From IMG/VR virus record IMGVR_UViG_3300024999_000024, positions 1 to 40,318 of that record: a stretch of 40,318 nt of DNA; one strand, written 5' to 3'. This DNA comes from a virus. Positions 1-40,318 of the stretch are shown piece after piece. Below the pieces are notes generated by a model, which was not told where the DNA came from, ran no database searches, and saw only the letters and a program-made list of their open reading frames with translations. How positions within the stretch are numbered: the stretch's first letter is position 1; every line of letters starts with the position of its first letter. The position numbers and the translations under genes are program-made.

Positions 1-127
1 AACAAGGGGAATAAATAATGGATATCACAACCGAGAAACCTAACCGCATAGCCTACAAGCACCTGTATCTTCGCTACAAGGCGTTATTCTTTCTAGCCCT
101 AACCGCTTGGCTATTCACTATGGGGTT
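1..127. repeat. Terminal direct repeat, left copy
   Basis: The first 127 bases are identical to 40192-40318. The repeat runs from the end of the 39838 gene into the 18-206 gene, so the reading frames join cleanly across it. A 127-base exact overlap equals a k-mer size commonly used by assemblers, so I read it as a closure overlap of a circular or circularly permuted genome rather than a biological terminal repeat. Confidence 0.95.
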
Positions 128-206
128 CCTGTTTTCCACGGCGCGGGCGAATATAGAGTATCAGCGGGCGAGGATGAACCACGAGATAATACTGGGGGGC
201 AAATAA
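18..206 (+). CDS. Small membrane protein (62 aa)
   Basis: Unrecognised protein with one clear hydrophobic segment at about residues 22-40 (ALFFLALTAWLFTMGFLF), preceded by a basic stretch (KHLYLRYK), so probably a single-pass inner-membrane protein with its N terminus in the cytoplasm. A purine-rich AAGGGGA precedes the ATG. Its ATG overlaps the stop of the coiled-coil gene at the far end of the contig (39838-40209), so it belongs to the recombination operon. Its stop overlaps the next ATG (TAATG). Confidence 0.75.
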   Translation: MDITTEKPNRIAYKHLYLRYKALFFLALTAWLFTMGFLFSTARANIEYQRARMNHEIILGGK

Positions 207-427
207 TGGAAACCATATTGATTTTAATAGCAACAGCAGGATGGTGTGCAATGGGATTGTGGGGGTGGTATAAAATAGCCAGTATTAACAAAGAGATAGA
301 CTTGTATGCTTTGTTTATGGTGCCTATTTGTGTGATAGGAGGAGTAATAACCTTCTATATGGCATTAGATAGCGTTCCTTCCGGAAGATTTAAATGTATT
401 GAACACATATTATGGAGGGCTAAATAA
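206..427 (+). CDS. Small two-pass membrane protein (73 aa)
   Basis: Begins METILILIATAG, with two hydrophobic stretches at about residues 3-22 and 35-53 separated by a short charged loop (KIASINKEIDLY). The start at 206 is chosen because it forms TAATG with the preceding stop and is followed at once by a membrane segment; a longer reading from 107 would overlap the previous gene. No family recognised. It is the second of three consecutive tiny membrane proteins. Confidence 0.7.
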   Translation: METILILIATAGWCAMGLWGWYKIASINKEIDLYALFMVPICVIGGVITFYMALDSVPSGRFKCIEHILWRAK

Positions 428-597
428 TGGCTACTTGGCATTGGATATTAATCTGTCTTGTATATGGCGGTATAATGTTTCTCGCCGGGGCCTGGTGGCG
501 GGCCAACTTCGCCGACGAACCGCTGCCCTATACCCCCCCGATCCCCGCTGATGATGCATACGGCAGAACTGCTAGGTATATGATGGAAGGTAGGTAA
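427..597 (+). CDS. Small membrane protein (56 aa)
   Basis: Begins MATWHWILICLVYGG. One N-terminal transmembrane segment (about residues 4-24) is followed by a proline-rich soluble tail (PLPYTPPIP) ending in MMEGR. The start overlaps the previous stop as TAATG. The tail end encodes GGAAGGTAGG, which can serve as the ribosome site for the next gene. It has the layout of small spanin- or exclusion-type phage proteins, but nothing assigns a function. Confidence 0.65.
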   Translation: MATWHWILICLVYGGIMFLAGAWWRANFADEPLPYTPPIPADDAYGRTARYMMEGR

Positions 598-598
598 T

Positions 599-754
599 AT
601 GTCCGACATCTCAAAATGCTCTAACAACAAATGCCCCTCCCGTAACAAGTGCTACCGCTATACCTGTGAACCTAGCAAGTATTGGCAAGCGTATTCAGAC
701 TTTAAGCCGGGCAAGGGGAAGAAGAAGTGCGAGGCGTACTGGAAGGCACAATGA
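599..754 (+). CDS. Small cysteine-rich protein (51 aa)
   Basis: Begins MSDISKCSNNKCPSRNKCYR, with cysteines at residues 7, 12, 18, 23 and 44 and a very basic middle (KPGKGKKKC). The spacing suggests a small metal-binding or disulfide knot fold. Short proteins of this look recur in early regions of many phages, with no function known to me. A purine run (GGAAGGTAGG) precedes the ATG, and the stop overlaps the next gene as ATGA. Confidence 0.7.
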   Translation: MSDISKCSNNKCPSRNKCYRYTCEPSKYWQAYSDFKPGKGKKKCEAYWKAQ

Positions 755-954
755 ACCACAAACAAATGGAGTCCTACTTTAGCAAAGAGTTAAAGCCCTG
801 TCCGTTCTGCGGCAAGAAAGCGCACATAATGGCAGGCTCCACCCTAGCAAGAGTCCGTTGCCGTTGTGGTGCTAGAACTACTTGGTATATGAGCAAGGAG
901 AGCATAGTCAAAGCCATAGCAAAGGCCATTAGGGTTTGGAATAGGAGAAAATAA
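751..954 (+). CDS. Lar-like restriction-alleviation zinc protein (67 aa)
   Basis: Shows a zinc ribbon: LKPCPFCGKKAHI (C17, C20) and VRCRCGART (C37, C39), ending in RVWNRRK. This is the pattern of the Lar/Com family (LxPCPFCG at the start, W-N-R-R at the end). The Rac prophage Lar protein alleviates type I restriction by modulating host enzymes. The 751 ATG is preferred over an upstream in-frame start because it overlaps the previous stop as ATGA. The role is inferred by family; it could be a generic zinc-ribbon protein. Confidence 0.7.
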   Translation: MNHKQMESYFSKELKPCPFCGKKAHIMAGSTLARVRCRCGARTTWYMSKESIVKAIAKAIRVWNRRK

Positions 955-957
955 TGC

Positions 958-986
958 TTGCATTTCAGATTGTAATATGCAATAAT
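958..986 (+). promoter_or_regulatory. Predicted promoter, replication operon
   Basis: TTGCAT (958-963), 17 bases, then AATAAT (981-986) with an extended -10 TGC at 978-980. The -35 is weak (three of six), but the TGC plus -10 arrangement matches the other pseudoknot promoters in this genome. Transcription would start near 993. Confidence 0.5.
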
Positions 987-1002
987 TAGGTAACTAGCAG
1001 TA

Positions 1003-1075
1003 GCCGACTTCCACCGGCAAAACAGATTTGGCCCAAATCATTGTGTGGAAGCAATGAGGCGGGCCGAAGCTTTTT
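1003..1075 (+). ncRNA. Interleaved-helix leader RNA, copy 1
   Basis: S1 pairs CTTCCAC (1008-1014) with GTGGAAG (1045-1051). S2 pairs TTTGGCCC (1027-1034) with GGGCCGAA (1061-1068), one G-U. The helices interleave, so both together form a pseudoknot. A T5 run follows at 1071-1075. A small hairpin GATTTG/CAAATC (1025-1039) competes with S2. The element lies between the promoter and the initiator gene at 1099. Confidence 0.55.
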
Positions 1076-1098
1076 ACGGGGCGGCAAAGGATAAAACG

Positions 1099-1809
1099 AT
1101 GGCAAAGAGATTCGTAGACACAAACAAATATAAGAAGCCCTTTATGAGGGCCTTGCCAGGGGCTTATAAACTCCTATGGGATTATATATGCCTTGACTGC
1201 GATCACGCAGGGATATGGCAAGTAGACTTTGAGGTAGCGAGGATATATCTTGGCAACGATATGACCATTACCAAGGAGTTGGCGGTGGGATATTTTAATA
1301 CTGGCGAGGAGCGCATACAAGTGTTGAATGGCGGTTCCCGTTGGTTCATAAAACCCTTCATAGAGTTCCAGTATGGGGTGCTTGACCCCAACAACAGGGC
1401 GCACCTCTCCGTAATACGCATACTTGAGAAAGAAGGAGTATATAAGACCCTTACAAGACCCTACCTAGGGTGTAAGGATATGGATAAGGATATGGATAAG
1501 GACAAGGATAAGGTTAAAGAGAAGAATCTTTTTGTTATTCCTGACTGGGTAGATGCCCCTACTTGGGATGCCTTTGTTAATATGAGGAAGTCTATCAAGA
1601 AGCCGATGGGTGATGCCGCCAAAGCTTTAGCCATAAAAGAATTGGAGAAGTTGAAAGGATTGGGCCAAAGCCCTAAAGCGGTTCTTGAGCAGTCCATTAT
1701 GAACTCTTGGCAAGGCATCTTCCCGTTAAAAGAAAAGGCCCCTTGGGATAAGAAAGTTGGGTGTGCCCCAGTTCCCGGCAAGTATGACAATATAGGAGAA
1801 AAAGTATGA
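1099..1809 (+). CDS. Replication initiator / replisome organiser (DnaD- or O-like)
   Basis: 236 aa beginning MAKRFVDTNKYKKPFMRALP. The N-terminal about 115 residues have the look of the winged-helix domain of phage replication proteins (GAYKLLWDYICLDCDHAGIWQVDFEVARIYLG). A highly charged Asp/Lys repeat linker follows at about residues 127-143, then a helical C-terminal domain (WDAFVNMRKSIKKPMGDAAKALAIKEL...) of the kind that contacts helicase loaders. The ATG at 1099 has AAAGGA upstream; an in-frame GTG at 1045 would lie inside the leader structure and is rejected. It overlaps the DnaC-like gene as ATGA, supporting an initiator and loader pair that recruits host helicase to the phage origin. 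The family call rests on layout and context, not strong motifs. Confidence 0.65.
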   Translation: MAKRFVDTNKYKKPFMRALPGAYKLLWDYICLDCDHAGIWQVDFEVARIYLGNDMTITKELAVGYFNTGEERIQVLNGGSRWFIKPFIEFQYGVLDPNNRAHLSVIRILEKEGVYKTLTRPYLGCKDMDKDMDKDKDKVKEKNLFVIPDWVDAPTWDAFVNMRKSIKKPMGDAAKALAIKELEKLKGLGQSPKAVLEQSIMNSWQGIFPLKEKAPWDKKVGCAPVPGKYDNIGEKV

Positions 1810-2423
1810 CCCTTACCAAAATAGAGGAAATAGGGCTACGGGTGCAGAAAGACCTAGACAAGATGCCAGTAGTGGCGACCCCCCCAGTAGAAGCCACGCA
1901 GACGGCCCATAAAACCGCCGCTATTGCCAGTCTAGGGGGCTTGAAGGCATATAACGAGTTCACCCTTGACCGATACGACAACAAGGCCGCTATAGCCAAG
2001 TGTGAGGGTTTTCCTAAAGTTAACCTTTACATATGGGGGAAGTCTGGGACAGGCAAGACTCACCTTGCCACGGCCCTAGTCCGTGATTCCCAATGGTATA
2101 CGATAGTCAAGCCCTCGCATATCTTTCGGCAGTTGAGGGGCAAAGACGGGGATCAGGAGCAAGAAGTAATAAACAAGTATGCTAAAATGGGGATACTGGT
2201 AATAGACGACCTTGGGGCCGAGAAGTCCACGGAGTTCAACATATCAATGCTCTACGAGATAATAGACCAAAGGGATATGAACTATGTTAAGGGCCTAATC
2301 ATAACCAGCAATCTTTCGCTTGGGATGCTTTCAGAGAAGTTGGGGGATGACAGGATATGCTCTAGGTTGGCGGGTATGTGCCGTGTGGTGGAACTTGGCG
2401 GCGAGGACAGGAGGATAGCGTGA
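1806..2423 (+). CDS. DnaC-like helicase loader, AAA+ ATPase
   Basis: 205 aa. Walker A is WGKSGTGKTH (about residues 77-86), Walker B is ILVIDDLGAEK (about 130-140), and GLIITSNLS (about 163-171) carries the sensor-1 asparagine. This is the core of DnaC/DnaI/IstB-type ATPases, which load the replicative helicase. The roughly 65-residue N-terminal part would contact the helicase or the initiator encoded just upstream. The C-terminal DRICSRLAG holds a candidate arginine finger. It starts with an ATGA overlap and is followed by a GTGA overlap. No helicase or polymerase gene is seen, so host machinery is presumably used. Confidence 0.9.
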   Translation: MTLTKIEEIGLRVQKDLDKMPVVATPPVEATQTAHKTAAIASLGGLKAYNEFTLDRYDNKAAIAKCEGFPKVNLYIWGKSGTGKTHLATALVRDSQWYTIVKPSHIFRQLRGKDGDQEQEVINKYAKMGILVIDDLGAEKSTEFNISMLYEIIDQRDMNYVKGLIITSNLSLGMLSEKLGDDRICSRLAGMCRVVELGGEDRRIA

Positions 2424-2830
2424 AAGAGTTTGACTTTATGAGATGCCCCAAATGCGGCCCCATAGTAGAGGGAATGTATCACGGCCCCATAATGTTCAAA
2501 GGGACTATCTCTGTCTACCATAGGACTAAACCCAATGTGCCTATAGCCAACTATGTAAAATGCGGTAATAGCCATTGTAACTATATGCAAGATATGTGGC
2601 TAATCCCAGGAGTTGAGATAGATGGCAAAAGGGAAGTATCTCCCGCTGCTAAACTAGGCATAGAACTATCCACGATCAAAGACTGCTATAAAAAGATGCC
2701 AATGGACTGCTATACTTTAGCGGAGTTGAAGGCGGGTAGGGTTAAGGGGGCGAGTGAGCCGGAGATAAACTACGACCCGAATAAATATCTGGTTGGGCAA
2801 GAATCGGTTAAAGAGGAGAAACTATTCTAA
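2420..2830 (+). CDS. Zinc-binding protein, unknown function (136 aa)
   Basis: Starts at GTG 2420, supported by AGGAGG about six bases upstream and a GTGA overlap with the loader gene. MRCPKCGPIVEG (first CxxC) and VKCGNSHCNYMQ (second CxxxxC) suggest one zinc ribbon over the first 60 residues; the rest is charged and ends VKEEKLF. Its place between helicase loader and methyltransferase suggests a DNA-metabolism role, but I recognise no family. Confidence 0.75.
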   Translation: MKEFDFMRCPKCGPIVEGMYHGPIMFKGTISVYHRTKPNVPIANYVKCGNSHCNYMQDMWLIPGVEIDGKREVSPAAKLGIELSTIKDCYKKMPMDCYTLAELKAGRVKGASEPEINYDPNKYLVGQESVKEEKLF

Positions 2831-2831
2831 T

Positions 2832-3590
2832 ATGGAAAACATTGAACATTTGCTGTGCAAAGTCCACAACTGCGACTGCCTAGAGTTTATGAAGCAGTTG
2901 CCGGACAAGTGCGTGGATTTTACGTTAACATCGCCGCCATATAACACAAATATGCGCTATTCTATTGATGCGGGGTGGGCTAAAATGGGGGGGCATATCC
3001 GAGGTAATAAATATCAAACATACAATGACGATTTGTATCCACCCGAGTATTTTGATTGGCAGAAGAATGTGATAACCGAGTGTTTAAGGATTACAAAGAA
3101 AGAAGTATTTTATAACATACAAATGCTAACCGGAAACAAGTTGGCACTAATGCAGATAATGGGCCACTTCCACGATAAAATAAAAGAAGTGCTAATATGG
3201 GATAAACTAAACTCCGAGCCTTCTATACAAGATGGGATATTAAATAGCGAGTTTGAATTTATAGTAGTGTTTAGTGATGATGCTATACTGCGGCGGTTTT
3301 CAGATTATTCTTTTCCAAAAGGAACACAGAAAAACATAATCCGCATCCCCAAGAATAAGGAAAACATAGATGGGCATAGCGCGTTAATGCCTATAGCACT
3401 AGCGAAACACATTATAAGACAGTTTAGTAATGGCGGTATATGGTTTGACCCTTTTTGTGGATGTGGGACTACGGCAACTGCGGCAGAAAGCGAGGGACGC
3501 AAATGGCTAACATCGGAAATAGATTCTAAATATTGTGATATAGCCAATAAGCGCATAGAGGCCGAGAGAAACCAACTTAAACTATTTTAA
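2832..3590 (+). CDS. DNA methyltransferase, N6-adenine / N4-cytosine (beta-type order)
   Basis: 252 aa. Catalytic motif IV TSPPYN (residues 33-38) comes first. The SAM-binding motif I FDPFCGCGTT (205-214) lies near the C terminus with the sequence-recognition region between: the beta-class order. SPPY is commonest in N4-cytosine enzymes but also occurs in adenine enzymes, so the modified base is open. No partner endonuclease is nearby, so it is an orphan, plausibly protecting phage DNA or marking it. The start at 2832 follows GAGGAG in the end of the previous gene; an in-frame ATG at 2793 would overlap that gene by 38 bases. Confidence 0.88.
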   Translation: MENIEHLLCKVHNCDCLEFMKQLPDKCVDFTLTSPPYNTNMRYSIDAGWAKMGGHIRGNKYQTYNDDLYPPEYFDWQKNVITECLRITKKEVFYNIQMLTGNKLALMQIMGHFHDKIKEVLIWDKLNSEPSIQDGILNSEFEFIVVFSDDAILRRFSDYSFPKGTQKNIIRIPKNKENIDGHSALMPIALAKHIIRQFSNGGIWFDPFCGCGTTATAAESEGRKWLTSEIDSKYCDIANKRIEAERNQLKLF

Positions 3591-3599
3591 AGGAATAAA

Positions 3600-4001
3600 A
3601 TGAAACGAGGCAAGAAAAGTCCAAGGCGTAAACTCGTATCAGAACTGGATAGGGTTTTCAGCCTTTACATAAGGGCCAGAGATAACAAGCAGTATAACGG
3701 AATATGCCCCCTATGCAAGACTAGGCCGATAGAAATAAACTTCCATGTATTCCCCCGCAAGAATATGCCTACTAGGTGGGATGAGCGTTTCTGCTATGGC
3801 GCGGATAGGGGTTGCAACTATAACGAGTTCATAGACCGAACCGAGAAGAACAAGGCAAGATGGCGGGTAATATACATAGGCATAATGGGCGAGGAACTAT
3901 ATGCTAAAGGCGAAGAACTATCCAAGTCTATAGCCAAGTATTCTACGGCAGATTTAGAGGGGATGATAGCGGAGTATAAGGGGAAGTTGGAGGGACTATA
4001 A
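3600..4001 (+). CDS. NinG/Rap-like recombination nuclease
   Basis: 133 aa matching the lambda NinG (Rap) pattern: basic start and KLVSELDRVFSLYIRARD helix, then a zinc-finger nuclease core ICPLC (C36, C39), FHVFPRKNMPTRWDERF (H49, RWDE) and C65, GCNYNEF (C72). Rap is a structure-specific endonuclease that resolves branched recombination intermediates. Here the usual G-H-Y/F-I-S-R segment reads FHVFPRK, so the substrate histidine is kept but the flank differs. AAAGGA precedes the ATG. It fits with the annealing protein and exonuclease encoded at 37-39 kb. Confidence 0.78.
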   Translation: MKRGKKSPRRKLVSELDRVFSLYIRARDNKQYNGICPLCKTRPIEINFHVFPRKNMPTRWDERFCYGADRGCNYNEFIDRTEKNKARWRVIYIGIMGEELYAKGEELSKSIAKYSTADLEGMIAEYKGKLEGL

Positions 4002-4002
4002 T

Positions 4003-4194
4003 ATGGCACAAATAGGACGAATAAGCACCAAGAAACTGATTGAAGAAATAATAAAGCGCAGGGCTAATTGTGCTTTGTGTGAAAACGCAAAAGAAGGACA
4101 AAACAATGTAAACTCTATCTATCCTGTTCCTTGTCATACTTGCCGTTGGAGCGTATATTACCAAGTAGATAACAACTTCAAGGGGATAGAATGA
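4003..4194 (+). CDS. Small zinc-finger-like protein (63 aa)
   Basis: Contains CALCENAKEG and CHTCRWSVYY, two CxxC pairs about 20 residues apart, so probably a single zinc site. The N-terminal half is a basic helix (KKLIEEIIKRRAN). It follows the NinG-like gene by one base and overlaps the cytosine methyltransferase as ATGA. No family recognised. Confidence 0.65.
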   Translation: MAQIGRISTKKLIEEIIKRRANCALCENAKEGQNNVNSIYPVPCHTCRWSVYYQVDNNFKGIE

Positions 4195-4811
4195 AAGTAT
4201 TGGAATTATTCTGCGGAACCAAATCAATAAGCAAGGCATTTAAAGAGAAAGGCCACGAAGTCTTCTCTATAGATAATGACCCGCAACATAACCCCGATTT
4301 GTGTTGTGATGTCCTGGCACTCAATGTAAATGATCTCCCGTGGATACCGGATGTAATATGGGCCTCGCCCCCCTGCACCACTTTCAGCGTTGCCTCTATG
4401 GGCCATCATTGGGGCGGCGGTAAAGGGGCGTATATCCCTAAAACCAAAGAGGCCATAATCGGTATGCGACTAATGGCAAAGACCAAGGGTATAATACTTA
4501 AACTAAAACCTAAACTATGGTTTATAGAAAACCCTAGAGGCATGATGCGTAAGATGATAGGGCTTGATGAGTATATGAAGACTGTGACCTACTGCCAATA
4601 TGGTGATAAAAGAATGAAGCCAACCGATCTTTGGAGCAACGCAAACTGGACACCTAGGCCGATGTGCAAGAACGGATCCCCTTGCCACGAAGCTGCACCC
4701 CGTGGGTCAAAGACCGGGACACAAGGATTGAAGGGGGCAAAGGAGCGTGGTATTATCCCCGTAGAGTTATGCCGAGAGATAGTTAAGATATGCGAAGAAC
4801 AAATAAAATAA
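4191..4811 (+). CDS. Compact DNA (cytosine-5) methyltransferase-like protein
   Basis: 206 aa. Motif I is VLELFCGTKSIS (residues 3-14), and ASPPCTTFS (58-66) supplies the catalytic Cys62 of the C5 family. The usual ENV of motif VI reads FIENPRGMMR (ENP at 113-115). Conserved blocks QYGDKRMKPTDLWSN and APRGSKTGTQG follow. It lacks the long target-recognition domain of standard Dcm enzymes and belongs to a short phage-type variant. Whether it methylates cytosine in DNA or acts otherwise is inference. It is the last gene before a promoter. Confidence 0.8.
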   Translation: MKVLELFCGTKSISKAFKEKGHEVFSIDNDPQHNPDLCCDVLALNVNDLPWIPDVIWASPPCTTFSVASMGHHWGGGKGAYIPKTKEAIIGMRLMAKTKGIILKLKPKLWFIENPRGMMRKMIGLDEYMKTVTYCQYGDKRMKPTDLWSNANWTPRPMCKNGSPCHEAAPRGSKTGTQGLKGAKERGIIPVELCREIVKICEEQIK

Positions 4812-4814
4812 TCC

Positions 4815-4843
4815 TTGACAAGTAGAAACCTATCTGCCATAAT
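4815..4843 (+). promoter_or_regulatory. Predicted sigma70 promoter
   Basis: TTGACA (4815-4820), 17-base spacer, CATAAT (4838-4843) with extended -10 TGC at 4835-4837. Start predicted near 4850, directly at the first base of the S1 helix. Confidence 0.85.
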
Positions 4844-4850
4844 ATACCTA

Positions 4851-4943
4851 GGTCAAGGCGGTGTCGGTTATTTTAATTTAAAGGCCCTTTGCTACGCCGC
4901 CACCCCTTGACCAGAGTGACGAAAGCAAAGGGTCTAGTTTTTT
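4851..4943 (+). ncRNA. Interleaved-helix leader RNA, copy 2
   Basis: S1 pairs 4851-4863 with 4901-4912 (12 pairs, one bulged C; GGTCAAGG with CCTTGACC, then GGTG with CACC). S2 pairs GGCCCTTTGCT (4883-4893) with AGCAAAGGGTC (4924-4934), 11 pairs with one G-U. The S1 3' strand lies in the S2 loop. TCTAGTTTTTT follows (T6 at 4938-4943), as in an intrinsic terminator. The AAGGAG for the 4958 gene lies just after the T run. Confidence 0.75.
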
Positions 4944-4957
4944 AGCAAGGAGAAAAT

Positions 4958-5236
4958 ATGAAAAAGAGAATAACAATAACGCAGGGCAAAGGGATTCACT
5001 TAACTTTTGATAACGGGTATACCATATCTATTCAGTTCGGGTCTGGTAACTACTGCGACAATAAAAGCATCGCATATGGTGAAATACCAGATGGAGCGAA
5101 CACCGCAGAGGTTGCGGCATGGGGGCCTGGCGGAGAGTGGATGGAGTTGGGAGAGAATGACAAGGCTATTGGTTGGCAATCCCCTAACGATATTTTAAAT
5201 ACCATGCTTAAGGTTTCTAAAATGGGGGCCAAATGA
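4958..5236 (+). CDS. Conserved small phage protein, unknown function (92 aa)
   Basis: Begins MKKRITITQGKGIHLTFDNGYTISIQFGSGNYCDN and has a mid-section AAWGPGGEWMELG. Proteins with this TISIQFGxGNYCDN signature are familiar from phage early regions, where they are hypothetical. Mostly beta strand by appearance, no membrane segment. AAGGAG precedes the ATG. First gene behind the 4.8 kb leader RNA; overlaps the next gene as ATGA. Confidence 0.75.
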   Translation: MKKRITITQGKGIHLTFDNGYTISIQFGSGNYCDNKSIAYGEIPDGANTAEVAAWGPGGEWMELGENDKAIGWQSPNDILNTMLKVSKMGAK

Positions 5237-5655
5237 GGAATACAAGCCGTAAAGCATATGCCGAGATAACCGCAGACGGCACTATAACCAAGAGAGAGGG
5301 GGAGGTGCTTAATGTGCTTAAGAACCATCTTGGAACCGCAACAGCTAGGGAGATAGGGTTCTATGTAACTGGGGCCTGGAAGCGTATGGCGGCCCTCCAA
5401 GACAAAGGTCTAGTCTGCGTAGTAGGCACGACCAAAGACAACATAACCAATAAAATAGTATCAGTCTACGCCGCCACCAACAACCAACCTATGCTCATCC
5501 CCAAACCTAAACGGCCTACAAGGGCAGAGCTAGAAGCGGAGATCGTCCGCTTGTCCAAGGTGGTAGATATGTGGATAGAGAAATCCTCCGTGGCATATAT
5601 GAGGGGATATAGCGACGCTATGGGCAGGGAATGTATGCCGGAGGATATTGTATGA
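5233..5655 (+). CDS. Putative winged-helix DNA-binding protein (140 aa)
   Basis: Residues about 18-65 (TKREGEVLNVLKNHLGTATAREIGFYVTGAWKRMAALQDKGLVCVVG) read as a winged helix-turn-helix with a beta wing. A C-terminal helix (ELEAEIVRLSKVVDMWIEKS) could dimerise. It may regulate early transcription; no family was recognised. Starts with an ATGA overlap and ends with one. Confidence 0.65.
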   Translation: MRNTSRKAYAEITADGTITKREGEVLNVLKNHLGTATAREIGFYVTGAWKRMAALQDKGLVCVVGTTKDNITNKIVSVYAATNNQPMLIPKPKRPTRAELEAEIVRLSKVVDMWIEKSSVAYMRGYSDAMGRECMPEDIV

Positions 5656-5963
5656 AGAAGATGTGCCCGAAATATATCAAGCCCTATATGCTAGGAGATA
5701 TGAACTTGGCGGGGATATGCGTAAACAGAGCAATAGAACCCAAGAAATGCCCCAAGAACACCAACTCCAAGTGCGAGATAATCCCCCCCAAACCCAAGAG
5801 GGTGAAGATAAAGGCGTGGGTTGGGCCGAGGTCATTAAAAGACTTTATGACTGATGATAGAATGGGGATAATGTTTAGTAACTGGCATAATAAGTCACAT
5901 TGTTTAGACGACATCCCATGCACCATCCTCATAAATCGCAAATACCTAAAGGAGGACAAGTAA
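5652..5963 (+). CDS. Hypothetical basic cysteine-containing protein (103 aa)
   Basis: Begins MKKMCPKYIKPYMLGDMNLAG with C5, C24, C32, C41 in the first half, then a lysine-rich PPKPKRVKIKAWVGPR stretch. No recognisable domain. The start at 5652 overlaps the previous stop (ATGA). The end of the gene carries AAAGGAGG, the ribosome site for the 5966 gene. Confidence 0.6.
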   Translation: MKKMCPKYIKPYMLGDMNLAGICVNRAIEPKKCPKNTNSKCEIIPPKPKRVKIKAWVGPRSLKDFMTDDRMGIMFSNWHNKSHCLDDIPCTILINRKYLKEDK

Positions 5964-5965
5964 CT

Positions 5966-6208
5966 ATGGAAGACAAGACCAAAAATGAGATAATGGAAGT
6001 GTTGCTAGAGCGTTTATGGGACGACTCCCCCATTTCAGAAGCCCTAGCCAAAATCTGCGCCATCGTAGACGAGGAGAGGAAGGGGGAGGTGGTAGTCGCA
6101 CATTTTACAGAACCAGAGATTATAAGTTTAGAGGGAACGGATAGTTGCGCTTTTGAGTATGCAGTCCCAGGCGCAGGCCGTCTAATCTTCGTGCCAGATA
6201 AAGATTGA
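5966..6208 (+). CDS. Hypothetical acidic protein (80 aa)
   Basis: Begins MEDKTKNEIMEVLLERLWDD; an acidic helix is followed by a short beta-rich tail (GRLIFVPDKD). AAAGGAGG lies about ten bases upstream of the ATG. The stop codon is part of the -35 hexamer of the next promoter, so the operon ends here. No family recognised. Confidence 0.65.
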   Translation: MEDKTKNEIMEVLLERLWDDSPISEALAKICAIVDEERKGEVVVAHFTEPEIISLEGTDSCAFEYAVPGAGRLIFVPDKD

Positions 6209-6233
6209 ATATTCTATCAGAGTGTGCTATAAT
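6205..6233 (+). promoter_or_regulatory. Predicted extended -10 promoter
   Basis: TTGAAT (6205-6210), 17-base spacer, TATAAT (6228-6233) with TGC at 6225-6227. The -35 overlaps the stop of the upstream gene. Predicted start near 6240, two bases before the S1 helix. Confidence 0.85.
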
Positions 6234-6241
6234 ACATCTAT

Positions 6242-6314
6242 GGCCTCGGAAACCATAACAAATATGATTCCCCTTTTGCGCTCCATCCGAGGCCGCGCAT
6301 TTGGGGAGTCTTTT
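6242..6314 (+). ncRNA. Interleaved-helix leader RNA, copy 3
   Basis: S1 pairs GGCCTCGGA (6242-6250) with TCCGAGGCC (6286-6294), nine pairs. S2 pairs GATTCCCC (6266-6273) with GGGGAGTC (6303-6310), eight pairs with one G-U. TTTT follows at 6311-6314, then a GGAGG ribosome site and the HNH gene at 6326. Same order of strands as the 4.8 kb element, no shared stem sequence. Confidence 0.72.
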
Positions 6315-6325
6315 ATGGAGGTAGT

Positions 6326-6685
6326 ATGGAAACAAGTAGATATTTAAGGTATAAAAAAACGTATCAAGAGTACAGTAAAAATAACAGGGCCAAGATAAGG
6401 GATATAAGAAACAAGCAGAATAATCTGGACAGGTTTGGGCTATATAAAACCACAGCGGAGATATTAGACATAATAGGCAATAATTGTTTCGTGTGTGGGA
6501 TAAGCAATGATGAACACCTAAACAAACATAATAGATATTTAAGCATACACCACAAAGACAATAACGGGAGAAATTCTGCGGTTAAAAACAATAGGATAGA
6601 CAACCTGGCCCCAATTTGTTCTTCCTGTCATATGCGGATCCACAAGGTGTATTCAAAAAGTCCTAACGGCAAGCCGTCCAAGTAG
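6326..6685 (+). CDS. Free-standing HNH endonuclease
   Basis: 119 aa. The core is NCFVCGISND (C54, C57), YLSIHHKDNNGRN (H75, H76), RIDNLAPICSSCHMRIHK (N93, C98, C101, H102, H106): a zinc-structured beta-beta-alpha-metal HNH nuclease. The N-terminal 45 residues are a basic helical region that may bind DNA. GGAGG lies seven bases before the ATG. As the first gene behind a leader RNA it may be a homing-type selfish gene or a recombination/packaging nuclease; sequence does not decide. Confidence 0.85.
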   Translation: METSRYLRYKKTYQEYSKNNRAKIRDIRNKQNNLDRFGLYKTTAEILDIIGNNCFVCGISNDEHLNKHNRYLSIHHKDNNGRNSAVKNNRIDNLAPICSSCHMRIHKVYSKSPNGKPSK

Positions 6686-6700
6686 GCAAAGGGAGAGATT

Positions 6701-6958
6701 ATGAAATATTGGTTTGTGTCTTATAGTTTTACTACGATTACGGGGTTTGGGTTTGGCAATTGTTGGGTGTCTGGGGATAACTTAATCCGCATAGACGAAG
6801 TCCAGAAATGGGTGAAAGAAGAAAACCCTATGGTTATAACATCCGCTAACGTGTTGACTTTCCAAGAAGTATCAAAAGAGCAGCACGAGGATGGGATGGA
6901 AAGACTTTCTAATCCCAGGCCCCTCGCCAAGAAGGAAATGGACAAGGAGAAAAAGTAA
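6701..6958 (+). CDS. Hypothetical phage protein (85 aa)
   Basis: Begins MKYWFVSYSFTTITGFGFGNCW, a beta-rich start, with a KWVKEENPMVITSANVLTFQEVSKEQ centre and a basic tail. The pattern is common in phage early regions without known function. GGGAGA precedes the ATG. No signal peptide. Confidence 0.65.
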   Translation: MKYWFVSYSFTTITGFGFGNCWVSGDNLIRIDEVQKWVKEENPMVITSANVLTFQEVSKEQHEDGMERLSNPRPLAKKEMDKEKK

Positions 6959-6959
6959 T

Positions 6960-7355
6960 ATGAACTTAAAAGAGATAATGGATGATTTCAGCAAGAGCAA
7001 CGGTGATAAATGCCGCTTATTTAGAAATAGGCCATATATAGGTCAGCCGCATACAGATAACGGTAAACGTGGGAAGACCGAGGTTAAAGGGGTAACCTTT
7101 CGGGACATAAAAGACGCATTTGTTATGGCGGCGTTTGATGCGGCCTACGACCAAGACCCTACCGGAGATAACTTTGACAAGCAGAAGAAGGGGGACGTTT
7201 GTTATGACGACATATACAAATTAGACCTAAACAAAATAGACCCTATTGCATGGCAACAGAATATGTCTTGTCGCATTGAAATAATGATGGGTATATTCCC
7301 AAATATAGATAAGCCCCACCCCACCACAAGCGAGGACAAGGAGAAAAAACAATGA
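6960..7355 (+). CDS. Hypothetical soluble protein (131 aa)
   Basis: Begins MNLKEIMDDFSKSNGDKCRLFRN; a central helix DIKDAFVMAAFDAAYDQDPT is followed by an acidic region and a lysine-rich tail. No domain recognised. AAGGAG precedes the ATG, one base after the previous stop. Its stop overlaps the short gene at 7352 as ATGA. Confidence 0.65.
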   Translation: MNLKEIMDDFSKSNGDKCRLFRNRPYIGQPHTDNGKRGKTEVKGVTFRDIKDAFVMAAFDAAYDQDPTGDNFDKQKKGDVCYDDIYKLDLNKIDPIAWQQNMSCRIEIMMGIFPNIDKPHPTTSEDKEKKQ

Positions 7356-7423
7356 CACAAATCCACACCTGCTACGAGGTCAGCAAGCGGCTCAAGGAGT
7401 TCTTGGGAGGGTTCAATGGCTAG
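7352..7423 (+). pseudogene. Short fragment resembling the N terminus of the 7949 protein
   Basis: Encodes 23 residues, MTQIHTCYEVSKRLKEFLGG plus three, and stops. The protein at 7949 begins MTHISYECAKKLKEFLKD, so the two share the MTxI-Y-x-x-K-x-LKEFL pattern. The HNH gene starts inside this fragment (ATGGCTAG overlap). The arrangement suggests a second copy of the 7949 gene that was cut short when the HNH gene arrived, leaving its start and ribosome-site context. It may still be translated as a leader peptide. Confidence 0.5.
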
Positions 7424-7952
7424 ACCCAAATTAGGCCCCAACAGGATATTTGACCTTGGGGGAGTGGTAATGGGAATAGTTTTAACCAAGGGCAAGTCTG
7501 CCATGATAAATAAGTCCGACTACGGCAAAGTTCTGGGTTACAGATGGATAGCCCACTATTCTCGTGGCAAGTGGTATGCAGTTGCAGTAAAGTGGGAAGG
7601 GAAGAAGCAGAGATACTTCCAAATGCACAGAGTCATATCTGATGCGGAGCCACTAGACCAAGTTGACCACAGAAACGGAGATGGCCTAAATAACACTAGG
7701 GGCAATATCCGCATTTGCAAAAGGTTTCAGAATATGTGGAATCGGGGTAAGCACAGGGATGGCACTTCAAGGTATAAGGGTGTGTATCTCCGTGTTTCCG
7801 ACGGAACATGGAGAGCAGTAATAACCCATAACAGAATCCGTGTTTCTTTGGGCAGTTTCGCCACTCAATACGAGGCCGCTATAGCGTGGGACAAGGCGGC
7901 GAGGAAGTATCACGGCAAGTTTGCCTATCAAAATAACCCGGAGGTAGCATGA
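7416..7952 (+). CDS. HNH homing endonuclease with AP2 DNA-binding domain
   Basis: 178 aa. The HNH core at about residues 71-100 includes MHRVISD (H71), QVDHRNGDGLNNTRGNIR (D84, H85, N87, N92, N93). The C-terminal AP2-type DNA-binding domain covers about 119-170 (RYKGVYLRV...WRAVITHN...LGSFATQYEAAIAWDKAA). This pairing is typical of phage homing endonucleases. GGGAGGG precedes ATG 7416. It overlaps a truncated gene at its start and the intact paralogue at its end (ATGA at 7949), consistent with insertion of a selfish gene into a duplicated locus. Confidence 0.9.
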   Translation: MARPKLGPNRIFDLGGVVMGIVLTKGKSAMINKSDYGKVLGYRWIAHYSRGKWYAVAVKWEGKKQRYFQMHRVISDAEPLDQVDHRNGDGLNNTRGNIRICKRFQNMWNRGKHRDGTSRYKGVYLRVSDGTWRAVITHNRIRVSLGSFATQYEAAIAWDKAARKYHGKFAYQNNPEVA

Positions 7953-8326
7953 CACATATATCTTATGAGTGCGCCAAGAAGTTAAAAGAGTTCTTAAAGG
8001 ATAGTGCGCCGGAGCCGATGAAACCAGAGTTTTATGTTGTTGAATGGCAAGGCACGGCGAGGCAAGAGGTGATATTTCTGTCAAGAGAACACCAAAGAGC
8101 GAGAATAAACACGTGCGGACAGTTTCTTATCCCCGCCTACCAACTCCACGACCTCCTCTCCGAGCCGTTCTGCGAGGCGTTTATCGGGAAACATGGGCCA
8201 TTTAAAATAGATGGGGTATGGATGGGCAGTTCCTATCTCTTGTCTATACATTTCACCCACGCCTTTCATTTTGGCGGTCTGCACGCCGTGGAAAAGGCCC
8301 TGATTGCACTAATGGAGGAAAAGTAA
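7949..8326 (+). CDS. Conserved early phage protein, unknown function (125 aa)
   Basis: Begins MTHISYECAKKLKEFLKDSAPEPMKPEFYV; the later part LIPAYQLHDLLSEPFCEAF resembles a phage protein type often found as small paralogous families in early regions. No catalytic motif. It starts inside the end of the HNH gene. The 7352 fragment looks like the start of a second copy. Confidence 0.7.
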   Translation: MTHISYECAKKLKEFLKDSAPEPMKPEFYVVEWQGTARQEVIFLSREHQRARINTCGQFLIPAYQLHDLLSEPFCEAFIGKHGPFKIDGVWMGSSYLLSIHFTHAFHFGGLHAVEKALIALMEEK

Positions 8327-8327
8327 T

Positions 8328-8642
8328 ATGAAAAAGTATATTGTGGTGGCGTTATCAGCAGTCATTCTTAGCGGGTGTGCATCTCCCTGTATGAAGAAAG
8401 TAACTGTTCTGGAGCAGAAACAATGCAAGTGGGAGCGTAGACAAAACAGGGATGTAGGGATGTTTGCTATTGCGGGAGTTGGGGCCGTAATCCTACTTCC
8501 CTTTGTGGCGGGCCATGTGTTCGGAAAAGGTGATGCGCAGAAATGGCTGGCCCCTGCGCTTGGCATTACTTGGGGCGTAGGAATGTTTGGCGCTATGGAT
8601 GGGTCAACTTGGATTGGCCCATATCCGAGGGAGGCAAAGTAA
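8328..8642 (+). CDS. Phage lipoprotein (104 aa)
   Basis: Begins MKKYIVVALSAVILSGCASPCMKK. A basic n-region, hydrophobic core and lipobox LSGC give acylation at Cys17. Mature protein has a basic segment, then a hydrophobic stretch at about residues 45-62 (FAIAGVGAVILLPFVAGHVF) and another weaker one near 70-85. Phage lipoproteins expressed early often alter the cell surface or block superinfection, but nothing here proves that. It is the only clear lipoprotein and argues for a host with a standard Lgt/Lsp pathway. Confidence 0.8.
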   Translation: MKKYIVVALSAVILSGCASPCMKKVTVLEQKQCKWERRQNRDVGMFAIAGVGAVILLPFVAGHVFGKGDAQKWLAPALGITWGVGMFGAMDGSTWIGPYPREAK

Positions 8643-8643
8643 T

Positions 8644-9420
8644 ATGAGCAAACTTAACGAACTGGTGGAGTGGCTGTGTCGGGAACGCCATGAATATGTT
8701 TTGGCTGGTGACACAATCCGTGCTATTGTAGTTATTTCAATCTTGACCAAAGCCCGTTCCCTCCTTGCCGAAGAAGCGGCAGAGAAAAAAGCAGATGAGG
8801 CACACGCTAAAGAGTTGGAAGAAAGCATGACCGCCGCCATAAAAGAGAGGATGGCCGAAGAAGCGGCACAGAAGCCCACGGAGAATACAGGGTTAATATC
8901 GTCTTTAAGAGAATTGTTGAACAAGTTAGATGATTCTCTAATGGACAAATTCCAATGCCTATCCGCTATCGGTATATGGGGCGAAAACACGCTCCCACAT
9001 TATAAGCCGAAGCCCACGGCCCCCGCCTCGCTGGCAAATAGCGTAAGAGAGTTTTATGGCTGGCTTAAGATACGGAGAATAGACCTACAGGAAAAAGTAG
9101 TTTCCGACAATGACCCCTCGCTTAAAATCAAAAAGGATATGTTGGACGAGGTTATAGGGGCGGCCTATCGCATTTCCCCCAACTACCACACCCCCACGGA
9201 GAGCATAGCGGAGGAGCCGCTGCCGGTGTTGGCTGATAATGAAGGATATTGGGTTAACGCCAATTCTAACGGATACATCTGGCACATATATCTTGGGGCC
9301 AAAGGCGGTATGGGAAAAAAAGAGGAGCCATGGTTTGAGGCCAAGACCTACGCCGCCGCCGAAGCCAAGGCGAGGCAGTTTTTGGAGTCGCTATCTGACC
9401 GGAAGGAGGAAAAGAAATGA
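8644..9420 (+). CDS. Hypothetical helical protein (258 aa)
   Basis: Begins MSKLNELVEWLCRERHEYVLAG. An Ala/Glu/Lys-rich coiled-coil stretch covers about residues 38-80 (KARSLLAEEAAEKKADEAHAKELEESMTAAIKERMAEEAAQ). A second region (SLANSVREFYGWLKIRRIDLQEKV) is also helical, and the C-terminal YWVNANSNGYIWHIYLGAKGG reads as a beta-rich domain. No family recognised. Starts two bases after the lipoprotein gene; overlaps the next gene by four bases. Confidence 0.65.
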   Translation: MSKLNELVEWLCRERHEYVLAGDTIRAIVVISILTKARSLLAEEAAEKKADEAHAKELEESMTAAIKERMAEEAAQKPTENTGLISSLRELLNKLDDSLMDKFQCLSAIGIWGENTLPHYKPKPTAPASLANSVREFYGWLKIRRIDLQEKVVSDNDPSLKIKKDMLDEVIGAAYRISPNYHTPTESIAEEPLPVLADNEGYWVNANSNGYIWHIYLGAKGGMGKKEEPWFEAKTYAAAEAKARQFLESLSDRKEEKK

Positions 9421-9662
9421 GCAATATGAATAGAATGACCGATGTGTTGGCAGAACTGAATAGAGCGATAAAACTCCGCATGGATGAAATAATCACAGAA
9501 GAAATAGAGGCCGCTAAAATTAGGGCAGGGAAAAGAATGGCAGAGGCAATCCCTGCTCTCTCGTTGGAGTTCGCCGCATGGTATACGATTCAGGATATGG
9601 GCACAACCATATCTATCCGTGTTGAAAAAAAAGAGCCCACAATTTCCAAGGAGGCCAAATGA
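9417..9662 (+). CDS. Hypothetical protein (81 aa)
   Basis: Begins MSNMNRMTDVLAELNRAIKLRMDEIITEEIEAAKIRAGKRM, a long amphipathic helix likely to coil, then a short beta-rich end (WYTIQDMGTTISIRVEKKE). GGAGGAAAAGAA precedes the ATG. Linked to both neighbours by ATGA overlaps. No family recognised. Confidence 0.65.
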   Translation: MSNMNRMTDVLAELNRAIKLRMDEIITEEIEAAKIRAGKRMAEAIPALSLEFAAWYTIQDMGTTISIRVEKKEPTISKEAK

Positions 9663-9874
9663 GCAAGTATATTGTGGATATGCCAGAGGGTTTCGTAATG
9701 GGGATGTGGTCGCACGAACCTATGAGGGTTATAGACGATATATTTAATTCAGCACAAGAGGTGGCAGAAGTATGGGATATAGAGCAGTACGGCAGGGCAA
9801 ACACACACGACCAATTCTATCACGATAAGGATGGATTGCCAGTAAAGTTATACGCCGCCAAGGATACCAAGTGA
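9659..9874 (+). CDS. Hypothetical acidic protein (71 aa)
   Basis: Begins MSKYIVDMPEGFVMGMWSHEPMRVIDDIFNSAQEVAEVWDIEQYG. Acidic, no membrane segment, no motif recognised. AAGGAGG precedes the ATG. Its stop overlaps the cysteine-rich mini-gene as GTGA. Confidence 0.6.
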   Translation: MSKYIVDMPEGFVMGMWSHEPMRVIDDIFNSAQEVAEVWDIEQYGRANTHDQFYHDKDGLPVKLYAAKDTK

Positions 9875-9993
9875 AGCGTAGATCCTGCCGCATATGGAAG
9901 TCCTGTCCCCCCCGATGCCTACTAGGGCTAGTCTGCACAACTACCTGTAGGCATTACGATAGAATACGGCATAGGTTGAAACGAAAGAAGTAA
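9871..9993 (+). CDS. Cysteine-rich basic mini-protein (40 aa)
   Basis: GTG start overlapping the previous stop (GTGA). Sequence VKRRSCRIWKSCPPRCLLGL followed by VCTTTCRHYDRIRHRLKRKK: five cysteines at residues 6, 12, 16, 22 and 26 and a strongly basic C terminus, so plausibly a metal-binding, nucleic-acid-binding peptide. The next promoter's -35 lies inside its end, so it closes the operon. Confidence 0.55.
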   Translation: MKRRSCRIWKSCPPRCLLGLVCTTTCRHYDRIRHRLKRKK

Positions 9994-10004
9994 TATGCTA
10001 ATAT
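9976..10004 (+). promoter_or_regulatory. Predicted promoter, dehydrogenase operon
   Basis: TTGAAA (9976-9981), 17-base spacer, TAATAT (9999-10004) with TGC at 9996-9998. Start near 10011, giving a leader of about 22 bases with AAGGAG and AGGAGG and no room for a pseudoknot element. Confidence 0.75.
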
Positions 10005-10032
10005 AAATTAAATTAAGGAGACAGGAGGAATA

Positions 10033-10380
10033 GTGAACACAAAATCGGTTTATAAAGAAGTAGGACTGACCAGTTCAGAGATACTGCCAAAGAACGCGAC
10101 CAAGCGAAACACGGAAGAAACGAAGAAGTCCCGCAAGAAAAGTCCTGTAGCCACTAACCATCCTTGGAGCAACAAGAAGACCCCTAAAGCACGGATACAG
10201 GCCACGGGTAATGGCTATTGGAGCCGCCCTGGTTGGTATATCAGCGTCAAAGAGGCAAGCAAGACTATTACAATCCTAATCTTTAAAGATAAACTGACCG
10301 AAGCTATAAGAGAGATGAAAGAACAGAATCCCAATAAGCGGATAGTAAGAATAGAACGGCATCACGGGGATAGCAAATGA
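10033..10380 (+). CDS. Hypothetical basic protein (115 aa)
   Basis: GTG start with AGGAGG seven bases upstream. The first half is very basic (KNATKRNTEETKKSRKKSPVATNHPWSNKKTPKAR); the second half reads as a small beta/alpha domain (GWYISVKEASKTITILIFKDKLTEAIREMKEQNPNKRIVRIERH). Possibly nucleic-acid binding by charge alone. First gene of the operon; overlaps the dehydrogenase-like gene as ATGA. Confidence 0.65.
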   Translation: MNTKSVYKEVGLTSSEILPKNATKRNTEETKKSRKKSPVATNHPWSNKKTPKARIQATGNGYWSRPGWYISVKEASKTITILIFKDKLTEAIREMKEQNPNKRIVRIERHHGDSK

Positions 10381-11138
10381 ACGCTTTAATAATAGGATTC
10401 GGCGAAGTAGGCAAGGCACATTGGGAGAACCTCAAGGGAACCTATCCCAATAATCTATATTATAAAGATATAGGCCCCGAGATATACAACACTAGGGGGG
10501 AATCGGTAGGTGATCTTGTTGAGCCTGTGGACATAATGATGATAGCCACCCAATGCGACCCCAAGAATATGGGCAAGTTTGAACTGATGGTAGCCGAATA
10601 CGATACCAAGTTCTGCCCCAAGATTATAGACATACTGACTACTACGCCCCCAGGAACTGCGGAGAGGATACAGGAGATAGTGGGGGATAGGGTGAAGGTA
10701 GCCAAGAGTACCGTGCGCGGAACCCACCCGAATCTAAACAAATTCAAGTGCATCCCCAAGCATATAGGCGGGCCGGGGGCCGATACGCTCAAAGAGTTCT
10801 ACGAGGCTTGCGGATGGGAATGTATAACCCACGAAACCTCTAGGGCTACTGAACTGTTCCATATCCTCAACAATATTTGGTATGGGGCCAATGTGATGAT
10901 GGCAACCGAGGCAGCGAGGTATTGTAGGTATTTCGCAGTAGACTATATGGAGTTCTTAAAGTATCGGGAAAGCAACAACAATGGCTTCATCAAAGCGGGC
11001 TACCCTAGCCGCGTTAGCCCTATACTCTATCCTGCCGATAAGCAGATAGGTGGGCATTGTGTGGTGTACGCCTCTACGACCATACCAGAGTCTGAACTCG
11101 GCCCTATAGCCAAACTGCTCAAAGAGTTCAACAAATGA
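10377..11138 (+). CDS. UDP-glucose/GDP-mannose dehydrogenase-like enzyme
   Basis: 253 aa. The N-terminal Rossmann motif is LIIGFGEVGKAHW (GFGEVG at 7-12). ILTTTPPGTAERI (about 86-98) matches the T-P-P-G-T turn of nucleotide-sugar dehydrogenases, and KQIGGHCVVY (about 222-231) resembles their G-I-G-G-H-C catalytic block. It is much shorter than the usual 400-450 aa, lacking the C-terminal UDP-binding domain, so it may act on another substrate. In the family these enzymes oxidise sugar nucleotides to uronic acids using NAD. It may feed the glycosyltransferases at 21.6-25.7 kb, but that link is inference. Confidence 0.75.
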   Translation: MNALIIGFGEVGKAHWENLKGTYPNNLYYKDIGPEIYNTRGESVGDLVEPVDIMMIATQCDPKNMGKFELMVAEYDTKFCPKIIDILTTTPPGTAERIQEIVGDRVKVAKSTVRGTHPNLNKFKCIPKHIGGPGADTLKEFYEACGWECITHETSRATELFHILNNIWYGANVMMATEAARYCRYFAVDYMEFLKYRESNNNGFIKAGYPSRVSPILYPADKQIGGHCVVYASTTIPESELGPIAKLLKEFNK

Positions 11139-11221
11139 CACTCAAACTAATCATAGCACTACTAGCAGTCCTTGTCCTCAAATGGATATGGGAGATGCTT
11201 AAAGAGAGGATGTGGAGGTAA
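11135..11221 (+). CDS. Transmembrane mini-protein (28 aa)
   Basis: Encodes MTLKLIIALLAVLVLKWIWE followed by MLKERMWR: one membrane helix with a basic C-terminal tail. ATGA overlap with the dehydrogenase-like gene and only one base to the next gene suggest it is translated. Function unknown; such peptides may be holin-like or toxins. Confidence 0.5.
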   Translation: MTLKLIIALLAVLVLKWIWEMLKERMWR

Positions 11222-11222
11222 T

Positions 11223-11492
11223 ATGGACTACGCCAAACTTACCAAGAATCAGATAACATATCTTTGCCGTAGGTATGGGCATAAGAAGGTAATCAGAGAG
11301 GATGCTAACCATTGTGCGAGATGTGGGCATAAGTGGGCGCACGAGATGGAAGATAAGATATGTCTATATTGGGATAGAAGACTGCTTAAAAGGATGAAGG
11401 CGGCTTCAGAGTTCTGCCAGAGTCTGAATCTTAAGAACCCAAAGGCATCCGCTACTCTTACATTCTCCAAGTGGAAGAAGCTGGACACTTGA
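11223..11492 (+). CDS. Zinc-finger-like basic protein (89 aa)
   Basis: Begins MDYAKLTKNQITYLCRRYGHKKVIRED. The ANHCARCGHKWAHE segment (CxxCxH plus H) with the upstream C15 suggests a zinc site; the C-terminal half is basic and helical. Start at 11223 follows AGAGGATGTGGAGG within the preceding mini-gene. May be a transcription regulator of late genes, by position only. No family recognised. Confidence 0.6.
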   Translation: MDYAKLTKNQITYLCRRYGHKKVIREDANHCARCGHKWAHEMEDKICLYWDRRLLKRMKAASEFCQSLNLKNPKASATLTFSKWKKLDT

Positions 11493-11534
11493 CAGGCATT
11501 GTATAATATTTAAAAGGACAAGTAATATAATTCT

Positions 11535-11840
11535 ATGATTGTAGACAGAAAGAAACAGATAACTGCGTATTTAAGAGAGATGCTACAGGAGCAACATAAG
11601 GATACAGGCCAGCCCCGTAACAAACTGATAGCACTTGAACTGATCCGCCTAGCATTAGACCCGAATACTCCCGACAAGTTACGGCTAGAGGCTATCAATA
11701 TGATTGCCGATAGATGCGAGGGCAAGGCAGTCCAGACTAATCTCAATGCAGAGATAGGCCCTAATCCGTTTGAGAGCATACCTACCGAGATATTGGAGAG
11801 TCTGAAGGCCAAAGCGGAGGCGTTGAAGAACGCTAAATAG
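11535..11840 (+). CDS. Putative terminase small subunit
   Basis: 101 aa beginning MIVDRKKQITAYLREMLQEQHK. The centre KLIALELIRLALDPNTPDKLRLEAINMIADRCEGKAVQTN is helical and contains the D-R-x-E-G-K-x-x-Q pattern often seen in small terminase-like proteins encoded just before large terminase. It would bind the packaging site and present DNA to the motor. The ribosome site is weak (AAAGGACA, about 14 bases upstream). The assignment depends mainly on position. Confidence 0.6.
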   Translation: MIVDRKKQITAYLREMLQEQHKDTGQPRNKLIALELIRLALDPNTPDKLRLEAINMIADRCEGKAVQTNLNAEIGPNPFESIPTEILESLKAKAEALKNAK

Positions 11841-11845
11841 ATTAA

Positions 11846-11942
11846 GGGGAAATTCTAGGTGCAAATCCTAGCAACCTCGCGTAAATGCGAAACGCCGGTA
11901 AAGCAGTACGGCGCGTTGTAGGCTAATAAGCAAACCGGCCCC
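11846..11942 (+). ncRNA. Structured intergenic segment before large terminase
   Basis: Hairpin CTAGG/CCTAG (11855-11859 with 11867-11871; loop TGCAAAT), hairpin TCGC/GCGA (11877-11880 with 11887-11890), hairpin CGCCG/CGGCG (11893-11897 with 11909-11913), an alternative GCCGG/CCGGC (11894-11898 with 11935-11939) and a closing GGGG/CCCC (11846-11849 with 11939-11942). There is no Shine-Dalgarno directly before the terminase ATG at 11952. Could be a translation-control RNA, a packaging site, or both. Confidence 0.4.
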
Positions 11943-11951
11943 GCCATTTAA

Positions 11952-13415
11952 ATGTCAGAAGAACTAGACATAATCCAATACGAACTGGAACGGAGAAGGG
12001 CCATGGAGCCACTCCGTTTCTTTCGTCCTAATGGCGCACAAGAGAAGTTCATCAATGCCGTAGCAGAACCTGATAGCAAGATAATACTATTCCCCGCCGG
12101 GAATTGGATTGGCAAGACAGCGGGGGCTATTGCATTGTTAGGTGCTTGCTCCTGGCCCGACCTAGCCGAAGACCCTATATTCAATAAGCCACTATTCAAG
12201 GATTGGACAAGCTTTGGATACAAGAAGAACGCTCGTATCATATCTACCCCCAAAGAGTTGGAGAACATAGGCAGCATACAGAAGGAAATAGCCACTTGGT
12301 GGCCTAAAGGGAAGTATAAGGCAGACAAGAAGGGCAAGCAGTTCTTCTGCGAGTTCAGGTCTGATACTGGCTGGGTTACGGACTTGATGAGTTATGAGCA
12401 GAGCTTGGATGAGTTTGAAGGCGCGACTATATCTCTATTTATTTTGAATGAACCGCCCAGCGAAGAAATATTTGATGCTTGTCTATCCCGTATGAAGTTC
12501 GGCGGCAAGATACTATTGCCACTAACTCCACTCAATAACTCCGCTTGGATATATGATAGGTTGGTAGCCAATGAGGGCAGGAATGGCATTAAAGTCATAT
12601 ATGGAGATACGGAAGACAACTGCAAGGAACACGGAAAGAATGGAGTAATCCCCCACGCTGCCATACAAGCCCTATCTGATAGTTGCGATCCCGATGACCG
12701 AGAGGCTAGACTACACGGCAAGTTCAGTCATCTTGCGGGTCAAATATACAAGACCTTCTCCCGTGATGTCCACATAGTCAAAATCCCCGATATCCATTCA
12801 TTCCTGGAAGGCAAGACTATCTATCAGGTAGTAGACCCTGCTATAGGCAAGCCATTGGCCTGTATTTGGGCCGCTATTGGCCCTGACGGGGCTTTGACCA
12901 TCTATGACGAGTATCCATCCTTTGAGTTCCAGGGGGCCAAGGATAGCAATATGACAGTCCCTGACTATGTAGACCTATTCCGTAGCAAGGAAGAAGGTAG
13001 GAAGATAGACATACGGATACTAGATAGGCACTTCGGAAATGTACGCAGGACTTTGGGCGGGTTGACCCTCAAGCAAGAGTTCGGTGAACGCGGCATAGAC
13101 TTTATGGATAGTTACTCCATAGCCGATGTAGGTACGGAAGTAGAAACTGGTATCCTTCGGGTCAAGGACTACCTGCGTTATAATAAGGACAAGCCGGTAG
13201 ATGGCATCAACAGGCCTAAATTATATGTTGCAGAGAATTGCATAAATGTGCTACACTCTTTTGAAAGGTGGAGGAGAGATGAAAAAACGGGTAAGCCGAA
13301 AGAAGAGTATAAAGACTTTGCGGATTGCGTTAGATATCTCTGCGCAAGCTCGCCCGAAGTGGACAAACCCAGAACTTGGGAAACTACTGCGGCGTATTAT
13401 GGCGTAAATAATTAG
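11952..13415 (+). CDS. terL: Terminase large subunit (ATPase-nuclease)
   Basis: 487 aa. The ATPase has a deviant Walker A FPAGNWIGKTAGA (about 47-59), Walker B SLFILNEPP (about 161-169) and a likely coupling motif LLPLTPLNN (about 188-196). The C-terminal RNase H-like nuclease starts at YQVVDPAIGKPLACIWAA (D295) and continues with ALTIYDEYP (D319, E320) and RILDRHFGN. It cuts concatemers and drives DNA into the procapsid through the portal encoded at 14301. It is separated from the small subunit by a structured segment rather than the usual overlap. Confidence 0.93.
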   Translation: MSEELDIIQYELERRRAMEPLRFFRPNGAQEKFINAVAEPDSKIILFPAGNWIGKTAGAIALLGACSWPDLAEDPIFNKPLFKDWTSFGYKKNARIISTPKELENIGSIQKEIATWWPKGKYKADKKGKQFFCEFRSDTGWVTDLMSYEQSLDEFEGATISLFILNEPPSEEIFDACLSRMKFGGKILLPLTPLNNSAWIYDRLVANEGRNGIKVIYGDTEDNCKEHGKNGVIPHAAIQALSDSCDPDDREARLHGKFSHLAGQIYKTFSRDVHIVKIPDIHSFLEGKTIYQVVDPAIGKPLACIWAAIGPDGALTIYDEYPSFEFQGAKDSNMTVPDYVDLFRSKEEGRKIDIRILDRHFGNVRRTLGGLTLKQEFGERGIDFMDSYSIADVGTEVETGILRVKDYLRYNKDKPVDGINRPKLYVAENCINVLHSFERWRRDEKTGKPKEEYKDFADCVRYLCASSPEVDKPRTWETTAAYYGVNN

Positions 13416-13569
13416 CGGTCTATGTTAAGAAACCGCAAACGAGCTAGGGCAACTCGGTAAACGGCCCTAAATTTGGATAGACTGTTGTCCTCTCCTTCAG
13501 CAGACTATCGGGAGTAGATACTACTAGTGGCAATTCTACCCCTTGTGCTAACACCTGAAAGCACTTACT
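13415..13569 (+). ncRNA. Structured segment with compact H-type pseudoknot after terL
   Basis: In order: hairpin GCGGT/ACCGC (13415-13436); H-type pseudoknot with S1 CGAG (13440-13443)/CTCG (13453-13456), S2 TAGGGC (13445-13450)/GCCCTA (13464-13469), loops 1, 2 and 7 nt; hairpin TAGACTGTTG (13478-13487)/CAGCAGACTA (13498-13507) with one mismatch and one G-U; then GGGAGTAGA/TCTACCCC with a bulged A; finally GTGCT/AGCAC just before the 13570 ATG. No promoter or Shine-Dalgarno seen. Confidence 0.5.
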
Positions 13570-13866
13570 ATGAAATATCCAAAGACTCTAATCATATGCG
13601 GCAAGAAGCGGAACGTTAAGTATGACCCCAAAGCAGAGGGAGGGTCTTGTCGGCTTGATACGGGGAATATAGAAGTAGGTAGTGCTATCAAGGGAGATGT
13701 CTTGGAAACCTTGCTGCACGAGATTGGAGAGTTCATACTGCATACCCACGGACACAGATATTCCAGGTATGTAGACGGCAATGACGGACTTCGCTTCGTA
13801 ATGGATCACCAAGGCTACGAGAATTTCATAAAAGAGTTATCCTGCGTAGTGGAGCAATTTAAATAA
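13570..13866 (+). CDS. Small protein with HExxE metal-binding-like motif (98 aa)
   Basis: Begins MKYPKTLIICGKKRNVKYDPKAEGGSCRLDTGNIEVG. Residues about 46-56 read VLETLLHEIGEFILHTHGHRY, an H-E-x-G-E helix with following histidines that resembles the zinc-metalloprotease-like fold (ImmA/IrrE-type) seen in small phage proteins, though the third ligand is not certain. No good Shine-Dalgarno; a hairpin sits just upstream of the ATG. It lies between terminase and portal. Function unknown. Confidence 0.65.
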   Translation: MKYPKTLIICGKKRNVKYDPKAEGGSCRLDTGNIEVGSAIKGDVLETLLHEIGEFILHTHGHRYSRYVDGNDGLRFVMDHQGYENFIKELSCVVEQFK

Positions 13867-13871
13867 AACAA

Positions 13872-13901
13872 TTGACAACCATTTAAAACATTTGCTATAT
13901 G
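13872..13901 (+). promoter_or_regulatory. Predicted promoter of the 13.9 kb RNA
   Basis: TTGACA (13872-13877), 18-base spacer, TATATG (13896-13901) with TGC at 13893-13895. Predicted start near 13908, the first base of the S1 helix. Confidence 0.7.
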
Positions 13902-13907
13902 GATGTT

Positions 13908-13993
13908 GCTTAAGGCAGTGTCCACATAGTTTACCACCCCCCGAACGGACGCCGCCTTAAGCACACGGACATCAAGTGGGGGGTGGCTTTTTT
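13908..13993 (+). ncRNA. Interleaved-helix RNA, copy 4, probably free-standing
   Basis: S1 pairs GCTTAAGGC (13908-13916) with GCCTTAAGC (13954-13962), extended across an internal loop by GTCC (13920-13923)/GGAC (13947-13950). S2 pairs CCACCCCCC (13934-13942) with GGGGGGTGG (13978-13986). T6 follows at 13988-13993. No gene starts within 300 bases downstream, so this copy looks like a short RNA ended by its own terminator. Confidence 0.72.
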
Positions 13994-14242
13994 GTGGCCC
14001 GTTAAGCGTAAAAACGAGGCAGGTAGAGGCGAAAGACACACTACACGAGAAGTATAAAAAAGGTCTTAACATACGAAGATGCGGCCGCCACGCCAGTTAT
14101 AACACTAACTGATACACAAATGGGCATAACACTCGCAGAGTATATCCTTCGTTGGGGATTGACTATCTTGTTGTATAAATGTTGCTAGAGCGTTGGAGGG
14201 AGTCACGCCCCGCCCAATGCAGTAGTGTTATATCCGCAAGTA
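13994..14242. other. Intergenic region with long inverted repeat
   Basis: TATAACACTAACTG (14098-14111) pairs with CAGTAGTGTTATA (14220-14232) apart from one bulged base. Inside lies GCGTTGG (14190-14196)/CCAATGC (14214-14220) capped by GGG/CCC. ATAACACT also occurs as a direct repeat (14099-14106 and 14126-14133). The only peptide seen is a 22-residue hydrophobic reading (14120-14188, MGITLAEYILRWGLTILLYK...) without a ribosome site. Candidate packaging site, origin or structured RNA. Confidence 0.4.
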
Positions 14243-14271
14243 TTGACAATTAGATTAAATTTATGTATAAG
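14243..14271 (+). promoter_or_regulatory. Predicted promoter for the virion operon
   Basis: TTGACA (14243-14248), 17-base spacer, TATAAG (14266-14271). Start near 14278; the short leader carries AGAGGGAC before the portal ATG and no pseudoknot element. Confidence 0.85.
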
Positions 14272-14300
14272 CATTGTAGCCAAGCAAGCGAGAGGGACAA

Positions 14301-16316
14301 ATGGACAGAATAGAATCAGATGTTTTACCCGCCGAAGCCGTAGACTACCTCAACCAGATTGAATCAGAACCCGACAAGAACGCTTTTATGCAGATAGAAG
14401 CTGCCAAGTCTGAACTGCATAGCCATGTATGCGAATGGCAGAAGAAGTCTGCTGATTGGCGTAAAGCGTCATATGAGGGCAAATGGCAGAAGTATCAGCG
14501 TAATACTGATGGAGTCTTTGACCCACAGATTAGTGCCAAGAAAGAAGATTGGCAGTCTAAAGTATTCGTAGGCATTACTGCTTCCCATCGTGAAACTATC
14601 CATTCCCACCTGTTCAAGACTATGGCAGGTATCAACCCCCCTATGGAGGTTAAGTCCCGCTTCAACCTTGGCGAAGTAGACCAGTCAAAGAACATACAGG
14701 CCATAATGCTCCGTGAGATGGACAAGGCCAGTTGGGCGGTTGTCTTTGATACGGCTATGCACGATGCCGATACTTTTGGTAGTGGCTTTGTCCGCGTATC
14801 TTGGAAGACTGAAACGGCTATACGCAAACTGAAGAAGCCCGTTAAAGAGGGATTCACCGATAACCTTAACCCTATGGGCATGGTCGGTTATGCTATGCGG
14901 GCCGCTACTGGTAAACTGCGGGATACTGCCTATGAGGAAGCCGAGGAAGAAGTAATAACCTATCGTGGACTGTCCCTCAAGCATTACTCTATCTGGGATA
15001 TCTTCCCTGACCCCAAAGCGTTGCAGATACCTGGTTCTACGATTGCTTGCCGCTACAAAGTTACTTACGAAGATATAGTCAAGGGTGCGGATAGTGGCTA
15101 TTACCTTGCCGATGCACCGGAGAAACTGCGCAATATTGATGAAAGCGAGAAGTTCGCCGAGGGTGAGGATATCGTGCAGGCCGATAGGGATATAGCGGAT
15201 CACGAGGCCCCCAGAACCGAATACGGAAAAGTGCTTACTTGCTACGAAGTATTCGGCAAGTTCCCGCAGAAGTGGATACATACGATAATGGGTATTCCGG
15301 TAGAAACTCCCGAGATGCTTGTATCCGGTAGGGTTATCTTCCATCAGAACTGCCTTGTAGCCGTTGAGATAAACGACGAATACGATGGCGAGGCTCCTAT
15401 CTATAAGCTGGACTACTATCCCGTTAATGGCTCGTTCTATGGGCGTGGTGTCCCCGAGATGCTTGAAGATAGTCAGGCCGTTATCAACGAAGTAGTCAAC
15501 CAACGTTTAGACAATGGGGCTATGATACTGAATAAGTCGTTTGGTATCGTAGAGAAGGCCCTTGTTAACCCGAAGCAGGACTTGGTTAGCAAGCCCGGTA
15601 TGATGATTAGGTTGGACGGGAACAAGATACCCAATGGTGATGTCCGTAATGCTATTATGGAGTTCACTATCAACGATACTCCGCTTCGTGCTGGCTTCAG
15701 CGAGGTCAACGAGGCCGAGAGGTGGGCGCAGGAACGGACTAGTGCCAATCGTGTAACCTTGGGCACGGCAGGGCTTGTTAAGGACGCTAACCAGACCCTT
15801 GGTGGGCAACAGATGCTCCGTGAATCGGCTGGCGAGAAGTTCGCCTATATCGGTCTGCGGATGGAGTTAGACTTCCTCAAGAAGTTCTTCCACGGCATTT
15901 GGAAGACTATCTACAAGAATATGACCCCGCAGGATATTGAGGATAGCATAGGCCCCGATGCCGTGCAGACCTTCATCCCGATTACGCCCGAGGAAATAGA
16001 AAGGGACTATATCTATATGCCCCTTGGCGTGTTTACGATGGAGAACAAGGCCCTCCGGCAGGCTAGGTTGCTTGAGATACGCAAAGAGTTCCTTGGTGCG
16101 CCGTGGGTCAATGACGAGAGTTACTTTGATGTCGTTATGCAGAACGCTGACGAAGATCCCGAGAGGTTCAAGAAGGACGAAGACCAGATTATACAGGAAC
16201 AAGGGATGATGCTCCCCTCACCTACGGAAGAAGTGCCTCCTGGGCCTATGCCTGATACTGGCGTTATCCCGCAGACCCGATCGCAAGGTGGGGCAGTAGT
16301 AAAGGGGGGAAGGTGA
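14301..16316 (+). CDS. Portal protein
   Basis: 671 aa, the size of podovirus-type portals. The N terminus DWQSKVFVGITASHRETIHSHLFKTMAGINPPMEVKSRF is typical of this group, followed by the long wing and stem region and a C-terminal low-complexity tail (PSPTEEVPPGPMPDTGVIPQTRSQGGAVV). Twelve copies would form the vertex ring through which terminase packs DNA and to which the adaptor (25683) binds. AGAGGGAC precedes the ATG. The assignment rests on size, the N-terminal block and position between terminase and scaffold/capsid. Confidence 0.85.
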   Translation: MDRIESDVLPAEAVDYLNQIESEPDKNAFMQIEAAKSELHSHVCEWQKKSADWRKASYEGKWQKYQRNTDGVFDPQISAKKEDWQSKVFVGITASHRETIHSHLFKTMAGINPPMEVKSRFNLGEVDQSKNIQAIMLREMDKASWAVVFDTAMHDADTFGSGFVRVSWKTETAIRKLKKPVKEGFTDNLNPMGMVGYAMRAATGKLRDTAYEEAEEEVITYRGLSLKHYSIWDIFPDPKALQIPGSTIACRYKVTYEDIVKGADSGYYLADAPEKLRNIDESEKFAEGEDIVQADRDIADHEAPRTEYGKVLTCYEVFGKFPQKWIHTIMGIPVETPEMLVSGRVIFHQNCLVAVEINDEYDGEAPIYKLDYYPVNGSFYGRGVPEMLEDSQAVINEVVNQRLDNGAMILNKSFGIVEKALVNPKQDLVSKPGMMIRLDGNKIPNGDVRNAIMEFTINDTPLRAGFSEVNEAERWAQERTSANRVTLGTAGLVKDANQTLGGQQMLRESAGEKFAYIGLRMELDFLKKFFHGIWKTIYKNMTPQDIEDSIGPDAVQTFIPITPEEIERDYIYMPLGVFTMENKALRQARLLEIRKEFLGAPWVNDESYFDVVMQNADEDPERFKKDEDQIIQEQGMMLPSPTEEVPPGPMPDTGVIPQTRSQGGAVVKGGR

Positions 16317-16483
16317 AGCACAAAATTCAGCTAGAGATAGAGCTAAAAGACGATAAGTATTGTTGCGGATGTCGGTTCCACGAATACGATAAATGCCGAG
16401 CATACGATGTCCACATAAATGTTGACCTGTCCCAATCCTACTTTAGCCCTATCCGTTGCGATGAATGTCTTGGCAGTAATTAA
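16313..16483 (+). CDS. Small zinc-binding protein (56 aa)
   Basis: GTG start overlapping the portal stop (GTGA) with GGGGGGAAGG just upstream. Sequence includes YCCGCRFHEYDKCRAYD and RCDECLGSN: cysteines arranged as CCxC...C and CxxC, with a histidine, suggest one or two zinc sites. Placed between portal and scaffold genes; role unknown. Confidence 0.6.
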   Translation: MKHKIQLEIELKDDKYCCGCRFHEYDKCRAYDVHINVDLSQSYFSPIRCDECLGSN

Positions 16484-16486
16484 TCC

Positions 16487-16515
16487 TTGACAACTCTATA
16501 AAAATAGTGTATATA
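16487..16515 (+). promoter_or_regulatory. Predicted promoter with near-leaderless start
   Basis: TTGACA (16487-16492), 17-base spacer, TATATA (16510-16515). Transcription would start near 16522 and the next ATG is at 16526, so the AAGG of the apparent ribosome site would lie upstream of the transcript. Confidence 0.7.
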
Positions 16516-16525
16516 CAAGGTAGAA

Positions 16526-16762
16526 ATGAACGATGAAGACCGCAAGCAGAACGCAGACTACCTCAATAGTATGCTCACTTCCCCCGGTGGGCAGATACTT
16601 TTCAAACATATAGACGATATGATAGCGGATGGGTGGAACGAATTTATCGCGTTGCCTGTGTTACAGAAAACAAACAAGGCGGCGTTCAATGCACAAGCCA
16701 AGTATGAAGTCCTCAAGAACCTGAAGGAATGGGTCAAGGACGAGATTAGACTGGCTGAATAG
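16526..16762 (+). CDS. Hypothetical protein (78 aa), before scaffold
   Basis: Begins MNDEDRKQNADYLNSMLTSPGGQILFKHIDDMIADGWNEFIALPVLQKTNKAAFNAQAKYEVLKNLKEWVKDE. All-helical by appearance. Small helical proteins of this type are common beside portal genes in podoviruses. Function unknown. The strong promoter sits almost on top of the start codon. Confidence 0.65.
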   Translation: MNDEDRKQNADYLNSMLTSPGGQILFKHIDDMIADGWNEFIALPVLQKTNKAAFNAQAKYEVLKNLKEWVKDEIRLAE

Positions 16763-16839
16763 ATTTGCGATAACCTAGCAATAGGCCCGCAATGAGTAAA
16801 ATAAACAACTGGCCCTAAACGGCAACCAGGAGAACAAAA

Positions 16840-17790
16840 GTGGAAGAAACAATGACGGAGATTAAGCAGGTTGATACTTCAAACCCCTCTAACGGCGTAG
16901 GCCCTACTGGCATACCCAAAGTAGAGGAAAGTCTGTCCCTTACTAATGATACCTTTGCTGAAGATATGGCGAAGTTAGCCGCTTCTGCACAGGCCCCTGC
17001 GACCCCTCCTACCCCGCCGACGATGCCCGAGCAACCTGTTGAACAGGCCCCGGTAACTACAGAGGCAACTAAAGTAGAAGTTCCCGAGAAGTTTAAGACT
17101 CCCGATGGTCAGATAGATGTGGCTAAAGTAGAGAAGTCGTATGTCAATGCAGAGGAAACTCTGGCGAAGTATCTTGCGAAAGAGAAGGAACTGAAGCGGG
17201 CTATGAACGAGGTGCGTCAGAAAGAAAACGCCTACCTTAATCCCCCCGCTACTGCTCCTACTCCCATCCCTGTTAACACCAACTTCGCACAGCAGTTAGA
17301 GGCTGATGTTCAGCGTGAGGGCCTTGGCCCCGTGCTGACTAAACTCTTTACTGCCTCGCAGGAAGCGGCTTACGAAAAGGCCCGTGCTGAAATAGAGGGC
17401 ATCAAGTCCGTTACTGCCGAGCAGACGACCAAAGCGCAGATAGAAGCTATTGGCAAGAACGACCCGTGGGTGTATAGTGAGCAGGGGCTCAATACGCTTA
17501 CGAGCATACTTAACAATCAGCCCTATCTATGGCAGGCTAACGACCCCTACAAGGCTGCCTATCTGTTCCATAAAGGGATGAATGTTGCTTCACAGACGGC
17601 TCCGCAGGTTTTGACACCTACTCCCCAGGTTAGGCCATCGGCCCCCGTGCCGACAGGTCTTGCGGCGGTTCCGTCTAATAATCCTACTGTGCGTCTTGAT
17701 AGCCGTGAGGCTATTGATTCTCACCTTAAGAAACTTAACCCTGCCCAACAGAGTGAGTTCTTTAAGAAAATGGGACTTCCCGGCTTTTAG
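16840..17790 (+). CDS. Capsid scaffolding protein
   Basis: 316 aa, GTG start with AGGAG upstream (an alternative ATG is at 16852). The N-terminal third is Pro/Ala/Thr-rich and disordered (PATPPTPPTMPEQPVEQAP); a charged coiled-coil follows at about 85-130 (KVEKSYVNAEETLAKYLAKEKELKRAMNEVRQKE); the basic or hydrophobic C terminus ends SEFFKKMGLPGF. This architecture and the place directly before the major capsid gene are those of scaffolds that shape the procapsid and then leave it. A CTG-GCC/GGC-CAG hairpin around 16811-16832 overlaps the ribosome site and might modulate expression. Confidence 0.8.
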   Translation: MEETMTEIKQVDTSNPSNGVGPTGIPKVEESLSLTNDTFAEDMAKLAASAQAPATPPTPPTMPEQPVEQAPVTTEATKVEVPEKFKTPDGQIDVAKVEKSYVNAEETLAKYLAKEKELKRAMNEVRQKENAYLNPPATAPTPIPVNTNFAQQLEADVQREGLGPVLTKLFTASQEAAYEKARAEIEGIKSVTAEQTTKAQIEAIGKNDPWVYSEQGLNTLTSILNNQPYLWQANDPYKAAYLFHKGMNVASQTAPQVLTPTPQVRPSAPVPTGLAAVPSNNPTVRLDSREAIDSHLKKLNPAQQSEFFKKMGLPGF

Positions 17791-17818
17791 TCGGGGCTAA
17801 ACAGGTGTCGGCGAGGAA

Positions 17819-18883
17819 ATGAGCGATCAGAACACTAGCATAGTTAACAACGACAATCTTCTCATGTCGTACTTTGAGAAGCGTGCGATTAAAACCCTGC
17901 ACGAATCGGTGTGGTTTTACCAGATGGGCGAGAAGTACCCTCTCCCGATGGGTAGCGGTCAGAGCATCACCTTTAACGGGTGGCGCACTCTGGCGGCTGC
18001 TTCGTCTACTCTGGCTGAAGCGTCTGCCAATAGCACTGTATCTCTGTCGTCCCGCAAGGTGTCGGCTACCATTGCCTCCTATGGCCGTGGCATCAAGATA
18101 ACCGACCTGCTGGAAAAGACCTCTATACTGCCTGTTGAACCCGGTGCGCTTCGTGAACTTGAGCAGTCTGCTGCTCTCACTGTGGACAACATGGTTCAGC
18201 TTGCCGTATTCAAGAATGTGATTACGCAGGTTGGTCAGGCCGCTGACACCAAGGCGAAGATACTCTCCGCTTGGATGTCTGTTGCCGCGTCGGCCTTCTG
18301 CGCCAACACCGGCACCACCGCTAATAGCCGCCAGTTCGGCTTCCCGGTTCAGTTCGGTACTTCTGCTGCCCGTCTGTCTGCGGTTGCCGCTGCTGCCCCC
18401 TCTATCTCTGCCAAACTTGGCCCGATAGTTGTGCGCCGTGCGGTTGCCCGCCTCAAGCGGCTGAATGTCAAGCCGATGGCTGATGGTTACTATGTTGCCA
18501 TTGCCCATCCCAATGCCCTTGCTACGATGATGTCCAACCCGGACTTCAAGCAGTGGGCTCTTAACTACGAGTCTGGCCCGAAAGAAACGATGTATAAGCA
18601 CATCGTGGGCAAGGTTCATCAGGTTAAGTTTATGGAGTCTACGAACTGCCCCCGCTATGCGGTGACTGCTCACTCCGTGAACCTGACCCCGATATTCGGC
18701 GAGGGTGCGCTTGGCGTGACCGAACTGGATGGCGGTGTCAAGATGATACTGAAGCGGCCCGGCCCGAACAGCACGGACAACCCGTATGACCTGTTCAGCA
18801 CCCTTACCTTCAAGGTTCGTGGTGTGGCTGCGGTGCTCAACCCTTCTTGCGGCTGCATAATGCTGACCCACGAGAAGATGTAA
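17819..18883 (+). CDS. Major capsid protein, N4-gp56 family type
   Basis: 354 aa. The block SVWFYQMGEKYPLPMGSGQS then ITFNGWRTLAAASSTLAEAS, and ATIASYGRGIKITDLLEKTSI, closely follows the known pattern of N4-gp56-type capsid proteins (FYQFGEKRPLPKGNGKTVEFRRW, then YGDYVEISDLLE). The rest is an HK97-like fold by family. Codon use is noticeably richer in CTG, GCT and TCT than in the early genes, as expected for high expression. GAGG lies close to the ATG. A strong terminator follows the gene, so it ends a transcription unit. Confidence 0.92.
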   Translation: MSDQNTSIVNNDNLLMSYFEKRAIKTLHESVWFYQMGEKYPLPMGSGQSITFNGWRTLAAASSTLAEASANSTVSLSSRKVSATIASYGRGIKITDLLEKTSILPVEPGALRELEQSAALTVDNMVQLAVFKNVITQVGQAADTKAKILSAWMSVAASAFCANTGTTANSRQFGFPVQFGTSAARLSAVAAAAPSISAKLGPIVVRRAVARLKRLNVKPMADGYYVAIAHPNALATMMSNPDFKQWALNYESGPKETMYKHIVGKVHQVKFMESTNCPRYAVTAHSVNLTPIFGEGALGVTELDGGVKMILKRPGPNSTDNPYDLFSTLTFKVRGVAAVLNPSCGCIMLTHEKM

Positions 18884-18890
18884 GTAAATA

Positions 18891-18935
18891 TATCCCCTCC
18901 CTCTGTAGTCTAGGGGGAGGGGGTATTTAAATTTT
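18891..18935 (+). terminator. Intrinsic terminator after the major capsid gene
   Basis: Stem 18891-18903 with 18913-18925: thirteen pairs, G+C rich (CCCCTCCC with GGGGAGGGG), nine-base loop, followed by TTTAAATTTT. It may limit read-through so that capsid protein is made in excess over the fibre-like genes. Confidence 0.85.
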
Positions 18936-18959
18936 GTTTATCCTACCTAGGAGAGTAAT

Positions 18960-19355
18960 ATGAAAAAAATACTAACTGTTATATGCGCCGTAGTGGCTAT
19001 GGGTCTGTTCTTTAACTTCACTATGGCCGATACGGGTTATGAGGGTGCGACCAGGATTGAGCGCGGTTCATATGTTGCTACCCGTGTGGTCAATGTTTCT
19101 TCCTCTACCGCTACGGAGATACTCCCCGCTACCTTCAAGAGGCCCGATAGCATATGTAAGAATGTATCTGCGTATACTATCTATCTCGGTAGTGCGGCGG
19201 CGGGCGTTACTCTTACCGATATTGGCCTTCCCCTTGGTGCTTCTGAATACTTCAAGATAGACGGCTCTATGACTGGTGCTATCTACGGCCTTGCCGGTGC
19301 TGGTGCGGCTACTAGCGCAGTTAAGTTTGTCTGTCTTGACGGCCTTGTTCAGTAA
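18960..19355 (+). CDS. Predicted secreted virion-region protein (131 aa)
   Basis: Begins MKKILTVICAVVAMGLFFNF then TMADTGYEG: a textbook Sec signal peptide with basic n-region, hydrophobic core and likely cleavage near residue 23 (TMA). Mature part is beta-rich, Ala/Gly/Ser-rich (SAAAGVTLTDIGLPLGASEYFKIDG), like a decoration or fibre-base protein. AGGAGAG precedes the ATG. A signal peptide on a protein encoded next to the capsid gene is unusual. No family recognised. Confidence 0.7.
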   Translation: MKKILTVICAVVAMGLFFNFTMADTGYEGATRIERGSYVATRVVNVSSSTATEILPATFKRPDSICKNVSAYTIYLGSAAAGVTLTDIGLPLGASEYFKIDGSMTGAIYGLAGAGAATSAVKFVCLDGLVQ

Positions 19356-19365
19356 GGGGGATACA

Positions 19366-20058
19366 ATGACTAAAATACTACCTTTCTTAATCTTGCTTTG
19401 CAGTAACGCTATGGCCTTTGATGTGGTATATAGCCCGAATAGCGAGGCGTTGGTCAATAACTTTGTAATGAAGTCCGGTGACACGATGACCGGCCCCCTC
19501 ACCCTATCCGGTTCTACGCTGACAGTAACGGGAAGTGCTTTCTCTGTAGGGGGGAGTACATTTGTGGTGCAGAATGGGCTTGTGGGCGTGGGCCAAGCCC
19601 CCGTGGCAGGGTTTTCTGTTTATGCAAAAGGTTCGGTTGCCGTAGACTCTACAAGCGGCGGCTTTGTGCAGAGGTATAACGGCTCGTCCACCAATGGATT
19701 CAATATCCTGTCCAATTCAACTGGAGATTTTATATTCCAAACCCGCAACACTAGTAATGTAGAAAGGATGAGAATATTGGGCGCAGACGGCTCCGTAGGC
19801 ATCGGCACCGTGGCCCCCGCCTCCACCCTCCAGATAGGCACTTCTCTTGATGCTACGACTTCCTACCTACAGATAGACACCTTGGCCGCTGACACCGCTG
19901 GCCCGCCCGCTACCGCAGACTGCGACGCGGCGACGGAAGTGGGGAGAATGGTTCTCTCCTCTAGGTATACTGCTACTGCCGATAATATGATATGGGTGTG
20001 CTTGCAGACTGCCGCCTCTACCTATGCTTGGTGGAAGACTGCGCTGACGGCTCCCTAA
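19366..20058 (+). CDS. Fibre-like protein with signal peptide (230 aa)
   Basis: Begins MTKILPFLILLCSNAMAFDV, a signal peptide with an AMA cleavage site. Then KSGDTMTGPLTLSGSTLTVTG, the repeat motif of phage tail-fibre proteins, and later GSVGIGTVAPASTLQIGTSL, another fibre/adhesin motif near intramolecular-chaperone regions. It probably forms a trimeric fibre or decoration. The true start is at 19366; a longer in-frame reading overlaps the previous gene. AAGGGGG precedes it. Confidence 0.72.
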   Translation: MTKILPFLILLCSNAMAFDVVYSPNSEALVNNFVMKSGDTMTGPLTLSGSTLTVTGSAFSVGGSTFVVQNGLVGVGQAPVAGFSVYAKGSVAVDSTSGGFVQRYNGSSTNGFNILSNSTGDFIFQTRNTSNVERMRILGADGSVGIGTVAPASTLQIGTSLDATTSYLQIDTLAADTAGPPATADCDAATEVGRMVLSSRYTATADNMIWVCLQTAASTYAWWKTALTAP

Positions 20059-20061
20059 TAT

Positions 20062-20352
20062 ATGTATGGCGTTAACCTCCCCACCCTATTCATTGTAACC
20101 GCTTCAGGCGGAGTAGGGCAGAAAGAGATATCACTTAACGGCAAAGTCCTAGCCGTAGGCGTGATAGCCCCGAATACCGATGCAGTCTATGATATGGAGA
20201 TTCTAGATGTAGACGGGTTCGGTGTATGTCATTTAGATAACGCAGTTGGCAATGTAACAGTTAACTATGGTGCTAGGTTCTACGGCCCGCATACTGTGTA
20301 TTTCACCACCGCAACGGACGGGGAATACAAGGTCAAAGTATGGTACGAATAA
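20062..20352 (+). CDS. Small beta-rich virion-region protein (96 aa)
   Basis: Begins MYGVNLPTLFIVTASGGVGQKEISLNGKVLAVGVIAPNTDAVYDMEILDVDGFG and ends HTVYFTTATDGEYKVKVWYE. Beta-sandwich-like, no signal peptide. It follows the fibre-like gene by three bases and overlaps the next gene by 13 bases in another frame; the overlap holds no slippery heptamer. Possibly a fibre accessory or decoration protein. Confidence 0.65.
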   Translation: MYGVNLPTLFIVTASGGVGQKEISLNGKVLAVGVIAPNTDAVYDMEILDVDGFGVCHLDNAVGNVTVNYGARFYGPHTVYFTTATDGEYKVKVWYE

Positions 20353-21608
20353 TCAAGACTATATTTGACAAGTTGTTTGGCGTTGCACCCCGCCCGCCTA
20401 GGTGGACGATGATACACGGGGATGGGAGTAGGACAGTAGCCCATAAGAAGCGGTTTAGGGCTATTAGACGGCTATTCCCCCTTATCATACTATGCCTTGT
20501 TGCTAATGGGCAGGCGCAGGAACGGGTTAGGGGGATTAGGACTCCCGTTACGCAAGAGGGCAGTTGGTCTATAGATATCGGTAGTATAACAGTAAATGAA
20601 GATGCCGATACCCTCGCCCACATCCATACCGAGATATATGATGGTGATGAGAACAAATCCGCTATGGTTACGCCTATCCGTGAACTGCGGGTGGTTTCCG
20701 ATCACCGGCTTGTCGGCACAACCTTTTCCAACGGCTTCTTTGACTATAACTTCTGGTCTACCTCTACAGTAAATAGCGGATACATAACAGTATCTAGCGG
20801 GTCTATTTTTATCTATGCAAGCACCTCTGCCGTAACCGATGGGCAGGCGTTTTTAATGACCCGCAGAACCGCCCGTTTTGTTACGGGTTCTGCTAATGAG
20901 TATCGGGCTATTATCCGCATCTCTACCGAAATCCCCGCTACGGGGACTAACGATATGCGGTGGGGCACGGCATCAACTGACGAGGCGGGCGGTGTGATAG
21001 GTGACGGGCTTTACTTCCGCTATTCCAATGGGGCGTTCTATGTCGGCTATCGTGTCGGTGGTGTAGAAAATAACATATCCACTTCTTCACTCAACGGCAC
21101 AGTCCCTACTATCGGCCTTAACTATGCCCGCTATCAGATAGTCTACACTAACCTTGGGGCGACCTTTTATGTCAACGATGTATTAGTGCATAGGTTGACG
21201 GCTATGCAGACTACCCTTGGACAGACTGTAAGTTTCAAGGCGAGGGCACAGAATTATAATAGCGGTGGTTCGGCTTCTAACAATGTCCTTGAAGCAAAGG
21301 CCATAAATATACTACGCCTCGGAGCTTCTGAAACTGACCCTGTAGGCAGATACTTGGCAGTTGCTACCCCCTCCCCTTTAAAGTTCGGCCCAGGAAAACT
21401 GCATAGCATCATCATTAACGGCATCGGCCTTGCTGGGTCTACCATATCCGTCTATGATAGCACCTTCACCTCTGCGGGGAATATCCTTGCGGTAATAGAC
21501 ACTTCAAAGACTAGCATTGCCACCCTTGAGTACCGAGTTCCGTTTAACAATGGGCTTTATATCGTTCCTGCCGGAACCTTCGGTAATGCGACTGTTGTCT
21601 ATGAGTAA
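20340..21608 (+). CDS. Large fibre or receptor-binding-like protein (422 aa)
   Basis: An N-terminal basic region is followed by FRAIRRLFPLIILCLVANGQAQ (about residues 39-60), a probable internal signal or anchor sequence. Residues about 125-310 look like a concanavalin-like lectin sandwich (FDYNFWSTSTVNSGYITVSSGSIFIY..., DGLYFRYSNGAFYVGYRVGGVE). The C-terminal 100 residues are another beta domain. Such domains bind surface sugars. A start at the internal ATG (residue 24) is possible. It overlaps the first glycosyltransferase by eight bases. Confidence 0.68.
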   Translation: MVRIIKTIFDKLFGVAPRPPRWTMIHGDGSRTVAHKKRFRAIRRLFPLIILCLVANGQAQERVRGIRTPVTQEGSWSIDIGSITVNEDADTLAHIHTEIYDGDENKSAMVTPIRELRVVSDHRLVGTTFSNGFFDYNFWSTSTVNSGYITVSSGSIFIYASTSAVTDGQAFLMTRRTARFVTGSANEYRAIIRISTEIPATGTNDMRWGTASTDEAGGVIGDGLYFRYSNGAFYVGYRVGGVENNISTSSLNGTVPTIGLNYARYQIVYTNLGATFYVNDVLVHRLTAMQTTLGQTVSFKARAQNYNSGGSASNNVLEAKAINILRLGASETDPVGRYLAVATPSPLKFGPGKLHSIIINGIGLAGSTISVYDSTFTSAGNILAVIDTSKTSIATLEYRVPFNNGLYIVPAGTFGNATVVYE

Positions 21609-22383
21609 CCCAAGCGTAGGTTCATTCTGCCTCATAAAGAATGAGAAGATATGGATACGGGAGCATCTTCGCTCTTGGCTCCCTATTTTAGACCAGATGG
21701 TATTCTACGACGGGGGAAGCACCGACGGAACTTTGGAGATATTAGAAGACACCAAAGCCCGTCACGAACTAGGCCATAAACTGAAGATAGTCAAAGGCAA
21801 AGACCCTATTAATCTACAGGACGATTACACTAGGTTGTCCAACGAATGTATGTGGGCGTTAGATACTGATATGGCTATGTTCGTGCATCCGGATATGCTG
21901 TATGAAAGCGGGAAGATAGACCTACCCCGTGGGTGCGTTGCCGCCACGATGGATATTAAATCCTACGCCGGTAATCCCGATGGCAATATATTTGAGATAG
22001 TAGGCCGTGGCACGAAATGGAAGAATATCTATAGACTGCGTAACCCCGATTTGGGGGCACATTACTACGGGCACTATGGGGCGTGGAACGAAGATACATA
22101 TTTTAGCGAGATAACAGGCAACGAGCATAGGTTCTACGATAATAACTTTGAACTATATCCGTATCATGTTGATAACTCCGGTTTGGTAGTTAGGCATTAC
22201 TCTGATGTTCGGCCCTACGAGCGAAGACTTGACAGGATGGTCAAATGTTTGCTAAATCAGGGCGTGAAAGAGAATGTTGAGGAGATAGCAAAGAACCATC
22301 CTCGCGTTACTCTCAAGTCTGGGAATGGGTTTGACTTTAAACTAGTCGTAATCCCGGACTTCCTAAACACGGAGGACAAGTAA
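21601..22383 (+). CDS. Glycosyltransferase, family 2-like (260 aa)
   Basis: GSFCLIKNEKIWIREHLRSW with VFYDGGSTDGT at residues 34-44 is the classic N terminus of GT-A enzymes, and ALDTDMAMFVHPD (DTD at 88-90) supplies the metal-binding D-x-D. The family transfers a sugar from a nucleotide donor to an acceptor. The start at 21601 overlaps the fibre-like gene stop; the end overlaps the next glycosyltransferase as TAATG. First of four consecutive glycosyltransferase genes inside the virion block, so translational coupling to fibre expression is likely. Confidence 0.88.
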   Translation: MSNPSVGSFCLIKNEKIWIREHLRSWLPILDQMVFYDGGSTDGTLEILEDTKARHELGHKLKIVKGKDPINLQDDYTRLSNECMWALDTDMAMFVHPDMLYESGKIDLPRGCVAATMDIKSYAGNPDGNIFEIVGRGTKWKNIYRLRNPDLGAHYYGHYGAWNEDTYFSEITGNEHRFYDNNFELYPYHVDNSGLVVRHYSDVRPYERRLDRMVKCLLNQGVKENVEEIAKNHPRVTLKSGNGFDFKLVVIPDFLNTEDK

Positions 22384-23825
22384 TGCTCTCATTCGTAATC
22401 CCGGTTTTTCGCCCGAATATTGACCTACTGAAAAAGAATATTAAGGCCCTTATGTCCCAGTCCCTAAAAGACTGGGAAGCTGTTGTTATACTAGACGGAG
22501 AGGACAAGGCCGCTAGGACTGCCATAGACTCGCTTGGTTGCAAGAAAGTAACCATTCACACTATGGAACACGGCGGGGTGCAGAAGGCTAGGAATTACGG
22601 GTTTACGAAGTCCAAGGGCGAGTATGTCTGTTTCTGGGATTGCGATTGCATCATAGAGCCTGACACGGCGAAAACTTGGGTTGATACTTTTACCTCTGAA
22701 CCCGACAAGGCGTTTGTATACTCGGGCTACAAGTTCCTTGATGAGAAGGGCGGGATACCTAGCGAACCCTTTGACCCGTGGATGCTTCGGATTGGCAACT
22801 ATATATCTACCTGTTTCCCGATGCGCCGTGAGGTTTTCCCCGGCTTTGACGAAACTCTGCATAGCCTTCAGGATTGGGATATGTGGCTTACTATCGTAGA
22901 GAGGGGCGGGAAGGGCCGATACATCCCTGGCTATGCGTTTTCTACTGCCTACCCTACCGAGGATAGCATATCGGGCAAAAACTGCACCAATGAGGTATGG
23001 AAGGACAGGGTTAGGGCCATACAGGTCAAGCACGATCTGCCCATCCGTAAGGTCTGCGTATCTTCCCTGTCCTACAAAGACGAGGGCATACGGCTTGCCA
23101 AACTGATAGATGCCGATTACAAAGATGTTCCTAACTTCAAGCCTAACGATTATGAAACTATTATCCAAGTTGGATTTAGTCTGCATCCTGGCCGTGTATC
23201 TGCCCATTCTAGTATATTTAACCAGCCGTTGAAAAAGAAGATTATCTTCTTTACGATGGCAGATGTTACCGAGATAAATAACTTCATCTCCCTCAAGGCT
23301 ATACGGCTATACGCTGAACGGCTTAACCCGCATTGTATGATGTTCGTGGAAGATATGGCTGCTAAACGGATAATGGAGAACGCCGGATTTAATGTCCGTG
23401 TGCTTCCCCTCCCGTTGGTTAATACGGACGCTATAGAGGCCCTTCCCGTGGCTCCTAGGGTGCTTGTAGATATCACGCCCGAGTATCGGGCCATAATGGT
23501 CAATCTTGAGCATAGCCTACCTGATATTGCCTTTGACTTCCTGACCCATAGCAAGACTATTAAAGACTACTCGGCCATTCTATCCCTCAACCCCGAGAGG
23601 ACTATGTCCTACGAGATTAAACGGATGCTTGTAGCGGGCAGGAATGTTATCTCTAATGTTGAGTGCCCGTTCTGTGGATATGTGAACGAGGACAAGACTG
23701 CTGACCAGTTTATATCTGGCCTTGTGGACACTATCCGTAAGCGGGTTAATCGGGCTACGGGGCCGTCCGTGGACTACTGGAAGAACGCCCTTGCACCTAA
23801 CGAACTTCTTGAGGTACTCAAATGA
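22383..23825 (+). CDS. Two-domain glycosyltransferase (480 aa)
   Basis: Residues 1 to about 220 are a family 2 GT-A domain (LSFVIPVFRPNIDLLKKNIK, CFWDCDCIIEPDTA as the D-x-D region, LHSLQDWDMWLTIVERGG as the catalytic-base region). Residues about 285-480 form a second alpha/beta region (KKIIFFTMADVTEINNFISLKAI ... VLVDITPEYRAIMVNLEHSLPDIAFDF) that resembles a GT-B half but lacks a motif I can name. So either a bifunctional enzyme or a GT2 with an acceptor domain. Overlaps both neighbours. Confidence 0.82.
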   Translation: MLSFVIPVFRPNIDLLKKNIKALMSQSLKDWEAVVILDGEDKAARTAIDSLGCKKVTIHTMEHGGVQKARNYGFTKSKGEYVCFWDCDCIIEPDTAKTWVDTFTSEPDKAFVYSGYKFLDEKGGIPSEPFDPWMLRIGNYISTCFPMRREVFPGFDETLHSLQDWDMWLTIVERGGKGRYIPGYAFSTAYPTEDSISGKNCTNEVWKDRVRAIQVKHDLPIRKVCVSSLSYKDEGIRLAKLIDADYKDVPNFKPNDYETIIQVGFSLHPGRVSAHSSIFNQPLKKKIIFFTMADVTEINNFISLKAIRLYAERLNPHCMMFVEDMAAKRIMENAGFNVRVLPLPLVNTDAIEALPVAPRVLVDITPEYRAIMVNLEHSLPDIAFDFLTHSKTIKDYSAILSLNPERTMSYEIKRMLVAGRNVISNVECPFCGYVNEDKTADQFISGLVDTIRKRVNRATGPSVDYWKNALAPNELLEVLK

Positions 23826-24532
23826 AGAAAGTATCTTTCGTAATCCCGTCTTTTAATTGTGCGGCTTACCTCCCCCACGCCGTCAAGTCTTGCCTTGACC
23901 AAAGCTACAAAAACATAGAAGTGGTCATAGTAGACGATTGTAGCACCGACACCACGGGTGATTATCTCAACTGGCTTGCCAAGCAGGAAGATAAGCGTAT
24001 CAAGATTATCCGCAATAGCGAGAATGTGGGCAGGTCTGAATCTAGGAATATTGGCAATCGTGCGGCTACGGGTGATATTATCTGCGTACTTGATGCCGAT
24101 GATCTTGCGGTTGCTACGAGGGCCGAATGGACGATAAAGAAGATGAAGTCTGGGACGAAGGTGATATTCGGTTCTGCCGTGGTTATGGACGCATTAGGCA
24201 ACGCCTCGCACGAACTGACCGCCAAGCCGATAAACAAAAAGACCGCCATAGAAAAGAGAGAAAACGGAATAGTCCATTCAACGATGGCCTACACAAAAGA
24301 GATAGCGAGTAAGTACCCCTATGCCAGTGGTGATATCTGCCGCCTTGGGGTAGACGACTGGCATTTCCAGACTCGGCTTATGAATGACGGGATAGACTTT
24401 GACTTTATCCCTGATATAATCTGCGCTTATAGGGTTACTGGTGCGGGGATTAGCCAGACTAGGAACCCCGAGGAAGTTATGAAGGCCAAGGAAGCCGTGA
24501 TAGAGGGAATGAAACTGGAGGCCGTTAAGTGA
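23822..24532 (+). CDS. Glycosyltransferase, family 2 (236 aa)
   Basis: KKVSFVIPSFNCAAYLPHAV at the N terminus, VVIVDDCSTDTT (about 35-46) and ICVLDADDLA (about 81-90, D-A-D-D) are standard GT2 signatures; GVDDWHFQTRL supplies the E/D-D-W-like catalytic region. Length is typical of a single-domain GT-A enzyme. ATGA overlap with the preceding gene and GTGA overlap with the next show tight coupling. Confidence 0.9.
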   Translation: MKKVSFVIPSFNCAAYLPHAVKSCLDQSYKNIEVVIVDDCSTDTTGDYLNWLAKQEDKRIKIIRNSENVGRSESRNIGNRAATGDIICVLDADDLAVATRAEWTIKKMKSGTKVIFGSAVVMDALGNASHELTAKPINKKTAIEKRENGIVHSTMAYTKEIASKYPYASGDICRLGVDDWHFQTRLMNDGIDFDFIPDIICAYRVTGAGISQTRNPEEVMKAKEAVIEGMKLEAVK

Positions 24533-25686
24533 GCGAACTTAAACCTCTTTTCGTGCCTTCCCTTAACTCGGGGGTTACTTGGTGGAGGATGTTTAACTTT
24601 GTTAACGCCTTCCATCGCAACAGGATTGCCCCCGCCCATATTCTCTGGTGGAACCGCAATCTGACCGAGAACCACCCTTGGCAGGAAGATATCACCGACC
24701 CCCGTTATAGGGCCAGGATATTCAACGAACTTGATGCCGCTTGCCGTATAGCCGATGTAGCCGTAATGGGGATGATTCATACCCCCGCTGGGCTTAACAC
24801 GATGCAGTCTATCCGTGAGGCGTATGGGATTCCAGTAGTAGTTGAGATGGACGATAATATTCTGTCTACTCCTACCTATAACCCCGCTTCCTCGGCCTAC
24901 GAACCCGATAGCCATTACAGGAAGATATGCGTAGCACAGATGCGGGAGGCCGATGCTCTTATAGTGTCTACTCCGTATCTGAAAGAGATTTACTCGCAGT
25001 TCAACGATAATATCTACATAATGCCCAATAGCATAGACTTTGAGATGTGGGGCAAGACCCGTAGGGCTTCGGTTAAGGGCAAGATAGTGATAGGTTGGGC
25101 TGGTGGGGCTTCTCATAACGACGACCTTGCTATTATAGAACCCGCAGTAGAGCATATAGTTAAGAAGTATCCTAGGGTAGAGTTTAGGTTCGTCCACGGA
25201 ATAAGCCCTAATCTGCGGGGCAAGCCGGGGGTGCGGTGGGCCTCCAAGTTCGCTAGGTGCGACAAGTACCCCCAGTATGTGGCCTCGCAGGGCTTTGATA
25301 TCGGTATAGCCCCGCTTGTAGACAACGCCTTTAATCGTGGCAAGTCTAATCTGCGGTGGCTTGAGTGTTCTGCTCTTGGTGTGCCTTGTGTAGCCTCTAG
25401 GGTGGGCAACTTTGCCGAAACTATCAAAGACGGACAGGACGCGCTTCTTTGCGACAACACGGAAGACTTCATAAAGAACCTTGAGATACTTATTAATAAC
25501 AAGGATATCCGCAAGGAGTTAGGCAAACAGGCGTATGCGAGGGTTTACAAAGACTTTAATGTGGACACGACGACAAAGAGATATGCGGAAATACTGGAAG
25601 AAATTAAGACAAGAGGGCAAATTAAGCGGGCCGAACCTGCATATAAGTCTAATTTCAATACCGAGGCCATTACGGAGAGCATATGA
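24529..25686 (+). CDS. Glycosyltransferase, GT-B fold (family 4-like, 385 aa)
   Basis: GTG start in a GTGA overlap. The C-terminal domain carries KIVIGWAGGASHNDDLAII and a G-V-P-C-V-A-S-R-V-G-N-F-A-E-T-I-x-D-G-Q-D-A-L-L segment (about 283-306), the donor-binding region of group 1/4 glycosyltransferases. The N-terminal domain (FVPSLNSGVTWWRMFNFVNAF) matches acceptor domains of phage GT-B enzymes. It ends with an ATGA overlap into the adaptor gene, so the cluster is embedded in the structural operon rather than carried as a separate cassette. Confidence 0.88.
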   Translation: MSELKPLFVPSLNSGVTWWRMFNFVNAFHRNRIAPAHILWWNRNLTENHPWQEDITDPRYRARIFNELDAACRIADVAVMGMIHTPAGLNTMQSIREAYGIPVVVEMDDNILSTPTYNPASSAYEPDSHYRKICVAQMREADALIVSTPYLKEIYSQFNDNIYIMPNSIDFEMWGKTRRASVKGKIVIGWAGGASHNDDLAIIEPAVEHIVKKYPRVEFRFVHGISPNLRGKPGVRWASKFARCDKYPQYVASQGFDIGIAPLVDNAFNRGKSNLRWLECSALGVPCVASRVGNFAETIKDGQDALLCDNTEDFIKNLEILINNKDIRKELGKQAYARVYKDFNVDTTTKRYAEILEEIKTRGQIKRAEPAYKSNFNTEAITESI

Positions 25687-26351
25687 ACAGAGGCGAAACC
25701 AGGACACTTGCGGCGAACATGGCAGAAGACCCCAATCAGACTAGGTACACGGCTACCAAGTATAACGATGCCATAGAAAAGGCACAGCAGCAGTTTAGTA
25801 TGGATTCCAAAGCTCTCTACAAGGATTCTTCCATTACGATGGTTGCTGGCACTGCGGCCTATTCTCTGCCTACTGATTTTATGTTGGAGAAGCAGGTAGT
25901 GTTGAACGGCATAGAACTCTCTCCCATCACTAGGGGCGAACTTCAGCGGAGGAAGGGCGAAGATTCCTGGGCCGATGATTCTGGTACTCCTAAATGGTAT
26001 ATCATAGACCCCGAGGAAGCCCGCAAGACTATTACGCTTTACCCTTCCCCCGATTCTACCGATGCCGGGACTGCTCTTGTCCTTACCTACTACGCTTTCC
26101 CTTCTACGCTTACTGCCGATGCCTCTACCCCCCTTAACGCTTCTACGCTGATGGTGCAGTTCCATATCGGTCTTGCGGCGTATGCGGCGTGGCTTCTTAT
26201 GATGTATCTCCCGCAGACCCCCGAGATAGCACAGAAGCGGAATGAACTGCTTGCCATATATACTTCCAAAGTTAACGAGGCCATACAGACCTTCGGTAAT
26301 ACCAAGTCTGCCTCTTGGCGGTTTAGGGTGGATGATGTGAGGGCTAGATAA
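25683..26351 (+). CDS. Head-tail adaptor / tail tubular protein A-like
   Basis: 222 aa beginning MNRGETRTLAANMAEDPNQTRYTATKYNDAIEKAQQQFSMDSKAL, then TMVAGTAAYSLPTDFMLEKQVVLNG and a C-terminal helical part. The N-terminal helix pattern (T-Y-x-x-A-I-x-x-A-Q-x-x-F) plus Y-x-L-P-x-D-F is the usual look of podovirus adaptor proteins that sit under the portal. Directly precedes the nozzle gene, as in many podoviruses. Confidence 0.8.
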   Translation: MNRGETRTLAANMAEDPNQTRYTATKYNDAIEKAQQQFSMDSKALYKDSSITMVAGTAAYSLPTDFMLEKQVVLNGIELSPITRGELQRRKGEDSWADDSGTPKWYIIDPEEARKTITLYPSPDSTDAGTALVLTYYAFPSTLTADASTPLNASTLMVQFHIGLAAYAAWLLMMYLPQTPEIAQKRNELLAIYTSKVNEAIQTFGNTKSASWRFRVDDVRAR

Positions 26352-29044
26352 TGGGATTCTTACTTGCGTTGCTTCTCGCCGTTCCCGTAGCGGCGCAGAA
26401 TATAACTATTGCTGGCCCCTTCACGGGTATCAACGATACGGACGCTACCATTACGCTTGACCCATCGCAAGCGCAGACTGCTTTGAATGTAGAAGTATCA
26501 GACGACGGCCTTGCTCTCAACAAGCGGGCGGGGTATGCCCTTACCGACACGCTTACCACGACGACCTCCCCCGTCAATGGTGCTATCTCGTTCAAAGATG
26601 CCACGGGCCGGAACATACACCTAGTTGCTAGTGATAATTCTATTTATACTTCCATAGACGGCGGTGCATTTACTGCGCTTCTTTCTACGATGCCGGTTAA
26701 TGCGAAGTGGGACTTCTGCGAATCGGGCGGTACTATCTACGCTTTCAACGATTCCCACGATGTCCCTTGGAGTTGGAACGGATCGGTAATAACCTACTAC
26801 GCCGATATGCCGAAGGCGAGCATTTGCGCTATCACCACTTCACGTATGCTCCTTGCCGGGACTACTGACTATCCCAATAGGCTTTATTTCTCTGAAGCGG
26901 GGGACTACACCAATTTTGTTGTAGACATAGAAGTAAACTCTCCGTCGTTTGATGATATCGGTCTATCGGGCGAGAAGATCACCGCCCTCTATGCTACCGA
27001 GGCCGAGTGGCTGATATTCAAGTCTAACTCTTTCACCTCCTATCAGGGCACTAACCAGTACGACCTTGTGGCTTCGGTGGTGTCTAATCGTGTTGGTATG
27101 GGTGATCCGCAGGCCATAGTACAACACGAAGGCATAGTCTATTTCAAAGGGTCAGATAACAAGATATGGGGCTACAACTCTGGCACGATGGTAGATACGA
27201 CCAAGAAATTAGAAGCAACAATTGCACTAATCCCTAATACCTCTGCGGTGCTTTATAAAAAATATACTAGCGAGTCTGATTTTAATGCGGGAACTTTTTA
27301 TAATACTACTTCTTCTGGTACTTATGGGAGCATTGAGCCTCTTAAGTATGTATATTCCGACACTACCGAAGCAGATTTTAATAATGGGACCATAGACCCT
27401 GCTCTTGAGGTGGTCAACGATTCCCTATATCTTGCATCTCTTGGAGTAACACCGAATCTCGGCGGTTATTTCGTTAATATAGGCGCGGAGTCTAATTCCA
27501 CTACGAACTGGACAGTCTCAACGGATAGGCCTCTTATTCCTAGTGCCAGCTTCCTTGGGAAGACTCCTAGTTATGGGAATTACTTCTTCTATTCGGCGGC
27601 CCCTATGTTTACATCCTTTACAGGGGCGTATTTCTCAATCTATAAAAGTGCTACCGATGAATTGGTTTACACCAACAGTATTAGCGGCGGACTTAATGTG
27701 TGGACCGACAAAACCATTTCTGTGGATATGTCTGCATATGAGGACACCAATTACTATATAGAATTTAAGTGCAACGCAGATGCAGTGGGGTCTGGAATAA
27801 GCGGCATATCCACATCCTTTACAAGAGGGACAATAGACGCGGTTATATCTCATTATAATAAAACTTCCACAGGAGAAGATAAATGCGCTATTGACATTAG
27901 GGAGTCTTCTCCTTCTTCATCATCTGGTACTTTTATATCGCAGTTTCATGCTATAGAAGCCCCTACCCCCCATTATGGATATTTCTCTAATAGTTCTTCT
28001 GTTACTACTGGTTCTACCATAGACTTTTCTATTGCCTTCGCCACAGCAACCACAGGGGAGTTAGGTGCTTGGCAATCCACCTCTGCCGTATGGTGTTCCA
28101 CTTGTCCTTACTACAAGTGGCGGGCAGAGATATATGCGACGACTAATACTGTTGCTTCTCCGTATGTTAACTCTGGAAGTCTTACCTTTCAATCTACTGG
28201 GTATTGGCTGTCCGATGAAGTTGCGGCCGGAGTGTTGACATGGGGTCAATTCCTAGCGGATAAAACTATTACGGGAAATGCTGATTGGACTTACACTATT
28301 GCCATTACCACATATGCGGGGGGCACGGATACCGCCACTTATGAATCCCTTACCTCTGGGAGTCTTATAATGGCTTCGACTGGAACCTATGTAAGACTTA
28401 AGGCCGTTAATAGTTTCTTCTCTGCGACTGATACTGTCCGCACTAATGACTTGTCCTACTCGTGGAACTTTGCCACGGACAAACAATCGGCGGCGTTTGA
28501 ATATCTCGGTAATATCTACTTTTCCGTTCCCTACAACTTCTCCACGACCAATAACAGGATACTGAAGTTAGACACCGAGAACACGGGTTGGACTATCTTT
28601 GATATCCCGATGAACTATCCCGTAGTTATTAATGATGAAGTAAAATTCGGTTCGCCCACGGGTGGGGATGTATATAGATACCCCTACGGCAATACCGACA
28701 ACGGGGCCGCTATTGAATCCTACTGGAAGACCAAAGACTTCATAGGCAATAACCCCTATGTGGAAAAAGAGTTTCAGCGGATATCGGTCATCTCGGGCAC
28801 TAACGGCGGGTCTACGCTCAACGTAACCTATACCCTTGATACCAACGAATCTACGACCTACGCCATATCGTTGACTAGCACTACAGCCAACTTTGTGCGT
28901 AACAATCGTGTGTTACCCCTCGGTGATACTAGTCAGTTCTTTAACTTACAGATAGGCAATAACGCAGCAGACCAACCTTGGAGTTTCTATGGTGCTTCTA
29001 TAGACTATGTAGAGAAACCTTGGAGAGTCCTCCCGGAGGAATAA
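26351..29044 (+). CDS. Tail nozzle/tubular protein B-like with insertion and signal peptide
   Basis: 897 aa. Residues about 20-285 look like the beta-propeller of podovirus nozzle proteins (ALNVEVSDDGLALNKRAGY, NRLYFSEAGDYTNF, SNRVGMGDPQAIVQHEGIVYFKGSDNKIWGYNSG). The propeller resumes near 706 (KQSAAFEYLGNIYFSVPYNFSTTNNRILKLDTENTGWTIFDIP). Between them about 415 residues of Ser/Thr-rich beta structure with more AT-rich codons look inserted, perhaps carbohydrate binding. The N terminus MGFLLALLLAVPVAAQ is a signal-peptide-like sequence, very unusual for a nozzle. The start is fixed by a TAATG overlap with the adaptor gene. Confidence 0.78.
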   Translation: MGFLLALLLAVPVAAQNITIAGPFTGINDTDATITLDPSQAQTALNVEVSDDGLALNKRAGYALTDTLTTTTSPVNGAISFKDATGRNIHLVASDNSIYTSIDGGAFTALLSTMPVNAKWDFCESGGTIYAFNDSHDVPWSWNGSVITYYADMPKASICAITTSRMLLAGTTDYPNRLYFSEAGDYTNFVVDIEVNSPSFDDIGLSGEKITALYATEAEWLIFKSNSFTSYQGTNQYDLVASVVSNRVGMGDPQAIVQHEGIVYFKGSDNKIWGYNSGTMVDTTKKLEATIALIPNTSAVLYKKYTSESDFNAGTFYNTTSSGTYGSIEPLKYVYSDTTEADFNNGTIDPALEVVNDSLYLASLGVTPNLGGYFVNIGAESNSTTNWTVSTDRPLIPSASFLGKTPSYGNYFFYSAAPMFTSFTGAYFSIYKSATDELVYTNSISGGLNVWTDKTISVDMSAYEDTNYYIEFKCNADAVGSGISGISTSFTRGTIDAVISHYNKTSTGEDKCAIDIRESSPSSSSGTFISQFHAIEAPTPHYGYFSNSSSVTTGSTIDFSIAFATATTGELGAWQSTSAVWCSTCPYYKWRAEIYATTNTVASPYVNSGSLTFQSTGYWLSDEVAAGVLTWGQFLADKTITGNADWTYTIAITTYAGGTDTATYESLTSGSLIMASTGTYVRLKAVNSFFSATDTVRTNDLSYSWNFATDKQSAAFEYLGNIYFSVPYNFSTTNNRILKLDTENTGWTIFDIPMNYPVVINDEVKFGSPTGGDVYRYPYGNTDNGAAIESYWKTKDFIGNNPYVEKEFQRISVISGTNGGSTLNVTYTLDTNESTTYAISLTSTTANFVRNNRVLPLGDTSQFFNLQIGNNAADQPWSFYGASIDYVEKPWRVLPEE

Positions 29045-29047
29045 TAT

Positions 29048-30073
29048 ATGGCTGGCAAATATAAAGCAGAAGAAGCGGAATACTATAAATTAATAAGTAG
29101 CCCCGAGTGGAAGACTTGGGAGGCACAGGGCCGCGCTACTGCCCCCGGCCTAGATGTTTCAGACCAGGGCAAGCACATTATATGGGGCTATAACGCCGCC
29201 AAAGCCGCAGTAGATAAACTAAAGCAAGAAGATAAGCAGATTAAGAACTATTATAAACTCGCTACTGGAAACGAGGCTGATGATTCTGTAATTGCTAAAT
29301 ATGCCCAGTATGCCGGAGATCCCGCCCAACTGACTATGGCTATCGGGCAGGAGTCTGCAAAAGCCGGAGCCAAGGGCGAGTATGCCGATACCATTAACGC
29401 TACTATTAAAGAGCGTATGGGCCGTGATGCTACCGAAGCGGAAAAGCAGTATTTCGGCAAGCAGATGGAACAGGGGGGCCTTGACCTCTACGGCCTTGGC
29501 ACTTTCCTTGAAGGCACTACCGAATACCAGACCAAAGCCTCTGATGTTGCTCGTGGCAAACTTGCTACCGAATTAGGTGATGTAGACCAGTCTTACCTTG
29601 ACCGCGTTGCCAAGCAGTTGCAGGCGCAGTATAGCGCACAGGGCCGTAGCGGTGCGGGGGCGTTTGGTTCTGCACTTATCGGTGCGGGCAAAGATATTGC
29701 TACGCAGAGAACTGGCTATCTGTCGCAGTTAGGCTATGGTGACTTTCAGCGTGGACAGCAGAACCTCCGTTCAGACTATGAAGCGCAGTTGGCCAGGCAG
29801 TATCAGAGCCAACAGCAGGGTGCGGCGTTAGGGCAGGAAAGCCGTGCTAGGTATTATGGTCAGCAGGACTTTGACCGGAATCAGGCGGCACAGGAACGGA
29901 TGATGCGGCTTCAGCAGTCTATGCAGCCCAAGAGTGGGACTTTCTTGCAGAACCTCGTCCCCGGCCTCATATCTTCCGGCGCACAAGTAATAGCCGCTAA
30001 ATATGGTCAACCGCAGTCCACTTCGTATAACTACGGCGACAATCAGTGGGGCGGGACTCCGTACAGGTATTAA
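29048..30073 (+). CDS. Putative internal virion (DNA ejection) protein 1
   Basis: 341 aa, almost entirely helical. Gln/Arg/Ala-rich stretch at about 190-300 (VAKQLQAQYSAQGRSGAGAFG ... YEAQLARQYQSQQQGAALGQESRARYYGQQDFDRNQ) is typical of podovirus ejection proteins, which leave the capsid with the DNA and form a channel across the envelope. C-terminal GTFLQNLVPGLISSGAQVIAAKYG may insert in a membrane. First of three ejection-like genes after the nozzle. Confidence 0.68.
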   Translation: MAGKYKAEEAEYYKLISSPEWKTWEAQGRATAPGLDVSDQGKHIIWGYNAAKAAVDKLKQEDKQIKNYYKLATGNEADDSVIAKYAQYAGDPAQLTMAIGQESAKAGAKGEYADTINATIKERMGRDATEAEKQYFGKQMEQGGLDLYGLGTFLEGTTEYQTKASDVARGKLATELGDVDQSYLDRVAKQLQAQYSAQGRSGAGAFGSALIGAGKDIATQRTGYLSQLGYGDFQRGQQNLRSDYEAQLARQYQSQQQGAALGQESRARYYGQQDFDRNQAAQERMMRLQQSMQPKSGTFLQNLVPGLISSGAQVIAAKYGQPQSTSYNYGDNQWGGTPYRY

Positions 30074-30085
30074 GGAGATAAATAT

Positions 30086-31192
30086 ATGGCTGGACAAGAT
30101 TCAGGTTACTTCGGCATGAAAATCGGCGAGGCTCTGTCTTCGGGTGCGGGGCATATTGCTTCCGCACTTCAGCGGCGTTATGAGATTCAGCGGCAGGCCG
30201 AGATGCGGAGGCAGGAGCAGGAAAGAATGCAAGCCGCACAGCAACAGCAGATGCAGATGGGTTTTGCCGCGCAGGGTGTCCAGTATGACCCTAGGAACCC
30301 CGCCGCTTCGTTTGAGGCTATGCGTGGGCAGGTAGCGGGCAAACGGCAGATGGAAGAAAAGGGTGCGATGTTGGAGCAGGCCAAGACACAGGCAGAGATA
30401 GATGCGTTGAAGGCCAAGACTGCCGGTATGCCCGATGCAACCGCCAATATGGGGTATACGCAGACTGCCCCGGCAGAACTTACGGCGCAGTATGGTGTTC
30501 CGTCTACCCGTGTGAATCCGTATGCGAATATGCCGGAGAATGTGAGAACCAAGGTTCAGCCCGCCAATATCTCCTATGCGAATAAACTTATAGAAAAAGC
30601 CAACGCGGCACAGGATACTGCGGAGGGAGCCAAGGCAGAACTGGACAGAGTCACGGCATTGCTTAACTCTGGTATGGCTACTGGCCCTTTTGTGGGCAGA
30701 GCCAAAAAGTTGGGCCAGTATGTTATCCCCGGTGATGAACTCGCTACGCAGGTAGGTACATTTGAGCAGGTGGCGAATAAACTTATCCCCACTATGCGGC
30801 AGGGTATGCCCGGCGCGGCTTCTGACAGGGATGTGGCTATGTTTGCTAAAGCCACTATAGGCATAGACAAAACGCCCGAAGTGAACAAGAAAATAATAGA
30901 CCAAGCGCAGGCCGTTAACAGGCGCATTTCTGATAAGGCAGACTTCCTTGCCGCCTATGTAAACGCTTATGGTGATGCACAGGGCGCACAGGTTGCTTGG
31001 GATAAATATGTAAACGATACCCCGCTATTTGACGATAATGGCGCTCCTTTGCCCTACAAAACCTACGCCGAGTATTTCGGCGCGGCGCAGGAAGGACAGG
31101 GTGCGACTGCCCCTAGTGGTATGACTCCGGAAAAGAAACAGAGGTTGATGGAACTTCGCGCTAAAAAAGCACAGGGCACATTAAGGAGATAA
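30086..31192 (+). CDS. Putative internal virion (DNA ejection) protein 2
   Basis: 368 aa. N-terminal Gln/Arg coiled coil (ALQRRYEIQRQAEMRRQEQERMQAAQQQQMQMG, residues about 27-59), an Ala/Lys-rich middle, then a helical domain (KLIEKANAAQDTAEGAKAELDRVTALLNSG...FVGRAKKLGQYVIPGDELATQVGTFEQVANKLIPTMRQGMPGAASDRDVAMF) often seen in podovirus injection proteins. AAGGAG precedes the ATG. Ends RLMELRAKKAQGTLRR. No enzyme motif. Confidence 0.68.
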   Translation: MAGQDSGYFGMKIGEALSSGAGHIASALQRRYEIQRQAEMRRQEQERMQAAQQQQMQMGFAAQGVQYDPRNPAASFEAMRGQVAGKRQMEEKGAMLEQAKTQAEIDALKAKTAGMPDATANMGYTQTAPAELTAQYGVPSTRVNPYANMPENVRTKVQPANISYANKLIEKANAAQDTAEGAKAELDRVTALLNSGMATGPFVGRAKKLGQYVIPGDELATQVGTFEQVANKLIPTMRQGMPGAASDRDVAMFAKATIGIDKTPEVNKKIIDQAQAVNRRISDKADFLAAYVNAYGDAQGAQVAWDKYVNDTPLFDDNGAPLPYKTYAEYFGAAQEGQGATAPSGMTPEKKQRLMELRAKKAQGTLRR

Positions 31193-31194
31193 CT

Positions 31195-32367
31195 ATGCCT
31201 CTTTCTGAAGAAGAAGAACTTGAACTGCTTGAACTAGAAGAACAGGAGGCTATGCAGTCTGCTCCTATGGGGGGAACCGACCCTTACGGTAGGCCGATAG
31301 CACGGGCCGAATCCATACGGGAAGAATACCCTAGCGAGAAGTTCGTAAATAGGGTTATGCCCATGGCGCAGTTAGGTGGGATGTTCGCCAAGACTCCCGG
31401 TATGGGGATGGGCATAGCAGGTGCGGCTTCCGCTGGCACGGAGATAGCACGGCAGGCCATACAGGCGTATGGTGGAGAACCTGGTGCGCCTACGACCTTT
31501 GGCGAAAGCCTTGGCAGAACTGGTAGGGCGTTTGCTACTGGTGCAGGGGGCGAGGCGGCGGCTAGGGTGATAGGCCGTGGAGCCGAGAAATTCATAAAGC
31601 CTACTGCCATTAAGACTGGCGCACAGGCTATGAAGATAGGCGCAGGCATAGATGAACGGAGTGGCATAAAAGCTCTGTCAGACCCGTCTAGACTTCGCCG
31701 TGCGCCCTCTATGGAACAGGCCGGGGAGGGATATGAACGGGCTATGACCGCTACTGGCCTAGAGCAAGGCCCCGAGGCTGCTATGAAGTTGATGGGCAAG
31801 TCTGCTCTTTCGCAGGAAGGTGCTAGCGGATTCGCTTATGATGCCATACAGAAACTTGCCGAGGGGAAATTATCCTATCAAGAAGCGTTAGTGGCTCGGG
31901 ATCAACTCAAGAACATTCTTAAAATGCCTAAATGGCAGAACCCCTCAATAGCACAGAATGAAAGGTTCTTGGTACAGATGCAGAAGCAGTTAGATGATTA
32001 CCTTGAACCCTACTTCCAAGAAGCGGGAGAAAGTTTTGCACAGGCTAGGAAAGGATATGCCGAGGCATCTCTTGGCAAAGAGTTTTCCTCTCTGCTCCCT
32101 ACTAACGCCAATAAAACCGCCTCCGTGCTTCGTGGTGCTAGTCTTGTCGGTGCGGGCTATGTAGACCCCGAAACTGCCGTTGGTGGCGCGTTGCTTATGT
32201 CCCCCTATGTGTTAGGCAAAGGCATAGCCTACGGCCTCCCTGCCGCTGGCGTTGCCGCTAGGGCCGCGCTTCGTGAAGGCATATATATGGCTAATCCGCT
32301 TAAAGAATCGGGAGTAGGTGTAGACTATTCCTCCAACCTACAACGGAAGTATAACGAACAGAAATGA
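31195..32367 (+). CDS. Putative internal virion (DNA ejection) protein 3
   Basis: 390 aa. Very acidic start (MPLSEEEELELLELEEQEAM). Gly/Ala-rich hydrophobic stretches at about 55-85 (AQLGGMFAKTPGMGMGIAGAASAGTEIA) and about 313-363 (ASLVGAGYVDPETAVGGALLMSPYVLGKGIAYGLPAAGVAARAALREG) could be membrane-active, as in ejection proteins that form an envelope channel. Between them is a helical region. AAGGAG precedes the ATG. Overlaps the next gene as ATGA. Confidence 0.65.
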   Translation: MPLSEEEELELLELEEQEAMQSAPMGGTDPYGRPIARAESIREEYPSEKFVNRVMPMAQLGGMFAKTPGMGMGIAGAASAGTEIARQAIQAYGGEPGAPTTFGESLGRTGRAFATGAGGEAAARVIGRGAEKFIKPTAIKTGAQAMKIGAGIDERSGIKALSDPSRLRRAPSMEQAGEGYERAMTATGLEQGPEAAMKLMGKSALSQEGASGFAYDAIQKLAEGKLSYQEALVARDQLKNILKMPKWQNPSIAQNERFLVQMQKQLDDYLEPYFQEAGESFAQARKGYAEASLGKEFSSLLPTNANKTASVLRGASLVGAGYVDPETAVGGALLMSPYVLGKGIAYGLPAAGVAARAALREGIYMANPLKESGVGVDYSSNLQRKYNEQK

Positions 32368-32948
32368 AACTACTTCTCGCCCTAATCCTCTCCCTCCCCG
32401 CTATTGCCTCCGCACAATGGCGGGCCGTAGCCGTTAGTTCCCCTACGGATACTCAAGCCATACAAGAGAACTTCCGTAGGGCCTCTGTATATAGCAATCG
32501 CAAACTAGACCGATTCTCTAACGATACTATGTATGGCAAGTTGACGCTTAAAGACGACCTAGTATTAGAGGATGGGTCTACGCTTACATCTACTGCGCCG
32601 TATGCGGCTTTAGCGGGGACACAGACTTTTACAGGGGCCAATAACTTTTCCTCTGCCACTTCTACTACTGCGTTTAGCGGTTGGATAGATATTGGGCTTA
32701 ACACGCAAGTCTATACTGGCTCGGGGTCAAATGCGAGAGCCGCTTGTGCCGCCGGATATAGGGTAATAGGTGGTGGATGCTCAATAGGCACAGAGTATGT
32801 AATGCACTCTTACCCGTCCACAGAAACCACAGAAGACGCGGCAGTAGGCACTCCCGTGGCAGACGGCGGAGTGGGATATTCGTGGTCTTGTCGGGTAACT
32901 GCGTCCGTTGCCGTAGTGGCCTACGCTATCTGCGCCCGCATAAAATAA
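32364..32948 (+). CDS. Fibre-like protein with signal peptide (194 aa)
   Basis: Begins MKLLLALILSLPAIASAQWR: a clear signal peptide with ASA cleavage site. Then a helix (TQAIQENFRRASVYSNRKLDRF) and YGKLTLKDDLVLEDGSTLTSTAPYAALAGTQTFTGANNF, a fibre-shaft-like pattern, and a C-terminal domain with four cysteines (RAACAAGYRVIGGGCSIG, SWSC, AICARIK), suggesting disulfides and hence an oxidising destination. Last gene of the virion operon. Confidence 0.68.
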   Translation: MKLLLALILSLPAIASAQWRAVAVSSPTDTQAIQENFRRASVYSNRKLDRFSNDTMYGKLTLKDDLVLEDGSTLTSTAPYAALAGTQTFTGANNFSSATSTTAFSGWIDIGLNTQVYTGSGSNARAACAAGYRVIGGGCSIGTEYVMHSYPSTETTEDAAVGTPVADGGVGYSWSCRVTASVAVVAYAICARIK

Positions 32949-32951
32949 ATA

Positions 32952-32980
32952 TGGAATTTTCGCCAAAAATGTGCTATAAC
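32952..32980 (+). promoter_or_regulatory. Predicted extended -10 promoter for the lysis-like operon
   Basis: TATAAC (32975-32980) with TGC at 32972-32974; no good -35. The short leader holds hairpin CCCG-AAAC-CGGG and then GGGAGGGG as ribosome site before ATG 33003. Confidence 0.6.
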
Positions 32981-33002
32981 ATACCCGAAACCGGGAGGGG
33001 TT

Positions 33003-33449
33003 ATGATTATAGCATTTGTCGCAGTATTCTTTGGGATAGTGGCAGTTCTACCTACTACGCCTAAACTAGATAGTCCGGCAGAGTTGGCTAGTTGGTCGGA
33101 GTGTAAGCCGGAGAAGATAGCAGTCTATTTAGCGGATAGGGTTGAGTATACGAAGCAAGAGAATTGGGAATCGGCTAGCGAGGTAATGGCGAGAGGCAAA
33201 GGGGATTGTAAAGGTAGGGCCACGACGGCGAAACAAGCGTTAGACTATTGCGGATACTTTGCAGAGATAAACATTATTAAGAACCCCTCGCACCGAGCAT
33301 CTCACGCCATAGTAGTTTACGAGGACACTAAAGGTAACAGGGGCTACATAGACGGGCCGAATTATAAAGAACTAGGGCTAAAATACGATTGGGATGAACT
33401 GATACATAAAATACCTGGCGGGCCTTGGATAGCATACGGGCCGCATTGA
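33003..33449 (+). CDS. Exported transglutaminase-like cysteine protease
   Basis: 148 aa. N-terminal hydrophobic segment MIIAFVAVFFGIVAVLP (signal or anchor). Then GKGDCKGRATTAKQAL (C69), SHRASHAIVVYED (H101) and GYIDGPNYKEL (D117): the Cys-His-Asp order and spacing of bacterial transglutaminase-like cysteine proteinases. Such enzymes cleave or crosslink peptides, so with its export signal it could attack peptidoglycan stem peptides or envelope proteins at lysis. First gene of the cassette behind its own promoter, and the best candidate for the missing lytic enzyme. Confidence 0.75.
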   Translation: MIIAFVAVFFGIVAVLPTTPKLDSPAELASWSECKPEKIAVYLADRVEYTKQENWESASEVMARGKGDCKGRATTAKQALDYCGYFAEINIIKNPSHRASHAIVVYEDTKGNRGYIDGPNYKELGLKYDWDELIHKIPGGPWIAYGPH

Positions 33450-33463
33450 ACAACAGAGGGATA

Positions 33464-33655
33464 ATGACCGACTTGGATATTAACGCAAAGACAGACAGAG
33501 AACTGCTGATAATGGCTATAGACAAGTTAAACTATGTCTGCTCTAAAGTTGAACGGCACGACAAGTGGCTTGCGGGGAACGGCTTGCCGGGGATCCGTTT
33601 CCAAGTATGGGTCTTGTGGGGCGTTTTCATAGCGGTGCTTACCAAAGTTATATAG
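33464..33655 (+). CDS. Small coiled-coil plus membrane-tail protein, XhlA-like (63 aa)
   Basis: Begins MTDLDINAKTDRELLIMAIDKLNYVCSKVERHDKWLAGNGLPGIRFQVWVLWGVFIAVLTKVI. A coiled-coil N-terminal helix, a short GNGLPG turn and one C-terminal transmembrane segment is the layout of XhlA-type holin-associated proteins. AGAGGGATA precedes the ATG; a TTG at 33446 is the alternative start. Fits a lysis cassette. Confidence 0.65.
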   Translation: MTDLDINAKTDRELLIMAIDKLNYVCSKVERHDKWLAGNGLPGIRFQVWVLWGVFIAVLTKVI

Positions 33656-33657
33656 CC

Positions 33658-34053
33658 ATGTTGCTGACCATCCTCCGCAAATACAATCCACAGGCCACAC
33701 CAGGCCGACTATTCATAAACGGCGGTTTCTACTGCCATACCCTAGAACTACCTAAATTCCGTTGTATCCCCGAAGGCGAGTATATGGTGCATATGACCTA
33801 CTCCCCTAGGTTCAAGCGTATTGTGCCGCAGATAATGAATGTGCCGGAGAAGTCCGGTATCCGTATTCACTTTGGCAACTTCGTAAAAGACACGGCGGGT
33901 TGCCCCCTCATCGGATACGACAAAGGAGTAGACGCTACTGGCGTAGATGCCGTCTATCGTTCTAAAGTATGCTTTGAAGAATTTAATAGATGGCTGATTA
34001 AGGCCAACGAAGACCAGACTATAGCCATAGAAGTTAAAGAGGACAAAGAATGA
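33658..34053 (+). CDS. DUF5675-like protein (131 aa)
   Basis: Pattern GRLFINGGFYCHTLELPKFRCIPEGEYMVHMTYSPRF, then NVPEKSGIRIHFGNFVKDTAGCPLIGYDKGV, is that of the DUF5675 family, frequent in phage lysis regions. The I-R-I-H-x-G-N ... G-C motif recalls the His and Cys of L,D-transpeptidases (YkuD), so a peptidoglycan-related activity is plausible but unproven. Starts two bases after the XhlA-like gene. No signal peptide seen. Confidence 0.75.
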   Translation: MLLTILRKYNPQATPGRLFINGGFYCHTLELPKFRCIPEGEYMVHMTYSPRFKRIVPQIMNVPEKSGIRIHFGNFVKDTAGCPLIGYDKGVDATGVDAVYRSKVCFEEFNRWLIKANEDQTIAIEVKEDKE

Positions 34054-34060
34054 CACATAT

Positions 34061-34246
34061 ATGGATATAAACCACATAAGAAAAGCGTGGGATAATTTGT
34101 GGGATATAAAAAGAAAGAAGATTGAGAGATTAGAAGAAGACGCTAGGCATCCGTATGCTAAAAAGTTTGATGAGATTTTCGGTAACCCTTTGGTCGGAGG
34201 AAGACGGGTGGTTCCCAAGCATAACAAAAATTCTCGGCATAATTAG
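34061..34246 (+). CDS. Hypothetical basic protein (61 aa)
   Basis: Sequence MDINHIRKAWDNLWDIKRKK and onward: a basic helix, then HPYAKKFDEIFGNPLVGGRRVVPKHNKNSRHN. No strong ribosome site and no family. It keeps the spacing of the cassette, so probably real. Confidence 0.5.
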   Translation: MDINHIRKAWDNLWDIKRKKIERLEEDARHPYAKKFDEIFGNPLVGGRRVVPKHNKNSRHN

Positions 34247-34261
34247 ACGATGGAGGAAACG

Positions 34262-34498
34262 ATGAGCATCATACAGAAAGTTGAGGGTAAGGTTGTAGAG
34301 TGGCTGTTTGGCAAGGCCGTTAAAAAGGCTATTGCTAAAGGCATTACTCTTGGTGTGGCGTGGGTTATGGGTCTTGGCCTTTCGCAGTATGGCATAGATA
34401 TAAATCAGGAAGCGTTCACGGCTGGCGTGTATATGCTCCTTGAAGTGGTGCGGAACTGGGTGAAGATTAAGTACCCCAAGATTGGGGCTATGCTCTAA
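34262..34498 (+). CDS. Holin-like small membrane protein (78 aa)
   Basis: Begins MSIIQKVEGKVVEWLFGKAVKKAIAKGITLGVAWVMGLGLSQYG. An N-terminal amphipathic helix and two hydrophobic segments (about 23-41 and 50-66, AFTAGVYMLLEVVRNWV), ending in a basic KIKYPKIG tail, as in small two-helix holins. GGAGGA is seven bases upstream of ATG 34262, which is preferred over ATG 34250. Confidence 0.65.
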   Translation: MSIIQKVEGKVVEWLFGKAVKKAIAKGITLGVAWVMGLGLSQYGIDINQEAFTAGVYMLLEVVRNWVKIKYPKIGAML

Positions 34499-34503
34499 TC
34501 CCC

Positions 34504-34555
34504 GTCGGGCTAACCCACCGACACAGGTGTAGGGGCCACCTGCTAAAACCCCCTA
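34504..34555 (+). ncRNA. Hairpin plus compact H-type pseudoknot before the 34564 gene
   Basis: Hairpin GTCGG (34504-34508)/CCGAC (34518-34522). Then S1 CAGGT (34524-34528)/ACCTG (34538-34542) and S2 TAGGGG (34530-34535)/CCCCTA (34550-34555), loops 1, 2 and 7 nt, the last loop CTAAAAC. It ends eight bases before ATG 34564, where no Shine-Dalgarno is present. Geometry equals the pseudoknot at 13440-13469. Confidence 0.65.
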
Positions 34556-34563
34556 CCATTTAG

Positions 34564-34776
34564 ATGAGATTAACCGAAGAAGATATCAACGCTACTATTA
34601 GGGCCTTTGTGCGGGCTATTGCCATGAACGCTCCTATACATAGGGACAAGGACGGCAAGGGGCCAATGCATACCCCAATTTGCGTATGGGAAGATTGCGT
34701 GAGCGTTGACGATGAGATACTGCCCCCCTACGACCCCAAGATCACCGAAAAACTAAATGCTAACCGCATCAATTAA
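34564..34776 (+). CDS. Hypothetical protein (70 aa) behind a pseudoknot
   Basis: Begins MRLTEEDINATIRAFVRAIAMNAPIHRDKDGKGPMHTPICVWEDCVSVDDEILPPYDPK. Helical start, acidic end. No family recognised. No Shine-Dalgarno; the compact pseudoknot lies directly upstream, suggesting translational control. Overlaps the next gene by 20 bases. Confidence 0.6.
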   Translation: MRLTEEDINATIRAFVRAIAMNAPIHRDKDGKGPMHTPICVWEDCVSVDDEILPPYDPKITEKLNANRIN

Positions 34777-34975
34777 AGTATTAAAAGAAGGAATAGCCCT
34801 AGGCCTAGCCCATAGTTCGGGGGAGCCTTGGGCCGAGTATTATTTAGTAGGTGACAACGCCGACAAAGTAGCCAATCTAATCATAGATGTAATAGGCAGA
34901 TGCGAACCCATAATGGGAGATAAGCGAACATTAAGGCAGTATGTGAGTGCGAAGAAAAAGGGGAAGAAGAAATGA
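34757..34975 (+). CDS. Hypothetical protein (72 aa)
   Basis: Begins MLTASIKVLKEGIALGLAHSSGEPWAEYYLVGDNADKVANLIIDVIGRCEPIMGDKRTLRQYVSAKKKGKKK. Small alpha/beta protein with a basic tail. The AAAGGGGAAGAAG in its end serves the next gene, which it overlaps as ATGA. Family unknown. Confidence 0.6.
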   Translation: MLTASIKVLKEGIALGLAHSSGEPWAEYYLVGDNADKVANLIIDVIGRCEPIMGDKRTLRQYVSAKKKGKKK

Positions 34976-35853
34976 GCCATCCTAAAGATTTAGAATTTGC
35001 AACACGGCGGGTTATCCCTATTTCTTGCGGCAATACCAGTTTTAGAATCAGACAGATATCTGACACCCACCAGGATGCCGACGGGTTCAGGGCTGACCTG
35101 TTCAAGAAGTTCGTAGACATACAGAGCAAAGATAAAAATTCCGTTTGGATACATACCGGAGATTGGCCTGATAGTGACAGACCGAGTACGCGGCAGATGA
35201 AGAAGATAATGTACGCCGACAGGACGGAAGCATTTGAGCAAGAAGATAAGCGGAATATAGCTTGGCTTGAAAGGTCTATTATCCCAGCTTATCAGAAGAT
35301 AGCCAGTTCTTGCCTTGGCGTATTAGACGGGGATCACTTTATGGTATTCTCCAACGGGACTACCAGCGGGCAGTATATGGCTAAACGCTTAAAGGTTCCG
35401 TATCTTGGCGAAAGGTCTGCTTTTGTTGTTTTAGCATTTCAGTCCAAAGATAATACTGGTATGCAGTATATCATCCACGCTAGGCACGGCAAAGGTGGCG
35501 GCGGTTCGCAGGGCGGTGATGTTAACGGGCTTGTAAAGCAAGAGGTGGGCCATATTGCCGACCTCCATCTCGGCGGGCACACGCACAAGGCCAACTGCCA
35601 CGCCGCCCGTGTAAAATATGTCAATCTGCATTGCGCTATCAAAGATAAAATAGTCTGGTATATGCGTGGCGGTTCTTTCCTTGATGGATTCCCCACTAAT
35701 GCCTCCAAGTCATACGCCTATAAAAAAGAATATTCCCCCTTGCCTTGTGGCTGGGGCGAAGTAGAATTAAATATTGGTAGGACTTACCACGGGGATAACA
35801 AGTCCAGGCCCTACTCCATTCAGATGTCCAAGGCTTCAATTATCGCAGCATAA
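34972..35853 (+). CDS. Calcineurin-like metallophosphoesterase (293 aa)
   Basis: Metal-site motifs in order: RQISDTHQD (D31, H33), WIHTGDWPDSD (D64, D67), LDGDHF (D121-H122, replacing the usual G-N-H-D/E), IIHARHGKG (H172) and LGGHTHKA (H203, H205). This is the complete two-metal set of the family, which includes phosphatases, nucleotidases and Mre11-type nucleases. The D-G-D-H variant is familiar in phage members. No partner ATPase is near. Substrate unknown. Starts with an ATGA overlap; a leader RNA promoter begins ten bases after its stop. Confidence 0.85.
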   Translation: MSHPKDLEFATRRVIPISCGNTSFRIRQISDTHQDADGFRADLFKKFVDIQSKDKNSVWIHTGDWPDSDRPSTRQMKKIMYADRTEAFEQEDKRNIAWLERSIIPAYQKIASSCLGVLDGDHFMVFSNGTTSGQYMAKRLKVPYLGERSAFVVLAFQSKDNTGMQYIIHARHGKGGGGSQGGDVNGLVKQEVGHIADLHLGGHTHKANCHAARVKYVNLHCAIKDKIVWYMRGGSFLDGFPTNASKSYAYKKEYSPLPCGWGEVELNIGRTYHGDNKSRPYSIQMSKASIIAA

Positions 35854-35862
35854 AAATATCCC

Positions 35863-35891
35863 TTGCACTTCCCGAAACTATCTGCTAGTAT
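35863..35891 (+). promoter_or_regulatory. Predicted extended -10 promoter
   Basis: TTGCAC (35863-35868), 17-base spacer, TAGTAT (35886-35891) with TGC at 35883-35885. Predicted start near 35898, at the base of S1. Confidence 0.75.
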
Positions 35892-35899
35892 TTAGGTAG

Positions 35900-35965
35900 G
35901 CCGGGAAGCCAAATTTACTGCCTCGCATTTTACCCTTCCCGGCTTAATGCGGGGCGGTCTATTTT
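35900..35965 (+). ncRNA. Interleaved-helix leader RNA, copy 5
   Basis: S1 pairs GCCGGGAAG (35900-35908) with CTTCCCGGC (35935-35943). S2 pairs ACTGCCTCGCATT (35917-35929) with AATGCGGGGCGGT (35946-35958), 13 pairs of which two are G-U. CTATTTTA follows, then AGGAGG (35968-35973) and ATG 35978. Only two bases separate S1 3' from S2 3', so the helices could stack. Confidence 0.75.
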
Positions 35966-35977
35966 ATAGGAGGAACT

Positions 35978-36196
35978 ATGAAAGCAATATGGAATAAAGA
36001 AGGAAATGCTATGTGTACTGACAAAGACCCTAAATCTTTAGAATGTCCTAGATGCAAGTCAGACAATATATCATTCCCTCTCCGCTGTCCTACTTGTGGG
36101 GACATAACGCCGTTTATTACTTGCAAGGTATGCGGGGATAAGGCCGAAGAGATCAACTACTGCGATGAGTGCGAATATGAGTGGGATATTATATAG
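35978..36196 (+). CDS. Zinc-ribbon protein (72 aa)
   Basis: Three or four Cys pairs: LECPRCKSDN, LRCPTCGDITPFITCKVCGDKAEE and NYCDECEYEW. Reads as two consecutive zinc ribbons, so probably a nucleic-acid or RNA-polymerase-binding regulator. AGGAGG five bases before the ATG is the strongest ribosome site in the window. First gene behind a leader RNA. Confidence 0.75.
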   Translation: MKAIWNKEGNAMCTDKDPKSLECPRCKSDNISFPLRCPTCGDITPFITCKVCGDKAEEINYCDECEYEWDII

Positions 36197-36199
36197 GTA

Positions 36200-36228
36200 T
36201 TGACAAGGGCGCGAATATTTTATAGAGT
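36200..36228 (+). promoter_or_regulatory. Possible promoter with overlapping inverted repeat
   Basis: TTGACA (36200-36205) and, after 17 bases, TAGAGT (36223-36228). ATTGACA (36199-36205) and TGTCAAT (36230-36236) form a perfect 7-base inverted repeat spanning the promoter and the ATG at 36235. The product's HTH makes autoregulation conceivable. Confidence 0.4.
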
Positions 36229-36234
36229 TTGTCA

Positions 36235-36924
36235 ATGACCAACCAAGAAAAAGAAACCATTGCTGCAATGTATAAATCTGGCATCACTATGTCAGATATT
36301 GCGAAGAAGTTTAATAGGAGCAGGGAGAGAATACGGCAACTCCTGGCTGCACAAGGCATTACCCGTATTATGGGTGGACTTCATCTGTCTGCTATAGCCA
36401 GAACCAAAAGGGTTCAAGAAATAGCATACGCTAATAGAAAGAAAAGAATAAATAGGACATATTCATGTTCCCCGGAAGAATATGATGCCATAATGGGAAG
36501 AAGTAAGTTTTATCATGGGTGCATAGCGAATAGATATTTAAGCCATAAGTATAATGCCAACAAAAGAGGTATAGATTTTACAATATCATTCCCAGATTGG
36601 TATAAGATATGGGTGGATAGTGGGCATATGGACGACAGGGGTATTGGGAAAGGAAAATTTGTGATGTCCAGATTCAAAGACCTAGGCCCGTATGAAGTTG
36701 GAAATGTTGAAATAATCCCTGCTCCAAAAAACAATTCAGATGCTTGGAAATATAAGAAATGGGATCTAAATCACGGGACATCGTTAGCGGGAATGACAGA
36801 AGATGAAAAAAAGGCCCGGGCGGCTGCAAGATTTAAAAGAATATATTGGGCAAATCCGGAAAAATATCGGCAGAAAGCGAGAGAAGAATATCGTAGAAAA
36901 GCCCAAAAGACCCTTGCCGAGTAG
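36235..36924 (+). CDS. HTH protein with HNH-like endonuclease region (229 aa)
   Basis: Residues about 1-45 form a sigma-like helix-turn-helix (AAMYKSGITMSDIAKKFNRSRERIRQLLAAQGI). Residues about 95-165 (KYNANKRGIDFTISFPDWYKIWVDSGHMDDRGIGKGKFVMSRFKDLGPYEVGNVEIIPAPKNNSDA) match a module frequent in phage mobile endonuclease-like proteins (RGK-x-V-M-S-R-x-x-D-x-G-x-Y-x-x-x-N-V-x-I). The C terminus is a basic helix. Start taken as ATG 36235; a TTG at 36229 is possible. It may be a homing endonuclease or a regulator of the adjacent promoters. Confidence 0.65.
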   Translation: MTNQEKETIAAMYKSGITMSDIAKKFNRSRERIRQLLAAQGITRIMGGLHLSAIARTKRVQEIAYANRKKRINRTYSCSPEEYDAIMGRSKFYHGCIANRYLSHKYNANKRGIDFTISFPDWYKIWVDSGHMDDRGIGKGKFVMSRFKDLGPYEVGNVEIIPAPKNNSDAWKYKKWDLNHGTSLAGMTEDEKKARAAARFKRIYWANPEKYRQKAREEYRRKAQKTLAE

Positions 36925-36943
36925 TAGGTTTATCTGCTATAAC
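36914..36943 (+). promoter_or_regulatory. Predicted extended -10 promoter, recombination operon
   Basis: TTGCCG (36914-36919), 18-base spacer, TATAAC (36938-36943) with TGC at 36935-36937. The -35 lies in the end of the upstream gene. Start near 36950. Confidence 0.7.
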
Positions 36944-36958
36944 ATAGTGAGAGATTAA

Positions 36959-37043
36959 GTCCGGCGAAACAAGGGTGCGTATTATCAATTTGTAACCCCC
37001 GTTTACGCGCCCTTCGCCGGACGACAGACGGGGGTTGCTCTTT
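36959..37043 (+). ncRNA. Interleaved-helix leader RNA, copy 6
   Basis: S1 pairs GTCCGGCGAA (36959-36968) with TTCGCCGGAC (37013-37022) and continues, after a four-base bulge, with GGGTGCGT (36973-36980)/ACGCGCCC (37005-37012): 18 pairs in all. S2 pairs GTAACCCCCGT (36992-37002) with ACGGGGGTTGC (37028-37038), 11 pairs with one G-U. TCTTT follows. The U run is weaker than in other copies and a further 208 bases precede the next gene. Confidence 0.75.
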
Positions 37044-37251
37044 GAAATGGTGCGGCGGCGTGGAACGGCGTTAACCGTGTTGATGGCCGGTAAATGGACA
37101 CGCAACTTGCAAGGCAACGACGATTCCGTAACTATGCTCCTAGTCTTGATGGATTCTAGATTAACCACCAAGAGCGAATCGCCCGACCGGAGTTGAGCCA
37201 GCTAGTATCAAACCTAGCCCGCACCACTAGATTCAGTTAGGAGGTAGTATT
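37044..37251. other. Non-coding leader or origin-like region
   Basis: No gene seen. It holds CGTGT/ACACG flanking a 16-base loop, TCTTG-A-TGG paired with CCA-C-CAAGA, GCTAG/CTAGC with an eight-base loop, and five CTAG tetramers in its last 120 bases. AGGAGG near the end is the ribosome site of the 37252 gene. Could be a long structured 5' leader or a replication origin. Confidence 0.35.
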
Positions 37252-37434
37252 ATGAACCTCATAAAAGTGTGTTGCGATTGCAAGAAAGAGTTAGGTAGGC
37301 AAGCCCTACCCGCAGACTACGGAAAAGATAGTCTGCCAGCGGAATACAAAGGCAAAGACTTATATTCACACGGGTTTTGCGATAAGTGCGCCGAGAAGCG
37401 GTTAAAGGAGATAAACAATGGAAAACATAAGTGA
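37252..37434 (+). CDS. Small zinc-finger protein (60 aa)
   Basis: VCCDCKKELG at the start and FCDKCAEKRLKEI at the end provide CxxC pairs that would form one zinc site, with LPADYGKDSLPAEYKGKDLYSHG between. Resembles small TraR/DksA-like or Com-like proteins, but the helical hairpin is too short to assign. AGGAGG precedes the ATG. Overlaps the annealing-protein gene by 17 bases. Confidence 0.65.
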   Translation: MNLIKVCCDCKKELGRQALPADYGKDSLPAEYKGKDLYSHGFCDKCAEKRLKEINNGKHK

Positions 37435-38164
37435 AGCAATTAACAAATTAGAGGTAATAGAAAGGATGAAGGGTGTATTCGCCAAACTGGTGGGCGTGGA
37501 TGTGTCCAGCAAGGTAGAAAAGAAAAATAATCTTTCCTACCTTTCCTGGGCCTATGCTTGGGGGGAAATAAAGAAAGAATATCCGTTAGCCAACTATGCC
37601 GTCTATGATAACAAGGATGGCCTTAACTACCACCACGATGGTAAGACCGCTTGGGTTAGGGTTGGCGTTACGATAGAAGGGTTGGAACACAGGGAAGATC
37701 TGCCGGTAATGAACAATTACAATAAGTCTATCCCTTTGGGGGAAATAACCTCTTTTGATGTAAACAAGAGCATACAGAGGGCCGTTACGAAGGCAATAGC
37801 ACGGCACGGGCTTGGCCTTTACATATATGCGGGTGAAGACCTGCCGGAGTCGCAAGGTAGCACCCCCGCCCCCAAAAGCGAACCTAGGCCCGTTTCTGCC
37901 CCTTCTAGGGCCGATACCGAGCCTCGCACCATAATAGAAAAGTTGTCAGAAGTTAAGCCTACTAAGTCTGACAAGTTCTTTACCCTTGTTTTCGCCAACG
38001 GGCTTAAACTTGGGTGTGGTATGCACACCGCTGCGGAAGCCAACAAGGCCCTTGAGGCCGACCACAAGGTGTCCGTAGAGTATGGCCCTAACGATAAGGG
38101 GTATATGACCTGTCTGTCATTGGTTGAGGTTATCCCCCAGTCAGAAGCGGAAGTCCCCTTCTAG
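37418..38164 (+). CDS. Single-strand annealing protein, DUF1071/Sak3-like
   Basis: 248 aa. Conserved blocks are FAKLVGVDVSSKVEKKNNLSYLSWAYAWGEIKKEYPLANY, LPVMNNYNKSIPL and FDVNKSIQRAVTKAIARHGLGLYIYAGEDLPE, the core pattern of DUF1071 annealing proteins (Rad52-like superfamily). These bind single-stranded DNA made by an exonuclease and anneal it to complementary strands. The Pro/Ser-rich linker at about 145-170 joins a C-terminal domain (DKFFTLVFANGLKLGCGMHTA...) perhaps for partner binding. Followed by the exonuclease gene, forming a Red-like pair. Confidence 0.88.
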   Translation: MENISEAINKLEVIERMKGVFAKLVGVDVSSKVEKKNNLSYLSWAYAWGEIKKEYPLANYAVYDNKDGLNYHHDGKTAWVRVGVTIEGLEHREDLPVMNNYNKSIPLGEITSFDVNKSIQRAVTKAIARHGLGLYIYAGEDLPESQGSTPAPKSEPRPVSAPSRADTEPRTIIEKLSEVKPTKSDKFFTLVFANGLKLGCGMHTAAEANKALEADHKVSVEYGPNDKGYMTCLSLVEVIPQSEAEVPF

Positions 38165-38183
38165 CGAAACGCAAATAACGGGC

Positions 38184-38216
38184 TAGACCGGGGCGCGTGT
38201 AACAAATGCCGGTCTA
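38184..38216 (+). promoter_or_regulatory. Hairpin before the exonuclease gene
   Basis: TAGACCGG (38184-38191) pairs perfectly with CCGGTCTA (38209-38216), loop 17 bases. ACGC (38169-38172) and GCGT in the loop (38195-38198) could add a weak interleaved helix. AAGGAGAG and ATG 38232 follow. Likely tunes translation or processing between the annealing protein and exonuclease. Confidence 0.6.
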
Positions 38217-38231
38217 ATTTAAGGAGAGCAA

Positions 38232-39095
38232 ATGAAAATCACGAATAAGCATAATCTTCCGCAGAGCATAGTTAATGCCGTTACTAACGATAGTTACGCT
38301 GGACCGCAGAAGGAGTCAAAGCGGATATCAGTTAGCACTATTAAGGATAGCCCCCGTATCCATTTCCTCAAGATAGCACATTGGGACGAACTGACCGAGG
38401 ATGTCAGCGAAGCTCTTTGGAAGCTCTTGGGCCAGGCCACCCACGCCATACTTGAACGGGCCGAGGATACCAAGAGCATAACCGAGGAACGGGTAGAGGC
38501 CGAACTGGACGGAATAACCATATCGGGACAGATGGATATCCTCCAAGAACACCGCATAGAGGACTACAAGACAACCTCGGCTTGGTCTGTTATCTATAAC
38601 CCCAATGGCAAGAAAGAGTGGGAGGAGCAGTTAAATATCTATCGTTGGCTTGCCTCCAAGAAAGGCTTTGACATAAAGGAACTTGTCATAAACGCCATTC
38701 TTCGGGATCACCAGTCATCCAAGGCCAAACTTGACACCACTTACCCGCAGATACCATTTGTAACTATCAAGTTACCCGTATGGCCCCTTGAACAGACGGA
38801 AGCGTATCTTAAAGACAGAATAGCCAAGTTCAAGGCGTGCATAGGGCTTAAAGACGACGAACTCCCCCCGTGTAGTGCCGAGGAGATGTGGGAGAAGTCC
38901 GGCACTTGGGCCATTATGAAAGATGGCAGAAAGACGGCGGTCAAGGTCTGCTCTACGGAATTAGAGGCCAAGAATATGTGCGCCCCGGATTGCCATATAG
39001 TCTACCGGCCTGGAACCCGTAACCGATGCGAGGAATACTGCCCCGTAAACAAGTTCTGCAATATCTACAAAGCGTATAAAGGAGAATCTAAATGA
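38232..39095 (+). CDS. PD-(D/E)xK exonuclease, Cas4/RecB-like, with Cys cluster
   Basis: 287 aa. LWKLLGQATHAILERAED (H71), ISGQMDILQ (D102), HRIEDYKTT (D111, K113) and EEQLNIYRWLA (Q133) are the ordered active-site motifs of the PDDEXK_1/RecB nuclease family. Near the C terminus CAPDC...RCEEYCPVNKFC places cysteines at 250, 254, 266, 270 and 276, like the iron-sulfur cluster of Cas4/AddB-type nucleases, although the N-terminal partner cysteine is absent. It would resect DNA ends for the annealing protein. AAGGAGAG precedes the ATG. Confidence 0.85.
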   Translation: MKITNKHNLPQSIVNAVTNDSYAGPQKESKRISVSTIKDSPRIHFLKIAHWDELTEDVSEALWKLLGQATHAILERAEDTKSITEERVEAELDGITISGQMDILQEHRIEDYKTTSAWSVIYNPNGKKEWEEQLNIYRWLASKKGFDIKELVINAILRDHQSSKAKLDTTYPQIPFVTIKLPVWPLEQTEAYLKDRIAKFKACIGLKDDELPPCSAEEMWEKSGTWAIMKDGRKTAVKVCSTELEAKNMCAPDCHIVYRPGTRNRCEEYCPVNKFCNIYKAYKGESK

Positions 39096-39271
39096 GCGTA
39101 ACTGAACTAGCCGCCATAGAACAAATGCTACTCAAAAAGATAGCCGCATATGCCGAGGTACACGATGACCCCAAAGTAATGCCCCATACCCGTGTATCTT
39201 GTCGGGACACTATCTCGCAGTTAGAGGAGATACTGGAAGTGGTGCAGAAGTATATTGGGAGGTATGTATGA
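39092..39271 (+). CDS. Small helical protein (59 aa)
   Basis: Begins MSVTELAAIEQMLLKKIAAY and ends DTISQLEEILEVVQKYIGRYV: two helices able to form a coiled coil. ATGA overlaps with both neighbours and AAAGGAGAA upstream support translation. Function unknown. Confidence 0.65.
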   Translation: MSVTELAAIEQMLLKKIAAYAEVHDDPKVMPHTRVSCRDTISQLEEILEVVQKYIGRYV

Positions 39272-39648
39272 GAGAGATAAAGTTTAGGGCGTGGAATACT
39301 TATACCAACGAAATGGAAGAAGATACGGGGAACGCTAGGATATTTGATTATAACGCCACTGTTGGACATCCCATTATGCAGTTCACCGGCCTAAAAGACA
39401 AGAATGGGAAAGAAATATATGAGGGGGATATAGTTGGATTTGATGACAGCATATTCCCTGTTGAATGGGGCGAATATGGGGATTCAGAATATGTAGACAG
39501 ATTGGAATGTTGGGTAGTAGATGGTTCCCCCCTTTCTTGCCTTGTATATTATACAGGTGTTAATTACTGGAGAGGACACAAAACAGAAAGCGGAGTGTCG
39601 GTAATAGGTAACATCTACGAAACCCCCAAACTCCTGGAGGCCAAATGA
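39268..39648 (+). CDS. YopX-family protein (126 aa)
   Basis: Begins MREIKFRAWNTYTNEMEEDT, then PIMQFTGLKDKNGKEIYEGDIV: the two signature blocks of the YopX family (R-E-I-K-F-R-A-W, then Q-x-T-G-L-K-D-K-N-G-x-E-I-Y-E-G-D-I-V), a small beta-rich fold common in phages with unknown role. The start at 39268 is set by the ATGA overlap. Ends with a CTGGAGG ribosome site for the next gene. Confidence 0.9.
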   Translation: MREIKFRAWNTYTNEMEEDTGNARIFDYNATVGHPIMQFTGLKDKNGKEIYEGDIVGFDDSIFPVEWGEYGDSEYVDRLECWVVDGSPLSCLVYYTGVNYWRGHKTESGVSVIGNIYETPKLLEAK

Positions 39649-39836
39649 CCCCCATCTCCCGCCTAATCAAGCACATAGAAACCCGTAAAGCCCTATTACT
39701 CAACGATGCCCATAATACAGACCTACCCCATTGGAAACAGGCTTATAATCTCGCTTGGGCCGAGTTAGATAGTATGGCTAGGCTTGCACAGCAGATGGTT
39801 GAGTTGGACAAAGACTATAAGAAGAAGGTGAAATAA
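39645..39836 (+). CDS. Hypothetical helical protein (63 aa)
   Basis: Sequence begins MTPISRLIKHIETRKALLLN and continues with two long helices ending in QQMVELDKDYKKKVK. No family recognised. CTGGAGG precedes the ATG, which overlaps the YopX-like stop. Confidence 0.6.
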   Translation: MTPISRLIKHIETRKALLLNDAHNTDLPHWKQAYNLAWAELDSMARLAQQMVELDKDYKKKVK

Positions 39837-39837
39837 T

Positions 39838-40209
39838 ATGGACGAGGAGATATTTTCGTTTCAAGAACGCATAGAAGCGCACGAGAACGACCTAAACAAA
39901 AAGCGGATCTCGTACCAGGTTCTAGGTGAACGCCTAGCCGAGTTAGAAACCCAAGTCCGTAAGACCGCATTAGAGTATATGCATAATAACCCCGATGCCA
40001 AGAAGATGAGCATAGATAAAATAGAACTGGTATCGGCTGCGACACAGGAACAAAAGGCAGACTATTATGAATTAGTAGGTTTGCGAATCCGTGAAAAGAT
40101 AGCAGATAAAATGATAGAATCTATCCACGGGTCAATGTCAAGCGTTCAGTCGTTAATGTCATACTGGAAATCTACGCAGTTCGCAATAACAAACAAGGGG
40201 AATAAATAA
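39838..40209 (+). CDS. Coiled-coil protein (123 aa)
   Basis: Begins MDEEIFSFQERIEAHENDLNKKRISYQVLGERLAELETQVRKTALEY; heptad-like helices at about 6-45 and 85-110. No enzyme motif. Its stop overlaps the ATG of the copy of the 18-206 gene (TAATG), which links the two ends of the contig in one operon. Confidence 0.7.
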   Translation: MDEEIFSFQERIEAHENDLNKKRISYQVLGERLAELETQVRKTALEYMHNNPDAKKMSIDKIELVSAATQEQKADYYELVGLRIREKIADKMIESIHGSMSSVQSLMSYWKSTQFAITNKGNK

Positions 40210-40318
40210 TGGATATCACAACCGAGAAACCTAACCGCATAGCCTACAAGCACCTGTATCTTCGCTACAAGGCGTTATTCTTTCTAGCCCTAACCGCTTG
40301 GCTATTCACTATGGGGTT
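40192..40318. repeat. Terminal direct repeat, right copy
   Basis: Exact copy of 1-127. The last 110 bases (40209-40318) encode the first 36 residues of the membrane protein at 18-206 and should not be counted as a separate gene. Confidence 0.95.

Follow-up and report, generated by a model that had tools for sequence, protein, structure and literature searches.

The pR'-tR' region of phage lambda combines a late promoter, the 6S RNA and a promoter-proximal terminator. In the leader of T4 gene 32, a pseudoknot with short stems binds the phage's own protein gp32 and serves one gene, and the preQ1 and SAM-II riboswitches are leaders with an H-type fold and a conserved ligand-binding core. ToxI, the RNA of type III toxin-antitoxin systems, is pseudoknotted, has a promoter before it and a terminator after it, precedes the gene for its toxin endoribonuclease and consists of tandem repeats cut by that toxin. 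The put RNA of phage HK022 is a cis-acting nascent RNA (~70 nt) after phage early promoters, present in more than one copy per genome; it folds into a nested pair of stem-loops plus a triplex, the copies resembling one another in sequence (PMC9378689).

The window, by which we mean the whole stretch of DNA that was analysed, comprises 40,318 bases, and its likely genes are all on the + strand. Its first 127 bases (1-127) are identical to its last 127 (40192-40318), and two relatives have identical ends of 127 and 123 bases. Such ends typically arise when an assembler overlaps a genome that is circular or terminally redundant, so that we regard the window as a closed and probably complete phage genome. 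Terminase and capsid alignments against GTDB genomes gave no match, and a capsid search of GenBank phages returned only three matches (22-26% identity); the phage group thus appears to have remote GenBank matches only, with no close cultured relative found. Five places in the window, copies A to E, share one layout: TTGnnn, a spacer of 17-18 nt and an extended -10 (TG, one base, hexamer), followed by the 5' arm of a first helix (S1 5'), the 5' arm of a second (S2 5'), S1 3', S2 3' and a U-rich stretch.

4815..4843, + strand: copy A promoter, TTGACA (4815-4820), 17 nt, CATAAT (4838-4843), TG extension
4851..4943, + strand: copy A RNA, S1 5' arm GGTCAAGG (4851-4858) plus GGTG (4860-4863)
4905-4912, + strand: copy A S1 3' arm, plus CACC (4901-4904)
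4883-4893 and 4924-4934, + strand: copy A S2 5' and 3' arms, with U6 at 4938-4943
6205..6233, + strand: copy B promoter, TTGAAT-17-TATAAT, -10 at 6228, TG extension
6241..6314, + strand: copy B RNA, S1 5' arm 6241-6250, S2 5' arm 6266-6273
6286-6295 and 6303-6310, + strand: copy B S1 3' and S2 3' arms, with U4 at 6311-6314
13872..13901, + strand: copy C promoter, TTGACA, 18 nt, TATATG (13896-13901), TG extension
13907..13993, + strand: copy C RNA, S1 5' arm 13907-13923, S2 5' arm 13934-13943
13947-13963 and 13977-13986, + strand: copy C S1 3' and S2 3' arms, with U6 at 13988-13993
35863..35891, + strand: copy D promoter, TTGCAC (35863-35868), 17 nt, TAGTAT (35886-35891), TG extension
35897..35965, + strand: copy D RNA, S1 5' arm 35897-35908, S2 5' arm 35917-35929
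35935-35946 and 35946-35958, + strand: copy D S1 3' and S2 3' arms (one shared base), with tail CTATTTTATAG
36914..36943, + strand: copy E promoter, TTGCCG, 18 nt, TATAAC (36938-36943), TG extension
36959..37043, + strand: copy E RNA, S1 5' arm 36959-36968, S2 5' arm 36992-37004
37013-37022 and 37026-37038, + strand: copy E S1 3' and S2 3' arms, with tail TCTTTG

Copies A, B and D are followed by a Shine-Dalgarno sequence and then by a 92-aa ORF (at 4958), an HNH endonuclease ORF (at 6326) and a 72-aa zinc-ribbon-like ORF (at 35978), respectively. After copy C, the portal ORF starts only at 14301 and another promoter ends at 14271; the next ORF after copy E lies at 37252.

Each of the described systems is matched in part. 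Like lambda pR'-tR', the elements place a terminator-like site within ~100-200 nt of a promoter, which would give a short phage RNA and a gated entry into the gene; the lambda region, however, has a plain terminator without crossing helices, occurs in one copy and depends on Q and its DNA binding site. As in the T4 gene 32 leader, a (here predicted) H-type pseudoknot in a phage mRNA lies upstream of an A/U-rich ribosome site, but that leader has no terminator-like U-run directly after the knot. The preQ1 and SAM-II riboswitches likewise have an H-type fold in a leader, close to a terminator or ribosome site, whereas here conserved bases and an Rfam match are absent and several copies per genome precede unrelated genes. 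The arrangement of ToxI is similar as well, yet the units described here are single, non-repeated and placed before unrelated genes, and no toxin was found among the listed matches of the downstream products, which speaks against ToxI membership.

By position, put is the nearest known system: the five window copies and those of five relatives described below (G003, G010, G011, G017 and G026) likewise lie downstream of promoters. In a put-like reading, RNA polymerase would be bound by the emerging knot and would then transcribe through terminators farther along; the location just past promoters, in several copies per genome, speaks for this. In G003 and G013 the element starts an early operon, as putL does in HK022 (PMC9378689), and the late gene block of the window contains, just past the major capsid gene (18890-18926), a strong terminator-like hairpin of 16 pairs with the tail TTAAATTTTG. 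However, put stems are nested and put copies alike in sequence (PMC9378689), while here the stems cross in all copies, the sequences are unrelated and a U-run, not a described feature of put, ends the element directly after S2. Our scanner also finds nothing in HK022. Membership in the put family is contradicted by these differences, and put-like antitermination, which the sequence-only reading had suggested, appears quite unlikely.

All six sites reported by that reading were read in the sequence, and a purpose-written scanner was applied. It requires a sigma-70-type promoter (TTGACA, 16-18 nt, TATAAT, with TG as a bonus) and two crossing stems starting 2-30 nt past the -10, and scores stem energy, compactness and T content after S2; the promoters are predicted, as sigma-70-type consensus matches. 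Copy C scored 37.1 (S1 at 13907), copy D 31.9 (35897), copy E 29.3 (36959), copy A 27.4 (4857) and copy B 24.1 (6241), and the sixth-best site in the window reached 17.9. In 120 dinucleotide shuffles the best score had a mean of 18.0 (sd 1.8) and a maximum of 23.5, and none of the 120 reached 24, so that the five copies (24.1-37.1) passed the comparison with shuffled sequence that had been proposed for them. With stems alone, copies C and E are the top two crossing pairs on the + strand. Of the six promoter-linked copies claimed, those with the -10 at 4838, 6228, 13896, 35886 and 36938 stood. The one at 957..1060 (+ strand, -10 at 981) is a TTGCAT-17-AATAAT promoter only: its S1 has four pairs (GCCG/CGGC), a U-run is absent, its crossing stems are at chance level and it is not in the scanner list. 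The distance from the -10 hexamer to S1 is 5-7 nt in copies A-D, in agreement with a predicted transcript start 0-2 bases before S1, and 15 nt in copy E. Promoter-like sites ending at 986, 10004, 11516, 14271 and 36228 of the window lack the element; the one at 14243-14271, TTGACA-17-TATAAG, lies right before the portal gene.

Because the scoring was designed after the window had been seen, the set of relatives, scanned with the scanner unchanged, provides the independent test. These relatives are uncultured phages from IMG/VR, retrieved by terminase and capsid alignments. Matches were obtained in G003 (+41248, score 34.2), G010 (-752, 33.1), G011 (-882, 39.7), G017 (+8408, 22.6) and G026 (-19973, 22.7). 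In G013, the highest score of any crossing pair belongs to an 8-bp S1 with a 13-bp S2 (-29916), preceded by a -10-like GACAAT 6 nt before S1 but by no clear -35. At least one element was present in all five genomes of >40 kb with a terminase at least 45% identical to that of the window, the window included. The capsid relatives G032 and G034 lack it, as do lambda, HK022, T7, Pf-WMP4 and three Manatee Spring phages, in which the scanner reached at most 21.5, and no convincing case was found in 540 kb of other phage loci. Crossing pairs elsewhere in relatives (e.g. G020 +37648, G028 and G031/G032) were set aside as background, the U-tail being absent or the promoter geometry wrong. A compact crossing pair of 10 and 9 bp with the U-rich tail ATTTATTTAGGGGA in G038 (L147:8946-9000, +8946) is a possible further member; its promoter is not recognisable. 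A 16-base pattern from the G017/G026 leader retrieved from IMG/VR only G017, G026 and unrelated matches, and additional leaders were not found among homologues of their homing endonucleases.

The gene context of the 11 curated copies (five from the window and one each from G003, G010, G011, G013, G017 and G026) is of two kinds. A ribosome site and start codon follow the element directly in copies A, B and D, G013, G017 and G026, and the next likely gene begins ~40 to 400 nt past it in copies C and E, G003, G010 and G011. According to the translations, the element opens an early-type gene block in G003 and G013, with an integrase-like gene on the other strand. In G017 and G026 it precedes a homing endonuclease gene that runs opposite to the structural genes. 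These two endonucleases (L107, L106) have homologous leaders and a similar zinc-finger N-terminus; by reading, their catalytic domains were assigned to different types, one LAGLIDADG-like and the other HNH-like.

Three observations indicate that selection acts on the transcribed RNA. The stems of the 11 copies, a small sample, contain, in the promoter sense, 235 Watson-Crick pairs, 17 G-U and 1 A-C (binomial p 7e-5); this excess is partly ascertainment, since G-U was permitted in the calling of stems, although the scan covered both strands. In the 9 nt after S2 there are on average 6.2 T as compared to 2.2 after other crossing pairs (p ~1e-8), and a U-rich tail, ranging in strength from U3 to U6, is present in 11/11 copies. 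Finally, in an ungapped alignment of S1 between G017 and G026, both bases differed in 7 pairs, a single base in 2 and neither in 8, while 1 position was unpaired in one of the two leaders; sliding the 3' arm by 1-3 bases left 0-2 double changes. Across these leaders there are 7 + 1 compensatory pairs, and identity is 72% in loops and 58% in stems. The claim of covariation inside one genome was loosely worded, since the five window copies are not alignable stem by stem, but compensatory change was recovered between these two relatives. Inverted repeats are also DNA palindromes, and some copies adjoin homing-endonuclease genes, as might be expected if they were protein-binding or recombination sites and the RNA incidental. 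Such a DNA-level element is very improbable: it is disfavoured by the count of 17 G-U against 1 A-C in the transcribed sense, the directional U-run and the fixed distance from +1.

The H-type order S1 5', S2 5', S1 3', S2 3' is found in all 11 copies. The two stems are predicted to fold simultaneously as a pseudoknot. S1 and S2 share no bases, apart from one in copy D; any hindrance of S2 by S1 would have to be topological or kinetic. The loops are long enough to span the stems: a third loop of 0-3 nt goes with a second loop of 5-18 nt, and a second loop of 0 nt with a third of 11 nt. In H-type pseudoknots the third loop is A-rich and U-poor and the first loop A/U-rich; in these copies A+U accounts for 73% of the first loop, and A and U for 41% and 13% of the third. 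Pairing between the first loop and the U-tail was not above shuffles. The stems are unrelated between copies, and no loop or stem sequence is conserved across the copies of one genome; global similarity between copies is modestly above shuffles, which is attributable to the shared layout of G+C stems and A+U loops. The conserved topology with free sequence that had been proposed applies to five of the six reported copies and to the relatives, and fails for the one with the -10 at 981.

Rfam 15 gave no match at gathering score for the whole window and none for the loci around G026, G017, window copy A and G003; for window positions 4780-5000 the best result was a chance miRNA match (E 0.56). 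As far as Rfam 15 can tell, the earlier statement that no named family applies is upheld, and no element like this crossing-helix leader was found in the open-access literature. An HDV-like ribozyme has the same helix order but was dropped, as P3 and P4 would not fit and the promoter sets the 5' end; a group I intron core was rejected since the element is too short and without an Rfam match. Phage leader RNAs are known as a kind; as far as found, a crossing layout with free sequence that recurs within one genome is not.

We propose, with a probability of roughly 0.42, that the copies are attenuators close to their promoters and that each takes the form of a 5'-terminal H-type pseudoknot. Transcription by RNA polymerase would start at or within ~2 bases of S1, and S1 would close once its 3' arm has emerged. 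S2, a G+C-rich helix with the S1 3' arm inside its loop, would form at the U-run and together with it bring about intrinsic termination or a strong pause. Many transcripts would then stop as RNAs of ~70-95 nt with both ends in helices, and some would read through into the downstream gene; we infer both termination and read-through at the elements. Because only topology is kept, control would have to come from structure, either through the kinetics of S1 versus S2 or through a factor able to recognise the knot or the polymerase; the absence of a common sequence among copies in one genome makes a sequence-specific regulator and site unlikely.

A G+C-rich hairpin and a U-tract lie between promoter and gene in 11/11 copies, and a ribosome site and start closely after S2, as in six copies, is the usual layout of an attenuator. 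In copies C and E and in G010, the U-run is present and no Shine-Dalgarno sequence is nearby, which indicates that the U-run belongs with S2 and not with a ribosome site; the most plausible role of S2 is therefore intrinsic termination or pausing. The slot of copy C between terminase and portal has a counterpart in L003 (1403-1550; terminase 64% identical), where a plain, non-crossing hairpin with T8 lies ~100 nt past a TTGACA-17-TATAAT promoter and before the portal gene, and we count this for an attenuator. Against it, the U-tracts of B, D, E and G013 are short or broken (U3-U4) and would terminate weakly, the S2 loop of ~20-45 nt is longer than in usual terminators, and no regulator or antiterminator gene was found among the 25 most-matched families listed. 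In addition, S1 is not explained by termination alone.

S1 starts 5-9 nt past the -10, i.e. at about +1, in 8/10 copies with a called promoter. B. subtilis RppH requires at least 2 unpaired 5' nucleotides, and 5' stem-loops are cited as mRNA-stabilising (PMC3997798). A knot at +1 would leave too few unpaired 5' bases for RppH or 5'-dependent RNases, and 5'-end protection may thus be a second or even the main role of the element: with free read-through, the U-stretch would serve as unstructured ribosome entry, and the function would not depend on sequence, as observed. One hairpin would suffice for this, however, the -10-to-S1 distance is 26 nt in G003 and 15 nt in copy E, and the U-run after S2 is left unexplained where the ribosome site is distant (C, E and G010). 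As an account of the whole element, a 5'-end shield or expression leader is possible but doubtful.

The helices at both RNA ends would equally suit a stand-alone regulatory or decoy RNA of 70-95 nt with a target in trans (RNA polymerase, an RNase or a defence protein), the downstream gene mattering little. The strong terminator-like tails of copy C and G010, with the next likely gene >200 nt off, fit such a product, yet six copies lie directly before a ribosome site, and the absence of conserved loop or stem sequence across copies is hard to square with a common target; we regard it as unlikely. The four functions suggested earlier (attenuator, put-like antitermination, 5'-end protection and short phage RNA) cannot all hold, and the U-run in 11/11 copies favours an attenuator or a short terminated RNA.

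Beyond the attenuator at each copy, the elements might form a topology-only class of regulatory RNA, a self-contained and sequence-free device of gene control in which a 5'-end helix threads the loop of a promoter-proximal terminator and the outcome of knot versus terminator sets expression. Phages would spread this device, and homing-endonuclease genes would bring it along as a leader ready for use. We consider this wider proposal rather doubtful. RNA families are normally found via conserved sequence or alignable covariation, and searches of both kinds would miss this one since only its layout is kept. The persistence of the layout under free change of sequence suggests a type of gene switch or RNA shield not previously recognised in phages. 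If an attenuator, it would be a compact expression switch reused by phages and homing-endonuclease genes; if a 5' shield, phages would protect their mRNAs from 5'-dependent decay with knots.

No unusual structure was seen in the stretch that separates copy C from the portal gene or in the one that follows copy E. The intergenic stretch after the terminase gene (window 13416-13569) contains four or five successive hairpins (fold z-score -1.75), and another intergenic stretch (9875-10032) contains the arms ATGCCTAC/GTAGGCAT followed by a TTGAAA-17-TGCTAATAT promoter without the element. Directly before the -10, copies A, D and E (4815-4843, 35863-35891 and 36914-36943) have TATCTGC in common, which suggests that their promoter modules are duplicates whose stems later diverged.
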